From Methylophaga nitratireducenticrescens (lineage in GTDB: Bacteria; Pseudomonadota; Gammaproteobacteria; Nitrosococcales; Methylophagaceae): a stretch of DNA of 64,000 bases. Positions within the stretch are counted from its first letter, which is position 1. Every line of letters begins with the position of its first letter. The notes beneath the pieces are model-generated. The model made no database searches and was not told the origin of the DNA. It saw nothing but the letters and a program-made list of their open reading frames with translations. This document shows positions 1-64,000 of this stretch, one piece after another. Made by a program: the position numbers and the translations under genes. Where the stretch lies: NCBI RefSeq assembly GCF_000260985.4, contig NC_017857.3, positions 372,001 to 436,000 of the forward strand, given 5' to 3'.

Positions 1-36
1 CAAAGAAAAAAGGCAGAGATTTGTTACGGAGAGAAA

Positions 37-1107
37 TCAGATACCTTTGGGGGAGAGTTCTCCGGAGGCATAACGTTTCACCATTTTTTCCAGTGAAATC
101 ACTTTGATTTTGCTGGCATGCCCGGCACTACCGAAAGCTTCATAACGGGATTGGCAGATCGCCTGCATTGCCGTGGTAGCGGCTTTATAGAATTTACGTG
201 GGTCAAAATCGCTGGCATGTTCCGGCTGGCCCAGATACTGTCGAATTGCACCAGTGGTAGCCATACGTAAATCGGTATCAATATTGACTTTGCGTACGCC
301 GAATTTAATGCCGGAGACTATCTCGTCAACCGGCACACCATAGGTTTGAGCAATATCACCACCGTAATTGTTAATGGTTTGCAACCAATCCTGTGGTACC
401 GAACTGGAGCCATGCATTACAAAATGGGTATTTGGCAGACGTTGTTGCAGCTTTTGCAGATGACTGATGGCTAACACATCAGCAGTCGGTGGCTTGCTGA
501 ATTTATAGGCACCATGGCTGGTACCAATAGCTACTGCAAGCGCGTCTACGTGGGTCTGTCTGATAAATTCAACGGCTTCATCAGGATCAGTTAATAACTG
601 ACTGTGATCCAGTTTGTCATCAGAGCCATGGCCATCTTCTTCACCCATCATGCCGGTTTCCAGGGATCCCAGACAGCCAAGTTCGCCTTCTACAGAAACA
701 CCACAGGCATGAGCCATTTCAACCACTCTACGGGTGACGTCGACGTTATAGTCAAAAGACGAAGGTGTTTTCATATCACTCATCAAAGAGCCATCCATCA
801 TCACCGAGCTAAAGCCTGATTGAATTGAACGTGCGCAGACAGCAGGTTCTGCTCCATGATCCTGATGCATCACAACAGGCAAATGTGGATATTGTTCTAT
901 TGCAGCAAGAATCAGATGGCGAAGAAAGGGTTCACCAGCATAAGAACGTGAACCGGCCGAGCCCTGCAGAATAACAGGACTGTCGACGGCATCAGCTGCC
1001 TGCATAATAGCCTGGACCTGTTCCATATTGCTGACATTGAAAGCCGGAATCGCGAACTGGTGTTCAGCAGCATAATCCAGCAGTTGTCGCATTGATATTA
1101 ACGCCAT
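37..1107 (-). CDS. fba: Class II fructose-1,6-bisphosphate aldolase, Calvin-cycle subtype
   Basis: A 356-residue cytosolic zinc-dependent aldolase that interconverts fructose-1,6-bisphosphate with dihydroxyacetone phosphate and glyceraldehyde-3-phosphate. The class II signature is visible: the VMHQDHG motif near residue 79 carries metal/catalytic His and Asp, EGELG lies near residue 140, and [10 protein letters not shown] near 230 supplies another metal His and the phosphate loop. The C-terminal tail ([10 protein letters not shown], then [11 protein letters not shown]) is typical of the CbbA-type subgroup rather than E. coli FbaA. The start is the ATG at 1107. In methylotrophs this enzyme serves the ribulose monophosphate cycle or gluconeogenesis; no other carbon-assimilation gene lies beside it here, so the pathway is inferred. 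Upstream lies a palindromic repeat instead of a neighbouring operon gene. Confidence 0.93.
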
Positions 1108-1287
1108 AAGCCTACCTTTTTATTTTGCAAATCAGAGGTTTTTTGAAGCAGGACTGCCGCTGAAACTGATTTAAGCCAGCATCGACCTTGCTTGAATAAA
1201 AACCATAGGCAGTTTAGGCATATTTTTTTGATAAAAAGAAGTTAGATGTTTTTATGATGCGTATAAGAAAAAGTTATGTGTATATGT

Positions 1288-1610
1288 TAGGGCTTGTTTA
1301 TCTTTCATCTCCCCCCCCACTGCTGGAGGCTATTTTTGTGTCCGACAAGGCGGAAAGCGCGCAGTGTAGCCATCCTACATAAGTGATTGACAACGCAGGC
1401 GGGCGCAAAAATAGTCCCAGCCCTACGGGTTGTGACTGAAAAAGCGCCACTTATGTCCACGGATGGACTGTATGCCGGCGCGCCAGGGAGGTGCGCGCCG
1501 GTCTGCGTTGCTCGTCACTTATTTAGAATAACTAAAGGGCGCTCCTCGTGCCTTGATTGACGCTTTTTCAGCTCACAACAGAGGCGGAGATGAAAGATAA
1601 ACAAGCCCTA
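1288..1610. repeat. Full-length dispersed palindromic repeat, copy A (MITE-like)
   Basis: A 323-bp non-coding element bounded by a perfect 25-bp terminal inverted repeat (1288-1312 against 1586-1610, beginning TAGGGCTTGTTTATC). It contains inner hairpins, including a GC-rich one near 1475-1502. Inner blocks such as AATAGTCCCAGCCCTACGGG and TGCGTTGCTCGTC recur, in reverse orientation, in the element at 46448-46784. It carries no open reading frame, so it is not an autonomous transposon. Its right end stops 3 bases before the stop codon of the ankyrin gene. Classification as a MITE or REP-like repeat is an inference; no clear target duplication is seen. Confidence 0.85.
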
Positions 1611-1613
1611 GGA

Positions 1614-2135
1614 CTAACGATTGGACAATAGTCGAATACTGTCCTGAGCATTCATTGATTGCGCCAGACTCATTGCTGTCATGCCATCGGCGGACTGTAA
1701 ATCAGCATTAGCTCCATGAGAGAGTAATAACTCCATGATTGCTGTTTGGTTAAACATAGCCGCAAACATCAGTGGTGTTTTTCCATCAGGAGTGGTGGCA
1801 TTAACGTCAGCACCATGCTCTATCAGTATTTGAGCGATATCTACATAACCTTTAAAAGCCACTCCCGCCAGCGGTGTTTGGCGGCGTAAATTCGCGAGTT
1901 CAGGATCCGCACCATGTTGCAGTAAAAGTCGGGTCATCGCTTCGTGGCCATTATAGGTCGCCAGCATTAATAGACTGTTGCCATTGCTGTCGCGAATATT
2001 GGGAGCCAATCCCAGTTCCAGCGGTTTTTCCAGTGCTTCAGTATTACCTTGTCGTGCCAGTTCGAACAGTTGTTGCGCCAGTTCCAGAGTTTCATCATCA
2101 AGCGAGGGTTTTTGACTGTCTTGTGGTGTATCCAC
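1614..2135 (-). CDS. Ankyrin-repeat protein
   Basis: A 173-residue soluble protein without signal peptide, built almost wholly of ankyrin repeats. Four or five units are recognisable by the pattern G-x-(S/T)-x-L-(M/L)-x-A followed by a LL-x-HGAD/NAD end: about residues 52-84 (NGNSLLMLATYNGHEAM), 85-117 (RRQTPLAGVAFKGYV), 118-150 (DGKTPLMFAAMFNQ) and a last partial unit near 151-173. Such proteins mediate protein-protein contacts; no partner is evident. Small bacterial ankyrin proteins of this kind are often found near catalase genes, but the neighbour here is only an aldolase across a repeat element. Its stop codon directly abuts copy A of the dispersed repeat. Confidence 0.85.
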   Translation of the reverse strand: MDTPQDSQKPSLDDETLELAQQLFELARQGNTEALEKPLELGLAPNIRDSNGNSLLMLATYNGHEAMTRLLLQHGADPELANLRRQTPLAGVAFKGYVDIAQILIEHGADVNATTPDGKTPLMFAAMFNQTAIMELLLSHGANADLQSADGMTAMSLAQSMNAQDSIRLLSNR

Positions 2136-2310
2136 GAGTTTATCCTTATCGATTATTCTCTGATAAAAATCTGGCAGAGTTGAGTCGACCTGTAGCTAAA
2201 AATGTAATTGTCCAGGATTTGATTAAACACAGGTTAATGTGGATGAGTGAAGTGTGTCTATACTGAATGCTCGTGCAATAAATCGACGAACCAAAACAAA
2301 GGAAATGAAT

Positions 2311-2484
2311 ATGGCTTTTACCGCGACCGATCCAATCAAAATTCTGTTCGCTATTTTACTGCCACCTTTAGGGGTGTTCCTGGAAGTTGGTTTTAAAGGA
2401 CATTTTTGGTTAAGTATATTGCTGACATTGCTCGGATTCATTCCAGGCATTATTCATGCGTTATATGTGATTTTGAAACATTAA
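2311..2484 (+). CDS. YqaE/PMP3-family small hydrophobic membrane protein
   Basis: A 57-residue inner-membrane protein of the UPF0057 (YqaE/Pmp3) family. Two transmembrane segments are seen: residues 8-27 with the family motif LPPLGVFLEVG, and 31-53 ending in IPGIIHALYVIL. Family members respond to stress and are linked to membrane potential and cation homeostasis in yeast and plants; the bacterial role is poorly known. The start at 2311 is preferred over the ATG at 2305 because AAAGGA at 2298-2303 is then correctly spaced. A longer frame from 2254 exists but lacks a better ribosome site. It is convergent with the entericidin-like gene and shares a terminator with it. Confidence 0.88.
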   Translation: MAFTATDPIKILFAILLPPLGVFLEVGFKGHFWLSILLTLLGFIPGIIHALYVILKH

Positions 2485-2494
2485 AAATCGCGCT

Positions 2495-2530
2495 AAAAAA
2501 AGCCCTGCGGAACGTTATGTCAGCAGGGCT
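2495..2530. terminator. Bidirectional intrinsic terminator
   Basis: An 8-bp GC-rich stem (AGCCCTGC / GCAGGGCT) with a 12-base loop. On the minus strand it is followed by seven T residues, on the plus strand by a weaker TTGTTT. It separates the convergent YqaE-like and entericidin-like genes and most probably serves both. Confidence 0.8.
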
Positions 2531-2577
2531 TGTTTCATTTAACTTAACTAAGTAGGTTCGTTGAAAAGCACGTAACA

Positions 2578-2718
2578 CTAGTAGTTTTTATTTTCTTGTG
2601 CAGATTCTTCAACTGCACCACCGGCAGCCTCTACATCTTTGCCTGCGCCTTCAATCGTATTGCAAGCAGCTAGTCCAAAGATAAAAAATAAAGATAAAAA
2701 TACAGCTGTAATTTTCAT
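2578..2718 (-). CDS. Entericidin-like small lipoprotein
   Basis: A 46-residue lipoprotein. An N-terminal signal (MKITAVFLSLFFIFGLAAC) ends in a clear lipobox LAAC with the lipidated Cys at residue 19. The short mature part (NTIEGAGKDVEAAGGAVEE) matches the EcnA/EcnB entericidin family pattern of N-T-x-x-G-x-G-x-D-x-x-x-x-G. In E. coli this family forms an antidote/toxin lipoprotein pair involved in stationary-phase lysis; here there is a single copy, so any toxin-antidote role is unsupported. AAGGAA lies at good distance before the ATG at 2718. It is too short for usual ORF cut-offs and is easily missed. Confidence 0.88.
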   Translation of the reverse strand: MKITAVFLSLFFIFGLAACNTIEGAGKDVEAAGGAVEESAQENKNY

Positions 2719-3157
2719 GTTAATTCCTTAGAAAAATGAATGTGTAAAAAGAATTAGGGAAACCCAATCTTTAAGGCCAGAGCAAACAAACGTAATTGCA
2801 GGTAATTTTTTACCGTCAATTAAATCGCCTACTCTGTTTGGAGCTACATTTTGTTATTGTATTTTTTCTTCACCCAGATGCTATTTATGCCGATAATGTG
2901 GTTAACAGTCAATCCAAAAGAAACGATTATTAATTGATGTACAGTTTGTTGGTTTGAAGAAATTGAATTCATAAGCTTTTTTTCTGTTAAATATAGTCAT
3001 CTCGAAAAAATGTGACAGAATTCACATTGTGTTGGCGGAAGTTTTTGAATAAAACATAGATCTGACCATTGTGTGATTCATGCGATTTAGAGCAATCTCG
3101 CCTTTTATAGTGTTTAAAACAAACGTATAACTTCGTTATAACGGCTGTGACCAATGG
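2719..3157. other. AT-rich intergenic region upstream of the fecR-type operon
   Basis: About 440 bases with no convincing gene on either strand. It holds the promoter of the entericidin-like gene near its left end and a CRP-type palindrome at 3011-3026. A second weaker match (TGTGA-N6-CGATT) is at 3072-3087. Confidence 0.6.
3011..3026. promoter_or_regulatory. Predicted CRP/Vfr-type binding site
   Basis: The sequence TGTGACAGAATTCACA is an exact match to TGTGA-N6-TCACA, the consensus core of CRP-family cAMP-dependent regulators. It is 132 bases before the first possible start of the FecR-domain gene and far from the left neighbour. A role in controlling the FecR/OmpA/TolC operon is inferred. 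Confidence 0.6.
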
Positions 3158-3634
3158 ATGGTTCTGAGAGATATGGTGCCTAAAAAAATAGTTTTAGCTT
3201 TATTATCCTTCACTCTGCTTTTTAGCTCGACAGGGTATGCTCAAAGTGTGGGAGTGGTAAAAACACTGCTGGGTGATGTGCAGTTAATTCGTGCCGGTGA
3301 ATTTGTTAAAGTTGGCTTGGGAGATGAAGTCTTCATTGATGATGCATTACACACCGACAGCAATAGCAGTGTAGGGATTTTGTTTAACGACAACACCCGT
3401 ATCGGTGCTGGCCCCAACACTCGTTTTTCGATTGACAGTTATCATTTTGATAACCAATCACAACAAGGACAGGCAGATTTATCTATTGTTAATGGAACGC
3501 TGGCATTAGTTGGTGGCCAATTGACAGCCAAAAGACTGGATGCAGTAAAAGTCCATACACCAACGACGACGCTGACGGCTTCATGTTCAACATTATCAGT
3601 AAAAGTCGAACCACTTACTAAAGAAGCGCCATGA
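3158..3634 (+). CDS. Periplasmic FecR-domain protein
   Basis: A 158-residue exported protein. The signal peptide (VPKKIVLALLSFTLLFSSTGYA) ends near residue 28, followed by a FecR-type domain: VGVVKTLLGDVQLIRAG, then the GDEVFIDDALHTDSNSS stretch and GILFNDNTRIGAGPNTRF. This is the beta-rich 'FecR' fold found in many periplasmic proteins unrelated to iron signalling; no anti-sigma helix or sigma factor gene is nearby, so it is not a classical FecR regulator. The start is uncertain: ATG at 3158 or ATG at 3173 (which gives a shorter, more normal signal peptide). The stop overlaps the start of the OmpA-like gene by 4 bases (ATGA), showing translational coupling. Confidence 0.85.
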   Translation: MVLRDMVPKKIVLALLSFTLLFSSTGYAQSVGVVKTLLGDVQLIRAGEFVKVGLGDEVFIDDALHTDSNSSVGILFNDNTRIGAGPNTRFSIDSYHFDNQSQQGQADLSIVNGTLALVGGQLTAKRLDAVKVHTPTTTLTASCSTLSVKVEPLTKEAP

Positions 3635-4200
3635 TGCTGACACATATATTCCGAATTTTATCTTTTTTGTTACTTTCCGTATTCATCACCGGATGCAGCG
3701 GTTACAGCAGTGCTGTCAATTCGTTTGGCCCAGAAACGCCAACTTCCGAAATGCGGCAAGAGGTTGAAGCTCCTTTTGTGCTGGCTGAGGGCGAATCACC
3801 GTTTTGTGCTAAGCCGCCTGTAGAAGCAGATCCCGAAATGGAGCCTGCGATGGCCGCTTTACCTGCAGAACCTTATCGCGCCCGTCTGTATTTCATCTTT
3901 GATACCAGCACGTTTACTCCAGAATCAGAAGCAGCGGCTCAAAAAGTATTTGATGAAATAAAAACCAGACAAATTGCTGAAGCGATTGTTATCGGACATA
4001 CTGATACTATGGGTTTTGAACAATATAATATTGGATTGTCAGAACGCCGCGCAGAGAGGGTTCGTCAGGAACTTATACGGCGAGGCATTCCGGAAAATAT
4101 CATTACAACCAAGGGTATGGGCGAATCGGAGCTGCTAATTGATACTGCCGATGAAGTTGCTGAAGCAAGAAATCGACGTGTTGAAATAGACGTTCGCTGA
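3631..4200 (+). CDS. OmpA-family outer-membrane lipoprotein
   Basis: A 189-residue lipoprotein with signal peptide and lipobox ITGC (Cys at about residue 22), an acidic linker, and a C-terminal OmpA/MotB-like peptidoglycan-binding domain from about residue 85. The domain shows YFIFDTSTFTPES, the VIGHTDTMG motif, NIGLSERRAERV and the closing NRRVEIDV. Known members anchor the outer membrane to peptidoglycan. It is overlapped by the FecR-domain gene upstream and lies 15 bases before the TolC-family gene, so the three form one operon. The combination FecR + OmpA lipoprotein + TolC is often seen with type I secretion of large adhesins; that function is inferred. Confidence 0.88.
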   Translation: MMLTHIFRILSFLLLSVFITGCSGYSSAVNSFGPETPTSEMRQEVEAPFVLAEGESPFCAKPPVEADPEMEPAMAALPAEPYRARLYFIFDTSTFTPESEAAAQKVFDEIKTRQIAEAIVIGHTDTMGFEQYNIGLSERRAERVRQELIRRGIPENIITTKGMGESELLIDTADEVAEARNRRVEIDVR

Positions 4201-4215
4201 TGGAGTGTTGGATAG

Positions 4216-5562
4216 ATGAACAAAAAAATTAAAGTACTCGCACTAAGCACTACTTTGTTGACGGGTGTAACGGCCTTTTCTCCGACAATTCTGGCGCAGA
4301 CGCTGGTTCAGGCCGTCGAGCAGACCATTCAAAGCAACCCTGAAGTTCTGGCCGAAGCATACCGCCGATTGAGTGTGGATAAAACGATTGATCAGGCACG
4401 CGCTGGTTATGCGCCAAAAGTTGACCTGAATTTGGGATATGGTCGGGAATATACCAAGAATCCTGCTACACGCCCCGACAGCGAGACGCTGACGCGAGGC
4501 GAGGCCAGCATTACCGCAAAGCAAATGTTATATGACGGCTTTTATACCAAAAGCGAGGTCGATCGTACCTCCGCCGCTGCCGACTCGGCCGGGTATGCAG
4601 TAACGGATATTTCTGAACGTACTAGTTTGCAGGCAATTGAAGCTTATCTTGATGTTCTGCGTCGTCAGGATCTTTTGGAACTGACCCAAACCAACCTGAA
4701 ATCGCATGAAACAATTTTTTCTCAGATCCAGCAACGAGCGGAGAGCGGGGTAGGCCGTCAGGCCGATGTTGAACAGGCCCAGGCACGTTTATCTCTGGCA
4801 CAGTCAAATCTTGAATCACAACTTGGCAATATCGAAGATGCCCGAACCAACTTTCAGCGGGTTGTTGGCATCATGCCGGAAGATATCACCAATCCAGGTG
4901 ATGATTGCTGCGATAACGCTCCTGCCACGCTGGATGATGCGGTAAATATCGCCTACAACCAGCATCCAACCCTACGCAGCGCACTGGCCGATCACGAAGC
5001 CTCTCTGGCGCAGGAAAATGCAGCTAAATCTGCGTTTCATCCTCGCATAGATCTGGATTTGGGTGCATCAGCCGACAATAACATTGATGGTTTGTCTGGC
5101 CATGATAAAGGCCTTTATGCGATGTTCCGCCTGCAATATAACCTGCTGAATGGCGGCGCAGACATGGCTCGGGTGGAACAAATTGAACATTTGAGTGAAC
5201 AGCAAAAAGAGCTGATTAATCGGGCAAAGCGGGAAATTAGGCTGAATGTTCGCCTGGCCTGGAATGCACTGGAAAATGCTAATAATCGTTTACCCGGCTT
5301 ACAGCAACGCGTTGAAGCTGCCGAAAAAACTCGTGAAGCTTATGCATCCCAGTTTCGCGTGGGTCAACGCACCTTAGTTGATTTATTAGATACTGAGAAT
5401 GAATTGCTTAGTGCAGGCATTGACTATACCGAAGTTTATTATGACCGTATCTACGCCTGTTACTGGTTGATGCAATCAATGGGTAAACTGCTGGAAACCA
5501 TGGCTATCGAACAACGTGAAGAAGCGATTACAGTAGCCAATCAGGAAGCTGATACAGAATAA
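4216..5562 (+). CDS. TolC-family outer-membrane channel (type I secretion)
   Basis: A 448-residue outer-membrane efflux/secretion channel with a Sec signal peptide of about 27 residues (ending ILAQ). Two OEP repeats are visible: residues about 30-220, with the typical QARAGYAPKVDL motif and long alpha-helical barrel segments, and 235-430 with AKSAFHPRIDLDLGAS. It resembles the TolC group used by type I secretion systems for RTX proteins and LapA-like adhesins. No ABC transporter or membrane-fusion gene is next to it, so its inner-membrane partner must be elsewhere. A Cys-Cys pair (GDDCCDNAP, near residue 231) lies between the repeats and is unusual. The operon is closed by a terminator at 5567-5600. 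Confidence 0.88.
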   Translation: MNKKIKVLALSTTLLTGVTAFSPTILAQTLVQAVEQTIQSNPEVLAEAYRRLSVDKTIDQARAGYAPKVDLNLGYGREYTKNPATRPDSETLTRGEASITAKQMLYDGFYTKSEVDRTSAAADSAGYAVTDISERTSLQAIEAYLDVLRRQDLLELTQTNLKSHETIFSQIQQRAESGVGRQADVEQAQARLSLAQSNLESQLGNIEDARTNFQRVVGIMPEDITNPGDDCCDNAPATLDDAVNIAYNQHPTLRSALADHEASLAQENAAKSAFHPRIDLDLGASADNNIDGLSGHDKGLYAMFRLQYNLLNGGADMARVEQIEHLSEQQKELINRAKREIRLNVRLAWNALENANNRLPGLQQRVEAAEKTREAYASQFRVGQRTLVDLLDTENELLSAGIDYTEVYYDRIYACYWLMQSMGKLLETMAIEQREEAITVANQEADTE

Positions 5563-5566
5563 ATAA

Positions 5567-5600
5567 AAGCGGATATCCGACTAACTCATGATATCCGCTT
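5567..5600 (+). terminator. Terminator of the fecR-ompA-tolC operon
   Basis: An 11-bp perfect inverted repeat (AAGCGGATATC / GATATCCGCTT) with a 12-base loop, four bases after the TolC stop codon and followed by CTAGGGTTT. The T-run is poor, so it may act as a weak terminator or a transcript-stabilising hairpin. Confidence 0.65.
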
Positions 5601-5601
5601 C

Positions 5602-5688
5602 TAGGGTTTATTGATCGTTCATCTCCGTCTGGTTGGACACAAAAATAGTCGCCAGCAGTGGTGGATATGAAAGATAAAAAAGCCTTAG
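5602..5688. repeat. Internally deleted copy of the dispersed repeat
   Basis: An 87-bp derivative of the 1288-1610 family. It keeps both decayed terminal repeats (TAGGGTTTATTGATCGTTCATC on the left, ATGAAAGATAAAAAAGCCTTA on the right) and the inner block ACACAAAAATAGTC followed by CAGCAG, but lacks the middle of the element. Its right end is one base from the stop codon of the molybdopterin oxidoreductase pseudogene. Confidence 0.75.
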
Positions 5689-5689
5689 A

Positions 5690-7755
5690 CTATCTAATAG
5701 CCTCCACCTGCACCAGATTATCGGTGAAGGTTGGCGCATGCCCCATATCAACAAACTCTGCTGAACTGACACAGTTCACCGTGCCATTATTGCGTTGACG
5801 CCAATATCCGAGCGTAGCCACAACAATACCCGGGCTGACATCTTCGGTGCTCTGTGCCTTGGCATCAAAACCGCCCCGGTCATTAAATACTCGAACAGTA
5901 TCTCCCTGTTGGATCTGTCTTAGATCGGCATTAGCAGCACTGATCATGACAAACTGATCACCTTGTGCTTTGAGCTTGTTGTCTATGTTGGCGTAACAGG
6001 AGTTCAAAAAGCCATGACTTTTCGGTGAAATGATATTCAATGGAAAACGCTTAGCCAGTTCCGGATTGGTTTGTGGCATTTCTCTTGAAGCCACATAATC
6101 CGGCAGGCTATCCAGCGGTTCACCGGGCTGAAAACCGTCATACATTTGTCTGAATGGGCCGGCAACAAAGTTAGTGGCATCATCAATACGGAAATGACAT
6201 TTGCCGGTAGCCGTTGGAAAATTACCGGCCTTGTGCGGTGCACGGTTATCTCGGGTTCCAACATTAAGGCGGGCATAACCATGTTCAAACAGATAGGTTA
6301 AATCAATGCCTTCACAGGCTGGAGAATCCCAGTCCACATAATTTTCCAGACATTCACTATCGCTCCATTTGAAGTTTTCTTCTTCGTAGCCCATCTTGGC
6401 CGCGAGCCGACGAAAGATTTCATTGTAGGTGAAGATGGCTCCATGACAACACCATATCTGCCATTTCTGCGCCCATCGAAGCAGGCAAAACGATATCAGC
6501 AAAAGACGCAGTATCCGACAGAAAGTGTTCGGCCGACACCAGAAATAAGTCTTCTCGCATCAAGCCCGTGATGATTTTGTCCGTTTCAGCTGCTTGGGTG
6601 ACAGGGTTGGCATTCCAGCACATCATCGATTTGATTGGAATATCCAGGTTCATCTCATTGGTCAAGGCGCGACCTATCTGGATGGCGTTGATCACCCGAG
6701 TACCTTGCGGGATTAAATCCGGTCGGCAGATAACATCAAATTTATAAGGATGTTCCCAGACCGGGAATTGTAAAGCACCACCGCCAACATGCCGCCATGC
6801 GCCGACTAATGCGGGTAAGGAGCTGATTGCCCGATCCACCATAATTACGTTCCAAACCAACCCCCAGGCGAATGGCTGCAGGTTGGGTGGTGGCAAATTC
6901 GCGTGCAAGCTGGCGAATGTCGTGAGCGCTTACTCCGGTAATTTCTTCTGCCCATTCTTAGGTTCGTTGTTTAGCGCGCTCAGCTAATTCTGCGTACCCA
7001 ACAGTATAGTTATCGACATAATCTTGATAGACCAATCCTTCTTCAATGATGGTATGCATCATTGCCATGGCCAGAGCTCCATCGGTACCTGGTCTGGGGG
7101 AAAGATGCCAGTCAGCTTCTTTGGCTGTTTTGGATTTGTAAGGATCAATGACAATAATTTTAGCGCCGCGTTTCTGGGCATCTTTCACAATATGCCAGTG
7201 ATGCAGATTGGTGCTGACGGAGTTACAGCCCCAGATGATAATGTACTTGGAATGAATAAAACTTTCGGGATCCACACCGGCCGTTGGACCGACGGTTAAC
7301 AGCCATGCGGTGCCTGAGCCTTCACCACAAAAAGTCCGTTCTCAAACGGTGGCGCCCATTTTGTTAAAGAAAGCATCGCCACCGTTTAACCCATTTACCA
7401 GGCCCTGATTGCCTAGATAGCTATAAGGAATAATGGCTTGCGGGCCATACTCCTCAATAATTGCTTTCCAGCGGTCGGTAATTTCGGTCAGTGCCTCATC
7501 CCAGTTGATTTGTTCAAACTGGCCACGGCCTTTAGGATCAACGCGACGCATCGGATGTAAAACGCGCTCGGGATGATAATGACGTTTTTCGTAATCTTTG
7601 AGTTTGACGCACAAGCCACCACGCGTCATTGGGTGTTCGGGGTTTCCACGAACAGAAAGTAACTGACCATTTTCGACTTCGTAAACCATCGAACAGGTAT
7701 CAGGGCAGTCGAGCGGACAGCCGCCGTGATGGATGGTTTTCATTACACTGGCCAT
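5690..7755 (-). pseudogene. Molybdopterin-dinucleotide oxidoreductase (formate dehydrogenase/BisC-like), inactivated
   Basis: Remains of one gene of about 690 codons. The N-terminal part (7755 down to 7342) shows the 4Fe-4S motif CPLDCPDTCSM-x-YEV followed by RGNPEHPMTRGGLC. The middle parts carry the ERTFCGEGS Mo-ligand region and VIDPYKSKTAKEADW. The C-terminal part (6502-5690) is the molybdopterin dinucleotide-binding domain. Lesions: an in-frame TGA at 7342-7344, an in-frame TAA at 6958-6960, a frameshift near 6830-6840 (frame changes after LERNYGG to RAISSLPALVGAW), and a deletion plus frame change near 6425-6440, where about 15 codons seem lost before NEIFRRLAAKMG. Four independent lesions make sequencing error unlikely. 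The TGA is upstream of the Cys that aligns with the selenocysteine site, so it is not Sec. Confidence 0.88.
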
Positions 7756-8124
7756 GGCTATTTGCCTCCCGAGGTATTATCAACAAGATTTGTTGACTAT
7801 AAGACTGTCACGGGAAATTTGTCCGCTGATACAGCGTTGTTAAGGCACATGTACTTTATTGTTTATATTGAAGATTAAAACATGATCTATTGCCTTTTTA
7901 GCCTGTTGGGTAGAGCGTAACGTTGATTTATTTTGAGAGGTGGGGACAATCGCCCTATCATTTTAAAATGTTTGCTTAAATGTAAAATCAATCCGGTTAA
8001 CTAAAATTGTGAACAGTAATCGTCTGCGAGTTAGTATGTTTTTATCCAGAGAAGCATGTATTTGACATCCCACAGCTTGGGTGTAGGCTCACTATCTGGT
8101 TGATAAAGAATAAGGAGCAATAGC
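7756..8124. other. Intergenic region between pseudogene and tpx
   Basis: About 370 bases without a recognisable gene. The left end would hold the old promoter of the pseudogene; the right end holds a likely tpx promoter. Confidence 0.5.
8062..8089 (+). promoter_or_regulatory. Predicted sigma-70 promoter of tpx
   Basis: A perfect -35 box TTGACA at 8062-8067 and a weaker -10 candidate TAGGCT at 8084-8089 with a 16-base spacer. It lies 36 bases before the tpx start codon. The -10 is poor, so the call is tentative. Confidence 0.4.
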
Positions 8125-8619
8125 ATGGCAACAGTCACTTTGAAAGGAAATCCATTCGAGACCGTGGGGAATCTGCCTAAAGTTGGCGATAAAGCGCCTG
8201 ATTTTTCAGTAGTAAAAGACGATCTGTCTGATCTGAATTTAACGGATATCAGTGGTCGCATCGTACTGAATATTTTTCCATCCATTGATACTGACACCTG
8301 TGCAATGTCAGTTCGTCAATTTAATCAAAAAGCTACGACGCTTGATAACACCACGGTAGTCTGTATCTCAAAAGACCTGCCTTTCGCTTTGGCCCGCTTC
8401 TGTGGTGCTGAAGGTCTGCATAAAGTTGAAGTTGGTTCAGCATTCCGTTCAAGTTTTGGTGAAGACTATGGCGTTACGGTTAAAACCGGTCCGTTAAAAG
8501 GGCTATTATCCCGTGCAGTCGTCGTCATTGATGAAAACGGCAAAGTTATTTACACCGAGCAAGTTGCCGAAACCGCTGATGAACCTGATTATGATGCTGC
8601 GTTAAACGCATTGAATTGA
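8125..8619 (+). CDS. tpx: Thiol peroxidase Tpx (atypical 2-Cys peroxiredoxin)
   Basis: A 164-residue thiol peroxidase that reduces hydrogen peroxide and organic hydroperoxides using thioredoxin. The peroxidatic Cys is C59 in the motif [16 protein letters not shown] and the resolving Cys is C93 in [11 protein letters not shown]. The 34-residue spacing is the same as in E. coli Tpx (61/95), giving the intramolecular disulfide of this class. Length and the N-terminal [12 protein letters not shown] pattern match the family fully. AAGGAGC is well placed before ATG 8125. It is monocistronic, with its own promoter and a terminator at 8641-8673. Confidence 0.96.
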
Positions 8620-8640
8620 TAAAGCTGGAAATCAGATACT

Positions 8641-8673
8641 AAAATCCCGGTGGCAAACATCGGGATTTTTTTA
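8641..8673 (+). terminator. Terminator of tpx
   Basis: A stem AAAATCCCG / CGGGATTTT with an 11-base loop followed by a run of seven T, 22 bases after the tpx stop codon. Confidence 0.85.
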
Positions 8674-8689
8674 TGTATGCTTAGTCTCT

Positions 8690-8709
8690 GAGAGATCAAC
8701 AAGCCCTAG
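8690..8709. repeat. Solo terminal end of the dispersed repeat
   Basis: The bases GAGATCAACAAGCCCTA match the right terminal repeat of the 1288-1610 family (GATGAAAGATAAACAAGCCCTA) apart from a short deletion and substitutions. No partner end is seen nearby, so it is a relic. Confidence 0.5.
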
Positions 8710-8787
8710 CTTACAAGTTGAATATTTTTAGTGATTGTTCTGTCACAAGGACAAAGACAAAATTAATTCTGATAGTGAACCGGTGCT

Positions 8788-9435
8788 ATGGATAATCTGG
8801 ATCAACTTTTTGCCTCAGTGGCTGTTATCGCAGAGTTTCATCCAAAACTGAAAGCAATCCGTTTTTGGCAGGACAGTAAAACTCTACAATTCCACTCAAC
8901 GGTTATTTTTTACGACAGAACTCTGGAGCCCCGTGAGGAGCTGGAGGCCGATATCGCCAATATTGCGACGCAACTGTCATTGGCCGCGTTACCGGATTAT
9001 CATGCATTTTGTGTGGATCTGGAGCATTTGTTTGATGGCGCGCAGCCTTCTGGACCCATAGCACAACTGACGGAAGTGGATTGGCGCACGTTTCGTAAGA
9101 TTTCTTCTTATGCTCAGTATTGGAAACAGCGAAGTCCACGTGAAGTTAACAAGTTGATCACTTTTGTTATGGCCGTTCCGGTATTCAGTCGTCTGGCCGG
9201 ACAGTTGATTGTGCAAAGCCATAGTGTCACTGAGGGTCAGATTTTTGATCAGATTACCCAGCAGCAAGGCTCCTTTGTAATAGGAGGTAAACGCTTTCGT
9301 GAATTGTTCCGTCAGGAAATTGATACCGCTTATAACGAAGCGAAGCTTTTGGTCTCGATATTTCGGGGCACCAAAACCGATGAAGCATCACGAATTGTGA
9401 ATGGCATGTTGGAATCGATGGTGACTAAATCTTAG
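8788..9435 (+). CDS. Conserved-looking hypothetical protein
   Basis: A 215-residue soluble protein that I do not recognise. It has no signal peptide and no long hydrophobic segment apart from VNKLITFVMAVPVFSRLAGQ near residue 125, which looks amphipathic. It is rich in aromatic and charged residues, with no catalytic motif that I can name. The reading frame is clean over its whole length and codon use resembles its neighbours, so it is probably real. The ribosome site before ATG 8788 is weak. It stands alone between the tpx terminator and the molybdenum hydroxylase operon. Confidence 0.6.
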   Translation: MDNLDQLFASVAVIAEFHPKLKAIRFWQDSKTLQFHSTVIFYDRTLEPREELEADIANIATQLSLAALPDYHAFCVDLEHLFDGAQPSGPIAQLTEVDWRTFRKISSYAQYWKQRSPREVNKLITFVMAVPVFSRLAGQLIVQSHSVTEGQIFDQITQQQGSFVIGGKRFRELFRQEIDTAYNEAKLLVSIFRGTKTDEASRIVNGMLESMVTKS

Positions 9436-9558
9436 CGAGTCCGACAGCTTTTAAATGCAACTTTACGATAATTTCGTATCGTTAATCTAACCATAATATG
9501 CAGCTGATAACGTTGTCAACAGCCGGTTACGCTTTAAATTTACTACAGGAAAGCCCTC

Positions 9559-10023
9559 ATGAAATTATCAGTCAATGGCGAGAGCCATGAAGTTAATTTG
9601 CCTGAAGATATGCCCATTCTTTGGACTTTACGCGATGTGCTGGGCATGACCGGCACTAAATTTGGTTGTGGCAAGGCGCTCTGTGGTGCGTGCACGGTAA
9701 TGCTCGATGGCCAGCCAATTCGTTCCTGTTCAACCCCGATAAGTGCAGCACAAGGCAAACAAATCACTACCGTGGAAGCAGTCAGTAAAGATAAAGTTGG
9801 CCAGGTAATTCAGCAGGCATGGGTAGAGCTGGGTGTGCCGCAATGTGGTTACTGTCAGTCTGGTCAAGTAGTCTCTGCTACTGCTTTATTGCGTGATAAC
9901 CCGAACCCCAGTGATGCCGATATTGATAATGCGATGAGTGGCAATATTTGTCGATGTGGCACGTATAATCGAATACGAGATGCGATTAAATTGGCCGCCA
10001 CCAATAACGGAGGCGTCCAATGA
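9559..10023 (+). CDS. Molybdenum hydroxylase 2Fe-2S subunit (isoquinoline 1-oxidoreductase alpha type)
   Basis: A 154-residue electron-transfer subunit. The N-terminal plant-type ferredoxin domain binds the first 2Fe-2S cluster (FGCGKALCGACTV, then C at RSCSTP). The C-terminal helical domain binds the second (QCGYCQSGQ and GNICRCGTY). This two-cluster layout is that of the small subunit of xanthine-dehydrogenase-family enzymes. AGGAAA precedes ATG 9559. Its stop overlaps the large-subunit start by 4 bases. There is no FAD subunit gene, which fits the IorAB-like group that passes electrons to a cytochrome or other carrier rather than to NAD. Confidence 0.93.
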   Translation: MKLSVNGESHEVNLPEDMPILWTLRDVLGMTGTKFGCGKALCGACTVMLDGQPIRSCSTPISAAQGKQITTVEAVSKDKVGQVIQQAWVELGVPQCGYCQSGQVVSATALLRDNPNPSDADIDNAMSGNICRCGTYNRIRDAIKLAATNNGGVQ

Positions 10024-12338
10024 ACTCGCAACTCAAAAAAGAAAGTCTGCAAACTGAAATCACTAATATTAGTCGCCGTAATCTGCTAAAAGGCTTTGCC
10101 TTAACGGGATTTGTATTAGCCGTGGGCATGCCCTTTACTGGTTTTGCCGAAGATGAAGAAGCGCCAAAATATGGACGAGATGCCATGCCTCATGGCTGGG
10201 TTGATAATCCATTGGTATTTGTTGCGATAGCAGAAGATGGCAGCGTAACGATTGTCAGCCATCGCTCAGAAATGGGGCAGGGAGTGCGAACCAGCTTACC
10301 GATGGTCGTGGCTGATGAGCTTGAAGCGGACTGGGATAGAGTTAAAGTTATCCAGGCCCCCGGTGATGAAGAACGTTATGGAAATCAGGATACTGATGGT
10401 TCGCGCAGTGTAAGACACTTTTTTATGCCGATGCGAAATGTCGGTGCAGCGGCCAGAATGATGCTGGAGGCGGCCGCTGCGGCACATTGGGGTGTGAGTG
10501 TAGATGAGGTTTTCGCTGAAAATCATCAAATCAAACACCGGGCTTCCGGCAAAATGTTGGGTTATGGTGAATTGGCAAAAGCTGCTGCAGCGCTGGATGT
10601 TCCAGAGCGCGAAACATTGCGCTTAAAAACCCCGGATCAGTTCCGTTATATCGGTAAGCAATCCACCAAGCTGATTGATGGTGAAGATATTGTTACCGGT
10701 AAAGCTATCTACGGAATTGATGTGCAAGTTGATGGAATGGTTCACGCGGTGATTGCCCGTCCACCGGTCTATGGTGGCAAAGTGAAGTCATTTGATGACA
10801 GTGAAGCCTTGAAAGTCCCCGGTGTGATTAAAGTCGTGACCTTGAAAGGCAGTCCACCACCTGCGGTATTTAATCCGTTAGGTGGTGTGGCCGTGGTTGC
10901 TGAAAATACCTGGGCGGCCATGCAAGGCCGTGAAAAGCTGAAAATCGAGTGGGATCATGGCGAAAATGCTAGTTATAACACCGAGGAATATCGTCAACAA
11001 ATGCTCAAAGACGCTTCAACCTCTGGCGGCAAAGTCCTCCGCAGCAGTGGTGATTTTGCTAAAGCGTTAGAAACTGCAGATAAAACCTACAAAGCAGATT
11101 ATTACATACCACATCTGTCTCAGGCGCCGATGGAGCCACCCGTTGCTACAGCCCGAATTCAGGATGGAAAATGTGAAGTCTGGGCACCCACCCAGGCCCC
11201 GCAAGCCAGTAAAGACACCGTTGCCAAATGGCTGGAAATGTCACCTGAGGATGTCACCATTCATGTCACCTTATTGGGTGGTGGCTTTGGCCGTAAATCA
11301 AAGCCTGACTATTTAGTCGAAGCCGCATTACTTTCCAAGGCAATGGAGGGACGTGCTGTGCAGGTCACCTGGTCTCGTGAAGACGATATACACAATGGCT
11401 ATCTACACACAGTTTCAATAGAACATCTTGAAGCCGCGGTGAATGCTGATGGTAAAACCACGGCATGGTTACACCGCACCGTAGCACCGTCGATATCATC
11501 AACCTTTGATGCTTCTTCAGTACATCAAATGCCGATTGAGCTGGGCATGGGGGTAATGAATATCCCGTTTGCCATCGACAACGTGCAAATAGAAAACCCG
11601 GAAGCCAAGGCCCATACCCGGATTGGCTGGTTCCGTTCGGTGGCCAATATTCCACGGGCGTTTGCGATCCAGTCCTTTATTGCTGAAATGGCCCATGATT
11701 TGGACCGTGATCACAAAGCATTTTTATTGGAACTGATTGGTCCGGCACGGAAAATTAATCCGGTAGAACTGAACGATGAATGGAACTATGGGGAATCGCC
11801 GGAAAAATATCCTTTAGATACAGGCAGATTACGCCGGGTAGTCGAAGCCGTTTGTGAAAAAGCCAACTGGGGACGCGACTTGCCGGCTGGGCGAGGACTA
11901 GGGCTGGCAACACATTACAGTTTTGTCAGCTTTACCGCTGCTATTGTAGAGGTGGAGGTGTCAAAAGATGGTGAGTTAACTATTCCGAGAATGGATATTG
12001 CTGTGGATTGTGGGCCTCAGGTAAATCCAGAGCGAATACGCTCACAGATGGAAGGGGCCTGCATCATGGGTGTTAGTCTGGCCACCGTTGGTGAAATCAG
12101 TTTTAAAGACGGTGCGGTAGAGCAGGATAATTTTGATAGTTATCAAGTGACTCGAATGAATGAATCGCCTCGCGAAATTCATGTGCATTTACTGCCCGCA
12201 GATGATTTCAATACGCCATTAGGCGGTGTGGGCGAACCGGGCCTGCCTCCAATTGCACCGGCAATATGCAATGCTATTTTTGCTGCGACCGGTAAGCGGA
12301 TCCGTAATTTACCTATTCGCTATCAACTGGAAAGCTGA
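10020..12338 (+). CDS. Molybdenum hydroxylase large subunit (isoquinoline 1-oxidoreductase beta type)
   Basis: A 772-residue molybdopterin-cytosine-dinucleotide subunit that hydroxylates an N-heterocycle or oxidises an aldehyde; the substrate cannot be told from sequence. A twin-arginine-like signal ([14 protein letters not shown]) at about residues 18-40 points to export of the folded complex to the periplasm. Seen next: [19 protein letters not shown] (residues 85-103), the substrate/Mo domain with [13 protein letters not shown] near 420, and [14 protein letters not shown] near 738, which holds the conserved catalytic Glu. The duplicated aldehyde-oxidase-like domain layout and length fit IorB. 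It is followed 2 bases later by an XdhC-type maturation gene, so assembly functions are in the same operon. Confidence 0.92.
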
Positions 12339-12340
12339 TT

Positions 12341-13336
12341 ATGGACAGTGTTGACCTTTCAGTCTTTAAAACATTGCAGAAATGGCTGGAAGCCGATTTG
12401 ATGGTATGGCTGGTGACGGTGGTGAAAACCTTCGGATCCAGCCCACGTCAACCGGGTGCCATGCTGGTGTTACGCAGTGATGGTGTGTTGGTCGGATCGG
12501 TTTCCGGAGGCTGTATTGAAGATGATCTGGCCAGTAAATCTGTGTCCGGCGAACTGCCAACAGAGCAGGCCAAATTAATGGTGTATGGCGTGACCCGGGA
12601 TGAAGCTCAACGCTTTAATCTGCCTTGTGGCGGGTCATTGGAGCTGGTGGTCGAGCCCGTTAAAACTAACATATGGGTAGCTGAAATTCTCAATGCAATA
12701 AATGGCCATCGATTAATAAAACGTGAATTAAACCTTTCTTCACTACAATCGCATTGCAGCGATGCCAAAGTTACTGATACTGCAGTGCAAATCACAGATC
12801 AGCACCTATCTGTAGTCTATGGACCAAGGTGGCGATTATTGATTATCGGTGCAGGCCAGACATCGGCTTATCTGGCGGAGATGGCGCAGTCGCTGGATTA
12901 TCAGGTGTCAATTTGTGAACCGCGTGATGCAATGCGGGAAAGCTGGGACGTGGATGGAGTAGAGCTGCTCAACCTGATGCCGGATGATGCAGTGCTGGCC
13001 ATGCAACCGGATGCACATACCGCCATTGTGGCATTAACCCATGATCCCAAACTGGATGATATGGCGTTATTGGAAGCGCTCAAGTCAGCTGCTTTTTATG
13101 TCGGTGCATTGGGCAGTAAAAGCAATAATGCCAATCGTCGGAAACGTTTGGCGATGTTTGATTTATCGACTTCGGAAATTGAGCGATTGCATGGACCCGT
13201 AGGTTTACCGATTGGCAGCAGAACGCCGCCTGAAATTGCTATCGCCATATTGGCTGAGCTAATTCAGCTAAGACGATCAGCAGTGGCTAGTAGTAAGCCA
13301 AGCCAGGTTGCAGAAATTCAATCCGTTTGTAATTAA
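12341..13336 (+). CDS. XdhC/CoxI-family molybdenum hydroxylase maturation protein
   Basis: A 331-residue protein of the XdhC family. The N-terminal XdhC/CoxI domain has GSSPRQPGAMLVL and GSVSGGCIEDDL (residues 29-65) and LPCGGSLELVVEP near 95. The C-terminal Rossmann-like domain starts with LLIIGAGQTSAYLA near residue 166 and includes FYVGALGSKSNNANRR near 255. In Rhodobacter XdhC binds molybdenum cofactor, aids its sulfuration and inserts it into xanthine dehydrogenase; the same role for the upstream enzyme is inferred. It starts 2 bases after the large-subunit stop and ends directly before the MocA-like gene, so the four genes form one operon. Confidence 0.9.
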   Translation: MDSVDLSVFKTLQKWLEADLMVWLVTVVKTFGSSPRQPGAMLVLRSDGVLVGSVSGGCIEDDLASKSVSGELPTEQAKLMVYGVTRDEAQRFNLPCGGSLELVVEPVKTNIWVAEILNAINGHRLIKRELNLSSLQSHCSDAKVTDTAVQITDQHLSVVYGPRWRLLIIGAGQTSAYLAEMAQSLDYQVSICEPRDAMRESWDVDGVELLNLMPDDAVLAMQPDAHTAIVALTHDPKLDDMALLEALKSAAFYVGALGSKSNNANRRKRLAMFDLSTSEIERLHGPVGLPIGSRTPPEIAIAILAELIQLRRSAVASSKPSQVAEIQSVCN

Positions 13337-13963
13337 ATGAATCAGCTAATGACTCCCACCGGGATCATTCTGTCCGCTGGACAATCATCACGTTTTGGCG
13401 CTGACAAATTATTACATGAGCTAACCATAGCGAACAAAAAGCAACTATTGATTCAGCATACGCTGCAATTGTGGTGTTCGGTGTTTGATGAATTATACAT
13501 TGTCATCCGGCCGGATAATCCGATGTTAAAAGATGCAATTATTAGCTGGTCGGAGCAACAGTATCAAAAACTTAATCTGATTGAAGCCGAACAGGCAATT
13601 TATGGCATGGGCCACAGCCTTAAAGCGGCTATCACCGCTACAGGTGGAGCTGGCGGCTGGGTCATTGGTCTGGCCGATATGCCATTGATTCCTCATGCTG
13701 TGTTACAGCAGATCTGTCTGAACCTAAAGCAGGGTGCCGACATTACGGCACCCTATTGTGACGATCAACGTGGTCACCCGGTTGGATTTAAGAGTGTTTA
13801 TAAAGATGAGTTGATGGCGTTAGAGGGAGATACAGGTGCCAAAAACCTGCTACAGCGAGAAGCGGATAAGATTCACAAAATTAAGACAATTGAAAGGGGG
13901 GTATTAGCTGACGTTGATTCCATCGATGATGTGACTGTTATCGAGCGTTTAGGTAAGGTTTAG
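13337..13963 (+). CDS. MocA/MobA-like molybdenum cofactor nucleotidyltransferase
   Basis: A 208-residue NTP-transferase. The N-terminal nucleotide-binding loop ILSAGQSSRFGADKLL is at residues 10-25, GWVIGLADMPLIP near 105 holds the metal-binding Asp, and ITAPYCDDQRGHPVGF near 135 is typical of the MobA-like/MocA group. MocA joins CMP to molybdopterin to give the MCD cofactor required by xanthine-dehydrogenase-family enzymes. Position as the last gene of the hydroxylase operon supports a CTP-specific MocA role. Its ATG follows the preceding stop directly, so translation is probably coupled. The 3' end overlaps the convergent Crp/Fnr regulator by 4 bases. Confidence 0.88.
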   Translation: MNQLMTPTGIILSAGQSSRFGADKLLHELTIANKKQLLIQHTLQLWCSVFDELYIVIRPDNPMLKDAIISWSEQQYQKLNLIEAEQAIYGMGHSLKAAITATGGAGGWVIGLADMPLIPHAVLQQICLNLKQGADITAPYCDDQRGHPVGFKSVYKDELMALEGDTGAKNLLQREADKIHKIKTIERGVLADVDSIDDVTVIERLGKV

Positions 13964-14691
13964 TCCTGTCTGGCCCAGTTGGAATGACTTTCTAAATAGT
14001 TACGATCAAACCCAGAGATATCGATGAGACCTTCCAGATCCAAAATATGAATATCACCATTATTGGAGTCAAGTAAACCCTCATCCCGCAGTACTTTAAA
14101 GGTACGACTCACATGGACTGAAGACAGGCTTAAGGTGTCACCAATTAGCGTTTGATTCATGGGTAATTCAAATTTGTCAGCTTCGACATTGAGCCTTACT
14201 TTCATTTCCACAATAAAGTGTGCCAGCCGCTCAACGGCGCTGCGTCGGCCAATATTAATGACCCGCTCGATCAGCATGGATTGCTCCCGGGCAAGGATCA
14301 AAAAAAAGATATCGGTTAAACGTGGTGCTTGATCAAAAATATCAGTTAGACGCTGCCGGGGAAAAGGACAGGCTTTGACTTGAGTTAATGTTCTGAATTC
14401 GGAAAGGTTGTGTTTAAAACCAATCTCTCGCAGTCCAAGGATCTGACCTGGTAGAAAAATATCCAGTACCTGACGTTGTCCATCGGTAAGTGTCCGCATG
14501 GCGCAAGCCCAGCCGGACTGAAGCGTAAAAAAACGTTCGGCTTTACCTCCTTCAAAGGCCATAGGCTGATCAGCCTCAAATTCTTGGAGATTTTTTTCCA
14601 ATCCTTGTAGTAAGCGAATTTCATGTTCGTTGAGATCGGCGAATTTTTGGAACTGATGAACGATACAGCTCTCAGCCAAGAGCAAACTCAT
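13960..14691 (-). CDS. Crp/Fnr-family transcriptional regulator
   Basis: A 243-residue regulator with an N-terminal cyclic-nucleotide-binding-like beta roll (about residues 20-125; GWACAMRTLTDGQRQVLDIFLPGQILG), a long dimerisation helix (about 125-160) and a C-terminal Crp-type winged helix (MNQTLIGDTLSLSSVHVSRTFKVLRDEG, residues about 180-210). The Fnr N-terminal Cys cluster is absent, so it is not an Fe-S oxygen sensor of the FNR type. The start ATG 14691 has AAAGGAA at proper distance; an ATG 69 bases upstream lacks one. It converges on the molybdenum hydroxylase operon and could control it, but nothing in the sequence proves that. Confidence 0.88.
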   Translation of the reverse strand: MSLLLAESCIVHQFQKFADLNEHEIRLLQGLEKNLQEFEADQPMAFEGGKAERFFTLQSGWACAMRTLTDGQRQVLDIFLPGQILGLREIGFKHNLSEFRTLTQVKACPFPRQRLTDIFDQAPRLTDIFFLILAREQSMLIERVINIGRRSAVERLAHFIVEMKVRLNVEADKFELPMNQTLIGDTLSLSSVHVSRTFKVLRDEGLLDSNNGDIHILDLEGLIDISGFDRNYLESHSNWARQD

Positions 14692-14781
14692 AAGCGTTCC
14701 TTTATATTCACTAAAAAATGTGATTCGAAAGAAATATACCCCGGAAATATGTGAAGTCAATTTAATAAATTAGCGCTAATC

Positions 14782-14816
14782 AAAAAAAAGACACCACCCG
14801 AAAAACGGGCGGTGCC
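14782..14816 (-). terminator. Intrinsic terminator for the DUF1328 gene
   Basis: Read on the minus strand: a 9-bp GC-rich stem (CACCGCCCG / CGGGTGGTG, one G-U pair) with a 5-base loop and then eight T within nine bases. It lies downstream of the DUF1328 gene. The 150 bases between them contain nothing recognisable. Confidence 0.85.
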
Positions 14817-14969
14817 AAAAGGTAACCATCTAACAATTTGGTAGGCTATGCTTACTAAATAAATTGAATGGCTGGGGTGACTTTATCTCATTTCAATCCT
14901 GCGCTATCACCAGGATCAGATTTATACTAAACCTTATAATTTGTATTATTTATTTAAATTTTTTAAAGG

Positions 14970-15134
14970 TTAAAGCGGTGGTCTACGTCCGGTGATAAAA
15001 AATATCAGTGCAAGTACTAAACCCACCACAAATAGAATCCAGGCAATACTGCTTGCAGTTCCTGCAACACCACTTAAGCCTAAAACACCGGCAATAATTG
15101 CGATAATCAGAAATGTTAACGCCCAACTAATCAT
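14970..15134 (-). CDS. DUF1328-family small membrane protein (YtjA-like)
   Basis: A 54-residue inner-membrane protein with two transmembrane helices: residues 2-22 ([18 protein letters not shown]) and 30-48 ([16 protein letters not shown]), separated by SGVAGTASS and ending in the short basic tail GRRPP. This layout is that of the DUF1328/YtjA family, often induced by osmotic or general stress; the molecular role is unknown. AAGGAT lies 7 bases before ATG 15134. It is divergent from the small lipoprotein gene and has its own terminator. Confidence 0.87.
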
Positions 15135-15327
15135 GGTATATCCTTGTAAAAGTTGAAGGGGGCATTCACCATAGAAAGTTTAAGTAAAAAAATCCTTAAC
15201 ACAGGTTAAAGCAAAAAATAAACCCAAAAGTTACCGTGAGAGTACACTTGAAAAAGTATTGAATTTTTCCAATATAAATAAGTGCTTCAACGTTTTGTCT
15301 TTTCTTTAAACAACGAGGTAAACGATT

Positions 15328-15513
15328 ATGTTCAAAAATATTAACTCCAACGCCTTCCGCTTTTTATCCAGAATTTTATTAATGACTTTTGTCTTGTCAG
15401 GTGCCGGTTTTCTCACAGCATGTGAAGATCAAGGCCCAGTTGAAGAAGCCGGTGAAGCGATAGATGAAAGTGTAGAAGAAACTGGTGACGCTATTGAAGA
15501 AGCGACCGATTAA
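15328..15513 (+). CDS. Small acidic lipoprotein
   Basis: A 61-residue lipoprotein. The signal peptide ends in the lipobox LTAC (Cys at residue 32), and the mature part of 30 residues is strongly acidic and repetitive (EEAGEAIDESVEETGDAIEEATD, two related 11-residue units). No known function. The acidic repeat is similar in style to entericidin-like and other short stress lipoproteins. Upstream, TTGAAA at 15248 and TATAAA at 15273 could be a promoter with a long 19-base spacer. It opens a run of small stress-type genes transcribed in the same direction. Confidence 0.75.
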   Translation: MFKNINSNAFRFLSRILLMTFVLSGAGFLTACEDQGPVEEAGEAIDESVEETGDAIEEATD

Positions 15514-15594
15514 TTGATGAAGTAATTAGTCTAACTTTGGTGTCCGATATTGAACGGTTCAAAATCATCAAAATTTATTCAAGGAGATAGTCAA

Positions 15595-15867
15595 ATGGCA
15601 ACAACTCAAGCGACCAACCAGGAACTCCAGGAACAATTGGATACGTTGCGTAAAGATTTTGCAGAAGTTACTAAAACATTAAGAGAGATGACGTCAGCGT
15701 ACGCAAAAGAGAGCCAGGATCGTGTCAAAGTGGCAGCTGGACAGGCACAGGATCAAGTTAAAGAGTCATTTGGCAAAGTTCAAAATGAAGTAGAAAGCCA
15801 TCCATATAGTAGTATGGCTGTTGCTTTTGGTTTAGGTTTGGTTCTAGGCAAAATTCTGGATCGCTAA
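15595..15867 (+). CDS. DUF883-family (ElaB/YqjD-like) membrane-anchored protein
   Basis: A 90-residue tail-anchored protein. Residues 1-65 form a long charged coiled coil (ELQEQLDTLRKDFAEVTK and so on), and residues 68-86 (HPYSSMAVAFGLGLVLGKIL) form the C-terminal transmembrane segment typical of the ElaB/YqjD/DUF883 family. E. coli members are stationary-phase proteins that bind ribosomes and anchor them to the inner membrane. The start at 15595 is chosen because AAGGAG precedes it; a longer frame from 15550 has no such site. The next gene is YqjE-like, the same order as in the E. coli yqjDEK operon. Confidence 0.9.
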   Translation: MATTQATNQELQEQLDTLRKDFAEVTKTLREMTSAYAKESQDRVKVAAGQAQDQVKESFGKVQNEVESHPYSSMAVAFGLGLVLGKILDR

Positions 15868-15906
15868 CATCACATCTGATACGGATATTGGTTACTGGAG
15901 ACATCT

Positions 15907-16341
15907 ATGGGCTGGCGATCAAGAGTACAAATTAATACCGTAGCGCTAGCAGTGGCAACGCTGTTAGGCATATTTGCGCTTGGCTTCGCTGGTTTTGCCG
16001 TCTATCTTGCGTTATTGACTCATTACCCACCAAATATTGCTGCCGTCATCACCGCTGGTGGTTATGCTCTTACTGCCATCCTGGTGATGCTGGTAGCAAA
16101 ATTTGCAGTTTACCGCACAAAACAAGCATCCCCAGGTATCCAGAAGTCCAGTAAACCGGATGTGGATGATTTGGAAAATGTTCTGCAAGCAGTTATTACG
16201 CCTGCACTCAGCAAGATTGTACATCAGCATCCTGGCAAATCGGTTTTAGCGACTTTACTTGCCGGGTTGGTTGTCGGTTACAATGAGGACACGCGTAATA
16301 CGGCGAAAGACGTATTTAAGCGTTTCTTTGAAGAAAAATAA
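15907..16341 (+). CDS. YqjE-like phage-holin-superfamily membrane protein
   Basis: A 144-residue inner-membrane protein with two transmembrane helices at about residues 13-38 (LAVATLLGIFALGFAGFAVYLALL) and 44-68 (NIAAVITAGGYALTAILVMLVAKF), then a cytoplasmic tail with LATLLAGLVVGYNEDTRNTAKD, which resembles the membrane anchor plus tail of DUF883 proteins. This matches the holin-superfamily III/YqjE group. Its position after a YqjD-like gene supports the assignment. The function is unknown; no lysis gene is nearby, so it is not a phage holin. An 8-bp hairpin at 16350-16371 follows and may attenuate the downstream gene. Confidence 0.75.
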   Translation: MGWRSRVQINTVALAVATLLGIFALGFAGFAVYLALLTHYPPNIAAVITAGGYALTAILVMLVAKFAVYRTKQASPGIQKSSKPDVDDLENVLQAVITPALSKIVHQHPGKSVLATLLAGLVVGYNEDTRNTAKDVFKRFFEEK

Positions 16342-16417
16342 AGCTTTTCTGACCAGCTAATTTGCTGGTCATCAAAAGTTATTAACATTCAGTTCATTGA
16401 CGTCAGGCAGGTGTGCT

Positions 16418-16774
16418 GTGGGAAAAAAACTGAATCGTACTGCTGGTAAAGTGCGGATTGAAGCGTTGCAAAACCAGCGTAAGGAACGGATCAGCAAAGC
16501 GGGTCTGTTACTTGAAAGGTGGGGACAGCAGGATAGAATGCCGGTAACCGGTGAGCTGGAGCTAAGTGAAGTAGATCCTGAATTTATAGAGGATCAAATG
16601 ACAGCAGAAGTGCTTAGTTCATTAACGGCTGAAAAAATGCGTATTGTCCGTCAACATTGGTCTGAAGGTCTCTCAGCTGCTGAGATTGCTGAGATGGAAG
16701 ATCAGCCACGAAATGAAATACGGCAAGTATTGGGGTTTGTTGTTGAACAAATTGCTGATAAAGTTTTGAAATAA
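16418..16774 (+). CDS. Small protein with a sigma-region-4-like helix-turn-helix
   Basis: A 118-residue basic-to-acidic protein. The N-terminus is lysine/arginine rich (GKKLNRTAGKVRIEALQNQRKERI). The C-terminal half (LTAEKMRIVRQHWSEGLSAAEIAEMEDQPRNEIRQVLGFVVEQI, residues about 70-112) reads like a sigma-70 region 4 or LuxR-type helix-turn-helix. I do not recognise the family. The start is taken as GTG 16418 because GGCAGG precedes it at 6 bases; a TTG at 16397 is the alternative. It is placed within the small-stress-gene group and could be its regulator, but this is speculation. Confidence 0.6.
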   Translation: MGKKLNRTAGKVRIEALQNQRKERISKAGLLLERWGQQDRMPVTGELELSEVDPEFIEDQMTAEVLSSLTAEKMRIVRQHWSEGLSAAEIAEMEDQPRNEIRQVLGFVVEQIADKVLK

Positions 16775-16816
16775 GCTGCCGATATAGCATTTAGAATAAG
16801 TTTTTAGGAAGGCATA

Positions 16817-17008
16817 ATGGATACAACGAATGTTGCTGCAATGGCAAGTCAGTTGTCCGTTCAGCAGTCAGCCCAGCAACAAATGGTTGCGACGCTTAAA
16901 CTCAGCAATGATCAGATTGAGGCCCAAGGCCAGGCAGTATTGAAGTTACTGGATGCTGTTCCGGTGCCTCAGGGAAATGTAGGCAATATCATTAATGTAA
17001 AAGTGTGA
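16817..17008 (+). CDS. YjfB-family putative motility protein
   Basis: A 63-residue soluble protein matching the YjfB family: the N-terminal pattern DTTNVAAMASQLSVQQSAQQQMVATLKLSNDQ, then QGQAVLKLLDAVP and a short tail. Family members are annotated as putative motility proteins, yet their function is not established. AGGAAGG is 7 bases before ATG 16817. A strong terminator follows at 17045-17077, so it closes the cluster. Confidence 0.8.
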   Translation: MDTTNVAAMASQLSVQQSAQQQMVATLKLSNDQIEAQGQAVLKLLDAVPVPQGNVGNIINVKV

Positions 17009-17044
17009 CAAGAATTTAACGTTTCACAATACAAGTTTTATTGA

Positions 17045-17077
17045 AACCACCCCAGACATTGTCTCGGGTGGTTTTTT
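17045..17077 (+). terminator. Intrinsic terminator after the YjfB-type gene
   Basis: An 8-bp stem (AACCACCC / GGGTGGTT) with a 13-base loop that ends in six T. It separates the small-gene cluster from the symporter operon. Confidence 0.85.
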
Positions 17078-17132
17078 AATGCCTGAAAAACACGTAAGCT
17101 TCTACCTGACTTCATTTCTTGGATAAGTGGAT

Positions 17133-18521
17133 ATGGAAACCCTTGTTGTAATTATTTACCTGTTTTTTGTGCTGCTTATAGGCTTGTGGGCCGGACGTGG
17201 CATAAAAACCATGCAGGATTATGCTCTGGCAGGGAAATCTTTTGGCATGCTGGTGATATTTGCCACTTTATCGGCATCGTTTATCGGTGGTGGATTTTCC
17301 ATGGGAAATGCCGAAAAGGTATTTCTGGTTGGCATCAGTAATATTGTTGCGTTATGGGGCTTTAGCATAAAAGAAATTCTGGTCGCCCGCTATATTGCAC
17401 CGCAAATGATGCGTTATCCAAATGCCATTTCAGTAGGCGATATTATGGATGAACATTACGGTAAAGGGGCCCGGCTATTCAGTGGTGTATTTTCGCTCGC
17501 CCTGTGCGCGGGGATCCTCGGCGCCCAAATTGGTGCTATGGGTTATGTGTTTAACCTGTTTCTTGATGTTGATCGGGTGTGGGGTGTATTGATTGGTTGC
17601 GGCATTGTTATCGCATATGCAACGGTTGGTGGAATGCGTTCCGTGGTCTGGACCGATATTATTCAATTTATCGTGCTGGCCTTCGGCATCCCGATGACAT
17701 TGTATTTTGGTTTACAGCATGTTGGTGGCTGGCAGTCCATGCAAAACAATTTACCTGCAACGCACTTTACCTTACCCATAGAACCATTGGCAGTTATTGC
17801 ATTATTATCGTTATTTATGACATTCATGCTGGGTGAAACGTTGGTACCACCCTATTTGCAACGGTTGTTAATTGGTAAAAGCAGTAAAGATGTTATTCGT
17901 GGGTCATTATTAAGCGGATTGTTTTCGATTCCGTTTTTTGCCATTACCGGTTTGATTGGTTTAGTGGCATTAGCCATGCAACCCTCACTAGATGCTAATT
18001 TAGCGATGCCTTATGTTATTCAACAGGCTGTCCCGCCAATCCTGCAAGGTATTGTGGCAGCAGCCATTGTTTCTATCATTATGTCTTCAGCAGATTCGTT
18101 TTTAAATTCGGCATCAATTGCCTTCAGTAATGATATTGTCAGGCCATTACGGAAAACACCCTTAACAGCCAAAGCAGAATTAATGCTCGCTCGTGTAGTC
18201 ACATTATTAGTGGGCATTGCATCAATGGTTTTTGCTTTATCGATTGATAGCGTAATCGATATTCTGATTTATGCGTATAACTTTTGGGCCCCAACCGTGT
18301 TAGTGCCTTTGACGATGGCAATTCTGGGCTGTTATGTGAGTCGTAAACGGTTTATTGCCGGAGCGGTGGCTGGAATCGGCTCTGCCATTGTCTGGAATGT
18401 AGTATTACAGCAGCCATGGCAGATTGATGCTTTGGTGGTTGGTTTTTTTGCCAACTTAATTGCCTTTACTTGCGTTGATAGACCTGCTGCAAAAGCCGCT
18501 AAACTGGCAGATGCTCAATAG
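17133..18521 (+). CDS. Sodium:solute symporter family (SSS) transporter
   Basis: A 462-residue inner-membrane protein with about 12-13 hydrophobic helices. SSS-family marks: the N-terminal WAGRGIKTMQDYALAGKSFG region after helix 1, SASFIGGGFSMGNAEKVF with small residues of the Na+ site, and YATVGGMRSVVWTDIIQFIVL, the classical SSS signature near residue 165. MSSADSFLNSASIAFSNDIVRP near 315 is the second signature. The substrate is not predictable; it is not PutP-like at specificity positions that I can judge. Start: ATG 17133 (GGA at 17121) rather than GTG 17127. The next gene, a lipoprotein, starts 25 bases after the stop and is probably cotranscribed. Confidence 0.9.
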   Translation: METLVVIIYLFFVLLIGLWAGRGIKTMQDYALAGKSFGMLVIFATLSASFIGGGFSMGNAEKVFLVGISNIVALWGFSIKEILVARYIAPQMMRYPNAISVGDIMDEHYGKGARLFSGVFSLALCAGILGAQIGAMGYVFNLFLDVDRVWGVLIGCGIVIAYATVGGMRSVVWTDIIQFIVLAFGIPMTLYFGLQHVGGWQSMQNNLPATHFTLPIEPLAVIALLSLFMTFMLGETLVPPYLQRLLIGKSSKDVIRGSLLSGLFSIPFFAITGLIGLVALAMQPSLDANLAMPYVIQQAVPPILQGIVAAAIVSIIMSSADSFLNSASIAFSNDIVRPLRKTPLTAKAELMLARVVTLLVGIASMVFALSIDSVIDILIYAYNFWAPTVLVPLTMAILGCYVSRKRFIAGAVAGIGSAIVWNVVLQQPWQIDALVVGFFANLIAFTCVDRPAAKAAKLADAQ

Positions 18522-18546
18522 TCAGACATTGCTGAGGAATTACAAG

Positions 18547-18807
18547 ATGAAATTATCGATAACCCGTCTTCAAGGACTACTGATCTTGCCGATACTGGCT
18601 GCTATGAGCAGTTGTGCTGCTTATAGTGTCGTCAACAGTGATCGTTATTCGGGATCGTCCAGTGCAGTCCCTGCCGAATATATTCCCTCACCGGGTTTTT
18701 GCCGTATATGGTTTAAAAATCGTGATCCTGAACAGCAACCGGCCCAGGGTGACTGTGAAACGTTGAAACAGGATATTCCTGAAAATGCCGTGTTGTTAAA
18801 AGGCTGA
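18547..18807 (+). CDS. Small lipoprotein of unknown function
   Basis: An 86-residue lipoprotein: signal peptide MKLSITRLQGLLILPILAAM, lipobox SSC with Cys at about residue 23, and a mature part with PSPGFCRIWFKNRDPEQQPAQGDCETL. The motif G-x-C-R-I-W-F/Y-x-x-R-x-P-x-x-Q-x-P-x-G-x-C recurs in many short lipoproteins of proteobacteria; its role is unknown. The two internal Cys could form a disulfide. AGGAAT precedes ATG 18547; the frame can be extended upstream into the symporter gene but without reason. Confidence 0.8.
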   Translation: MKLSITRLQGLLILPILAAMSSCAAYSVVNSDRYSGSSSAVPAEYIPSPGFCRIWFKNRDPEQQPAQGDCETLKQDIPENAVLLKG

Positions 18808-18839
18808 CTTTAACGATGCAATCACGCTAGAATTGTTTC

Positions 18840-19160
18840 ATGACTGACCGCTTACGCATACTGACCGCTCTCTTTGTTATCATCAATTTATTGATGGTCA
18901 GTGGCGTTACTGCGTCTGTGGCTCACCTCCCAGACGATCATTATTCAGCCCATTTGAGTATTGCGCATAGTCATGCTGATCATGACTATCAGCATGAGAA
19001 TCTTGATCATGACCATCAGCTGCATCTGCATTTGGTTGCGGATTTAGTCAGTTATTCACTATTTTTTCAGGCTCGGACGGCTGATGCCGTTGCCCACACC
19101 AGCAGCAGTCAGCTGGTGACTTTGTATTATTCCCCTCTGTTACCGCCCCCCAACGCTTAA
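18840..19160 (+). CDS. Histidine-rich exported protein, likely metal-binding
   Basis: A 106-residue protein with an N-terminal signal (LRILTALFVIINLLMVSGVTAS) and a dense His/Asp stretch from residue 28 to 65 (HLPDDHYSAHLSIAHSH, HADHDYQHENLDHDHQLHLHL), which holds more than a dozen His. Such segments bind Zn2+, Co2+, Ni2+ or Cd2+. Short His-rich proteins of this type often precede Czc-type pump genes, and here the CzcC-like gene starts 71 bases later. It is likely a periplasmic metal buffer or sensor for the pump, by inference. The ribosome site is weak (no clear purine run before ATG 18840). Confidence 0.7.
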   Translation: MTDRLRILTALFVIINLLMVSGVTASVAHLPDDHYSAHLSIAHSHADHDYQHENLDHDHQLHLHLVADLVSYSLFFQARTADAVAHTSSSQLVTLYYSPLLPPPNA

Positions 19161-19230
19161 TTCCATAACGTTTTAAAAAACTTTTAGTTTTGCTGCCTGC
19201 TTCTAAGCTGGTGGTGTTATGGAGTTCATC

Positions 19231-20526
19231 ATGAATTATCAAATAAATTCGCTCGCCGACAGGGTATTGATACCGCTGTTGCTGATCTCTCTATTGTTAG
19301 CGACGTCAGCCGTGAACGCAGATAACCGAACAAGTCTGAATCTGGCCACAGCGCTAGAGCGCACGTTATTACTGAGTCCGAGATTACAGCCGTTCCCCTA
19401 TCAACAGCGCGCGCTTGAAGCACAGAAACTACAGGCTGGGTTGCCACCCAATCCCAAATTACAGGCAGATTTGGAAAATGTGCTGGGCTCCGGCAATAGC
19501 CGGGGTCTTTCCGGTGCGGAATTAACTCTATCGTTAAGCCAGCTTGTTGAAATGGGCGATAAACGGCAGAAACGCGTCGATCTGGTCGATGCCAAATCCA
19601 GTCAATTGCAACAGCAATTTGAGATCCAGCGTCTGGACACGCTTTCTGATGTGACCGCCAAGTATCTGCAGGCATTACGGATAGATGCATTAGTAAGCTG
19701 GAATCAAAGGCGTATTCAGATTGAGCAGCAGGCCCTGGAGGTTATACAACAACGTGCTGCTGCCGGAGCGGTTGGTCAGGCAGATGTTTTACGGATGCAA
19801 CTGTTGCTTGAACGCTCTGAGTCCAGACAACAACAGCTAAATGGACAACGCAAACTTGCTTATCAGCATGTCGCTGCCAGTTGGGGAGAAGAAGTCGATT
19901 TTGCCGAGTTGGAAGGGCAATTACAGGAACTGCCAACTTTGCCGGAACAGGATACGTTGGAACAGGCCATCCTTCATTCTCCGGCCTTCTTACAGAGCCA
20001 TAGCTTAATCCGCTTACGTGAAGCCCAATTACGTCTGAGTGAAGCCAAATCCAGATCTGATTTCAGCTTCGGCGCCGGTATTCGCCGTCTGGAAGGTCAA
20101 AACGACAATGCTCTGGTGTTCAGTTTTTCAATGCCGCTGCAGTTATACGACCGCAATCAGGGCAATATCGCCGCGGCACATGCGGAATATGAAGCTGGAG
20201 TATTGCAGCAACAGCTGACGCGAACTGAATTGCGGATGGCCTTATTGGAAATCTATCAGGCCATGCTGAATAACCATCAACAAATCGATCGGCTGCAAAA
20301 AACGCTGACGCCTTTGACGCAAGAGCTTTTGAAACAAACGGAAACAGGTTATCAGTCAGGACAATACAACGTCTTGCAATGGATTGATGCACAACGCGAA
20401 GCATTCACTGTTGAACGTGATCTGATTGAAGCACAAACCGCTGTACATACCCAGTTACTTGAACTGGAGCGGTTAACCGGGATGCCTTTAAGCCGCTCAA
20501 TCTTTACTGCCAGTTATCAGGAATAG
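19231..20526 (+). CDS. CzcC-like outer-membrane factor of heavy-metal RND efflux
   Basis: A 431-residue TolC/OEP-family outer-membrane channel with signal peptide ending about VNA and two OEP repeats (about residues 40-220 and 230-420; long coiled helices such as QQLTRTELRMALLEIYQAMLNNHQQ). The family mark LPPNPKLQADLENVLGSG near residue 68 is typical for CzcC/CusC-type members rather than for secretion TolC. The start ATG 19231 has GGAG 6 bases upstream; ATG 19219 is possible. It is followed 4 bases later by the membrane fusion gene. Confidence 0.88.
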   Translation: MNYQINSLADRVLIPLLLISLLLATSAVNADNRTSLNLATALERTLLLSPRLQPFPYQQRALEAQKLQAGLPPNPKLQADLENVLGSGNSRGLSGAELTLSLSQLVEMGDKRQKRVDLVDAKSSQLQQQFEIQRLDTLSDVTAKYLQALRIDALVSWNQRRIQIEQQALEVIQQRAAAGAVGQADVLRMQLLLERSESRQQQLNGQRKLAYQHVAASWGEEVDFAELEGQLQELPTLPEQDTLEQAILHSPAFLQSHSLIRLREAQLRLSEAKSRSDFSFGAGIRRLEGQNDNALVFSFSMPLQLYDRNQGNIAAAHAEYEAGVLQQQLTRTELRMALLEIYQAMLNNHQQIDRLQKTLTPLTQELLKQTETGYQSGQYNVLQWIDAQREAFTVERDLIEAQTAVHTQLLELERLTGMPLSRSIFTASYQE

Positions 20527-20530
20527 TCCG

Positions 20531-21757
20531 ATGAAATTAAGCACCTTATTTTTTAGCCTGCTGGTACTGTCGAGTTCAGTAGTTCTAGCGGCGAACGATC
20601 ATGCTCATAGTGAACCGCATGATCACGAAGAAACCCTGGAAGGACCGCATGGTGGACGTTTGTTGGAGAATGAAAACTTTGCGGTGGAAATAACCATTTA
20701 TGAACAGGGCGTACCACCGGAAATGCGGGTTTATGCCTATGAACATGGAAAGCCAGTCGATCCTCAGCAGATCAATTTAACGGTAACGTTAAATCGACTG
20801 GACGATGAACAGAATCTTATCGACTTTACGACTGAAGCGGATTATCTGTTAGGAGATACGGTTATAGACGAACCACATTCATTTGAAGTGGTTGTGGAAG
20901 CCGAATATCAGGGTAAGTCCCATCATTGGCACTATGACAGTTTTGAGGGTCGCAGCACGATAACGGATCGCATGATAACGCTATCAGGAATAGAAACAGA
21001 AGCAGCTGGACCACAAACCTTATCAATAACGAATTCCCTCTATGGGGTAGTAAGTGTCGCGGAGGACCGCCAGTATCGGGTGCATGCGCCGTACCCCGGC
21101 ATTATTGAATCGGTGATGGTTAATACCGGCGATAAAGTCAAAAAAGGTCAGGTGCTAGTGACCGTGCGTAATCAAACCACTTTACAAAGCTACTCTATCC
21201 GCAGTCCGGCCAACGGTGAGGTCACCCGGCGTATGGCCAATGCCGGTGATCACAGTGATATGGGCAGTTTGCTGGAAGTCAGTGATTTATCCCGAGTCTG
21301 GGTTGAGCTGTCGATGTTTCCCTCTGATATCGAACAATTACGGGTCGGTATGCCGGTCAAGGTGAATGATTTACATCAGCATGAATCAGCTGGGGGGAAA
21401 ATCAGTTACATCTCCCCCAAAATGACCGGAGGTCACATTGCCCGGGCCCGTGCTGAAATTACCAATGCAGAAGGGCATTGGCGACCCGGTATGCATGTCA
21501 ACGCTGAAGTGACAGTTGAACAATACCCTGCTGAGCTGGCTGTAAAACACAGTGCTATTCAAAGTTATCGGGATATGCCGGTAGTTTTTGTTCGTTATGG
21601 CAATACATTTGAAGTCAGAATGCTCACGTTTGGCAAACAGGGAGCGGACTATATCGAAGTGCTTTCGGGGTTAAAACCAGGCAGCCAGTATGTGACGACA
21701 AACAGTTTTCTGCTCAAGGCAGAGGTGCTTAAATCCGGCGCCACCCATGATCACTAG
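20531..21757 (+). CDS. CzcB-like periplasmic adaptor (membrane fusion protein)
   Basis: A 408-residue adaptor linking pump and channel. Signal peptide of about 20 residues, then a His-rich metal-binding stretch (NDHAHSEPHDHEE, residues 22-35). A domain with GPHGGRLLENENFAVEITI (residues 39-58) is typical of CzcB N-terminal extensions. The biotinyl-lipoyl-like part is near 190-225 (YPGIIESVMVNTGDKVKKGQVLVTV), the beta-barrel near 250-320 and the membrane-proximal domain near 330-400. A second HDH tail closes the protein (GATHDH). It lies 4 bases from the CzcC-like gene and 9 bases before the CzcA-like gene, so one operon is clear. Confidence 0.9.
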   Translation: MKLSTLFFSLLVLSSSVVLAANDHAHSEPHDHEETLEGPHGGRLLENENFAVEITIYEQGVPPEMRVYAYEHGKPVDPQQINLTVTLNRLDDEQNLIDFTTEADYLLGDTVIDEPHSFEVVVEAEYQGKSHHWHYDSFEGRSTITDRMITLSGIETEAAGPQTLSITNSLYGVVSVAEDRQYRVHAPYPGIIESVMVNTGDKVKKGQVLVTVRNQTTLQSYSIRSPANGEVTRRMANAGDHSDMGSLLEVSDLSRVWVELSMFPSDIEQLRVGMPVKVNDLHQHESAGGKISYISPKMTGGHIARARAEITNAEGHWRPGMHVNAEVTVEQYPAELAVKHSAIQSYRDMPVVFVRYGNTFEVRMLTFGKQGADYIEVLSGLKPGSQYVTTNSFLLKAEVLKSGATHDH

Positions 21758-24889
<3,132 letters not shown>

Positions 24890-24915
24890 GGTCGAAGGTC
24901 GGTAGGCTAGAAATG

Positions 24916-24942
24916 AAAAAGCCGGGAGAACCCCGGCTTTTC
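24916..24942. terminator. Bidirectional terminator between CzcA-type gene and DUF4168 gene
   Basis: A stem AAAAGCCGGG / CCCCGGCTTTT with a 4-5 base loop, flanked by A-run on the left and T-run on the right, so it works for both convergent genes. Confidence 0.9.
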
Positions 24943-24966
24943 CACAACATACGAAGCTGAAACGTA

Positions 24967-25344
24967 TTAGTTCAACATAGATTGCACTTTGTCGCGCAAT
25001 TGAGCATCGCTTTGGATGGCCAAGGCGATATTGCTATATGTTTCTACATCCAGACCTTCGTTTTGAACGGTTTGGACCATTTTCTGGCTGGCTTCCTGTT
25101 GTAACTGGGCAGCTTGGTCAGGATCTTCAGTACTTTCCAGACGGCCTGAATATTCATTACGAATTTCTTCAAGATCACCCTGAACATCGGCAAATTTTTG
25201 CAACTCAGTATCACTGAAATCAGTTGCTGGAGCTGTTTCAGGCATTGGCGCTTGAGGAGCTGCCTGTTGTGGTTGTTCTGCAAAAGCAGGAGCACTTAGA
25301 CCCAGGGCCATTAATATTGAAGCAAAAATAGCTGTTTTTTTCAT
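24967..25344 (-). CDS. DUF4168-family exported protein
   Basis: A 125-residue secreted protein: signal peptide MKKTAIFASILMALGLSAPAFA, a Gln/Pro/Ala-rich linker (residues 23-40), then the DUF4168 domain (DFSDTELQKFADVQGDLEEIRNEYSGRL, ending in YSNIALAIQSDAQLRDKVQSML), which is mostly helical and charged. The function of DUF4168 is not known. AAGGAAA precedes ATG 25344; a longer frame starting at 25392 is not needed. A sigma-54-like promoter is at 25385-25400, and the divergent neighbour is a sigma-54 activator operon, so this gene is a probable target of it. Confidence 0.88.
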   Translation of the reverse strand: MKKTAIFASILMALGLSAPAFAEQPQQAAPQAPMPETAPATDFSDTELQKFADVQGDLEEIRNEYSGRLESTEDPDQAAQLQQEASQKMVQTVQNEGLDVETYSNIALAIQSDAQLRDKVQSMLN

Positions 25345-25384
25345 GGTGTTTTCCTTTATTGATTGTGGAACACATATAAGCAAT

Positions 25385-25400
25385 TGCGACAATCATGCCA
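25385..25400 (-). promoter_or_regulatory. Predicted sigma-54 (RpoN) promoter of the DUF4168 gene
   Basis: On the minus strand TGGCATGATTGTCGCA matches the -24/-12 consensus TGGCACG-N4-TTGCA at 10 of 12 positions, with exactly 10 bases between GG and GC. It leaves a leader of about 30 bases before ATG 25344. Further upstream, TTTGGCCCATGTGCCATAAA (25505-25524) is an imperfect palindrome that could be an activator site shared with the divergent kinase operon. Confidence 0.65.
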
Positions 25401-25549
25401 GAAATCCACATATTTATAAGTCAATGTATTTATTAGATAAAATATTCTGTGTTAGATTTTATGAAGTCTATTTGTAGCTTGACGGGTGCCTTAGTGTGTG
25501 TCAATTTGGCCCATGTGCCATAAATTCAAGTTTGTTAAAAGGGCATTGA

Positions 25550-27010
25550 ATGCGTTTTCCATCCATTTTCAGCAATCTGCGATTAGTGTTGATCATGCAG
25601 GTTGCATTGCCAGTGTTACTGGTGCTGGCGATGATCCTCGCCATTGGTCTCTCGATGGTGGGCCAATTTATCGAGGAAAGAATGCAGCGGGATTTACAGC
25701 AAGTGGCTCGAACCATTCACTTACCTGTTTCTCAGGCACTGGAACGACAGGATCTGGATCAGTTACAAAACAGTATGGCATCGGTTTTTGGTATTACCGA
25801 GGTATATGGAGCCTATTTATTCGATGCTAATGGCAGGCGTTTAAGCAGTTTTGGTGTCGTTAATCCGACAAAAGAACAGGCGACGGATGCACTTGAACAG
25901 ATAGTCGAAGGTGAATTTGCACAATATGAACGGATTCGTGGCCGTAATGTGTATTCCTTTTTTATGCCTATATTTGATGCGACTGGCCAGCCAAATGGCC
26001 TATTACAGGTAACACGTCGGCGCAGTGATATTGATCGTGAGCTGACCGAATTAAAATATTGGGCCTGGGGCGGCTTTGGTCTGGTGTCCTTAATTATTCT
26101 CGGGGTTATTACCTATTCGCATCAACGTGCCATTGAAACGCCATTGCAGAAGTTGGTTGAAAGCATGCGGCGAGTAAGCCAGGGGGATAGAGAGCACCGG
26201 GCAGCAGAACAGGGACCAATTGAAATTAGCCAATTGGCAAAAGGACTCAATGGCATGCTCAATGCAATTGAAGCTGCAGAGAAAAGCGAAGCTCAGCAAC
26301 GTTCCGCCCGGGAGCAGATGGCAGAAAGACTCAGGCAAACTGAAACCATGGCAGCGCTTGGACAATTATCGGCCGGTGTCGCTCATGAATTAGGTGCACC
26401 ACTCACAGTGGTTGATGGACGAGCCAGCCGATTATTAAGGCGGCTGGAAAATGAAAATGACGTAAAAGAATTAAATGAAATTCGTCAGCAGGCAGCCAGA
26501 ATGACCTCGATTATTCAGCAATTACTCAGCTTTGGCCGTTCATCGCGTGCTGAATTTCGAGAACTTGATGTGACGTCATTGATCGAAAGGGCCGAAGCAT
26601 TGTTGGCCAATCAAGGTTATCGAGTCAACCTTGTTAAGGGATCCATGGCAACAATTAAAGGCGATTCATTAAGCCTGGAACAGGCTTTGATCAATTTATT
26701 ACGCAATGCCTGTCAGGCCTGTCCTGATGGGCCGGTTGAACTCTCTTGGGAACAGGGTGGAAAACAGTTACAAATCCATGTAGATGATGCTGGCCCTGGT
26801 ATTAACGAAGAGCAGAAAACCCAGATTTTTGATCCCTTTGTCACGACCAAAGCGCCGGGTGAAGGCAGTGGTCTGGGGCTGGCTATTGTGAAACGGATCT
26901 TGCGAGAACATCAGGGGGAGGTTGTTTTGAGTCATAGTCCACTGGGTGGCGCCAGATTCAGTCTGATTTTACCGTTAGTTTTAACAACAGATTCCGGAAC
27001 AACCGCATGA
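25550..27010 (+). CDS. Sensor histidine kinase
   Basis: A 486-residue inner-membrane kinase. Transmembrane helix 1 is at about residues 12-40 ([25 protein letters not shown]), followed by a periplasmic sensor region of about 110 residues, helix 2 near 170-190 ([19 protein letters not shown]), a HAMP segment ([22 protein letters not shown]), a coiled coil, and HisKA with the H-box [23 protein letters not shown] near residue 272. The HATPase domain has N (NLLRNACQA), G1 (DDAGPGI) and G2 ([11 protein letters not shown]) boxes. It overlaps the response regulator gene by 4 bases. The ligand is unknown; position between a metal pump and DUF4168 gene suggests envelope or metal stress. Confidence 0.92.
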
Positions 27011-28434
27011 CCACAAAACAGAATAAAAATTTACCCATCCTGTTGATAGAAGATGATCAGGCGTTAGCCCGACTGATTTCAGATGAGCTGGAAGCTGAAG
27101 GCTGGAATCTGGAGATTCATCATCAGCTTCAATCGGCTCTGGACTGGCTCAACATTAATCAACCGGCTTTGATTGTTACTGATTTGCGGTTGCCTGATGG
27201 CAATGGAATGCAGGTGGTTGAGCAGGTCGTCACCCACTGGCCGGAAGAACAACGACCAGGGCTTATCGTTATTACGGCATTTGGCAGTGTGCGACAGGCA
27301 GTGCAGGCTTTACAGGCGGGTGCTGATGACTTTCTCACCAAGCCTCTGGATTTGGAACATTTTTTGCTGGCGGTTGAACGGGTGGTCGCTACCCGTAAAT
27401 TACATGATGAGCTGTTTCAATTTCGCAAGCTCAACCGGCAGCCTGCCTTTCATCAGATGTTTGGTCGCAGTGAAGCCATGCGTAATTTATTTGAGCAGAT
27501 TAAAGTTATTGGCCGGGCTCAGGGGCCGGTATTGATTAATGGCGAGAGTGGAACCGGTAAAGAACTGGTCGCCAAAGCATTACACGCAGAAAGTGATCGT
27601 GCTGACGGGCCATTTTTAGCGGTGAATTGTGCCGGCATTCCGCAAGAATTATTGGAGAGTGAGTTTTTTGGTCATGCAGCAGGCTCATTTACCGGTGCTA
27701 ACAAAGCCCGCAAAGGGTTATTACAGGAAGCCAATGGGGGCAGTTTATTACTGGATGAAATTGGTGAAATGCCAATGGCATTGCAGGCAAAATTATTACG
27801 CGCCTTGCAGGATGGATCGATTCGTCCGGTGGGCCATGATACCGAAGAAAAAGTGGATGTCCGTATTATTGCGGCCACCCATCGGGATCTGAAACAAAAA
27901 GTTTATGAAGGCAGTTTTAGGGAAGATTTATTCTATCGTATGGAAACCTTTGCTTTATCAGTTCCTCCATTACGGGACCGTGAAGAGGATAGGGAAATTC
28001 TGGCACAGCAGTTTTTACAACAACTGGTAGTGGCTCAGGGACGCAAAATTCAGGGTTTCAGCGATAAGGCACTGGACATTATTCGTGACTATGCCTTTCC
28101 TGGCAATGTCAGGGAGCTACAGAATGTCGTGGAGAGAGCGTTTGCCTTTTGCAACGAAGACTGGGTGCAACCGCAGCATTTACCAACGCGTTTACTGGAA
28201 AATCAACCGACCCAACCGGCGATGGCAAGCCCTGAAACGGATAGGCAAAATGATCAGTTATTGGCCGGTGCTGTATTGCCAACCCTGGATCAGTTACAAA
28301 AACGTTATGTAAATATGGTTTTAAAAGAGGTGGACGGTAATAAACGTCGCGCCGCTGCGTTACTGGGAATTGGTCGTCGTACTTTGTATCGCTGGCTGGA
28401 TGAGGAAACTGATGAGGCAGAAGATACCGCTTAA
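27007..28434 (+). CDS. Sigma-54-dependent NtrC-family response regulator
   Basis: A 475-residue activator. REC domain (residues 8-125) with phospho-Asp in IVTDLRLPDG (about D60) and acidic pocket EDD at 17-19. AAA+ domain (about 150-385) with Walker A GESGTGKE, the sigma-54 contact loop as GSFTGA (usual GAFTGA), Walker B GGSLLLDEIGEM and arginine-finger region FREDLFYRM. C-terminal Fis-type helix-turn-helix (NKRRAAALLGIGRRTLYRWL). It must act at RpoN promoters; the one at 25385-25400 is the closest candidate. Its start overlaps the kinase stop (ATGA). Its stop overlaps the convergent WG-repeat gene by 4 bases. Confidence 0.94.
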   Translation: MTTKQNKNLPILLIEDDQALARLISDELEAEGWNLEIHHQLQSALDWLNINQPALIVTDLRLPDGNGMQVVEQVVTHWPEEQRPGLIVITAFGSVRQAVQALQAGADDFLTKPLDLEHFLLAVERVVATRKLHDELFQFRKLNRQPAFHQMFGRSEAMRNLFEQIKVIGRAQGPVLINGESGTGKELVAKALHAESDRADGPFLAVNCAGIPQELLESEFFGHAAGSFTGANKARKGLLQEANGGSLLLDEIGEMPMALQAKLLRALQDGSIRPVGHDTEEKVDVRIIAATHRDLKQKVYEGSFREDLFYRMETFALSVPPLRDREEDREILAQQFLQQLVVAQGRKIQGFSDKALDIIRDYAFPGNVRELQNVVERAFAFCNEDWVQPQHLPTRLLENQPTQPAMASPETDRQNDQLLAGAVLPTLDQLQKRYVNMVLKEVDGNKRRAAALLGIGRRTLYRWLDEETDEAEDTA

Positions 28435-29564
28435 TCCCTCGAGATATAACCCCATTTATCACGAATTTTTATTGCCGCCAAACCTTCATTGAATGGTTGA
28501 GCATGTTCGAATTGGGGTTCGATAACCACTTCACCTTGCCGGTTAATATAACCATACTGCCGGTAGTTGTAGGTTATCACTGCCAGACCATCCGAGAATG
28601 AATATGCCCAGACATATTCCGGTTCAATTTCAATCTGGCCATCGGTATTGATATAGCCAACCTTGGCGTTTTTCTCCACCCGGGCCAAACCTTCGCGGAA
28701 ATTCCAGGCATCATCAAAATAGGGCTTAACTACTATTTCTCCACTGGAATCAATAAAACCGTATAGCCCACTTTGTTTAATGACGGCAAAACCTTCACCA
28801 AATGCTTTGGCTTGATCAAATTGAGGACGTATCAGCCAGCCGCCCTTTTTATCGATATACCCCCACTTTCCATCAACAGAAACAGCCGCAAGTCCTTCAC
28901 GAAATACCCGGCTCTGGTCAAATGCTGGCTTGATTAACCGTTTTCCCTCGGCATCGATATATCCCCATTCTTCGCCAACTCTAACGGCCGCACGTTGTTC
29001 GCTGAAGATCTGAATTTCATCAAATTGTGCCTTAATGACTTCTTCTCCCTCAGTATTCAGATAGCCCCATTGATCATTAACTCTGAAACCCGCCAGACCT
29101 TCAGAGAAAACGCCCACATTGTCATATTTGGCCGGGATTACTTCCTGACCAGAAGTATTAAGAAAGCCCCAGGAGCCATCCTTGATAAAAGCAGCATATC
29201 CTTGTTTAAAAGATTGAATTTTAGGATAGCTAGGCTGCAGTATTATTTTTCCATTTCGATCCACAATGCCCCATAGATTATTTCTACGATAGGCAGTGAC
29301 GCCGCTGTCCAAATCATTAATTTCATCGGCAGTGAACAGAATGTCGCCATCAGGATTGATCATGGCAAATTGTGCAATGCCCTGATCGGCAATCATTACC
29401 GCTGCCCGGTCATTTTTAAAACTGCCGGCATCATCAAAAATAAGATCAATCTTCAGGTTTTCCACATAAGCCATGGTAGGCTGAACAGCATGACTGGCAG
29501 AGATGCCTGTGAATGTCAGCGCTGACAGAATATATCCCAATGTTTTAAATAGCTTTCTACTCAT
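28431..29564 (-). CDS. Exported WG-repeat protein
   Basis: A protein of about 377 residues with signal peptide (RKLFKTLGYILSALTFTGISASHA) and then nine WG-type repeats of about 33 residues. Each has W/Y-G-(Y/F/I)-(I/L)-(D/N)-x-x-G followed by I-x-P-x-F-D and F-x-E-G-L-A, for instance KWGYIDKKGGWLIRPQFD. Repeats start about residue 80 and run to the C-terminus, the last ending KWGYIS. Such beta-rich repeat proteins occur in bacterial exported proteins of mostly unknown role. Start is ATG 29564 or GTG 29576 four codons earlier. It overlaps the end of the convergent NtrC-type gene. A palindromic mini repeat lies upstream at 29689-29748. Confidence 0.9.
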   Translation of the reverse strand: MSRKLFKTLGYILSALTFTGISASHAVQPTMAYVENLKIDLIFDDAGSFKNDRAAVMIADQGIAQFAMINPDGDILFTADEINDLDSGVTAYRRNNLWGIVDRNGKIILQPSYPKIQSFKQGYAAFIKDGSWGFLNTSGQEVIPAKYDNVGVFSEGLAGFRVNDQWGYLNTEGEEVIKAQFDEIQIFSEQRAAVRVGEEWGYIDAEGKRLIKPAFDQSRVFREGLAAVSVDGKWGYIDKKGGWLIRPQFDQAKAFGEGFAVIKQSGLYGFIDSSGEIVVKPYFDDAWNFREGLARVEKNAKVGYINTDGQIEIEPEYVWAYSFSDGLAVITYNYRQYGYINRQGEVVIEPQFEHAQPFNEGLAAIKIRDKWGYISRD

Positions 29565-29688
29565 AACCTCACCCACTTTCCGGGAATTATTCCCATGATA
29601 AGTCTGTTCTCGCTCGGGTGAAAACCTGGTGAAAATCTAAAATGGGAAAACGCTCTTTAAAGGCTCTGTTTAGCTTTCAGCCTTACCC

Positions 29689-29748
29689 TAGGGTGCGTTG
29701 ATTTTTCACCTCACAACCAGAGGCGGAGATGAAAGATCAACAAGTCCT
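29689..29748. repeat. 60-bp mini copy of the dispersed repeat
   Basis: Left end TAGGGTGCGTTGATTTTTCACCTC and right end GGAGATGAAAGATCAACAAGTCC are imperfect inverted repeats of each other with only about 13 bases between them. The inner CTCACAACCAGAGGCGGAGATG is nearly identical to the right end of copy A (1572-1592). It sits between the gor and WG-repeat genes, about 90 bases downstream of the gor stop. It is a drastic internal-deletion form. Confidence 0.7.
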
Positions 29749-29840
29749 GATATCAGCATTTGCTGACTTAGGTAAAGCGTCTCGGGTTGCAACCACTAAA
29801 ACCTCAGAGATCCACACGAAGCAACTCAGGATTTTTTTGA

Positions 29841-31196
29841 TTAGTCACTCACTGGAGTACGCATGGTGACAAATTCTTCTGCAGCAGTGGGGTGAATGCC
29901 AATGGTAGCATCAAAGTCGGCCTTGGTTGCTCCGCCTTTAATCGCAATTGCAATACCCTGCATAATTTCCCCAGCAGACTCACCAACCATGTGTGCGCCC
30001 AGGACTTTGTCCGTATCCCCATCGACCAGTAGTTTCATTAATGTCCGCTCCTGGGATCCCCCTAAGGTGTGCTTCATCGCACGAAAGTTTGAGCGAAACT
30101 TCAAGACATTGGAATAATCCTGACGAGCTTGCTCTTCGGTCATGCCAACCGTACCAATATTAGGTTGGCAGAACACTGTGGTGGCAATATTGCTGTAATC
30201 CACTTTACAAGGTTGCTTATCAAACAGATAGCCCGCCAGTGCCATACCTTCGGCTAATGCAACCGGTGTTAACTCGATGCCCCCCGTCACATCTCCCAGA
30301 GCATAAATGCTGGGCTCAGAGGTCTGAAACGTTTCATTCACCTCAATATGTCCGCTTTTACTCAGCGTGATGGCAACATTTTCCAGCCCTAATCCGTCCA
30401 GGTGAGGTTTTCTGCCGGTAGCAAATAACACCGCATCAACGGTTAAATGTTGTCCGTCAGTCATGGTTAAATCGAGGCTGCCATCCGGTTGTTTCTCGAT
30501 GGAGGTGATCTCGGTATTAAACCGGATATGCACACCCTTTTGTTGAATCTGCTCTGCAGCAAATTCCGCCGTCTCTTTATCAAAACCGTTAAGTAATCCA
30601 CCACCACGGACAATTTGCGTAACCTGAGCGCCCAGTCCATGAAAAATACCGGCAAATTCCACGGCAATATATCCCCCGCCAACTACGGCAAGGCGTTGCG
30701 GAAACTCGTCTAAATCAAAGATGCCATTGGAATCTACGGCATGTGTTTTACCGGGAATATCAGGGACAAAAGGCCAGCCGCCAGTGGCGATCAAAATACG
30801 TTCAGTGGTAAATTTCTGACCATTGACCTCTACCGTATGAGCATCAATTATTTTGCCTCTACCGTCGATAATTTCAACGCCAGCACGATCCAGAATGCCT
30901 TCATAAACACTGTTCAAACGACTGATTTCATCCGTTTTGTTATCACGTAACGTCGCCCAGTCAAAGGCTGGTTTGCTGACTTGCCAGCCAAAACCTTTGG
31001 CATCGTTGAAATGGGCTGAATATTCAGAAGCGTAAACATAGAGTTTTTTAGGAACACAACCCACGTTTACGCAGGTACCGCCCAGATAACGATCTTCACA
31101 TACTGCGACTTTTGCACCATAGGATGCTGCCATACGGCTGGCTCGAACGCCACCTGAACCGGCACCAATCACAAATAAATCGTAATCATATTGCAT
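29841..31196 (-). CDS. gor: Glutathione-disulfide reductase
   Basis: A 451-residue flavoprotein that reduces glutathione disulfide with NADPH. FAD motif GAGSGGVRAS at residues 11-20, redox disulfide in GGTCVNVGCVPKK (C42 and C47), NADPH-binding GGGYIAVEFAG near 175, and the C-terminal dimer-interface motif GIHPTAAEE with the catalytic His. All catalytic residues are present and the length is normal. It is the downstream gene of a peroxiredoxin, but a strong terminator lies between, so they are probably separate units in one redox locus. Confidence 0.95.
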   Translation of the reverse strand: MQYDYDLFVIGAGSGGVRASRMAASYGAKVAVCEDRYLGGTCVNVGCVPKKLYVYASEYSAHFNDAKGFGWQVSKPAFDWATLRDNKTDEISRLNSVYEGILDRAGVEIIDGRGKIIDAHTVEVNGQKFTTERILIATGGWPFVPDIPGKTHAVDSNGIFDLDEFPQRLAVVGGGYIAVEFAGIFHGLGAQVTQIVRGGGLLNGFDKETAEFAAEQIQQKGVHIRFNTEITSIEKQPDGSLDLTMTDGQHLTVDAVLFATGRKPHLDGLGLENVAITLSKSGHIEVNETFQTSEPSIYALGDVTGGIELTPVALAEGMALAGYLFDKQPCKVDYSNIATTVFCQPNIGTVGMTEEQARQDYSNVLKFRSNFRAMKHTLGGSQERTLMKLLVDGDTDKVLGAHMVGESAGEIMQGIAIAIKGGATKADFDATIGIHPTAAEEFVTMRTPVSD

Positions 31197-31229
31197 CTAA
31201 AAAACTCCTGTCGGCCACTCAATGTTACA

Positions 31230-31264
31230 AAAAAATACCGGGCCTGAAAGATCACAGGCCCGGT
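31230..31264 (-). terminator. Terminator of the peroxiredoxin gene
   Basis: On the minus strand a perfect 10-bp stem (ACCGGGCCTG / CAGGCCCGGT) with an 8-base loop is followed by ATTTTTTTG. It lies 20 bases after the peroxiredoxin stop codon and before gor. Confidence 0.9.
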
Positions 31265-31283
31265 GTAATATAACTAATGCATG

Positions 31284-31808
31284 TTATTGTTTATTCAAAT
31301 AATCGAGCATAGTATCGACACCGCTGACTTCAAACGGGTCATCAGGACAATTATCCATCTGGCCTGGCTCAGCAAACAGTTTTTTGATTTCGCCATCTAC
31401 CACGTGCATGGAATAACGCCATGAGCGTTCACCAAAGCCCAGATTTTCTTTTTTCACCAGCATGTTCATGCCACGGGTAAATTCACCATTACCATCCGGC
31501 AGCAATTTAACTTTTTTCACGTCCTGACGTTTGCCCCATTGGAACATGGTGAAGGCATCGTTGACTGACAGGCAATAAACCTCGTCAATGCCTTTTGCCT
31601 TCAGCTCATCATAGTGTTCTTCGTAACCGGGCAAGTGGGTACTTGAACAGGTTGGAGTAAACGCACCAGGAAGAGCAAATACGATGATGCTTTTACCTTT
31701 AAAAATTTCATCGGTGGTGACATCCTGCCAACGGAAAGGGTTATCGCCACCAATGCTTTCATCTCTTACACGGGTTTTAAAAACGACATTAGGTACTCGT
31801 TGAGTCAT
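31284..31808 (-). CDS. Peroxiredoxin (Prx5/hybrid-Prx5 type)
   Basis: A 174-residue thiol peroxidase of the Prx5 type. The peroxidatic Cys is C54 in LPGAFTPTCSSTHLPGY, followed by the typical VNDAFTMFQWGK and DGNGEFTRGM motifs. It resembles the peroxiredoxin part of the peroxiredoxin-glutaredoxin hybrid proteins of gammaproteobacteria but ends before any glutaredoxin domain, so the reductant must come from a separate glutaredoxin or glutathione. The neighbouring gor gene agrees with a glutathione-dependent system. AAGGAG lies before ATG 31808. Confidence 0.92.
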   Translation of the reverse strand: MTQRVPNVVFKTRVRDESIGGDNPFRWQDVTTDEIFKGKSIIVFALPGAFTPTCSSTHLPGYEEHYDELKAKGIDEVYCLSVNDAFTMFQWGKRQDVKKVKLLPDGNGEFTRGMNMLVKKENLGFGERSWRYSMHVVDGEIKKLFAEPGQMDNCPDDPFEVSGVDTMLDYLNKQ

Positions 31809-31930
31809 GTTGTGAATCTCCTTTTTGGTATGAGTTATAAGCTGAACATTTATTCAGTTGCGAGCAGTGTAACGAATAAAAAATAATTAATAAAACAGAT
31901 TGTTTCAATTTTTCTAATCGAAAAAAACGA

Positions 31931-34129
31931 TTATCTGGAGGGTTGGCTATTGAGATCAATCGCCATATTCAGTTGTTGCCCACTACGCTTATTTTTATAC
32001 ATGGCTTCGTCAGCCAGCGAGTAAAGCTGCTGCAAATCGTAATCACTTAATGATTTTGTCGTCGTGATACCAAAACTGTAATGTAAGTGAATATCACTAT
32101 GAATAGATTGATTGTAGGAATCTACCGTGTTGGAAAGCCGCTGCAGGATCGTGGCTTGATCAGAATCATTCTGATTAACCATCAACACCACAAACTCATC
32201 TCCACCAATTCGGCCGATTAAGTCTGAGTCACGAAAGGTGCTGTTTAACAGCATTGAGAATTGCAGTAATGCATTATCGCCAGCCTGATGACCATGGCCA
32301 TCATTGATCTGTTTAAAGTTATCCAGATCAAAATAGATCAGTGATGCTTCATAGTCTTGGCTACGGCAGATTTGTAAAATATGGTTTGCTCTGAATTCGA
32401 AGCCCCTTCTATTTAGTAAGCCCGTTAAATGATCTTCACACAATAGCTGATTTGTAGCGACTTCTTCTTCTACCATCAGTGCCAGCTCACTTAATAAACG
32501 TGAATCCCGCTCACTTATATAACGAGGCTTATGATCAATCAGGCATAACGCTCCTAATCTTTCGCCACTGGGAGCCCGGAACGGAAAGCCGGCATAAAAC
32601 CGTATAAAAGGAGCATTTACCACGAGTGAATTATCAGTGAAGCGAGCATCAATTTTTGCATCATTTACAATAAAGCCATTTTCCTGCTCGATGGTATAAT
32701 TACAAAAAGCCTGTTCTCTAGGTGTTTCAGAGACATCTAAACCAATTTTTGACTTAAACCATTGTCTCTCGTCATCCAGCAAAGTAATCAGTGCAATCGG
32801 TACATCGAACATGCGTTTAGCTAACCGGGTTATTCGATCAAAACGCTGTTCGGCTGGAGTGTCCATAATTTTTAATGATTCGAGTGCTTTCAGCCGTTGC
32901 TGTTCCAGTGCCAGTTTGCGTTGTTGCAACCACTGATCAATCTCATCGGCTGGAACAGGCCTGCCAATAAAAAACCCCTGGGCTTTATCACAACCTTGCT
33001 GCTGCAGGAATTGTAAAGTGGCATAGTCTTCAATACCTTCAGCAATAACCTTCATATCCAGACTGTGGGCCAATTCGATGATGGCCTGAATAACCAACCT
33101 TGACTCTCGGGATTGCTGTGCCGTCATCACAAAGGATTTATCAACTTTTACCTCAGAAAACGGCATACGTACCAGTTGCAACATCGACGAAAAACCAGTG
33201 CCAAAATCATCAATCGATAATTGAAAGCCTTTCATTCTCAATCGAGTCAGAATATCCAGTGAAGCGACCGGATCATCCATTGCTCCAGTCTCAGTCAGCT
33301 CAAGCATAATGCTGTGAAGTTTTACCCCATGAGAAACACATAATGCTTCGATTTGATGAAATAACTTCAGGTTGCGAAGAGATACAGCAGAAATGTTGAT
33401 GGAACAGATTAATTGGTTGGCTTGGGCCGTGGTAGGGTTTTGTCGTTGTTGCTGGCAGAACTGATTAAACCAGGGTAGGGCTTGTTCGAAAACCAGTAAG
33501 GTCAAATCATCAATTAAATGGTTTTGTTCGGCAATGGCAATGAATACATCCGGAGCAATAAACCCGTATTCCGGATGATTCCACCGAGCCAGCGCCTCAA
33601 ACCCCATTAATTCACCGCTGATACAGCCTACTTTGGGTTGATACGCCAAGGTAATTTCCCGGTTGCTAATTGCCTGAGCAACATCTGCGGCTGTGATGGC
33701 GGGGACACTGGAAGATGATTGCAGATGTTGGCCATCAAGCAAATCAGTCGGATTAAGTGATGGCAAATCGATCATTTCACGGAAAGCTTTCGGATTAAAG
33801 GGCTTTGGTAAAATCCCGACAATGTTTAATCCGTGTGCTGCAGCAGAGCGGGCGGCGGCTTGTAAAACTTGATGACCTACACCACTGGTGATAATGATTT
33901 TGGCCGTAACCATCTGCTCACCCAATGCCCCCAGAACTTCTACGCCATCCATATCGGGCATGATCAGATCCAGTGCAATATGGGATGGCTGCCATTCATT
34001 CAATAAACTGAAAAAATTATTCGCATTGGTGGTTACTTTTACTGACATCCCCGCGTACTCAGCGACATTACGGATCGTTTCTCCAGTCAGTTCGTCGTCA
34101 TCCAGTATCAGTAGTCTTTGTTCCGACAT
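31931..34129 (-). CDS. Response regulator with REC-EAL-GAF-GGDEF domains
   Basis: A 732-residue cytosolic c-di-GMP protein. REC at residues 1-120 with phospho-Asp D54 (ALDLIMPDMDG). EAL phosphodiesterase domain at about 150-395 with the signature LMGFEALARWNHPE, IDDFGTGFSSM and later IAEGIED, so it looks catalytically intact. GAF-like domain at about 425-560 (RMFDVPIALITLLDDERQWFKSKIG). GGDEF cyclase domain at about 570-725 with FDLDNFKQIND and RIGGDEFVVLM, active-site motif intact. Placing EAL before GAF-GGDEF is the reverse of the usual GGDEF-EAL order. It lies 11 bases after the hybrid kinase gene and is likely its output. Confidence 0.92.
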   Translation of the reverse strand: MSEQRLLILDDDELTGETIRNVAEYAGMSVKVTTNANNFFSLLNEWQPSHIALDLIMPDMDGVEVLGALGEQMVTAKIIITSGVGHQVLQAAARSAAAHGLNIVGILPKPFNPKAFREMIDLPSLNPTDLLDGQHLQSSSSVPAITAADVAQAISNREITLAYQPKVGCISGELMGFEALARWNHPEYGFIAPDVFIAIAEQNHLIDDLTLLVFEQALPWFNQFCQQQRQNPTTAQANQLICSINISAVSLRNLKLFHQIEALCVSHGVKLHSIMLELTETGAMDDPVASLDILTRLRMKGFQLSIDDFGTGFSSMLQLVRMPFSEVKVDKSFVMTAQQSRESRLVIQAIIELAHSLDMKVIAEGIEDYATLQFLQQQGCDKAQGFFIGRPVPADEIDQWLQQRKLALEQQRLKALESLKIMDTPAEQRFDRITRLAKRMFDVPIALITLLDDERQWFKSKIGLDVSETPREQAFCNYTIEQENGFIVNDAKIDARFTDNSLVVNAPFIRFYAGFPFRAPSGERLGALCLIDHKPRYISERDSRLLSELALMVEEEVATNQLLCEDHLTGLLNRRGFEFRANHILQICRSQDYEASLIYFDLDNFKQINDGHGHQAGDNALLQFSMLLNSTFRDSDLIGRIGGDEFVVLMVNQNDSDQATILQRLSNTVDSYNQSIHSDIHLHYSFGITTTKSLSDYDLQQLYSLADEAMYKNKRSGQQLNMAIDLNSQPSR

Positions 34130-34140
34130 GTATTCATTAC

Positions 34141-37104
34141 TCAGGTCTTATAAGCCAACATTTGTGCGACCTTGTTTAATAGCGCGGCACGATGATAAGG
34201 CTTATTTAAAATAGGGATGCTTCCATTTTGTTTTTCTTCTTCGTTTAATACTTTTTCAGTGTATCCGGATGTGTATAAAACAGGCAGGTTTTTTCGCAGC
34301 TGTCGGGCTTGTTGTGCCAATTCGTAGCCACTCAGTCCTCCGGGCATGAGTACATCTGTGAACAGTAAATCAATTTGCTGTGCAGACGCAAGCCAGTTTA
34401 AAGCTTGATGACCATCTGCCGCTGACAGCACCTGATAACCGGCATCCCGTAGCTGGGAAAGTGCATAATGTCTGACAAGATCATTATCTTCGACCACGAG
34501 GATTGTTTGCTGATAATGCGGTGTCGTTATCGGAGAATCAATCTCCTGTAGTACTGAGACAGGAGTCACTAAGTCATTATGAGGGAGTAACAGCTGGAAT
34601 CGTGTCCCCCGGCCAAGCTCAGACTCCACCTGAATATGTCCGCCAGATTGTTTGATAAAGCCAAACACCATACTTAACCCAAGACCACTGCCTTTTCCGG
34701 CTGGCTTGGTCGTGAAAAAGGGTTCAAATACTTTATCCTGTAACGCTGGAGGTATGCCATCACCGTTATCTATAACATCAATTTTTATGTACTCACCTGC
34801 CTCAAGTTCGTTTAGTGGAATTTTTTGATGATTTGGCAAGATAAATCGTTCGGTAACTATCTTAAGCTTGCCCCCTTCAGGCATTGCATCACGAGCATTG
34901 AGCGTCAGGTTTAACAGGCTACTTTCCAGTTGAACCGGATCGATCATAACCGGCCAGATATCACTACTAAGATTTAGCTCCAGTTGATATTTTTGACCCA
35001 ATGAACTTCGTAATAAGGGCTCAATATTACGTATCAACATATTGATATTAACCGCTTCTGGCGATAATGGCTGGCGTCTGGCAAAGGCCAGCAGATTACG
35101 GGTTAACCCTGCTCCACGTTCTGCTGCACTACTGATTAGTTTTGCTAAAGGTTGCAAGGTTGGGTTATCAGTAAGGGCTTCAATTAATAGTTCTGTATTT
35201 CCTGTGATGACGGTTAACAGGTTGTTGAAATCATGGGCAATGCCGCCGGTTAATTGCCCTATGGCCTCCATGCGTTGAGCCAGTTGTAATTGTTGTTGTA
35301 AATGGCGTTCTTCGGTTATGTCACGTTCTACTGAAACCCAGTGAGTATACCAACCAGCCGTTAATCCAATGGGCACGCTATTCAGTTCCAGCACTATCTC
35401 ACGGCCATTTTTATGATACTGCGTCAGTTGAGCTCGGATGGGTTGCCAGGCGTTGTAGGCGGCTTTAATTTTACGGAGTTCATTTTTTTCAGTATTTGGC
35501 CCATGCAGGATTTGTAACGTTTTTCCGATGACTTCCTGACGGTTATAACCCGTTACGCGTTCAAAAGCACTATTAACAAAAACGATATTGGGTTTTTCGT
35601 GAGAATTACGCGAAGCTTCTGTAATAATGACTACGTCATTAAGTTGTGAAACGGCGCTTCGCAATAATTTAAGCTCTTCACCTTCTCGGCGTTGACGAGT
35701 CACATCCCGTAAATAGACAGTTAACCCATTATTTGAAGGGTAAACTCTGACATCCAGCCAGAGTTGTTTTGCATCATAAAAATATTCAAATGAAATCACT
35801 TGCTGTTGCGATAGTGCTAATGACAGTTTTTTATGCAAGAAACCGCTGGGATCAATATCGGTGTCTTCGATACTTTTATGATTCAGTAGTCGTGATTGCG
35901 GAATATTAAATAAAGCGACGGCATGATTATTCACATAATTAAAATATAATTCCGGGTTTAAGGTGAAAAAGGCGTCAGTGATGCTTTCCAGCGTATTCTG
36001 CAGTTGCTGTGATAAGGCTTCACTTTGTTGTTGCAGCATTTTAGTTTGGTGAATATTAATGCTGGTGCCATACCATTTTATGATTTGACCCTGTTCATCG
36101 TGGATGGCACTGGCTTGAGCCAAAAACCACAGATATTCACCATCAAAACGTCGTAGACGGTACTCATCGGAATAGGCGTCTCCAGTTCTCATTGAATGCC
36201 ACCAGCGTTCACTTGCAGCCAACTGATCATCAGGGTGCAGAAGCTCAAGCCAGTTTTGAAGAATATAAGCTTCTGATTCACCGAAAAACTCGAGGGTGTA
36301 ACGCGATACAGAGTCCAACAACCCTTCTTTGGTGACGGTCCACATCAATTGCAGGGTCGTTTCAGCCATATAACTAGAACGACGCTGTTCTTCTAATAAA
36401 CTGCTCTCAATCAGTTTACTGTCATGGACATCCTGAATGATGCCCTGAATATGCTCTGTCACATGCCGATCATGATAAGCCATTATTCGGAGTCGTCGCG
36501 GCCCCTTCTGGCTGGCAAAAAGGAACTCACCATCAAGGGGCTGTTGGTTTTGTAATGTGGCTTTTAATGCCTGAGTCAAGGCATCCTGCTGTTTCTCCGA
36601 GAACCAGGAAACAAATTGTTTTTGCGTAAACGGGTTGAGATTTTTTTGTTCCAGAAGTTGTGCGGCTTCGGGACTTAACTGCAAAAAACCTGTCTTATCC
36701 CATTGCCAATAACCCAGTTTTGCGATTTCAGCAGCAAGTTTGAGCTGCTGCTGGTTTTTAGTCTGTTGCTGTTGAGAGCTTATGGTAAAACGGCTAAGAA
36801 AAAAGATCGTTATTAACGCCAGCGTTGCCAATATTCGATTAGCGACAAACTGAGACTGTAAAATGGCTTCCATACCTGCGGGCATTATCAATACACCAGA
36901 CCAGACAAAGAGAAGACAGAACGTAAAAGTAATTGTCAGACGACGAAGACGGTTACCGATACCGGATAGCACGAGAATGGGAGTATATAACACTCCGTGG
37001 GCAAAGCCCGGGACAGTGTATCTATCGGCTAACAACACCAGAACCAGCAATAAAAAAACCAGCCAATCCAACAAAGGACTGTTCTGTAAACGGCTTATGA
37101 TCAT
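34141..37104 (-). CDS. Membrane hybrid sensor kinase with multiple PAS domains and C-terminal REC
   Basis: About 987 residues. N-terminal helices (residues 12-35, 40-60, 65-90, 100-120) form a membrane domain, then several PAS domains: near 140-230, 260-360 (with PAC-like RRFDGEYLWFLAQ), 370-480 and 490-600 (NSAFERVTGYNRQEVIGK). HisKA has the H-box EAIGQLTGGIAHDFNNLLTVI; the HATPase shows NLTLNARDAM, DNGDGIPP and GKGSGLGLSMV. C-terminal REC (ILVVEDNDLVRHYALSQL, then LLFTDVLMPGG). The start ATG 37104 has GGAG 8 bases upstream; a longer frame to 37149 is less likely. Output presumably passes to the adjacent REC-EAL-GAF-GGDEF protein. Confidence 0.9.
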   Translation of the reverse strand: MIISRLQNSPLLDWLVFLLLVLVLLADRYTVPGFAHGVLYTPILVLSGIGNRLRRLTITFTFCLLFVWSGVLIMPAGMEAILQSQFVANRILATLALITIFFLSRFTISSQQQQTKNQQQLKLAAEIAKLGYWQWDKTGFLQLSPEAAQLLEQKNLNPFTQKQFVSWFSEKQQDALTQALKATLQNQQPLDGEFLFASQKGPRRLRIMAYHDRHVTEHIQGIIQDVHDSKLIESSLLEEQRRSSYMAETTLQLMWTVTKEGLLDSVSRYTLEFFGESEAYILQNWLELLHPDDQLAASERWWHSMRTGDAYSDEYRLRRFDGEYLWFLAQASAIHDEQGQIIKWYGTSINIHQTKMLQQQSEALSQQLQNTLESITDAFFTLNPELYFNYVNNHAVALFNIPQSRLLNHKSIEDTDIDPSGFLHKKLSLALSQQQVISFEYFYDAKQLWLDVRVYPSNNGLTVYLRDVTRQRREGEELKLLRSAVSQLNDVVIITEASRNSHEKPNIVFVNSAFERVTGYNRQEVIGKTLQILHGPNTEKNELRKIKAAYNAWQPIRAQLTQYHKNGREIVLELNSVPIGLTAGWYTHWVSVERDITEERHLQQQLQLAQRMEAIGQLTGGIAHDFNNLLTVITGNTELLIEALTDNPTLQPLAKLISSAAERGAGLTRNLLAFARRQPLSPEAVNINMLIRNIEPLLRSSLGQKYQLELNLSSDIWPVMIDPVQLESSLLNLTLNARDAMPEGGKLKIVTERFILPNHQKIPLNELEAGEYIKIDVIDNGDGIPPALQDKVFEPFFTTKPAGKGSGLGLSMVFGFIKQSGGHIQVESELGRGTRFQLLLPHNDLVTPVSVLQEIDSPITTPHYQQTILVVEDNDLVRHYALSQLRDAGYQVLSAADGHQALNWLASAQQIDLLFTDVLMPGGLSGYELAQQARQLRKNLPVLYTSGYTEKVLNEEEKQNGSIPILNKPYHRAALLNKVAQMLAYKT

Positions 37105-37254
37105 ATATAGATGACTCCGGCCATCCAGCTGTGGGTGACAAAAAAGCAATTAACGGATGAATATACGTTAATAACGCGCTTCGTCACATGCTTTTAGCTT
37201 TGATATCCTAAAAAAAGGTGATTGCTACCGGTCAGCAATGATCAACAGGCGGTG

Positions 37255-37815
37255 TTATGAATAAATCTGTTCTTCGGTAACAATCTTATCCATGGGGATA
37301 TCATGCGGTTGAGGATCTATGCTTTCAAGTAACATCCATTGAAATCCAACACCAATATATAATGGTTTTTCAGAAACGGCCAAAGTGCGATCATAAAACC
37401 CTCCGCCATTTCCCAAACGATGTAAATCCTTGTCAAAACCGACTAATGGAATAATCAGTACATCAGGTTCAACGATGGGGGTATTTTGTGGAACCGGAAT
37501 ATCCCATGTTTCAGCCTGCATAATGGTTTCTGGCCGCCATTGACGAAATTGCAAAGCTTGTTTGGGGGCAATAATCTTTGGTAAAGCGGCTTGCCAGCCT
37601 TGTTTGATGAGTCCACAAATAAAATCACGGCAATCAATTTCACCACGAATGGGCCAGTAGAAGCCAATAGTACCTTTGGGTAGCGGATCAATAATTAACT
37701 GTAATTGATTAAACAACGCTACCTGATGGATCAAGCGGAGATCATTAGCAAAAGCTAACCGTTGTTGAGTTAGCCGATAACGTTGTTCGTTGCGCCATTG
37801 TTTCCAAGTGGTCAT
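37255..37815 (-). CDS. 5-formyltetrahydrofolate cyclo-ligase
   Basis: A 186-residue cytosolic enzyme (ATP-dependent) that turns 5-formyl-THF into 5,10-methenyl-THF. The family signatures are seen: the basic N-terminal WKQWRNEQRYRLT, YWPIRGEIDCR near residue 53, and the closing substrate/ATP motif LVGFDKDLHRLGNGGGFYDRTL at about 123-145. Length is usual. It overlaps the NsrR-like gene by 4 bases, so both are cotranscribed. That pairing is odd functionally, unless C1 metabolism is meant; in a methylotroph a folate C1 link is plausible. Confidence 0.92.
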   Translation of the reverse strand: MTTWKQWRNEQRYRLTQQRLAFANDLRLIHQVALFNQLQLIIDPLPKGTIGFYWPIRGEIDCRDFICGLIKQGWQAALPKIIAPKQALQFRQWRPETIMQAETWDIPVPQNTPIVEPDVLIIPLVGFDKDLHRLGNGGGFYDRTLAVSEKPLYIGVGFQWMLLESIDPQPHDIPMDKIVTEEQIYS

Positions 37816-38252
37816 GCGGGTTCCGATATTTTCAGTATTTCCTGCAGCCGATCCTGATTTAATACCATATCGGCCAACGTGTAATCATCCAGTACCTTTA
37901 GAAAGGCATCCTGGGCTTTATGCAGAGCATTTTTCAAAAAACAAGCTGGCTGGATCGGGCAGGAGGCTTCACTCCCGAAACAGGGGAGTAATCGCAGGTT
38001 TTCCGTTTTCCTCACCAGTTTTCCTATGCCGATTTCATCGATTGGTAAAGCCAGTTTCAAGCCACCTCCACGGCCTCGATAGCTGACAATATAGCCATGC
38101 TGAACCAATGTTTGTGCGACTTTTGCAAGATGATTGGATGACATGTCAAATCGTGCTGCCGCATCCGGAATAGTCGGTGCTTGCTTTCCATGATGTATCG
38201 CCAGATATACCAGTAATCTAAGGGCATAATCGGTATGCGTAGTCAGCTGCAT
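37812..38252 (-). CDS. nsrR: Rrf2-family nitric-oxide-sensing repressor (NsrR-like)
   Basis: A 146-residue winged-helix regulator. N-terminal Rrf2 DNA-binding part (TDYALRLLVYLAIH, then MSSNHLAKVAQTLVQHGYI and the wing RGRGGGLKLA). Cluster ligands C91, C98 and C104 (LPCFGSEASCPIQPAC) match the Fe-S Cys triad of NsrR. In NsrR nitric oxide destroys the cluster and relieves repression of hmp. It is divergent from the flavohaemoglobin gene with an 86-bp shared promoter region, the classical nsrR-hmp arrangement, which supports the name. It overlaps the formyl-THF cyclo-ligase gene. Confidence 0.9.
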   Translation of the reverse strand: MQLTTHTDYALRLLVYLAIHHGKQAPTIPDAAARFDMSSNHLAKVAQTLVQHGYIVSYRGRGGGLKLALPIDEIGIGKLVRKTENLRLLPCFGSEASCPIQPACFLKNALHKAQDAFLKVLDDYTLADMVLNQDRLQEILKISEPA

Positions 38253-38338
38253 TTCATTGACTCCAAAAAGACGGAACCATACTATGTGTTTTTAAACGGG
38301 TATGTAAAATGCCTGTTCAGCTAATTAGGAGTTCGGCA

Positions 38339-39571
38339 ATGAAGCCTGAAACTTTCGATATTATTCGTCAAACAGTGCCCGTCCTGGAGCAGCATGGCGA
38401 ATTATTAGCTGACTGTTTTTACAAAAATATGTTCCACAATAATCCAGAAGTTAAAGCGTTTTTCAATCCGGCTCATCAACATTCCGGTGCTCAGCAAAGG
38501 GCTTTGGCTGCAACCATCTGTGCGTATGCCCGCCATATTGAGAACTTTGACCAATTACAACAATTAATAGGGCTTATCTCTCAAAAACATGTTTCTTTTG
38601 GGATAAAACCAGAACATTACCCTATTGTTGAAAATCATTTTCTGTTGGCGCTTCGCGAAGTAATGGGCGAATCGGCAACAGAGGAAGTCATCGAAGCCTG
38701 GACAGAAGCTTATGGTGTGTTGGCAGGTATTTTTATCGACAAAGAAGATGATTTATATCATCAACAACAGGATAAATATGGCTGGACTGGATTTAAGACG
38801 TTCCTCCTGTTTCGACGGTATTCAGAAAGTAGCGATATAACGTCCTTCTATTTACGACCAACGGATAACAAGCCGTTACAAGCATATTTACCAGGTCAGT
38901 ATATTACTCTGAAAGCCCAACTGACCGACGGTAGGCAGATAATGCGTAATTATAGTTTGTCAATGTCTCCACGAGATGATTATTTTCGCATCAGTGTAAA
39001 AAGACATGTAGGTATGCCAGGCCAACAAGCCGGGGTAATGTCAAACTTATTGCATGATCGTTTACACGATGGTGACCTGCTTTTGGTGTCTCCGCCGGTT
39101 GGAAGCTTTGTCTTAAAACGGCATGACACTGTTAATCATCCAGTCGTCCTTATTGCTGGTGGAGTGGGAATAACACCACTCATGGCCATGTTGCAAAGTG
39201 GTTTGGTTCAAGATAGCAAACGGTCTTTTACCTTGATTCAGTTAGCCAGAAATGATGAGGTTTTGCCGTTTTATGAGGAATTATCCGGACTGGCTGAAAC
39301 CTACCCAAATTTGCATTGGTACATTCGATTAAGCCAGCCTTTAACCGATGACCATAACAAGCAGATTCATCATAGTGAAGGTTATATCGATCATGCATTA
39401 TTTAAACAGTTATCACTGGACTTACAAGCAGACTATTATCTGTGTGGCCCGCCGGCAATGATGCAAAACACGGTGAGGCTACTTCAAGAGTACGGCGTAA
39501 ATGGCTCCTCTATTTTCATTGAATATTTTGGACCTTATCAACAACAGCCTCAGGCAAGGCGCTTTACATGA
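38339..39571 (+). CDS. hmp: Flavohaemoglobin, nitric oxide dioxygenase
   Basis: A 410-residue cytosolic protein that oxidises nitric oxide to nitrate. Globin domain at residues 1-140 with proximal haem His H84 (SQKHVSFGIKPEHY) and distal Tyr about Y28 (CFYKNMF). FAD domain about 155-260 with MRNYSLS, the R-x-Y-S motif. NAD domain about 265-400 with GGVGITPLMAML and YLCGPPAMM. Length is close to E. coli Hmp (396). The start ATG 38339 has TTAGGAG upstream; a longer frame from 38309 is less likely. Divergent NsrR is the predicted repressor, though no consensus operator was recognised. Confidence 0.95.
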   Translation: MKPETFDIIRQTVPVLEQHGELLADCFYKNMFHNNPEVKAFFNPAHQHSGAQQRALAATICAYARHIENFDQLQQLIGLISQKHVSFGIKPEHYPIVENHFLLALREVMGESATEEVIEAWTEAYGVLAGIFIDKEDDLYHQQQDKYGWTGFKTFLLFRRYSESSDITSFYLRPTDNKPLQAYLPGQYITLKAQLTDGRQIMRNYSLSMSPRDDYFRISVKRHVGMPGQQAGVMSNLLHDRLHDGDLLLVSPPVGSFVLKRHDTVNHPVVLIAGGVGITPLMAMLQSGLVQDSKRSFTLIQLARNDEVLPFYEELSGLAETYPNLHWYIRLSQPLTDDHNKQIHHSEGYIDHALFKQLSLDLQADYYLCGPPAMMQNTVRLLQEYGVNGSSIFIEYFGPYQQQPQARRFT

Positions 39572-39755
39572 AACAGCGATTATTTTGATTTAATCATCCA
39601 TAACGGCGTAAAAAAGTATCGATTTATAAGATATTAATGTTAGCGTTAATTTATCAATATAAATAAAATAATAAAAAGTGGAAATAATTTTATTCAGGTT
39701 GATTTAAGTTTTATTTTGTAAAGTATGCTTACCCTAAATGAAAAAGGAGTACAGC

Positions 39756-40073
39756 ATGCAACAACCTAATAAAATCACTTTAGCCGCTTTATTTGCTTCG
39801 GCACTGACTGTTTCCACCTCTGTTGTTATGGCAGACGATGATATGCATTCAATGCAGGAGAAAGTGGATACGTTTGGACTGATCAGCGTGGAAGACGCTA
39901 AAAATATTGCTTTGAAAGCCAAGTCAGGAGTCGTTGATGATATTGAGTTAGATGGAATCGACAATGGTGGCGGCTGGGAATATGAAGTCGAAGTAGTACA
40001 AGAAGATGGTACGGAATGGGATATCGATATCCATGCCAAAACGGGTGAAATCCGAAAAGTAGAACGGGATTGA
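39756..40073 (+). CDS. Exported PepSY-domain protein
   Basis: A 105-residue periplasmic protein: signal peptide (MQQPNKITLAALFASALTVSTSVVMA), then a PepSY fold at about residues 40-103 with ISVEDAKNIALKAKSGVVDDIELD and the strand pair WEYEVEVVQEDGTEWDIDIHAKTGEI. PepSY proteins bind or inhibit peptidases or sense the periplasm. The start ATG 39756 has AAGGAG before it; ATG 39738 is less likely. It is convergent with the two-component operon that itself begins with another PepSY gene. A terminator follows at 40103-40131. Confidence 0.87.
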   Translation: MQQPNKITLAALFASALTVSTSVVMADDDMHSMQEKVDTFGLISVEDAKNIALKAKSGVVDDIELDGIDNGGGWEYEVEVVQEDGTEWDIDIHAKTGEIRKVERD

Positions 40074-40102
40074 TCACTCAATAATCTTGATGTAAAAAGC
40101 AG

Positions 40103-40131
40103 CGGCCCGTTTTGAACGGGCCGTATTTTTA
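40103..40131 (+). terminator. Intrinsic terminator after the PepSY gene
   Basis: A 9-bp GC stem (CGGCCCGTT / AACGGGCCG) with a 3-base loop and the tail TATTTTTAT. The remaining 250 bases up to the kinase gene hold nothing recognised. Confidence 0.88.
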
Positions 40132-40382
40132 TCTGTATTGTAAATATAAAATTTAAACTTCAGGTTGCATTAATTTTACTTTTATAGCGCTGGTCATCAT
40201 TAATAAAAATAGTTAGAGATAAAAAGTAAGGTATTTTCTTTATTTGAAACGGTAATAAGCTTCCCGTTGTTGCAGATACTTTAATTCGGGATGCAAATCA
40301 GCAGTTAATAACATCGGGTTTATACTGATAGCGATTAAAAGCAGCTCTCAATTGTTCGTCAATAACCCTGTGGGGTTAGATG

Positions 40383-41708
40383 TTAGACCGTCAAAAGTAA
40401 GCGAACTTCCACTTTCAGCCCACCCATGGAAGATTGACTGAATCGTATTTCACCGCCATAGCTCTCCACAATGTCAGACACAATAGCTAAACCCAGGCCA
40501 CTACCAGGCACTGATTCATCCGCCCTGAATCCTCGTTGTGGCAGCTGTGACATTTTGCTCTCATCGCAACCCTGACCATCATCCTCAACCACAAAACAGC
40601 AATACTGGTTTTGATAAACATGAATATTGATCCGTTTTCGACACCATTTGCAGGCGTTTTCCAGCAGATTGCCCAGCATCTCCAGCAGATCTTCACGATC
40701 ACCAAAAAACAGTAGACCAGCTTCAATTTCCCAATCGATGATGGGAGATTTGTCACGATAAAGCAATTGCAAAGTCCTGGATATTTCAGCAATTTCCTGC
40801 TCCAGATCGACTTTTTTTCCGGGCATCGATGCACCCAATAAACGGGCACGTTTTAATTCTCTTTCAATAATTTGTTCCATATGTTGGCTGACTTGATGCA
40901 ATGCGTTTTGTGTCTCAGGCATGCCTTTTAGCTCGGAACTTTCAGCGGTTTGATTTAAAAGGGTTAACCGGGTTTTAAGTGCATGAGCCAAATTACCTAA
41001 TGCGGCGCGTGAACGGTGAGTTTTACGGGTCATGGTTTTTAAAAGACGGTTTAATTCTTCTACCATCGGCTGAATTTCTTCTGGTCCCTGAGCTTCAATG
41101 GCTTCCGTTTCTCCACGGCGCAACCGTGAAAGTTGTTGTTGAATGTGCTGTAAGGGCTGAAGTGCCTTGCCAACAATTAGCCATTGGATGAGCAATAGTA
41201 CAAACAGCCCAATAGCGGATACCAGGGAGTACAGCATCTGAAACTGAAAAATATCTTCCTCCAGTTCACTGATATTCTGACCCACCATAATGGTCAGACT
41301 GTGACCTTGTTTGAAATAGCCACGTTGCAGACTGAACAGGCGCTCTTCATTCGGGCCATTCAGTAGTGATTGTATTTTTTGACCGCTGGAAAGTTGTTCA
41401 ATTTTTAATGATTCATCCCATAAGGATCGAGACTGTTTACAGGACGCGACAGAACATACGACATAGTAATGGCCAGAAAAAGGTCGTTGATACAAGCTGC
41501 TCAGGCGAAGCGAGCTAAGGTAGAACGAGCCATCTGGGTTGACTTCAACGCTGGCCAGCAGTCCTTCACTTTCATTTTCCAGACGCTCCAGCAATTGTGT
41601 TTCAGTAACACGTTCAATAACCAGTGTTATCAGAGCCCATTGTAATAAGATCAACAGACTCAAGGTAAATGTCAGACCAATCGACAGTCGGCGTTTTAAG
41701 GAGTTCAT
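40383..41708 (-). CDS. Two-component sensor histidine kinase (PhoQ/QseC-like)
   Basis: A 441-residue membrane kinase. Helix 1 (FTLSLLILLQWALITLVIE) at about residues 13-31, periplasmic sensor of about 125 residues with two Cys (VVCSVASCKQ) that may pair, helix 2 (LVSAIGLFVLLLIQWLIVG) at about 160-180, HAMP, then an H-box ALGNLAHALKTRLTLLNQ near residue 240. The H-box form H-A/S-L-K-T-x-L is that of PhoQ-like kinases. HATPase boxes: NLLENACKW, EDDGQGCD and GSGLGLAIV. It overlaps the response regulator gene by 4 bases. Confidence 0.92.
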   Translation of the reverse strand: MNSLKRRLSIGLTFTLSLLILLQWALITLVIERVTETQLLERLENESEGLLASVEVNPDGSFYLSSLRLSSLYQRPFSGHYYVVCSVASCKQSRSLWDESLKIEQLSSGQKIQSLLNGPNEERLFSLQRGYFKQGHSLTIMVGQNISELEEDIFQFQMLYSLVSAIGLFVLLLIQWLIVGKALQPLQHIQQQLSRLRRGETEAIEAQGPEEIQPMVEELNRLLKTMTRKTHRSRAALGNLAHALKTRLTLLNQTAESSELKGMPETQNALHQVSQHMEQIIERELKRARLLGASMPGKKVDLEQEIAEISRTLQLLYRDKSPIIDWEIEAGLLFFGDREDLLEMLGNLLENACKWCRKRINIHVYQNQYCCFVVEDDGQGCDESKMSQLPQRGFRADESVPGSGLGLAIVSDIVESYGGEIRFSQSSMGGLKVEVRLLLTV

Positions 41709-42367
41709 GCAGGACCGAAGATATAGCCTTGTCCACGGCGGGTCTGAATCAAATCTGTACCGACCTTCTGTCGCAATCGATTGACATACACCTCAATCAC
41801 GTTGCTATCTCGATCACTATCGTATTCATAAACATGCTCTGTCAGACGACTTTTCGATATAACCTGGCCTGGATGCAACATAAAGTAGCGTAACAGTCGG
41901 AACTCCGTTCCCGTTAAGTTAAAAAAACGGCCATCTTTTAACTTAACTGACTGAGCATCTTCATCAAGCAGTAATCCGGCAGCCTGTAATGGCCCGCCAC
42001 TGGTGCCGGAACTACGTTTCAGTACGGCACTGATCCGAGCCAATAACTCTTCTGTCTGAAACGGTTTGGCCACATAGTCGTCTGCGCCCGTTTTAAATCC
42101 CTGTACTTTTTCTTCCCAGCTGCCTCTGGCCGTCAAAATGACCACAGGTACATGATTGTTACGACTTCTCCAGTTTTGCAGTACTTCCATGCCAGAGCGT
42201 TTAGGTAACCCCAGATCCAATACAATCAGATCATAGGGTTCAATATCGCCCAAGGCTTCAGCATCAATACCATCGACAGACAAATCAACGGCATAACCTG
42301 CTTGTGATAATGCATTCTGTAACGTTGGGCCCATCTGCACATCATCTTCAACCAGCAATATTCGCAT
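41705..42367 (-). CDS. OmpR-family response regulator
   Basis: A 220-residue transcription factor. REC domain (residues 1-115) with EDD at 7-9, phospho-Asp D51 (LIVLDLGLPKRSG) and the conserved Thr/Lys (ILTARGSWEE, KPFQTEEL). C-terminal OmpR winged helix (about 130-218), with LTGTEFRLLRYFMLHPGQVISK and RGQGYIFG. It is 2 bases from the PepSY gene upstream and overlaps the kinase gene downstream. Target sites cannot be named; self-regulation and control of the PepSY gene at 39756 are reasonable guesses. Confidence 0.94.
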   Translation of the reverse strand: MRILLVEDDVQMGPTLQNALSQAGYAVDLSVDGIDAEALGDIEPYDLIVLDLGLPKRSGMEVLQNWRSRNNHVPVVILTARGSWEEKVQGFKTGADDYVAKPFQTEELLARISAVLKRSSGTSGGPLQAAGLLLDEDAQSVKLKDGRFFNLTGTEFRLLRYFMLHPGQVISKSRLTEHVYEYDSDRDSNVIEVYVNRLRQKVGTDLIQTRRGQGYIFGPA

Positions 42368-42369
42368 TT

Positions 42370-42693
42370 TTAATCGTCCAGCTCGAGTTCGAGTAAATCA
42401 CCATTGGTTGCGTCAAACTCGAGCTCCCACACGCGACCTTGATCATCCAGAACCTCAATTTCATAAACCAGCATGCCGTTATCCCGCTCAAGCTCAGTGT
42501 CAATAGCTTCTCCCTGACGGAACGCCTTGGATTTTTCAAGAATAGTTTCTAATGGCAGGATCTTGCCAGATTCACGCAACGTTCTCGCTTCAGAATGGTT
42601 TACATCTTCAGCTCTTACAGGGCTTGTGATAATCACAGAAATTAATAAAAAACGGATTAATCGAATTGCAGAAGAAAATAGCTGTTTCATCAT
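42370..42693 (-). CDS. PepSY-domain exported protein, first gene of two-component operon
   Basis: A 107-residue periplasmic protein. Signal segment (LFSSAIRLIRFLLISVIITSPVRA) followed by one PepSY fold: LRESGKILPLETILEKSK and the strand pair MLVYEIEVLDDQGRVWELEFDATNGDLLEL. It ends 2 bases before the OmpR-type regulator start, so the operon is PepSY-regulator-kinase. In known operons of this design the PepSY protein may modulate the kinase; that is inference. Confidence 0.88.
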   Translation of the reverse strand: MMKQLFSSAIRLIRFLLISVIITSPVRAEDVNHSEARTLRESGKILPLETILEKSKAFRQGEAIDTELERDNGMLVYEIEVLDDQGRVWELEFDATNGDLLELELDD

Positions 42694-43126
42694 TATTCCT
42701 GAATATATTTGTTTTATTCAAGCTTGTTAAGAGACATTTTAGCCAATCACGCTTAATTTAAGCTTAATGGTTGCGGTGAATCCATCTGTTCTTTTCATTA
42801 CTGCCGGAAGCACCTTTTACCAAGCAAAGGTTCTCCATAAGCCCTTTTCAGTATCAAGGATGCGCTGTGCGAACCCGTTGGCATACTTCTTTTGCTGATT
42901 TGAACTAATTTCTCACCGCCATAAAAGGCCACTATGTTATTGGTTATATGAGCGTTCTTTATAACGAACCTGTAAGTGAGCAGAGAACACTGGTGGTTTT
43001 CTTCTCTTTAAACCCTTTTTAATCAACTTTCTGAGCTGAAGAATCCATCATAACGCTATACAAATCATTATATTTTTGAGCTATGGTAGGGCTGTAACCC
43101 TGAAAGAATAGAGGAGAAAGCCGTCT
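42694..43126. other. Intergenic region without recognised gene
   Basis: About 430 bases between the divergent PepSY and cyclopropane synthase genes. There are short open stretches but no start codon with a ribosome site. It must contain both promoters; no clear site was named. Confidence 0.5.
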
Positions 43127-44307
43127 ATGACTGATTCTACTTCAAAAGTGCCTCACGTAAAGCCCAGAGAAGCACGGCAAAGTCAAACGGTTGCCCCCCC
43201 GCTATTTTAAAGGAGGCGGCGGATCTCGCTGGTGTCAGTTTTAATGGCGATCAGCCCTGGGATATACAGGTGTTTGATTCAAGAGTCTATCGGCGGGTGT
43301 TAACTCAGGGTTCTCTCGGCTTTGGTGAGAGTTACATGGATAATATGTGGGAAAGCCATCAACTGGATGAGCTGTTTCATAGACTGTTGAAGGTTGATAT
43401 TGAAAAGCATCTTGGAAGTGTAGCCAAAATCCGTTTGTATTTTGAAATGTTTCGCCAGAACCTGTTCAATCGTCAAACCAGTAAACGAGCGTACGAAGTT
43501 GGGAAAAAGCACTACGATACTGGCAATGATATTTTCCAGGGCATGCTGGATTCGACAATGAGCTATTCCTGTGGTTACTGGGCAAAGGCGGATAATCTGG
43601 CTCAGGCGCAAAAGCATAAGCTGGATTTAATCTGCAGAAAACTCATGCTTCAACCCGGTGAGCAGGTGCTTGAAATTGGCTGTGGCTGGGGCAGTTTTGC
43701 TCAATATGCTGCAGAGAATTATGGCGTAGAAGTCCATGGCATTACTATTTCAAAAGAGCAGCAAACCATGGCCCAGCAGCGTTGTGTTGGTTTACCTGTG
43801 ACGATTGAATTGATGGATTATCGCGATCTGGAAGGTCAATTCGACAAAATTGTTTCCATCGGTATGTTCGAGCATGTTGGGCCCAAAAATTATTCCATCT
43901 ATTTTGACAGCGCAATGAAATTGCTCAAGCCGGAAGGACTGTTTCTGCTGCATACCATCGGCATTCACGCCACTTCGTTGAAAGTCGATCCATGGATTGA
44001 TAAATACATCTTTCGTAATGGCAAATTGCCTTCGGCAGAAGAACTGGCATCAGTCCTTAACAGCCGTTTTGTCATCGAGGACTGGCATAATTTCGGCACG
44101 GATTATGACAAAACACTGATGGCGTGGTGGGAAAATTTCGATAAAGCCTGGCCCGATTTATCCACCCACTATGATGAAAGGTTTTACCGTATGTGGAAAT
44201 ATTATTTGCATAGCTGTGCCGGTTTCTTTCGCTCCAAACAAGGCCAGTTATGGCAACTCGTATTAAGTAAACGAGGCCGTGAAGGCGAGTACCGCTCTCT
44301 AAGATAA
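43127..44307 (+). CDS. cfa: Cyclopropane-fatty-acyl-phospholipid synthase with N-terminal frameshift
   Basis: SAM-dependent enzyme that adds methylene across double bonds of membrane lipids. The methyltransferase core is intact: VLEIGCGWGSFAQYAAENYGV, then GMFEHVGPKNY and the C-terminal region, with GKKHYDTGNDIF and MSYSCGYW before it. The natural start is ATG 43127 (GAGGAG before it), giving MTDSTSKVPHVKP up to a run of seven C at 43194-43200. There the frame meets TAA; the correct frame continues as AILKEAADLAGVSFNGDQPWDIQV. Eight C would give one protein of about 393 residues, close to E. coli Cfa (382). As written, only a GTG start at 43270 gives a 345-residue form lacking the first 48 residues. 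Whether this is phase variation, an error or a real mutation is open. Confidence 0.85.
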
Positions 44308-44446
44308 GTTATATCAAAATTTTTGTGTATCGATATAAACGATTAATGTTATTAGTATTAATTGTTTTACCGATTCGTCTGTTTCATCTATAGTTATTCA
44401 AAACTCACAAACATGAGTTTTATTTAATGCCCTCAAGGAGGCGAAC

Positions 44447-45904
44447 ATGGCAGGCAAACAAAAACTCACCACAATTGGTGGTGCACCGGTTGTAGATAAC
44501 CAGAACAGCATGACAACTGGTCCCCGTGGCCCGTTATTGATGCAGGATGTGTGGTTTCTGGAGAAAATGGCTCACTTTGATCGTGAGGTTATACCTGAGC
44601 GACGAATGCACGCTAAGGGTTCTGGTGCTTTTGGCACGTTTACGGTGACCAACGATATCACTCAATACACCCGTGCCAAAATCTTTGCTGAAGTTGGCAA
44701 ACAGACGGAATTATTTGCCCGATTCTCCACTGTTGCCGGTGAAAGAGGGGCGGCAGACGCAGAGCGGGATATTCGTGGATTTGCCGTTAAGTTCTATACC
44801 GAAGAAGGTAACTGGGACATGGTTGGTAATAACACTCCGGTGTTTTTCCTGCGTGATCCGTTGAAGTTTCCGGATTTGAATCATGCCGTAAAACGGGATC
44901 CTAAGACCAATATGCGTAGCGCACAGAATAATTGGGATTTCTGGACCTTATTACCTGAAGCACTTCATCAGGTAACGATTGTAATGAGTGATCGCGGTTT
45001 GCCAAAAAGTTACCGTCACATGCACGGCTTTGGCAGTCATACCTATAGTTTTATCAATGCGAATAACGAGCGCTTTTGGGTGAAATTTCACTTCAAATGC
45101 ATGCAGGGTATTGAAAACCTGACCGATGAGGAGGCGGCCAGAGCCGTCGGTGAAGATCGTGAAAGTCATCAAAAGGATTTATTTGAAGCAATTGATCGCG
45201 CTGATTATCCCCGCTGGGAATTAAAAGTGCAGGTTATGCCTGAAAAAGATGCAGATACCTATCATGTTCATCCATTTGATCTGACGAAAGTCTGGCCACA
45301 TAAAGATTATCCGTTGATCGATGTTGGTGTAATGGAGCTGAATCGTAACCCTGAAAACTATCATGCAGAGGTAGAGCAATCAGCGTTTACACCGGCTAAC
45401 GTTGTGCCAGGGATTAGCTTTTCTCCAGATAAAATGTTGCATGGACGGTTGTTTTCTTATGGTGATGCCCATAGATATAGGTTAGGGGTGAATCATCATC
45501 AGATACCGGTGAATACACCTAGATGTCCTTATCACAGTTATCATCGGGATGGGGCAATGCGAGTTGATGGTAATTACGGAAGTACCAAAGGCTATGAACC
45601 TAATAGCTATGGAGAATGGCAGGAACAACCTAATTTCAGTGAACCGCCGTTAGCCATCAATGGTGCTGCAGATCATTGGAACTTTAGGGAAGATGATGAT
45701 GACTACTATTCACAACCCGGTAACTTGTTCCGTTTGATGACGCCAGAGAAACAGCAAGTGCTGTTTGAAAATACTGCTCGGGCAATTGATGGTGCTGATG
45801 ACGAAGTTAAGAAACGTCATATTCGCAATTGTCTGAAAGCAGATCATGCCTACGGCAAAGGTGTGGCGGATGCGATTGGTATTTCGCTGAACGATGTGAA
45901 CTAA
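44447..45904 (+). CDS. Monofunctional haem catalase
   Basis: A 485-residue small-subunit (clade 3) catalase. Distal haem site [12 protein letters not shown] with the catalytic His near residue 54, conserved Asn in [15 protein letters not shown] near 130, and the proximal motif [14 protein letters not shown] with haem-ligand Tyr near 340. NADPH-site residues are not judged. AAGGAGG stands before ATG 44447. Length fits the small-subunit class. It is followed 65 bases later by a Dps-family gene, and the two form an oxidative-defence pair. Confidence 0.95.
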
Positions 45905-45969
45905 ACAAATATGGATCATGGTCGCCGTGATGTCACGGCAGACTTCGAATTTTATCAGGAGGTAAATGT

Positions 45970-46440
45970 ATGAGTTCGATTGATATTGGTATTAATAAGA
46001 AAGACAGAGAAAAGGTCGCCGAAGGTTTGAAAAAGCTATTGGCAGACACTTATACCTTGTATTTGCAAACCCATAATTTCCATTGGAATGTCACGGGTCC
46101 ACGCTTTCGTGACCTGCACTTGATGTTTGAAGAACACTACGTCGAGTTGGCCACAGCCGTCGATGATATTGCGGAACGAATCAGAACACTGGGTGTCGCA
46201 GCTCCAGGTACTTATAAAGCGTTTGCGGAATTAAGTTCTATCAAGGAAAAGGACGGTGTACCTGATGCGATGGAAATGACCGAAATTCTGACGCATAACC
46301 ACGAATTAGTGGTGAAAACCTGCCGTGAAGTATTGAAAGTGGCAGAAGCAGCAGATGATGAATCGTCGTTAGCATTAGTATCAGACCGTATGCGGATCCA
46401 TGAAAAAACGGCCTGGATGTTACGGGCAATGACGCAGTAG
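45970..46440 (+). CDS. dps: Dps-family DNA-protecting ferritin-like protein
   Basis: A 156-residue four-helix protein that forms a 12-mer, oxidises and stores Fe2+ and protects DNA. The ferroxidase-site motif is visible: [41 protein letters not shown] (residues about 33-73) with the His, Asp and Glu ligands of the Dps signature. CAGGAGG stands before ATG 45970. Copy B of the dispersed repeat starts 8 bases after the stop, between the gene and its terminator at 46805-46829. Confidence 0.94.
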
Positions 46441-46447
46441 CAAAATG

Positions 46448-46784
46448 TTAGGGTCTGTTGATCTTTCATAGCTGCTTCTGTTGTGACTGAAAATGTGCCA
46501 ATCAAGGCGCGAGGAGTGAAGTTTGTGAGATACATCCATGTATCTCACCCCTTTGGGGCTTGCGCTCAAAAACGCTCCTGGCGTTTTTGTAGTCGTTCTA
46601 AATAAACGACGAGCAACGCAGAGTAGCGCATTTTCAGCCGCAACCCGTAGGGCTGGGACTATTTTTCCGCCCCACTGCGTTGGAAAATGACTTATGTAGA
46701 ACAACTACATCGCATCATTTCCGCCTTGTTGGCCGAAAAAATAGCCTCCAGCAGAAGCGACTATGAAAGATTAACAGACCCTAA
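46448..46784. repeat. Full-length dispersed palindromic repeat, copy B (MITE-like)
   Basis: A 337-bp non-coding element with 23-bp terminal inverted repeats (46448-46470 against 46762-46784, one mismatch, start TTAGGGTCTGTTGATC). It lies in reverse orientation relative to copy A and shares the blocks TCTAAATAAACGACGAGC, CCCGTAGGGCTGGGACTATT and AATAGCCTCCAGCAG. The centre differs: here a perfect palindromic hairpin GTGAGATACATCCATGTATC is present at about 46526, where copy A has a GC-rich hairpin. Confidence 0.85.
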
Positions 46785-46804
46785 GTTTCTCTCTCAAATT
46801 TTAA

Positions 46805-46829
46805 GACCGCCCTCGGGCGGTCTCTTTTT
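46805..46829 (+). terminator. Intrinsic terminator of the dps transcript
   Basis: An 8-bp perfect GC stem (GACCGCCC / GGGCGGTC) with a 2-base loop and TCTTTTTG. It is 364 bases after the dps stop, with the repeat element inserted between. Confidence 0.85.
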
Positions 46830-46851
46830 GTCTGCAATATGGGATTCACAC

Positions 46852-48303
46852 CTAAGGGATACTTTTAGAGGTGAGTACAATCATCTTATCTATCTGCATA
46901 TCTTCCATGCTGTAGGCAATGCCACCGGTACCATGGCCTGAATGTTTCAGACCGGCAAATGGCATCCAGTCAACCCGGAATGCGGTATGTTCATTAATCA
47001 TTACAGCAGAAGCATCCAGTCTTTCTGCAACATACATGGCGTTATCAATATTATGGCTATAAACCGACGCCTGAAAAGCAAAATCAAGACTATTGGCTTC
47101 GGCAATGGCTTCATCTACATCCTCATAAGGATAGACACAGACTACCGGGCCAAAAATTTCGCTTTTCGATACTTTGTCATCTGCTGGTGGGTCAAATAAA
47201 ACCGTTGTTGCATAGCAGTTATTTGCCAGCGTTTCACCACCGGATAATAATTCTGCGCCCTGGTTAACCGCTTCCTGTACCCAGTCATTCACCCGAGTCA
47301 CTTCACTGTTACGGATTAATGGACCGATTTCGGTTTGATCCGATAATGGATCGCCAATTTGCATTTTATTGCCTGCCGCTGCCAGTTTGTCAGCCAGCTC
47401 ACGTGCAATCGAATGATGAGCAAAAATTCGCTGAACCGACACACATACCTGACCGGCATGATAAAAGCTGCCTTTGGCCAAACCAGGAATGGCTGCATCA
47501 ATATCGGCTTTTTCATCGACGATTACCGGAGCCACGCCACCATGTTCCAATGCACAGCGGGTTCCAGCCGACAGTTTGGAACGTAAATACCAGCCTACTT
47601 TGGCACTGCCGATAAACGTTAAAAAAGCTACCCGGTGATCGGTGGCAAGTTGCTCCGCAACCTGATGATTTTCTGTCAGTAAAGCCTGGCACCACTCTGC
47701 AGGTAAACCTGCCTGATGAAAGATTTCGACCAGCCGGAAACAGGATAACGGAGTGTTTTCAGCCGGTTTGACAATTACCGGACATCCCGCCGCAATGGCC
47801 GGTCCCACCTGGTGAGCAATCAGATTTAACGGGTGATTAAAGGCGCTGATGGCAACCACTACACCAATGGGCTCTTTGTGCAGCATGGTTAATCGATGCT
47901 GTGACGCCGGATTAACGCCCATCGGAACTGGATGCGAAGTTTGATGACGCAAGGTGTCCATACAATGCCGGATACTATCGATACAACGTACCATTTCGAT
48001 TTTGGAGTCAATCAACGGCTTGCCACCTTCTTCGGCAGCGCCTTTGGCCAGCTCATCAGATTGTTGCTGCATTAATTCAAGTGATTTTTCCAGAATAGCC
48101 AGACGCTGTGGAACAGAAAGCCATTTGCTTCTATCATTAAATAAACTATGCGCTGTTTCCAGAGCGGTTTCGACGGCATCGCTATCTGCCACATCAGCAG
48201 TAGCGATCAGCTGATCATTATATGGATTGGTCACATCAATCTGTGCCCATTGTTTGGCTGCTACGCCGGGTAAATTCAGGGCGAAGTGAGGTGCGCTAGA
48301 CAT
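46852..48303 (-). CDS. NAD(P)-dependent aldehyde dehydrogenase
   Basis: A 483-residue soluble enzyme that oxidises an aldehyde to the acid. Active-site Cys C287 is in FYHAGQVCVSVQR, and general-base Glu E253 is in CALEHGGVAPVIV (usual form LELGG). NAD-site Asn is in SAFNHPLN near residue 156, with the FIGSAKVG loop near 230. The motif EIFGPVVCVYPYEDVDEA and the ending PFAGLKHSGHG are typical of the family. The substrate is unknown. AAGGAAG precedes ATG 48303. It lies 9 bases downstream of the acetolactate-synthase-like gene, clearly one operon. Confidence 0.92.
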   Translation of the reverse strand: MSSAPHFALNLPGVAAKQWAQIDVTNPYNDQLIATADVADSDAVETALETAHSLFNDRSKWLSVPQRLAILEKSLELMQQQSDELAKGAAEEGGKPLIDSKIEMVRCIDSIRHCMDTLRHQTSHPVPMGVNPASQHRLTMLHKEPIGVVVAISAFNHPLNLIAHQVGPAIAAGCPVIVKPAENTPLSCFRLVEIFHQAGLPAEWCQALLTENHQVAEQLATDHRVAFLTFIGSAKVGWYLRSKLSAGTRCALEHGGVAPVIVDEKADIDAAIPGLAKGSFYHAGQVCVSVQRIFAHHSIARELADKLAAAGNKMQIGDPLSDQTEIGPLIRNSEVTRVNDWVQEAVNQGAELLSGGETLANNCYATTVLFDPPADDKVSKSEIFGPVVCVYPYEDVDEAIAEANSLDFAFQASVYSHNIDNAMYVAERLDASAVMINEHTAFRVDWMPFAGLKHSGHGTGGIAYSMEDMQIDKMIVLTSKSIP

Positions 48304-48312
48304 AAAGCTTCC

Positions 48313-49953
48313 TTATAGAATGCAGATTTTTTGTTTCAACCCTTCATTAAGTATTGAGTGGTTGAGAGAATAATCAATGGCAACATCAATCAAATGAACA
48401 CCAGGGGTATTGAGTGATTCACGTAGCATTTTATCAAACTCAATGTAGCTGGAGGGACGATGGCCGATAGCACCATAGCTGTCAGCATATTTAACAAAAT
48501 CAGGGTTATCAAAGCTTAAACCAAAGTCCTTAAACCCCATGCCCTGCTGTTTCCATTTGATCATGCCATAGGCGTTATCATTAAGAATAATCACCACCAG
48601 ATCCAGTTTCAATCGAACCGCGGTTTCCATTTCCTGCGAATTCATCATAAACCCGCCATCACCACATACCGCAACTACTTTACGATCGGGGTTTATCAGT
48701 TTGGCTAACATTGCTGTGGGTAAGCCGGCCCCCATTGTTGCCAGCGCGTTATCCAGTAGCAGCGTGTTATTTTCATAACATTGGTAATTCCGGGCAAACC
48801 AGATTTTGTATAGCCCATTGTCCAGCGCCAGAATATCTTTTTCACCCAGCGCTGCACGAATAGTGGTGACTGCGCTCTGCGGTAAAATTGGAAAGCGATC
48901 ATCATCGCTATAGAGCCCCAGACGTTGCTGAACCTCCTGCTTAACGCGATAGAAATACGAAAAATCCCAGTTTGACTGTGGTGACAAGGCATCAGATAAA
49001 CGATTAATTGACGTGGCAAGATCACCGATGACATCCAGTTGTGGGAAATACACCGGATCGACTTCCGCTGGCTGGAAATTGATATGAATAACCGGTGCCC
49101 CACCATCATTCATAAAGAAGGGCGGCTTTTCTACGACATCATGGCCGACATTGATAATCAGATCCGCTCGTTCGATGGCACAGTGCAGATAGTCTGACTC
49201 GGACAATGCTGCTGTACCGAGATAACTATCATGACGCTCATCAATAACGCCTTTACCGAGCTGAGTATTAAAAAACGGAATCCCGGTTTTTTCAACAAAT
49301 CGGGTTAACGCTTTGCTTGCACGTTTCCGATTTGCTCCGGCACCAATCAATAACAGTGGCATATTAGCTTTGCGAATCATTTCCAGCGCATCTTTTATCG
49401 CCGTGTTATCTGCATCCGGTCGGCGAATGTTTTCCACCACATAAATTCTGTCCTGAACTTCCTCAGCAGCAATATCTTCAGGTAACTCAATATGCACCGC
49501 ACCAGGGCGTTCCTGGACCGCCAGACGACAGGCTTCCCGAACCACGGCGCCAATCGTATTACCATGTACCACCTGCTTGGTGAACTTGGTGATGGGCCGC
49601 ATCATATTAACAATATCGACAATTTGAAATAGTGCCTGTTTACTGGCCTTTATCGGTTTTTGGCCGGTAATGATCAACATTGGCATGCCCCCCAGCTGGG
49701 CATAAGCCGCGGGGGTGATGAGATTGGTCGCGCCAGGCCCCAGGGTTGACAAACATACACCGGGTTTGCCGGTTAACCGTCCATAATTAGCCGCCATAAA
49801 GCCTGCGCCTTGTTCATGCCGGGTAATAATCAGTTTGATGGAGGAGTGTTGTAATGAATCAAGGAAATCGAGATTTTCTTCACCGGGGATACCAAAAATA
49901 TATTCGACCCCTTCGTTTTCTAACGCTTTAACCAGTAGATCAGATGTTTTCAT
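48313..49953 (-). CDS. Thiamine-diphosphate enzyme, acetolactate synthase large-subunit-like
   Basis: A 546-residue ThDP enzyme. PYR domain begins with LVKALENEGVEYIFGIPGEENLDFLDSL, where the Glu of GIPGEEN is the ThDP-activating residue. The central domain runs about 190-330. The PP domain has the metal/ThDP motif GDGGFMMN ending in NDNAYGMIKW, near residues 435-470. It resembles the catabolic AlsS-type group and lacks a nearby small regulatory subunit gene, so it is not the biosynthetic IlvBN pair. Cotranscription with an aldehyde dehydrogenase suggests it makes or splits a 2-oxo acid to an aldehyde, an inference only. Confidence 0.88.
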   Translation of the reverse strand: MKTSDLLVKALENEGVEYIFGIPGEENLDFLDSLQHSSIKLIITRHEQGAGFMAANYGRLTGKPGVCLSTLGPGATNLITPAAYAQLGGMPMLIITGQKPIKASKQALFQIVDIVNMMRPITKFTKQVVHGNTIGAVVREACRLAVQERPGAVHIELPEDIAAEEVQDRIYVVENIRRPDADNTAIKDALEMIRKANMPLLLIGAGANRKRASKALTRFVEKTGIPFFNTQLGKGVIDERHDSYLGTAALSESDYLHCAIERADLIINVGHDVVEKPPFFMNDGGAPVIHINFQPAEVDPVYFPQLDVIGDLATSINRLSDALSPQSNWDFSYFYRVKQEVQQRLGLYSDDDRFPILPQSAVTTIRAALGEKDILALDNGLYKIWFARNYQCYENNTLLLDNALATMGAGLPTAMLAKLINPDRKVVAVCGDGGFMMNSQEMETAVRLKLDLVVIILNDNAYGMIKWKQQGMGFKDFGLSFDNPDFVKYADSYGAIGHRPSSYIEFDKMLRESLNTPGVHLIDVAIDYSLNHSILNEGLKQKICIL

Positions 49954-50039
49954 GGAGTGTTCCTAGGTCCTCTGGGATGGCGGAGCAATCATTGCGTCGT
50001 CGCTTGGTTTTACCATAAATAATCAAGGCATCACAGCCC

Positions 50040-50948
50040 TTATTGAGTGAGGACAGCTATTTCCACCCTTCGGTTGCGTGCTCGACCTGATTCAGTATCA
50101 TTTTCTGTGAGCGGACGAGTATCAGCATAGCCTTCAACACGAAAACGTTCGGCTTGATATTCTGGATAGCGAAGCAGTTCATGCACAACAGAAGTGGCCC
50201 GTGAACCGGATAACTCCCAGTTGGAACGATATTGTGATGTGTTCAGAGGTCGATCATCAGTATGCCCAGAAACGACCAGGGGATCTTCAATATTTGCCAG
50301 GGCATCAGCAATAGTTTTCAGAACAGGAACAAAAGCTGGTTTTATTGAGGCCAGACCAGAAGGAAAGGAGGCTTGTTCATCAATGGTGATGACCACCCGG
50401 TCCTCTCGGGTTTCAACCTGTAGTAATCCCTCATCAATTTGTTCTTTTAAAGCTTCTTTGATTTCCATCAATTGCCGCTGTTGCTTGGCTTGCATATATA
50501 AATTGAGATCAGCGGTGTCAAGAGTGGGGTTATTAGGATCAGCGTCCTGTTGGACTTGCTGAATGACAGTCATATCAGAAGGATTTGGTGAAAAGGTTTG
50601 CTGTACGATTGATGTGCCTTTTGGGATGGGGTCAGGCTCTTCCGGTTGCTCAACGCCAAAAGCATTATGCATGGATTGGGCAACCATCTTTAACCGCACT
50701 ACATCGAGCTCAGACATTGATAGAAGTAACACAAAGAAACATAACAATAGCGTCATCAAATCAGCAAAGATAGCGATATAAGCAGGAATGGCTTTGCGTT
50801 TTACCATGCGATTTGCAGCACCCGGCATCCGTTTTTGATTGGTCATTTGTCCGGTCACCAATTCATTCAGATTTTCATAATTGGCTGATGGGATTAAGAC
50901 AGTATTTATTCGAGGTTTCATTGTTACCGTAACTGTATGATAAATCAA
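50040..50948 (-). CDS. MotB/OmpA-like proton-channel and peptidoglycan-binding protein (orphan)
   Basis: Up to 302 residues. One transmembrane helix at about residues 54-76 with the MotB proton-binding Asp (AIFADLMTLLLCFFVLLLSMSE), a linker, and a C-terminal OmpA-like domain (about 185-300) with VVSGHTDDRPL, NWELSGSRATSVV and NRRVEIAVL. No MotA-like partner gene is next to it on either side. The start is uncertain: ATG 50948, ATG 50918 or an internal ATG at 50846 or 50807; the last would put the helix close to the N-terminus as in MotB. It may serve a flagellar stator encoded elsewhere or another TolQR-like complex. Confidence 0.85.
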   Translation of the reverse strand: MIYHTVTVTMKPRINTVLIPSANYENLNELVTGQMTNQKRMPGAANRMVKRKAIPAYIAIFADLMTLLLCFFVLLLSMSELDVVRLKMVAQSMHNAFGVEQPEEPDPIPKGTSIVQQTFSPNPSDMTVIQQVQQDADPNNPTLDTADLNLYMQAKQQRQLMEIKEALKEQIDEGLLQVETREDRVVITIDEQASFPSGLASIKPAFVPVLKTIADALANIEDPLVVSGHTDDRPLNTSQYRSNWELSGSRATSVVHELLRYPEYQAERFRVEGYADTRPLTENDTESGRARNRRVEIAVLTQ

Positions 50949-51095
50949 GATTTTGCCGTAGCATCAAGTCGCCTAATAGTAATCCTGTTGGGTAGAACAG
51001 GTTGTGACCCATAACACATCGTTCGGCAATCACTTTTTTATCACGTTGTTCCAGCTGTAATATGTGGTATTTATTGACTATTTCACGGATTGCAA

Positions 51096-54050
51096 ATGCG
51101 TCCCTTTGTTGCAACTAAACCGGTTTTCAACAGCATGATTGCCATAATCGCTTTACTGATTCTGGTCGCTGCAATTTATCTTGATCATGTTATTCAGGAT
51201 CGGCATAAAAATGCGTTGCTGGCGGAAACTCAGCAGCACCTGAGTATGTTGCATAACAATCTGGTTACAAATTTACAGAACCATATTCAGATCGTGCGTG
51301 GCCTACCGGGCCTATTCGCCGTAAATCCTGACTTAACCCAGCAACAATTTGAAATTGCCATGCAACATTTGATTGGTGAGCACACGCAACTGCGAAATAT
51401 TGCTGCTGCACCCGATATGGTTATTCGTTATATGTACCCGATAGCAGGAAATGAACAGGCTATCGGTCTGAATTATCTTCAGGAGCCCACACAAAAAGAC
51501 GCGGCTGAACGTGCCAGATTGAGTCGAAAACTGGTACTGGCTGGCCCGCTTGAGCTTAAACAGGGTGGGGTTGGATTGATTACCCGTATCCCTGTCTATC
51601 TTAATGATGAGAAAGGAGATGAATATTTTTGGGGCATTATTTCAGCCGTTATTGATGTTGAGGCGTTTTTTGAGGCTTCTGGTCTTATCGATAATACCTT
51701 ACCCATTGAAGTAGCGATTCGTGGCAAGGATGGACTTGGGACGGATGGCGAAGTATTTTTTGGTGAAGCTTCCTTGTTTGAAAATCCTGTCTTAACGATG
51801 CCATTGACCTTACCAGAAGGCTATTGGCTGCTGACAGGACAACCTGAAGGTGGCTGGAAAACCATCAATAATGCTGTCTGGCAATCCCGAGTTCTGCTTT
51901 TCTGCATTGCATCGGCCATTTTTGCTTTGTTGACCGCTTTTGTACGCTTTATGTTTACAGCGTCTCTGGCCAATCTGAAATTTCGGCAGGTAATTGAGTC
52001 ATCACCCATTCCTTATATTCTGGTCGGGAAGGACAGAAAAATCAGTTTTATCAATCCCGCCTTTGCAGAACACTATGGTTATAGCCTCACTGATTTGCCA
52101 AGCCTTGCCTTGTGGTGGAATAAAACCGATATCAATCAGGAATATTTGAAGAAAATAAATACTTGGTGTGATTCAACTAATGATGCAGAGCAGTTGCCTG
52201 ATCACGCCGTTGAAATCAGCGTCCAATGTAAAGATGGTGTACAACGCGAAGTATTGCTTTCAGTTTCACCACTGGATGATACCGTGAACAAAGAGTTGTT
52301 ACTGGTGGTATATGACTTAACCAGCCGTAAACTGGCAGAACAGAAAATTCACTTTTCTGAGCAGATTTTCAGTCAGGCACATGAGGGAATAGTGGTAACC
52401 GATACCCAGGGACGTATTTTGGAAGTTAATCCGGCTTTTACTGAAATTACCGGCTTCACTGCTCAGGATGCGTTGCAAAATACACCCGCCATCATGAAAT
52501 CAGGCAAACATGATGATGTTTTCTTTGAGGAAATGTGGCGAAAGCTGGAAAATCACGGACATTGGCAAGGTGAAATCTGGAATCGGCATAAAGATGGACA
52601 TTTGTATGCATTGCAACTGACCATCACGGTGATGACTAATCCCCAAGGCCTCAAGCAATATTACGCAGGCTTGTTTTCCGATATTACCCAGTCAAAAACG
52701 CAGCAGGAAAAGCTCGAACTGATGGCACATTACGATGTGCTGACTCACTTGCCAAACCGGGTGTTATTTGCTGACAGATTCAGTCAGGCTGTGGCTCATA
52801 GTCAGCGTTTAGGTACCTGGTTAGGGATTTGTTTTCTGGATTTGGATGATTTCAAACCGGTCAATGATACCTATGGCCACAATGTGGGTGATTTATTACT
52901 GATTGAAGTGGCTGATCGGCTACGTGCCAGCGTCAGGGATGAAGATACTATTTCCCGCTTTGGTGGCGACGAGTTTGCTATTTTATTTCGTGATATCAAT
53001 TCTTATGAGCAATGTGAGCAGCTACTCATCAGATTGCATCAGACACTTGCAGAGCCTTATTGGATAGATAACCGAAGCATTACGATCAGCGCCTCCAGTG
53101 GTATCGCCCTGTATCCAATGGATAATGTGGATTTGGATACCTTGCTGCGTCATGCTGATCAGGCAATGTATCAAGCCAAGATCACTGGGCGCAATACTTC
53201 CAGAATGTTCAATCCTGAACTAAACCAGCAGGTTATCCACAAGCATCATGTAGTACAGCGGTTACGTGAGGCTTTGTTAAACGATGAATTTGTCTTGCAT
53301 TATCAACCTGAAATAAATATGCGAACCGGCGAAATAATTGCAGTAGAGGCTTTGATTCGCTGGCACCACCCGGAGCGTGGATTGTTGTTCCCTGGCGACT
53401 TTTTGTCAGATGTGGAAGGCTCTGAGCTGGAGTTTGAGCTGGGCCTGTGGGTTATCGATTCAGCTCTGCAACAGTTACAGTACTGGCAGCAGGCCGGTTT
53501 GGAGATTGTGGTAAGTGTTAATATTGCAGCAAATCACCTGCAGGCCAAAAACTTTATTCAGTCTTTACAACAAATTTTAAATCGTTATCACGATATACGG
53601 CCTGCTTCACTGCAACTGGAAATTCTGGAGAGCAGTGCATTGGGTGATGTGCCTACACTCAGTCGCATTATTGATGATTGCCGTCATAGGGTAGGTGTTT
53701 TGATTGCACTTGATGACTTTGGTACCGGTTATTCCTCGCTAACCCATCTGCGACATTTGGCGTCTAACTCGGTTAAAATTGACCAGAGTTTTGTACGGGA
53801 TATGCTGGAAGATGACAGTGATTACAATATTGTTGATGGTGTCATTAGTCTGGCCAAGGCATTTAATCGGCAAGTGATTGCAGAGGGTGTCGAAACAGTT
53901 GAGCATGGTTTGATGTTGTTATCGATGGGCTGTGATCTTGCGCAAGGCTATCAGATTGCTCGTCCTATGCCAGCCGAAAACGTTTTGAACTGGTGCCATG
54001 AATACCAATTACAGCATGAATGGAGCTTGTTTCAAGATAAAGTAAGTTGA
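51096..54050 (+). CDS. Membrane CHASE-PAS-PAS-GGDEF-EAL c-di-GMP signalling protein
   Basis: A 984-residue inner-membrane protein. Helix 1 (MIAIIALLILVAAIYLDHVI) at about 13-33; periplasmic CHASE domain about 60-260 (VRGLPGLFAVNPDLTQQQFE, YMYPIAGNEQAIGL); helix 2 about 265-290; two PAS domains about 300-420 and 430-545 (IVVTDTQGRILEVNPAFTEITG). GGDEF about 555-715 with FLDLDDFKPVND and RFGGDEFAILF, EAL about 730-975 with VEALIRWHHPERG and ALDDFGTGYSSL. Both active motifs look intact, so it may make and break c-di-GMP. The start ATG 51096 has CACGGA 7 bases upstream; a TTG at 51090 is possible. The ligand of CHASE is unknown. Confidence 0.92.
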   Translation: MRPFVATKPVFNSMIAIIALLILVAAIYLDHVIQDRHKNALLAETQQHLSMLHNNLVTNLQNHIQIVRGLPGLFAVNPDLTQQQFEIAMQHLIGEHTQLRNIAAAPDMVIRYMYPIAGNEQAIGLNYLQEPTQKDAAERARLSRKLVLAGPLELKQGGVGLITRIPVYLNDEKGDEYFWGIISAVIDVEAFFEASGLIDNTLPIEVAIRGKDGLGTDGEVFFGEASLFENPVLTMPLTLPEGYWLLTGQPEGGWKTINNAVWQSRVLLFCIASAIFALLTAFVRFMFTASLANLKFRQVIESSPIPYILVGKDRKISFINPAFAEHYGYSLTDLPSLALWWNKTDINQEYLKKINTWCDSTNDAEQLPDHAVEISVQCKDGVQREVLLSVSPLDDTVNKELLLVVYDLTSRKLAEQKIHFSEQIFSQAHEGIVVTDTQGRILEVNPAFTEITGFTAQDALQNTPAIMKSGKHDDVFFEEMWRKLENHGHWQGEIWNRHKDGHLYALQLTITVMTNPQGLKQYYAGLFSDITQSKTQQEKLELMAHYDVLTHLPNRVLFADRFSQAVAHSQRLGTWLGICFLDLDDFKPVNDTYGHNVGDLLLIEVADRLRASVRDEDTISRFGGDEFAILFRDINSYEQCEQLLIRLHQTLAEPYWIDNRSITISASSGIALYPMDNVDLDTLLRHADQAMYQAKITGRNTSRMFNPELNQQVIHKHHVVQRLREALLNDEFVLHYQPEINMRTGEIIAVEALIRWHHPERGLLFPGDFLSDVEGSELEFELGLWVIDSALQQLQYWQQAGLEIVVSVNIAANHLQAKNFIQSLQQILNRYHDIRPASLQLEILESSALGDVPTLSRIIDDCRHRVGVLIALDDFGTGYSSLTHLRHLASNSVKIDQSFVRDMLEDDSDYNIVDGVISLAKAFNRQVIAEGVETVEHGLMLLSMGCDLAQGYQIARPMPAENVLNWCHEYQLQHEWSLFQDKVS

Positions 54051-54480
54051 CCTCAGTTGCATTTTCTCATGACAATCAAAAACCTTATGATAGTAAAGAT
54101 CAGTTGATCTGATTTTGGCAAGATCATGGCGGTTGAAGATGGCTGCGCATCGGCTCATCACGGAAGATCAGAGAGAAATGCTCAGGTGCTAAACATCATC
54201 GCTAGCGAACAGTGATCGGTGGTACGGTATGTTGGGTGCAGAACTGACTTTTGATAAAAGCTGAAATCCGAGCTGAACGTTGAATATATTCTGGATAAAC
54301 CCGCGGGCAACAAAATAGCAATTGTTCAGGCGGTCGAAAGTGCTGAAGAAATGTTACCCGCTAGAACTCCGGCCTTATTGATATGTGGGAAAAGTGGTTA
54401 CTATCGCGTTATTCCCCAGTAATTCTGTTTTCAACTAACTTTAAACCGTTTAACTCTGATGTTTGAAACGGAAGATTTTT
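54051..54480. other. Intergenic region with possible gene remnant
   Basis: About 430 bases. An open stretch of 54 codons without a start codon (54258-54419; it reads KLKSELNVEYILDKPAGNK and ends in GKSGYYRVIPQ) runs up to TAA at 54420. Short pieces in other frames precede it (MAVEDGCASAHHG from 54126). This looks like a decayed small gene rather than an active one, but I do not recognise a parent. Confidence 0.4.
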
Positions 54481-55791
54481 ATGCCAGACCAAAGTTTTAT
54501 CATTCAATCGAGAAAACAATGGAGCTCTGAACCGGCCTTTATAGCATCGATGGCAGCAGCAGCTGTTGGGCTAGGTAATCTATGGCGGTTTCCTTATATT
54601 GTGGGCGAAAATGGTGGTGGCGTCTTTGTCATCGCTTATTTACTGGCGTTATTTATCGTTGTGTTACCCATTATGATGCTTGAAGTAGCAGCCGGACGTC
54701 TTACCCATGGGAATACCGTTGCCACATTCAGACAAGTCAATCGTCTGGGAAGCTATTACGGCTGGTTGGTTGTGACCATTACGATTGCTATTACCAGCTA
54801 TTATTTAGTTATTACCGGTTGGACCCTGGGCTATGCCATTGATGCCAGCCGAGGAGAGTTAAGAGTATTTGAGCAGTTTACCGAGGGCTATAACAGTTTC
54901 TGGTATTTTCTGGTCATAATCGGATTGGCCTCTATCGTCCTGATTAACGGCCTGAAATCAATTGAGCGATTGTCAAAATTGCTGATGCCGGTGCTACTGG
55001 CGGTAATGGTTTTTTTAGTGGTAATGGCCAGTAAAACTTCCGGCTGGGAACAAACCATTAATTTTTTCTTCAAATTTGACTGGACCAAAATGACCAGTGG
55101 TGAATTATGGGTTTTTGCCTTCGGCCAGGCTTTTTATACGCTGGCAATTGGCCAAGGCTATCTAATCACCTACGGAAGTTATATTCCGCGAAAAACCAAC
55201 CTTCCCAGAGCGTGTATTATCGTCGCGGTATTTCAGACTTCAATTGCCTTGCTTGCCGCATGGATGATCTTTCCATTTGTGTTCAGTCAGGGCTTGTCTC
55301 CAGAAGAAGGTACCCAATTGGCTTTTGCAACAATGCCTAAAGTGTTTGCAGAAATGTCAGCGGGTTGGTTCATTGGCATTGTTTTTTTTGTCTTGTTTTT
55401 CGCCGCTGCCTTCACCTCCACGCTGGCAGGATTAAAGGTCATTGTATCCGCTTTTGCCGAGGAGTTCGGCATCACTAATTTTAAAGCGGTTATGCTGGTG
55501 GCGTTGGTTATGTTGATTTTTGGCTCGGCCTCCGCTCTGAGTTTTACCCCAATGAATTTACAGATAGCGGGTGAACCGGTGCTCGACATGGTGGATAGGA
55601 TTGCCGGGGGCAATATTATTATTCTGTCTGGCATCATCGGCGCTGCATTGTTTTGCTGGTTCATACCTCCGGCCAAAATTCATTCGGTTTTGGGGACGTA
55701 TTCACATTGGTGGGAATGGCGAATATATCTGGTTGGCCGTTTCCTGCCGATATTCATGTTAATTACTATTCTCATGAAGTATTTCAGTTGA
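54481..55791 (+). CDS. Sodium-dependent transporter of the NSS (SNF) family
   Basis: A 436-residue inner-membrane transporter with about 11-12 helices, length typical for prokaryotic NSS members (LeuT-like, 11-12 TM). Helix 1 motif AAAAVGLGNLWRFPYIVGENGGGVFVIAYL near residue 20-50 is the NSS signature that binds Na+ and substrate. The remaining helices, such as LWVFAFGQAFYTLAIGQGYLITYGSY (unwound helix 6), also match. The substrate, usually an amino acid, is not predictable. The start ATG 54481 has CGGAAGA upstream; a frame from 54463 is longer. A hairpin (TAACCAC / GTGGTTA) at 55825-55842 follows. Confidence 0.92.
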   Translation: MPDQSFIIQSRKQWSSEPAFIASMAAAAVGLGNLWRFPYIVGENGGGVFVIAYLLALFIVVLPIMMLEVAAGRLTHGNTVATFRQVNRLGSYYGWLVVTITIAITSYYLVITGWTLGYAIDASRGELRVFEQFTEGYNSFWYFLVIIGLASIVLINGLKSIERLSKLLMPVLLAVMVFLVVMASKTSGWEQTINFFFKFDWTKMTSGELWVFAFGQAFYTLAIGQGYLITYGSYIPRKTNLPRACIIVAVFQTSIALLAAWMIFPFVFSQGLSPEEGTQLAFATMPKVFAEMSAGWFIGIVFFVLFFAAAFTSTLAGLKVIVSAFAEEFGITNFKAVMLVALVMLIFGSASALSFTPMNLQIAGEPVLDMVDRIAGGNIIILSGIIGAALFCWFIPPAKIHSVLGTYSHWWEWRIYLVGRFLPIFMLITILMKYFS

Positions 55792-55920
55792 TCTTTGAAC
55801 AGATTATTGATGAATCTGATGTGATAACCACTTTTGTGGTTAACCTGAGTAAATTTGTTTCAAGCATTGCTGTGCTAGGCTTGACGGGTAATGAATCATT
55901 GCAGGGAGCTCATTCTGAAT

Positions 55921-58038
55921 ATGCATGATAAAAAAATTATCCGTCCGGAAGAAAACTGTTGGCGTTATGTTCAGGCTGACAGAGCCTCCTTGTTGGTGGA
56001 TGGAAAAAATTACTTTCGTACCCTGCAGACTGCAATTTCACAAGCACAATCTGCCGTTTATATTCTTGCCTGGGATATTGACAGCCGACTGAGACTGGTG
56101 CGAGGGGAAACCCATACGGATTTGCCTGCGGAATTAGGAGAGTTGATTAATGCCGTTCTCAAGCAGAAGCCGGAGCTAAATATTTATATCCTCAACTGGG
56201 ACTGGGCAATGCTCTATACGCTGGAGCGGGAATGGCTACCCCTGTTTCGCCCCAGTTGGAAAAAGCAGCCCCGATTACATTATCAGCTTGATGGTGAGTG
56301 CCCATTTGGTAGTTCTCAGCACCAGAAAGTGGTTGTTATCGATGATAAAATCGCTTTCTGTGGTGGTATTGATCCGGGTAAACATCGCTGGGACAGCAGT
56401 GAACATGCACCGGACGATCAGCGTCGTATTGATCCTGATAATGAGCTCTATCCCCCTTTTCATGATATGCAGATGATGGTTGATGGAGAAGCGGCAAAGA
56501 GCCTGGCAGAATTGGCGCGGCAACGTTGGCAAAAAGCAACAGGTCAGCATCTCGATCCCCCCTCCCCAAATCAGGATGATATTTGGCCTGACGATATCAA
56601 CGTTGATTTTCGACAGGTCAATATTGCTATTGCCCGAACCCAGCCGGAATTTAAGGGGAACAGGGAAATTACCGAAGTTGAAATTCTTTACCTGGATGCC
56701 ATTGCGGCGGCCCAAAAACTTATCTACATAGAAAATCAGTATTTTACCTCCTGGAAATTGGCGGAGGTTTTAGCCCAGCGACTTAAGGAGCAAGATGGTC
56801 CGGAGGTGGTAATTATCTGTCCCAGAATGACCGGTGGCTGGCTTGAACAGCACACAATGGATGTGTTGCGTGCAAGAGTCAGCCGAAAGCTGTGTGATGC
56901 CGATAAATATGATCGTTTGCGGATCTGTTACCCGCATCACGAGGCATTAGGCGATATTTACATCAGCCTGCATAGCAAGATGATGATTGTTGATGATGTG
57001 TTTTTGCGAGTGGGCTCAGCAAATTTAAGTAATCGCTCGATGGGGCTTGATAGTGAATGTGACTTGGCGATTGAAGCAGAAAATGCAGAACAGTCTGATG
57101 CGATAAAAGCTTTTCGCCATAGATTGCTGAGTGAGCATCTTGATGTTTCAGCGAATGAACTTGAGGAAATGCTAGCAGAGCATGATTCGCTGATCTCGTT
57201 GATTAATGCTCGTGAACAGTTTCCACGGACCTTGAGAAGGTTGGATTGTGAAATTGACGAAAGCATCGATGAATTAACCCCCACAGCTGATTATATTGAT
57301 CCTGAACGCCCGGTAGACTCGGTTGAAATGAGCCGGAAGCTGGTACCAATTGATGAGCCAAAATCTCCAAAAAAACAGATCATTATCGCTGCATTAGTAT
57401 TATTGGCCGTCATTGCAATGACGGCTTTATGGAAGTGGACACCACTAAATGACTGGTTAACAGCTGAAAATCTTCAACAACTGATCGAGACCCTCAACGA
57501 CTATCCTTTTACTCCCCTTATTGTTATTACCGGTTTTGCTGTTGCGGGTTTGCTCGCCATACCGCTGACCTTACTGGTCGTGGCCGTTGCGATAAGTTTT
57601 GGTGCATGGCCGGGTAGTCTCTACGCTATTCTGGGGTCAATGCTGAGTGCGATTTTGGGATATATCGTTGGTGAGTGGCTGGGTCGGAGAAGCGTGTCGC
57701 AAATGGCCGGATCAAAATTAAACCGATTGTCCAAACGTTTGGCCAATCATGGTGTGATGGCCGTTATTACGGTTCGGATTATTCCCGTCGCACCCTTTGT
57801 GTTGATAAACCTGGTCGCTGGCGCTTCTCATATCAAATTAAGAGACTTTATCTGGGGAACCCTGCTGGGAATGTTACCGGGGATTTTAGCAATAACCGTT
57901 TTTGCGAATTCGCTGTTACGTGTCGTTCAACAGCCCGAACCATTAGAGATTACTATTTTTGTATTGGTGGTTTTAGGGATTGGTAGCTTGATGTACGGTG
58001 TCAAAAGATGGCTGAACAGAATTTCGACAGACACGTGA
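55921..58038 (+). CDS. Phospholipase D/cardiolipin synthase-like protein fused to a VTT (DedA-like) membrane domain
   Basis: About 705 residues. Two HKD motifs of the phospholipase D superfamily: HQKVVVIDDKIAFCGGID near residue 130 and HSKMMIVDDVFLRVGSANLSNRSMG near 350, so it is a complete pseudo-dimeric active site. From about residue 480 a membrane part begins: a helix (IIAALVLLAVIAMTALWKW) and a VTT/SNARE-associated (TVP38-like) domain with TPLIVITGFAVAGLLAIPLT and GSMLSAILGYIVGEWLG. The fusion puts lipid transphosphatidylation next to a lipid-scramblase-like domain. Start: ATG 55921 is likely (GGGAG upstream); ATG 55891 adds 10 residues. The C-terminus overlaps the next gene by 31 bases. 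Confidence 0.9.
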   Translation: MHDKKIIRPEENCWRYVQADRASLLVDGKNYFRTLQTAISQAQSAVYILAWDIDSRLRLVRGETHTDLPAELGELINAVLKQKPELNIYILNWDWAMLYTLEREWLPLFRPSWKKQPRLHYQLDGECPFGSSQHQKVVVIDDKIAFCGGIDPGKHRWDSSEHAPDDQRRIDPDNELYPPFHDMQMMVDGEAAKSLAELARQRWQKATGQHLDPPSPNQDDIWPDDINVDFRQVNIAIARTQPEFKGNREITEVEILYLDAIAAAQKLIYIENQYFTSWKLAEVLAQRLKEQDGPEVVIICPRMTGGWLEQHTMDVLRARVSRKLCDADKYDRLRICYPHHEALGDIYISLHSKMMIVDDVFLRVGSANLSNRSMGLDSECDLAIEAENAEQSDAIKAFRHRLLSEHLDVSANELEEMLAEHDSLISLINAREQFPRTLRRLDCEIDESIDELTPTADYIDPERPVDSVEMSRKLVPIDEPKSPKKQIIIAALVLLAVIAMTALWKWTPLNDWLTAENLQQLIETLNDYPFTPLIVITGFAVAGLLAIPLTLLVVAVAISFGAWPGSLYAILGSMLSAILGYIVGEWLGRRSVSQMAGSKLNRLSKRLANHGVMAVITVRIIPVAPFVLINLVAGASHIKLRDFIWGTLLGMLPGILAITVFANSLLRVVQQPEPLEITIFVLVVLGIGSLMYGVKRWLNRISTDT

Positions 58039-58742
58039 CCCAAATAAAACAACCAATTACCCTCAAGATCGCTACTTATAATATTCATGCCTGCATAGGG
58101 GGGGATGGACAATTTGATCCTGCCCGTATCGCTGCCGTTTTAAAAGAAATCGATGCCGATATTATTGCTTTACAGGAAGTCGAACACCATTCGATTGATG
58201 AGCTGGACTTACTGGAGTATCTGGCCTATCAGACGGGGCATGAAGCTATTGCCGGTCCGACATTGTTTCGGGAAACCCGTCATTATGGCAATGCCCTGCT
58301 AACAAAATTACCATTAAAGTCCTTCAAACATATTGATTTAAGTGTTGCTGGTTTCGAGCCGCGAGGAGCTATCGAAGCGACTTTTGATGTCGCCGGCTAT
58401 GAACTGCAGGTAATTACAACCCATTTAGGGTTGAAGTCGGCAGAGCGACGCTGGCAGGTGAAGCAGTTACTCGATGTTAAATCACAACAGGAAGCCGATA
58501 TCAGCTGTTTACTGGGTGATGTGAATGAGTGGTTGTTATGGGGACGCCCATTGCGTTGGTTGCACAGACATTTCAGTACGCCACCACATTTGGCTACTTT
58601 TCCGGCTCGCTGGCCACTTTTTGCTCTGGATCGAATTTGGATTGCACCGCAACGATGCCAAATTAAGCTATCAGTGCATAAATCTGTATTGGCAAAACAG
58701 GCGTCAGATCATTTACCGCTGGTAGCCAACATTGCTTTCTGA
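58008..58742 (+). CDS. Endonuclease/exonuclease/phosphatase (EEP) family protein
   Basis: A 244-residue metal-dependent hydrolase of the EEP fold. Catalytic motifs: ATYNIHAC (Asn) at residues 24-31, IIALQEVEHH (Glu) at 53-62, TTHLG near 144, LLGDVNEW (Asp, Asn) near 170, and ASDHLPLV (Asp-His) near 232. The set is complete. Substrate could be nucleic acid or phospholipid/phosphodiester; a phosphatase role would suit its place after the PLD-VTT gene, with which it overlaps by 31 bases. A run of seven G at 58098-58104 lies in frame near the N-terminus. Confidence 0.9.
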   Translation: MAEQNFDRHVTQIKQPITLKIATYNIHACIGGDGQFDPARIAAVLKEIDADIIALQEVEHHSIDELDLLEYLAYQTGHEAIAGPTLFRETRHYGNALLTKLPLKSFKHIDLSVAGFEPRGAIEATFDVAGYELQVITTHLGLKSAERRWQVKQLLDVKSQQEADISCLLGDVNEWLLWGRPLRWLHRHFSTPPHLATFPARWPLFALDRIWIAPQRCQIKLSVHKSVLAKQASDHLPLVANIAF

Positions 58743-58805
58743 TCGCCAGCAAAAAGTTAAGACAGGTTTAGTTGTATAAAGCCATCCTGAAAGGTGCTGC
58801 ATAAG

Positions 58806-58964
58806 ATGACGGCTTTTCGATTAACCTTCTTACTCGACACGGATCTTCCCCAGCATATTTTTGGCAAGTTAAAAAGCTATCAAGTTGAATACAACGATCA
58901 ATTTCAGCCTTTTCGTTACGCTCAGCCACATTATTTAGGTACACTGATTTATCTCTTGATCTGA
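58806..58964 (+). CDS. Possible small protein of unknown function
   Basis: An open frame of 52 codons (MTAFRLTFLLDTDLPQHIFG..., ending TLIYLLI) lying between the EEP gene and the DUF748 gene in the same direction. GAAAGG is 14 bases before the ATG, a poor distance. It has no signal or membrane mark. It may be a short real gene or noise; I have no family. Confidence 0.3.
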   Translation: MTAFRLTFLLDTDLPQHIFGKLKSYQVEYNDQFQPFRYAQPHYLGTLIYLLI

Positions 58965-58979
58965 GACAATCCATCAACT

Positions 58980-61934
58980 ATGAAATCTGTCAAAAACACC
59001 TTTCCCGAATACCGACGTTTATTGATCTGGGTTGCCGGTATTCTGCTGCTATATACCTTGATAGGCTTTTTTCTCCTGCCTTGGCTGACCGAACGCCAAT
59101 TGCTGAAAACATTGAATAAACGGCTGGGCATTGAAGCCACGGTCGAAAAAATACATTTCAATCCTTATACGTTTGAAGTGACGATCGACATGCTACATTT
59201 GGCTAATGAACAGGATGAGCCACTGGCGGCATGGGACCGGCTCTATCTCAATCTGCAGCCACTCCAACTGTTGCAACTTAAGCTACGAATTGACGAAATC
59301 ACTTTTGATGCACCAGAACTGCATTTCCGACGTTACTCGACAAGCGACAATACACTGACCCGATTAACCGACCGTTGGAAGGCGACTACTAAAGATGAGG
59401 TGGTTGTAGAAAATATGGAGCAGGAAGAGGCCAGCAGGCAGGATGAACCTCTTTTCGTGCTGGAAATCGGTGAGTTCAATTATAGCAATGGTGAAATTAC
59501 CTATCGTGATGATGTGCCAGCGACCCGTTTTGAAACAATATTGAAGCCAATTGATATTCATCTGGATCATTTTTCAACAGCAGCCGGACAAATGGCGAGC
59601 AAGGATCTGGTGATTGCGCTGGAAAATGACAGCAGGCTGAGCTTAAATGGCAATATAGTGTTCTCTCCATTGCAGTTTTCCGGTCAGGTTAACCTGCAAA
59701 ACTTCAGTCTGCAGACACCTTATCGGTATCTGCAGGCTCAGCTGCCGTTTGAACTGAAACAAGGCAGACTGGGTTTAGCGTTTGCTTATGATATTGATCT
59801 GGTCGATACCGCAAATGTAGAACTGAGTGAAATCACTCTGGATCTGTCCGGATTCAGCCTTCATCAACCGGGTGAATCCGCGGCTTTATTACAAAGCGGA
59901 GTACTGAAGGCTAAAAATGGTTATTTTATTTTTCCGGATAATCAGCTCAGCATTGGTGATGTGGTGCTTAATGACTTTAAGCTGGCAGCATCACAAAATA
60001 GTGTGGGAGAACTCAATTGGCTGCAACTGTTTGAGCCATTGCTCAGTGGCAATACTGATGGCGAGCCGATAGAGGGTGAAGTGCAGCAGCTGCAACTGAA
60101 TATTGCCAATATTGAAGTGGTTAATACTGAACTGACTTTAGAAGACCAAACACCCGCCATACCGGCCAATCTCACCTTGATGTTATCTGCAGAGATGCAG
60201 GATTTCAGTCTGTCAGATGATCAACAGATGCCTTTTAAGACGAATATCAGCCTGGCGTCAGGTGGGGTTATTACTGTACAAGGGCTGTTACAGCTATTTC
60301 CTGCATTAGCTGTTCAGGTCGATACAGATATTGAGCAAATGTCACTATTACCGGTTCAGCCCTATTTAAGTGAATTTGCCTATATTGAAATGGTCAGTGG
60401 CAAAATTGATTCTATCGCCAGCTTCACCATTGATCAGCAAGAGCCGTTAGGCATACAGGGCAACCTGACGCTTTCCACTTTGCAGCTAGATAACCAGCTG
60501 CTTGAAGAAAAGTTGTTAGGCATCGACACGTTAGCCGTGAACAGTTTTGATTTTTCACTCGCCGGGCAGCGTACGGCTATTTCAGAAATCGTTATCGATG
60601 CGCTTTACAGTCGGGTATTAATTAATGAAAACGGCGAGACCAATCTGGCTTTATTGATGAAAGATCCACCGAAAACAGAAAATATTGATGCGGATATGAG
60701 GGGGGCGGGTGACGCAACGGGTTATGAATTTGCGTTGGGACGGGTCAAGATTAACAACGCCAGTTCGCGCTTTACCGATCAGAATCTGCCAATTGTTTTT
60801 GATGCCCAGATGCAGAATTTGAACGGTGAAATAAGTGGCTTTTCGACCCGCTCGAAACAACCAGTAGATATTGCTCTGGAAGGGCAAGTCGATGAATATG
60901 GCATGGTGGTCATAGAGGGTGCGATAAATCCACGGAATGTCACAGATCAAACGGTAATCAACCTGGCGTTCAGCAATCTGGATCTGCCAGCCATGAGTCC
61001 TTACACCGTCAAATTTGCCGGACGACGAATTGCTGAAGGAAAAGGCGATATTGATCTGAGTTACGAGATTGTTGAAAGCGAGTTAACGGCATCAAACAAT
61101 ATTGTGATCCGCGATATCCGTTTAGGCGAACGTGTTGAATCACCAGATGCAATGGATTTGCCATTGGATCTGACCGTGGGATTACTCAAAAACAGCGATG
61201 GTGTAATCGAACTCAATATACCCGTGAGTGGCAATGTAAACGACCCACAATTCGCGATGGGTCCTGTGATTCGTGGGGCTATAGGTAATGCACTAAAGAA
61301 TATTGTGACGGCACCTTTCCGCTTTCTCGGCAGCCTGATAGGTCTTGGTAATGACGATGAAGCCATAGACGAGATTCGGTTTCGTGCAGGACGAGCTGAT
61401 CTGGCGCCACCCGAGCAGGAAAAGCTGCATAAGTTAGTTGAAGCCTTATCACAACGCCCACAACTGACACTGCAAATACCGGCCCCGTTTGATAAAGCTG
61501 CCGACGGGCAGAGGTTACGAGTCACGGCGGTGGAAACACGAATCGAAAGCCGTTTAGATGATACAGAATCCACCCAACAACGCGATGAAAAACGTCAGCA
61601 AGTGCTGGAAGACTTATATCGTCAAGCCGGTCTGAGCCCTGACTTGCAAACCCTGCAACAAGAATTTTCAGCAAGCGCTGAAGGCGAGGAGCAGACAGAA
61701 CCTCAACGGGACATGCTGGCGTATAACGCAGCATTAAAGGAACGGCTAATCGAAGCCGAACCGGTCACTGTTGATCAGTTGCAGTCACTGGCAGAGCAGA
61801 GACAGCAAACTGTTGTGGCTTTCATCAAGCAAAGCGCTGAATTAAACGATGACCAACTGCAAACCACTGACAATTTTTCCACTAAAGTTGATGATGGCTG
61901 GCTGAGCATGAAGTTTGATTTGGATACGCTCTGA
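58980..61934 (+). CDS. DUF748-family (AsmA-like) membrane-anchored protein
   Basis: A 984-residue protein with one N-terminal helix (LLIWVAGILLLYTLIGFFLLPWL, residues 13-35), followed by a very long periplasmic beta-rich part. The family marks are seen: LNKRLGIEATVEKIHFNPYTFEV, LNLQPLQLLQLKLRIDEITFDAPELHF near 85-115, and the repeated DLPAMSPYTVKFAGRRIAEGKG near 680. Members of the AsmA/DUF748 group are thought to move lipids between membranes. The C-terminal 200 residues are helical and charged (RIESRLDDTESTQQRDEKRQQ). It is placed after lipid-related PLD-VTT and EEP genes, which suits an envelope role. Confidence 0.88.
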   Translation: MKSVKNTFPEYRRLLIWVAGILLLYTLIGFFLLPWLTERQLLKTLNKRLGIEATVEKIHFNPYTFEVTIDMLHLANEQDEPLAAWDRLYLNLQPLQLLQLKLRIDEITFDAPELHFRRYSTSDNTLTRLTDRWKATTKDEVVVENMEQEEASRQDEPLFVLEIGEFNYSNGEITYRDDVPATRFETILKPIDIHLDHFSTAAGQMASKDLVIALENDSRLSLNGNIVFSPLQFSGQVNLQNFSLQTPYRYLQAQLPFELKQGRLGLAFAYDIDLVDTANVELSEITLDLSGFSLHQPGESAALLQSGVLKAKNGYFIFPDNQLSIGDVVLNDFKLAASQNSVGELNWLQLFEPLLSGNTDGEPIEGEVQQLQLNIANIEVVNTELTLEDQTPAIPANLTLMLSAEMQDFSLSDDQQMPFKTNISLASGGVITVQGLLQLFPALAVQVDTDIEQMSLLPVQPYLSEFAYIEMVSGKIDSIASFTIDQQEPLGIQGNLTLSTLQLDNQLLEEKLLGIDTLAVNSFDFSLAGQRTAISEIVIDALYSRVLINENGETNLALLMKDPPKTENIDADMRGAGDATGYEFALGRVKINNASSRFTDQNLPIVFDAQMQNLNGEISGFSTRSKQPVDIALEGQVDEYGMVVIEGAINPRNVTDQTVINLAFSNLDLPAMSPYTVKFAGRRIAEGKGDIDLSYEIVESELTASNNIVIRDIRLGERVESPDAMDLPLDLTVGLLKNSDGVIELNIPVSGNVNDPQFAMGPVIRGAIGNALKNIVTAPFRFLGSLIGLGNDDEAIDEIRFRAGRADLAPPEQEKLHKLVEALSQRPQLTLQIPAPFDKAADGQRLRVTAVETRIESRLDDTESTQQRDEKRQQVLEDLYRQAGLSPDLQTLQQEFSASAEGEEQTEPQRDMLAYNAALKERLIEAEPVTVDQLQSLAEQRQQTVVAFIKQSAELNDDQLQTTDNFSTKVDDGWLSMKFDLDTL

Positions 61935-62043
61935 ATGATTTTTTGAGTAAGAAATGAAAAGGTCAAAAATGAAAAGCCGACCATTAATAAATATTGTGGG
62001 ACCAACGGTCTTACTATCATGCTGTTAAAAATAGGTGGAAAGA

Positions 62044-62313
62044 ATGGAAACTTCCGCATATCAGAATCTGAAGCTAACTATTCTTGACGTCCTGGGCCTT
62101 TCCAAAGATGCCATTCATATACATGTAGGTTTGCTGGTGTTCTTCCTGGCTGTAGTACTGTGGCGGCGCGGGCGGTTCGATGTATTAGCTTTGTTTCCAG
62201 TGTTCTTTGTGGCAATTACAATGGAGATTTTAGATTTACACGACGATTTGGGATCGCTTGGCTATATGCGCTGGTCGGCAAGCCTTCATGATCTAATAAA
62301 CACTTTTTTCTAG
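62044..62313 (+). CDS. Small membrane protein of unknown function
   Basis: An 89-residue protein with two hydrophobic helices at about residues 27-41 (IHVGLLVFFLAVVLW) and 48-64 (VLALFPVFFVAITMEIL), joined by the basic RRGRFD loop. The C-terminal part is soluble and acidic (LHDDLGSLGYMRWSASLHDLINTFF). I do not recognise the family; a distant VanZ-like pattern is possible but unsupported. The start is ATG 62044 with GGTGGAAAG upstream; GTG 62035 is an alternative. Confidence 0.65.
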   Translation: METSAYQNLKLTILDVLGLSKDAIHIHVGLLVFFLAVVLWRRGRFDVLALFPVFFVAITMEILDLHDDLGSLGYMRWSASLHDLINTFF

Positions 62314-62591
62314 CCTACACTTGTTGTAATTTTAAGAAAGTGGTTGGGAAGTCGGGAGAACTTATAATAATGCGATACACCCAATACCAAACTTTCACTG
62401 TGCTGGAGTTTGTCAACTGAAGTTGCCTTTAGTTATTGTCGGTATCTAATGATGAGTCTATTTGCATTTATCGCTTATGCAATTGATAAATATTTATTGG
62501 TTAACTGTTTTGTTGAATTTAGCTGGTTTGTTTTGGCTTCATACAGAAAAAGGAACAAACTTCATGAATAGTGGGGTTTTTTCATTATTCA

Positions 62592-62835
62592 ATGGCTAAC
62601 AAACCTGAACTCGGGATAAGAAAATGAACTAAGTGCCTGCTTACGGATCAGATCTTTCGAGCAAGAATAATTTGATCACAAAGGCAAGCAGGCATGGACA
62701 AGTTAGTTGAAATTTTCTGTGAAGTCGATGATTTTTGCCAGAAATTTATTCCTGTCTGGCAGCAGGAATTGCTGAAAAACGGAGATAAACGTCGGAATAG
62801 GCCAGGTCGCTTATCAGAAAGTGAAGTCATAGTGA
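62592..62835 (+). mobile_element. 5' remnant of an IS982-family insertion sequence
   Basis: The transposase fragment starts at ATG 62694 (MDKLVEIFCEVDDFCQKFIP..., then GDKRRNRPGRLSESEV), which is the highly typical N-terminus of IS982 transposases. After about 45 codons homology stops near 62830 and the frame runs into the end of norQ, so at least 80% of the gene is missing. An inverted pair TGCCTGCTT / AAGCAGGCA (62634-62642, 62686-62694) covers the start codon and may have limited translation. The left boundary is not clear; CCTGAACTCGGGATAAG at 62604-62620 resembles IS982 ends. Confidence 0.75.
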
Positions 62836-62847
62836 AGCTCTGGTTAT

Positions 62848-63621
62848 TTAGAAATAATTATCAATTATGCGCGAAATAGTTTTCAGTGTTTCGGCGTCAT
62901 CGGATAAAGGTTCTGCCAGGCAGGAATAACAGGCCTGTTTCGGATCCACACCGGATTTAATCATAATTGCACAATAAACCAAGAGACGGGTTGAGGGAGC
63001 TTCTTCCAGATCGTGTTCCTGTAAGCGCCGCAAATCTTGTGCGAGACTAATTAAAAGTGAAGCGGTCTGCTTTTCTATGCCCGTTTCCTGACACAAGATA
63101 ACGATTTCATGATCTGTTTGGGGATAATCAAAGCTTAGAGATACAAATCGTTGTCGGGTACTGGGTTTTAAGCCTTTCATGGCATTCTGATAACCCGGGT
63201 TATAAGACATGACTAACATGAAGTTGGGATGTGCCTGGATTAATTCTCCTGTGCGTTCCAATGGTAGTTCGCGGCGATGATCAGAGAGTGGATGCAGTAC
63301 AACGGTAGTATCTTTACGTGCTTCTACTACTTCATCAAGATAACAAATAGCGCCTTCCCGTACAGCTCTGGTTAGCGGCCCATCCTGCCAATATGTGCCA
63401 CTGCCATCGATCAAGTGACGTCCTACCAGGTCTGTTGCTGACAAGTCATCATGACAGGCGATGGTATATAACGGTCGTTCTAGTTGTTCCGCCATATATT
63501 GAACAAAGCGGGTTTTGCCACAGCCAGTAGGCCCTTTTAATAAAACCGGTAAGCGGTTATTTGCTGCTGCCAGGAAAATCTCGACTTCATTGTTCTGTGA
63601 AATATAATTTAAATTAGCCAT
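62848..63621 (-). CDS. norQ: NorQ/CbbQ-family MoxR-type AAA+ ATPase
   Basis: A 257-residue chaperone-like AAA+ ATPase. Walker A is in LLKGPTGCGKTRF (residues about 26-38), followed by the family pattern ACHDDLSATDLVGRHL, Walker B ICYLDEVVEARKDTTVVLHPLSDHRR, and sensor/arginine region SYNPGYQNAMKGLKPSTRQRF. NorQ together with NorD activates the nitric oxide reductase NorBC by inserting its non-haem iron; CbbQ with CbbO activates Rubisco in the same manner. Sequence cannot separate these two; the name norQ is chosen because Hmp/NsrR are present. It lies 18 bases after norD. Confidence 0.85.
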   Translation of the reverse strand: MANLNYISQNNEVEIFLAAANNRLPVLLKGPTGCGKTRFVQYMAEQLERPLYTIACHDDLSATDLVGRHLIDGSGTYWQDGPLTRAVREGAICYLDEVVEARKDTTVVLHPLSDHRRELPLERTGELIQAHPNFMLVMSYNPGYQNAMKGLKPSTRQRFVSLSFDYPQTDHEIVILCQETGIEKQTASLLISLAQDLRRLQEHDLEEAPSTRLLVYCAIMIKSGVDPKQACYSCLAEPLSDDAETLKTISRIIDNYF

Positions 63622-63639
63622 AGAAAGGATTCATCCATT

Positions 63640-64000
63640 TTAGTTTTTGGTCAGATTCAGATACAGCCGGGGCAGTAGTATGGGTAAACGTGCTGGATCG
63701 CTGATTAGACAAAAGCCCTGTTCGCCAAAAAGATAGGGCAGGTATTTATTTGCTTCGTGGTCAATAGTGATACAGAAGGGTTTAATCCCTTGCTTTTTTG
63801 CTTCAAGAATTGCCTGGCGCGTATCTTCGATACCGTAACGACCTTCATAGTGATCGATGTCGTTTGGTTTACCATCGGACAAAATCAGCATTAACTTCTG
63901 CTGGGTTTTTTGCTCTTTCAGTATTTCTGTCGACTGGCGGATGGCGGTCCCCATACGGGTATAATATCCAGGCTTTAATGAATGAATTCGCCCATAAACA
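63640..64000 (-). CDS. norD: NorD/CbbO-family protein, C-terminal part (cut by window end)
   Basis: The last 119 codons of a von Willebrand factor A-type protein; its start lies beyond 64000. Seen: RIHSLKPGYYTRMGTAIRQST, a NorD-typical stretch, then the vWA strand LMLILSDGKPNDIDHYEGRYG and the closing YLFGEQGFCLISDPARLP. The frame is open to the window edge. With NorQ it forms a chaperone complex for nitric oxide reductase, inferred from the family; norCB are not in this window. Confidence 0.85.
   Translation of the reverse strand, partial: VYGRIHSLKPGYYTRMGTAIRQSTEILKEQKTQQKLMLILSDGKPNDIDHYEGRYGIEDTRQAILEAKKQGIKPFCITIDHEANKYLPYLFGEQGFCLISDPARLPILLPRLYLNLTKN

Follow-up and report, generated by a model that had tools for sequence, protein, structure and literature searches.

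A predicted sigma-54-dependent two-component circuit at a DUF4168 gene in Methylophaga and other Gammaproteobacteria

In Methylophaga nitratireducenticrescens, a histidine kinase and an NtrC-type response regulator are encoded divergently from a gene for a small DUF4168 protein, and the interval between them carries a predicted -24/-12 promoter and a predicted tripartite enhancer. We read this arrangement, with high confidence, as a sigma-54-dependent envelope two-component circuit in which the regulator would act through the enhancer to activate DUF4168. The genes and motifs, their positions and conservation, their linkage and the grouping of the regulators are direct observations. The best reading of them is that the circuit appears to belong to an undescribed sigma-54 envelope-response family present in many Gammaproteobacteria.

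Results

The gene pair and its interval

We analyzed a 64,000-nucleotide stretch of M. nitratireducenticrescens DNA (the window), in which the circuit comprises the following features.

24967..25344, minus strand: DUF4168 gene, 125 aa; helical domain preceded by a signal peptide (by eye); ATG at 25344.
25385..25400, minus strand: predicted -24/-12 sigma-54 promoter, TGGCATGATTGTCGCA; 9/11 consensus positions, GG-N10-GC spacing, 56 bp before the ATG.
25497..25520, minus strand: predicted tripartite enhancer (UAS), TGGCACATGGGCCA AAT TGACACA; palindrome part 25507-25520.
25550..27010, plus strand: sensor histidine kinase, 486 aa; HAMP, HisKA and HATPase_c domains, with an N-terminal membrane and periplasmic part by eye.
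27007..28434, plus strand: NtrC-type response regulator, 475 aa; Response_reg, Sigma54_activat with GSFTGA, and HTH_8 (Fis-type HTH).

A preliminary description made from the sequence alone had placed a DUF4168 gene opposite a histidine kinase and an RpoN-type activator with a GSFTGA loop, across a 205-bp interval. Domain matches bear out all of these identities (for DUF4168, Pfam PF13767 at 60.1 bits against a cut-off of 25.8), and the interval spans 25345-25549. The DUF4168 start codon is preceded by AAGGAAA. The regulator gene overlaps the kinase gene by 4 bp, and its product has the features of the NtrC family (bEBP): an acceptor Asp in IVTDLRLP, the GSFTGA loop of the AAA+ domain and the Fis-type HTH. 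The genome encodes nine strong Sigma54_activat proteins, the window regulator counted in, which imply that it also encodes RpoN. For the N-terminal part of the kinase we obtained a weak CHASE8-like match below cut-off and a best E of 0.11 against PDB sequences; a structural model of residues 1-250 was set aside at a mean pLDDT of 50.5.

Two further genes flank the circuit. A CusA/CzcA-type heavy metal efflux pump (21767-24889; TIGR00914, 1477 bits) converges on DUF4168, and a WG-repeat protein (28431-29576; PF14903) converges on the regulator gene. By eye, the efflux pump is also the neighbor in G017, G016 and G020, but not in G011, G019 or G013.

The promoter and the enhancer

The sigma-54 consensus is TGGCAC-N5-TTGCW, and we scored candidate promoters over its 11 positions; by this measure the E. 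coli zraP promoter scores 10/11 at -51 and the zraS promoter 9/11 at -47. The sigma-54-type element that had been proposed before DUF4168 is real: TGGCATGATTGTCGCA, read from 25400 to 25385, has the exact spacing and scores 9/11. Dinucleotide shuffles of the upstream region reach 9/11 at -75 to -45 in 1.5% of 400 trials, so that the single match is by itself only suggestive, and the preliminary description was right to call for conservation. Conservation, not the single match, is what decides the case for this predicted promoter. The expected transcription start lies near 25374, in agreement with the earlier estimate.

The enhancer consensus, TGRCACATGNGYCA-N3-TGRCMCA, consists of an imperfect palindrome (TGRCACATGNGYCA, scored over 14 positions), three bases and a third half-site. 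An imperfect palindrome had already been pointed out at 25505-25524; it exists, but the conserved block is slightly offset, at 25497-25520, and includes the third half-site, TGACACA, which had gone unmentioned. The enhancer is centered 113 bp upstream of the -24 element. When the single 3.135-Mb contig of the genome is scanned with the 24-base pattern, the window site is the one perfect match, and one other place matches with 3 mismatches. The palindrome alone with 2 mismatches was rejected as a search pattern; it was too loose, with 135 places against 49 for a reversed-pattern control.

Conservation in Methylophaga and its order

The sensor part of the kinase is present in 11/24 Methylophaga genomes, in every case with a divergent, adjoining DUF4168 gene. 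DUF4168 itself occurs in 13/23 Methylophaga genomes searched, 11 of which are the kinase genomes; the other two have a DUF4168-like match without the kinase, partial in G015 and double-domain in G003. The G003 protein resembles a 252-aa protein with two DUF4168 matches that is encoded, unlinked to the kinase, in G013 (L121, G013:C3:122965-123678). Across the order, the kinase was found at E ≤ 1e-60 in 13/63 genomes. Two of these (G026 and G027) lie outside Methylophaga, in a second family, and have DUF4168 divergent from the kinase, an enhancer scoring 14/14, and promoters that score 10/11 and 9/11 at a greater distance from the start codon (-100 and -104).

Loss of the promoter element in relatives that keep the gene pair had been named beforehand as the result that would refute the proposal. 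The element is kept in 13/13 such relatives: a promoter of 9-10/11 and a palindrome of 12-14/14 are present in 11/11 Methylophaga and 2/2 second-family genomes with the gene pair. Among the 11 Methylophaga intervals, mean column identity is 0.84 in the promoter block and 0.91 in the enhancer block, versus 0.50 in the 110 alignment columns between them. The motif consensus was written after these 13 Methylophaga and second-family intervals had been read, so that they are descriptive, and the class sample and the later-fetched loci described below serve as the test. One Methylophaga genome (L023, G018:C50) has its kinase coding sequence divided between two overlapping frames and containing one in-frame TAG; the DUF4168 promoter and enhancer are kept.

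Linkage and motifs across the class

In an even draw of the class, DUF4168 occurs in 35/369 genomes and the kinase, at E ≤ 1e-70, in 13/369, all among those 35 (Fisher p 5e-15, uncorrected for kinship). The two genes adjoin in 11 of the 13 and lie apart in G332 and G424, which have the two weakest kinase matches. The kinase cut-offs of 1e-60 and 1e-70 were chosen by hand, and the class and phylum counts come from at most the best few candidates per genome. Of 55 domain matches listed in the class search, we scored 51 as separate upstream regions, with start codons picked by script score. The remaining four are two that already belong to the Methylophaga set (the window's own and G013:C1), the additional domain of the two-domain G013 protein, and a tandem duplicate within L101.

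Ten of these 51 further DUF4168 loci are linked to the regulator. Seven are co-linear, with kinase, regulator and DUF4168 on one strand (L086-L091 and L098), L096 and L101 are divergent, and L093 has a regulator without a kinase. By the tool's family labels, and with the later-fetched loci included, regulator-DUF4168 linkage is found in 13 families, 12 of them with the kinase.

The motifs go with this linkage. In the class sample, a promoter of at least 9/11 at -75 to -45 precedes 8/10 linked versus 4/41 unlinked DUF4168 loci; an enhancer of at least 12/14 accompanies 4/10 versus 0/41, and one of at least 11/14 accompanies 7/10 versus 3/41. Of the 23 linked loci first examined, 11 of which are Methylophaga and hence non-independent, 19 have a promoter of at least 9/11 in the narrow range, where shuffles predict 0.26, and 22 have one somewhere within 350 bp; 17 have an enhancer of at least 12/14, where shuffles predict 0.17.

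Several linked loci depart from the common pattern. The L088 promoter scores 10/11 and lies outside the narrow range, at -161. In L096, a small Gly/Pro-rich exported ORF stands between DUF4168 and the kinase, and a 10/11 element and an 11/14 enhancer precede that ORF; no promoter was found directly before DUF4168. L101 has a promoter and no enhancer of at least 12/14 near the pair, and L086 has none of that strength between regulator and DUF4168. Beside the L093 DUF4168 gene, the regulator (L093:4545-5954) has a worn receiver without the acceptor aspartate (IVNGLPLG versus IVTDLRLP), and the promoter is kept at 10/11; no kinase match was found in this 8.2-kb stretch. The L093 regulator is possibly a phosphorylation-independent version.

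Four unlinked DUF4168 loci have the promoter. L085, L097 and L120 may be targets at a distance, because their genomes also hold a linked module, and L085 has an enhancer match 463 bp upstream of its promoter. The fourth, L114, is in a genome without the kinase at cut-off.

A search of the phylum found the kinase in 14/398 genomes, all of the same class, and 11 new regions were taken for study. In five of these 11 later-fetched loci, DUF4168 is divergent from the kinase; an element of at least 9/11 lies 54-120 bp before the start codon in 5/5, and an enhancer of at least 12/14 lies in the interval in 4/5. Three of the five belong to one genus (L227-L229) and have GA or GG in place of the -12 GC; the full GG-N10-GC is present in 2/5.

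Other candidate targets

No DUF4168 gene was found within the fetched stretch of the other six later-fetched loci. Together with G332 and G424, these make up one family by the tool's labels, which we call Halomonas-like because a named Halomonas plasmid record has the same kinase at 34% identity; DUF4168 is 12 kb away on that record and likewise distant in G424. In the six loci and G332, an element of at least 9/11 and an enhancer of at least 11/14 lie beyond the regulator gene. These motifs precede a small acidic ORF, by eye of lipoprotein type, in L226, L230, L231 and L232; in L200, L233 and L234 they precede an acyltransferase homologue (in L200, PF01757 at L200:5320-6351), with an element of 10/11 in L200 and L234. 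The acyltransferase is a possible exchanged target. Weak cases are L230 and L232, in which the -12 GC is GA, and L233, in which the enhancer is ~750 bp away; around the G424 pair no enhancer of at least 12/14 was found in 19.5 kb. DUF4168 is not always a target, since in two Halomonas-like genomes checked it is unlinked and without the motif (L092, L094 and L128).

A second candidate stands opposite the kinase in five of the co-linear loci (L086, L087, L089, L090 and L098), where the product of the divergent gene is ~120-130 aa long, looks exported and has two invariant cysteines. Four of these five proteins were scanned against Pfam, and none of the four had a match above the threshold. Near the kinase start stands an enhancer of 11-13/14; the element that faces the two-cysteine gene scores 9-11/11. 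The weakest of these promoters are those of L090 (TGCAACACCCATTGCA or TGGTACGGTCCTTGCG) and L098, in which the -12 GC is changed to GA. The two-cysteine family was not found in 38 Methylophaga and related genomes, a set that included no known holder of it.

The proposal that the kinase switches on one exported protein fits the window genome, with its one perfect enhancer site, but not the five relatives with a second exported candidate or the sister regulators with similar sites before other envelope genes.

Grouping of the regulators

In tree 1, a single branch (99/97) contains the regulators of 30 loci and excludes eight same-genome paralogues; in tree 2, that branch (100/99) stands apart from four of those eight together with E. 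coli ZraR and AtoC. Within it, the 22 DUF4168-linked regulators separate from the eight Halomonas-like ones (100/98 in tree 1, 99/97 in tree 2). Because similarity to the window proteins was the criterion for choosing the tree rows, the grouping is partly by construction; the trees include 5/11 Methylophaga loci. The loop reads GAFTGA in 23 of the 30 aligned regulators and GSFTGA, as in the window, in three; the other four differ at F or T. Of the 24 aligned rows that span its site, 23 have the acceptor Asp, the exception being L093. The choice of the first M as start trimmed this region from 6/30 rows, and tblastn found the receiver in those six. As the sequences indicate, the circuit is one branch of a regulator group whose predicted enhancer/promoter unit recurs before DUF4168, two-cysteine, Gly/Pro-rich exported, lipoprotein and acyltransferase genes.

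The DUF4168 protein

An AlphaFold model of the window DUF4168 protein, built with seven close sequences, has a confident helical domain (residues 45-124) after the signal peptide and a loose linker, with helices at 45-70, 75-95, 100-112 and 114-124 and ten-residue pLDDT means of 86-96 from residue 41 on. Foldseek returned no match to this fold in the PDB at E ≤ 0.001, and a sequence search of the PDB gave a best E of 0.17. Among the 50 matches listed by a second structure aligner, with Z scores of 4.6-5.9, ZraP (3lay) appears at Z 4.9 (rmsd 5.0 over 68 residues), amid unrelated helical proteins. In an open library of 5.39 million papers, neither the word DUF4168 nor the accession PF13767 was found; the control name DUF1471 was. 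We offer as a guess, and a tentative one, that DUF4168 acts in the periplasm as a stress effector or accessory protein, of the functional type of ZraP and CpxP.

Plasmid records with DUF4168-like matches number 94, of which 93 are rhizobial (Sinorhizobium, Rhizobium, Ensifer and Neorhizobium) and one is from Halomonas. Among these records, the kinase was found at E ≤ 1e-50 only on the single Halomonas one.

Comparison with known systems

Like ZraPSR (HydHG) of E. coli and Salmonella, the window circuit has a small exported protein encoded divergently from a kinase and an NtrC-type regulator, with a -24/-12 promoter ~50 bp before the exported gene. In the parts of the literature we consulted, ZraR is described as acting at the divergent sigma-54 promoters of zraSR and zraP and as having a narrow regulon (PMC4987338, PMC7657598). 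Unlike ZraPSR, the window has DUF4168 as its effector and a different enhancer, placed close to the kinase start; E. coli ZraPSR has sigma-54 promoters on both sides, whereas the window has one, of 9/11, on the effector side only. From these sequences, the window circuit is predicted to work like ZraPSR and yet to be separate from it, because the sensor, the regulator branch, the enhancer, the effector and the kinase-side promoter all differ.

The best NCBIfam scores are those of AtoSC (401.7 bits for the regulator with AtoC, 180.4 bits for the kinase with AtoS, in the kinase half only), but they come nowhere near the respective cut-offs, 714 and 646, and the regulator tree separates AtoC; the flanking genes that we read in the window include none of ato type. 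GlrR (QseF) is likewise an NtrC-type regulator at sigma-54 promoters. Its site is TGTC-N10-GACA according to a table in PMC4987338, whereas the window site is TGRCACATGTGYCA, and the GlrR score is 334 against a cut-off of 763. More generally, envelope genes under sigma-54 are a known theme: in the portions consulted, a general survey presents sigma-54 as a controller of the bacterial exterior, with promoters near envelope and lipoprotein genes, and places AtoC-like activators first among activator classes (Francke et al., 2011; PMC3162934). The main text of that survey makes no mention of Nitrosococcus, Marinobacter or Chromohalobacter, and our literature search returned nothing combining Methylophaga, RpoN and two-component systems.

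Alternative explanations

The alternative that survives best, which we regard as a real if lesser possibility, is that the enhancer serves mainly for autoregulation of the kinase-regulator operon and that DUF4168 activation is secondary. In the window, the palindrome and with it the enhancer come to within 29 bp of the kinase start codon, so that a regulator bound there would occupy or adjoin the promoter of the operon itself. In Methylophaga, in the second family and in 5/7 co-linear loci (L086, L087, L089, L090 and L098), whatever the divergent gene, ~20-50 bp separate the enhancer from the probable kinase start downstream (distances measured by hand, with the relatives' starts unfixed), and by eye six Methylophaga loci have a TTGAC-like stretch immediately upstream. 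However, 6/7 co-linear loci have an enhancer of at least 11/14 before DUF4168, including L088 and L091, which have none of that strength near the kinase, and no element that faces the kinase scores above 7/11 in the window interval or above 8/11 in the remaining 12 of the order. Autoregulation and DUF4168 activation are compatible, and the enhancer position, which most other loci with an enhancer there roughly share, suggests control by the regulator of its own operon as well.

It is quite unlikely that the window holds ZraPSR proper, a zinc-linked response to envelope stress in which DUF4168 would be a diverged ZraP. The layout matches, with an exported protein divergent from kinase and regulator and a sigma-54 promoter at equal distance, and a metal efflux pump of the CusA/CzcA type adjoins DUF4168 in the window, but by eye it is not the neighbor in three relatives. 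DUF4168 has a weak local match to ZraP (E 0.012), yet this covers residues 1-69 only, mainly signal peptide and linker, and the structural score of ZraP lies within a run of unrelated helical proteins. Further, the sensor part matches ZraS only at E 1.5, the regulator is 37% identical to ZraR and falls outside its branch, and the NCBIfam equivalog scores are far below cut-off (134 versus 479 for ZraS, 322 versus 760 for ZraR). The E. coli zra interval has no such enhancer, its best site scoring 9/14, and no element facing the kinase in the window interval exceeds the 7/11 given above.

That the -24/-12 match is fortuitous or inherited similarity, and that DUF4168 is transcribed from a sigma-70 promoter, is very unlikely: a lone 9/11 match is unremarkable given the shuffles, but the element persists in all 13 intervals of the order while the Methylophaga spacer diverges, recurs in other families with a different gene order, and goes with linkage to the regulator.

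Discussion

In the circuit that we propose, the kinase would sense a periplasmic or membrane condition and phosphorylate the NtrC-type regulator, an oligomer of which would bind the tripartite enhancer ~113 bp upstream of the -24/-12 element. Looping of the DNA would then allow the GSFTGA loop of the AAA+ domain to open RpoN-polymerase at 25385-25400, and transcription would begin near 25374. The DUF4168 protein would be exported and fold as a small helical periplasmic domain. From the enhancer position near the kinase start, the regulator may also control its own operon.

A broader interpretation seems to us evenly poised between right and wrong: that the circuit represents an undescribed clade of gammaproteobacterial sigma-54 envelope two-component systems, in which a portable cassette of enhancer (TGRCACATGNGYCA-N3-TGRCMCA) and promoter stays with the regulator and the exported effector is exchanged between lineages, being now the helical DUF4168 protein, now the two-cysteine protein, the Gly/Pro-rich protein, the acidic lipoprotein or a membrane acyltransferase. 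On this view DUF4168 would serve an envelope stress response in the periplasm, as its effector or feedback subunit. The presence of different exported genes behind similar enhancers would suggest envelope proteins that do equivalent jobs.

The predicted enhancer and promoter and their cognate regulator give DUF4168 its first regulatory context, and any condition that turns this promoter on would point to the signal to which DUF4168 belongs. If the broader interpretation is true, the DUF4168 envelope stress response would be as distinct from Cpx and Zra as those two are from each other.
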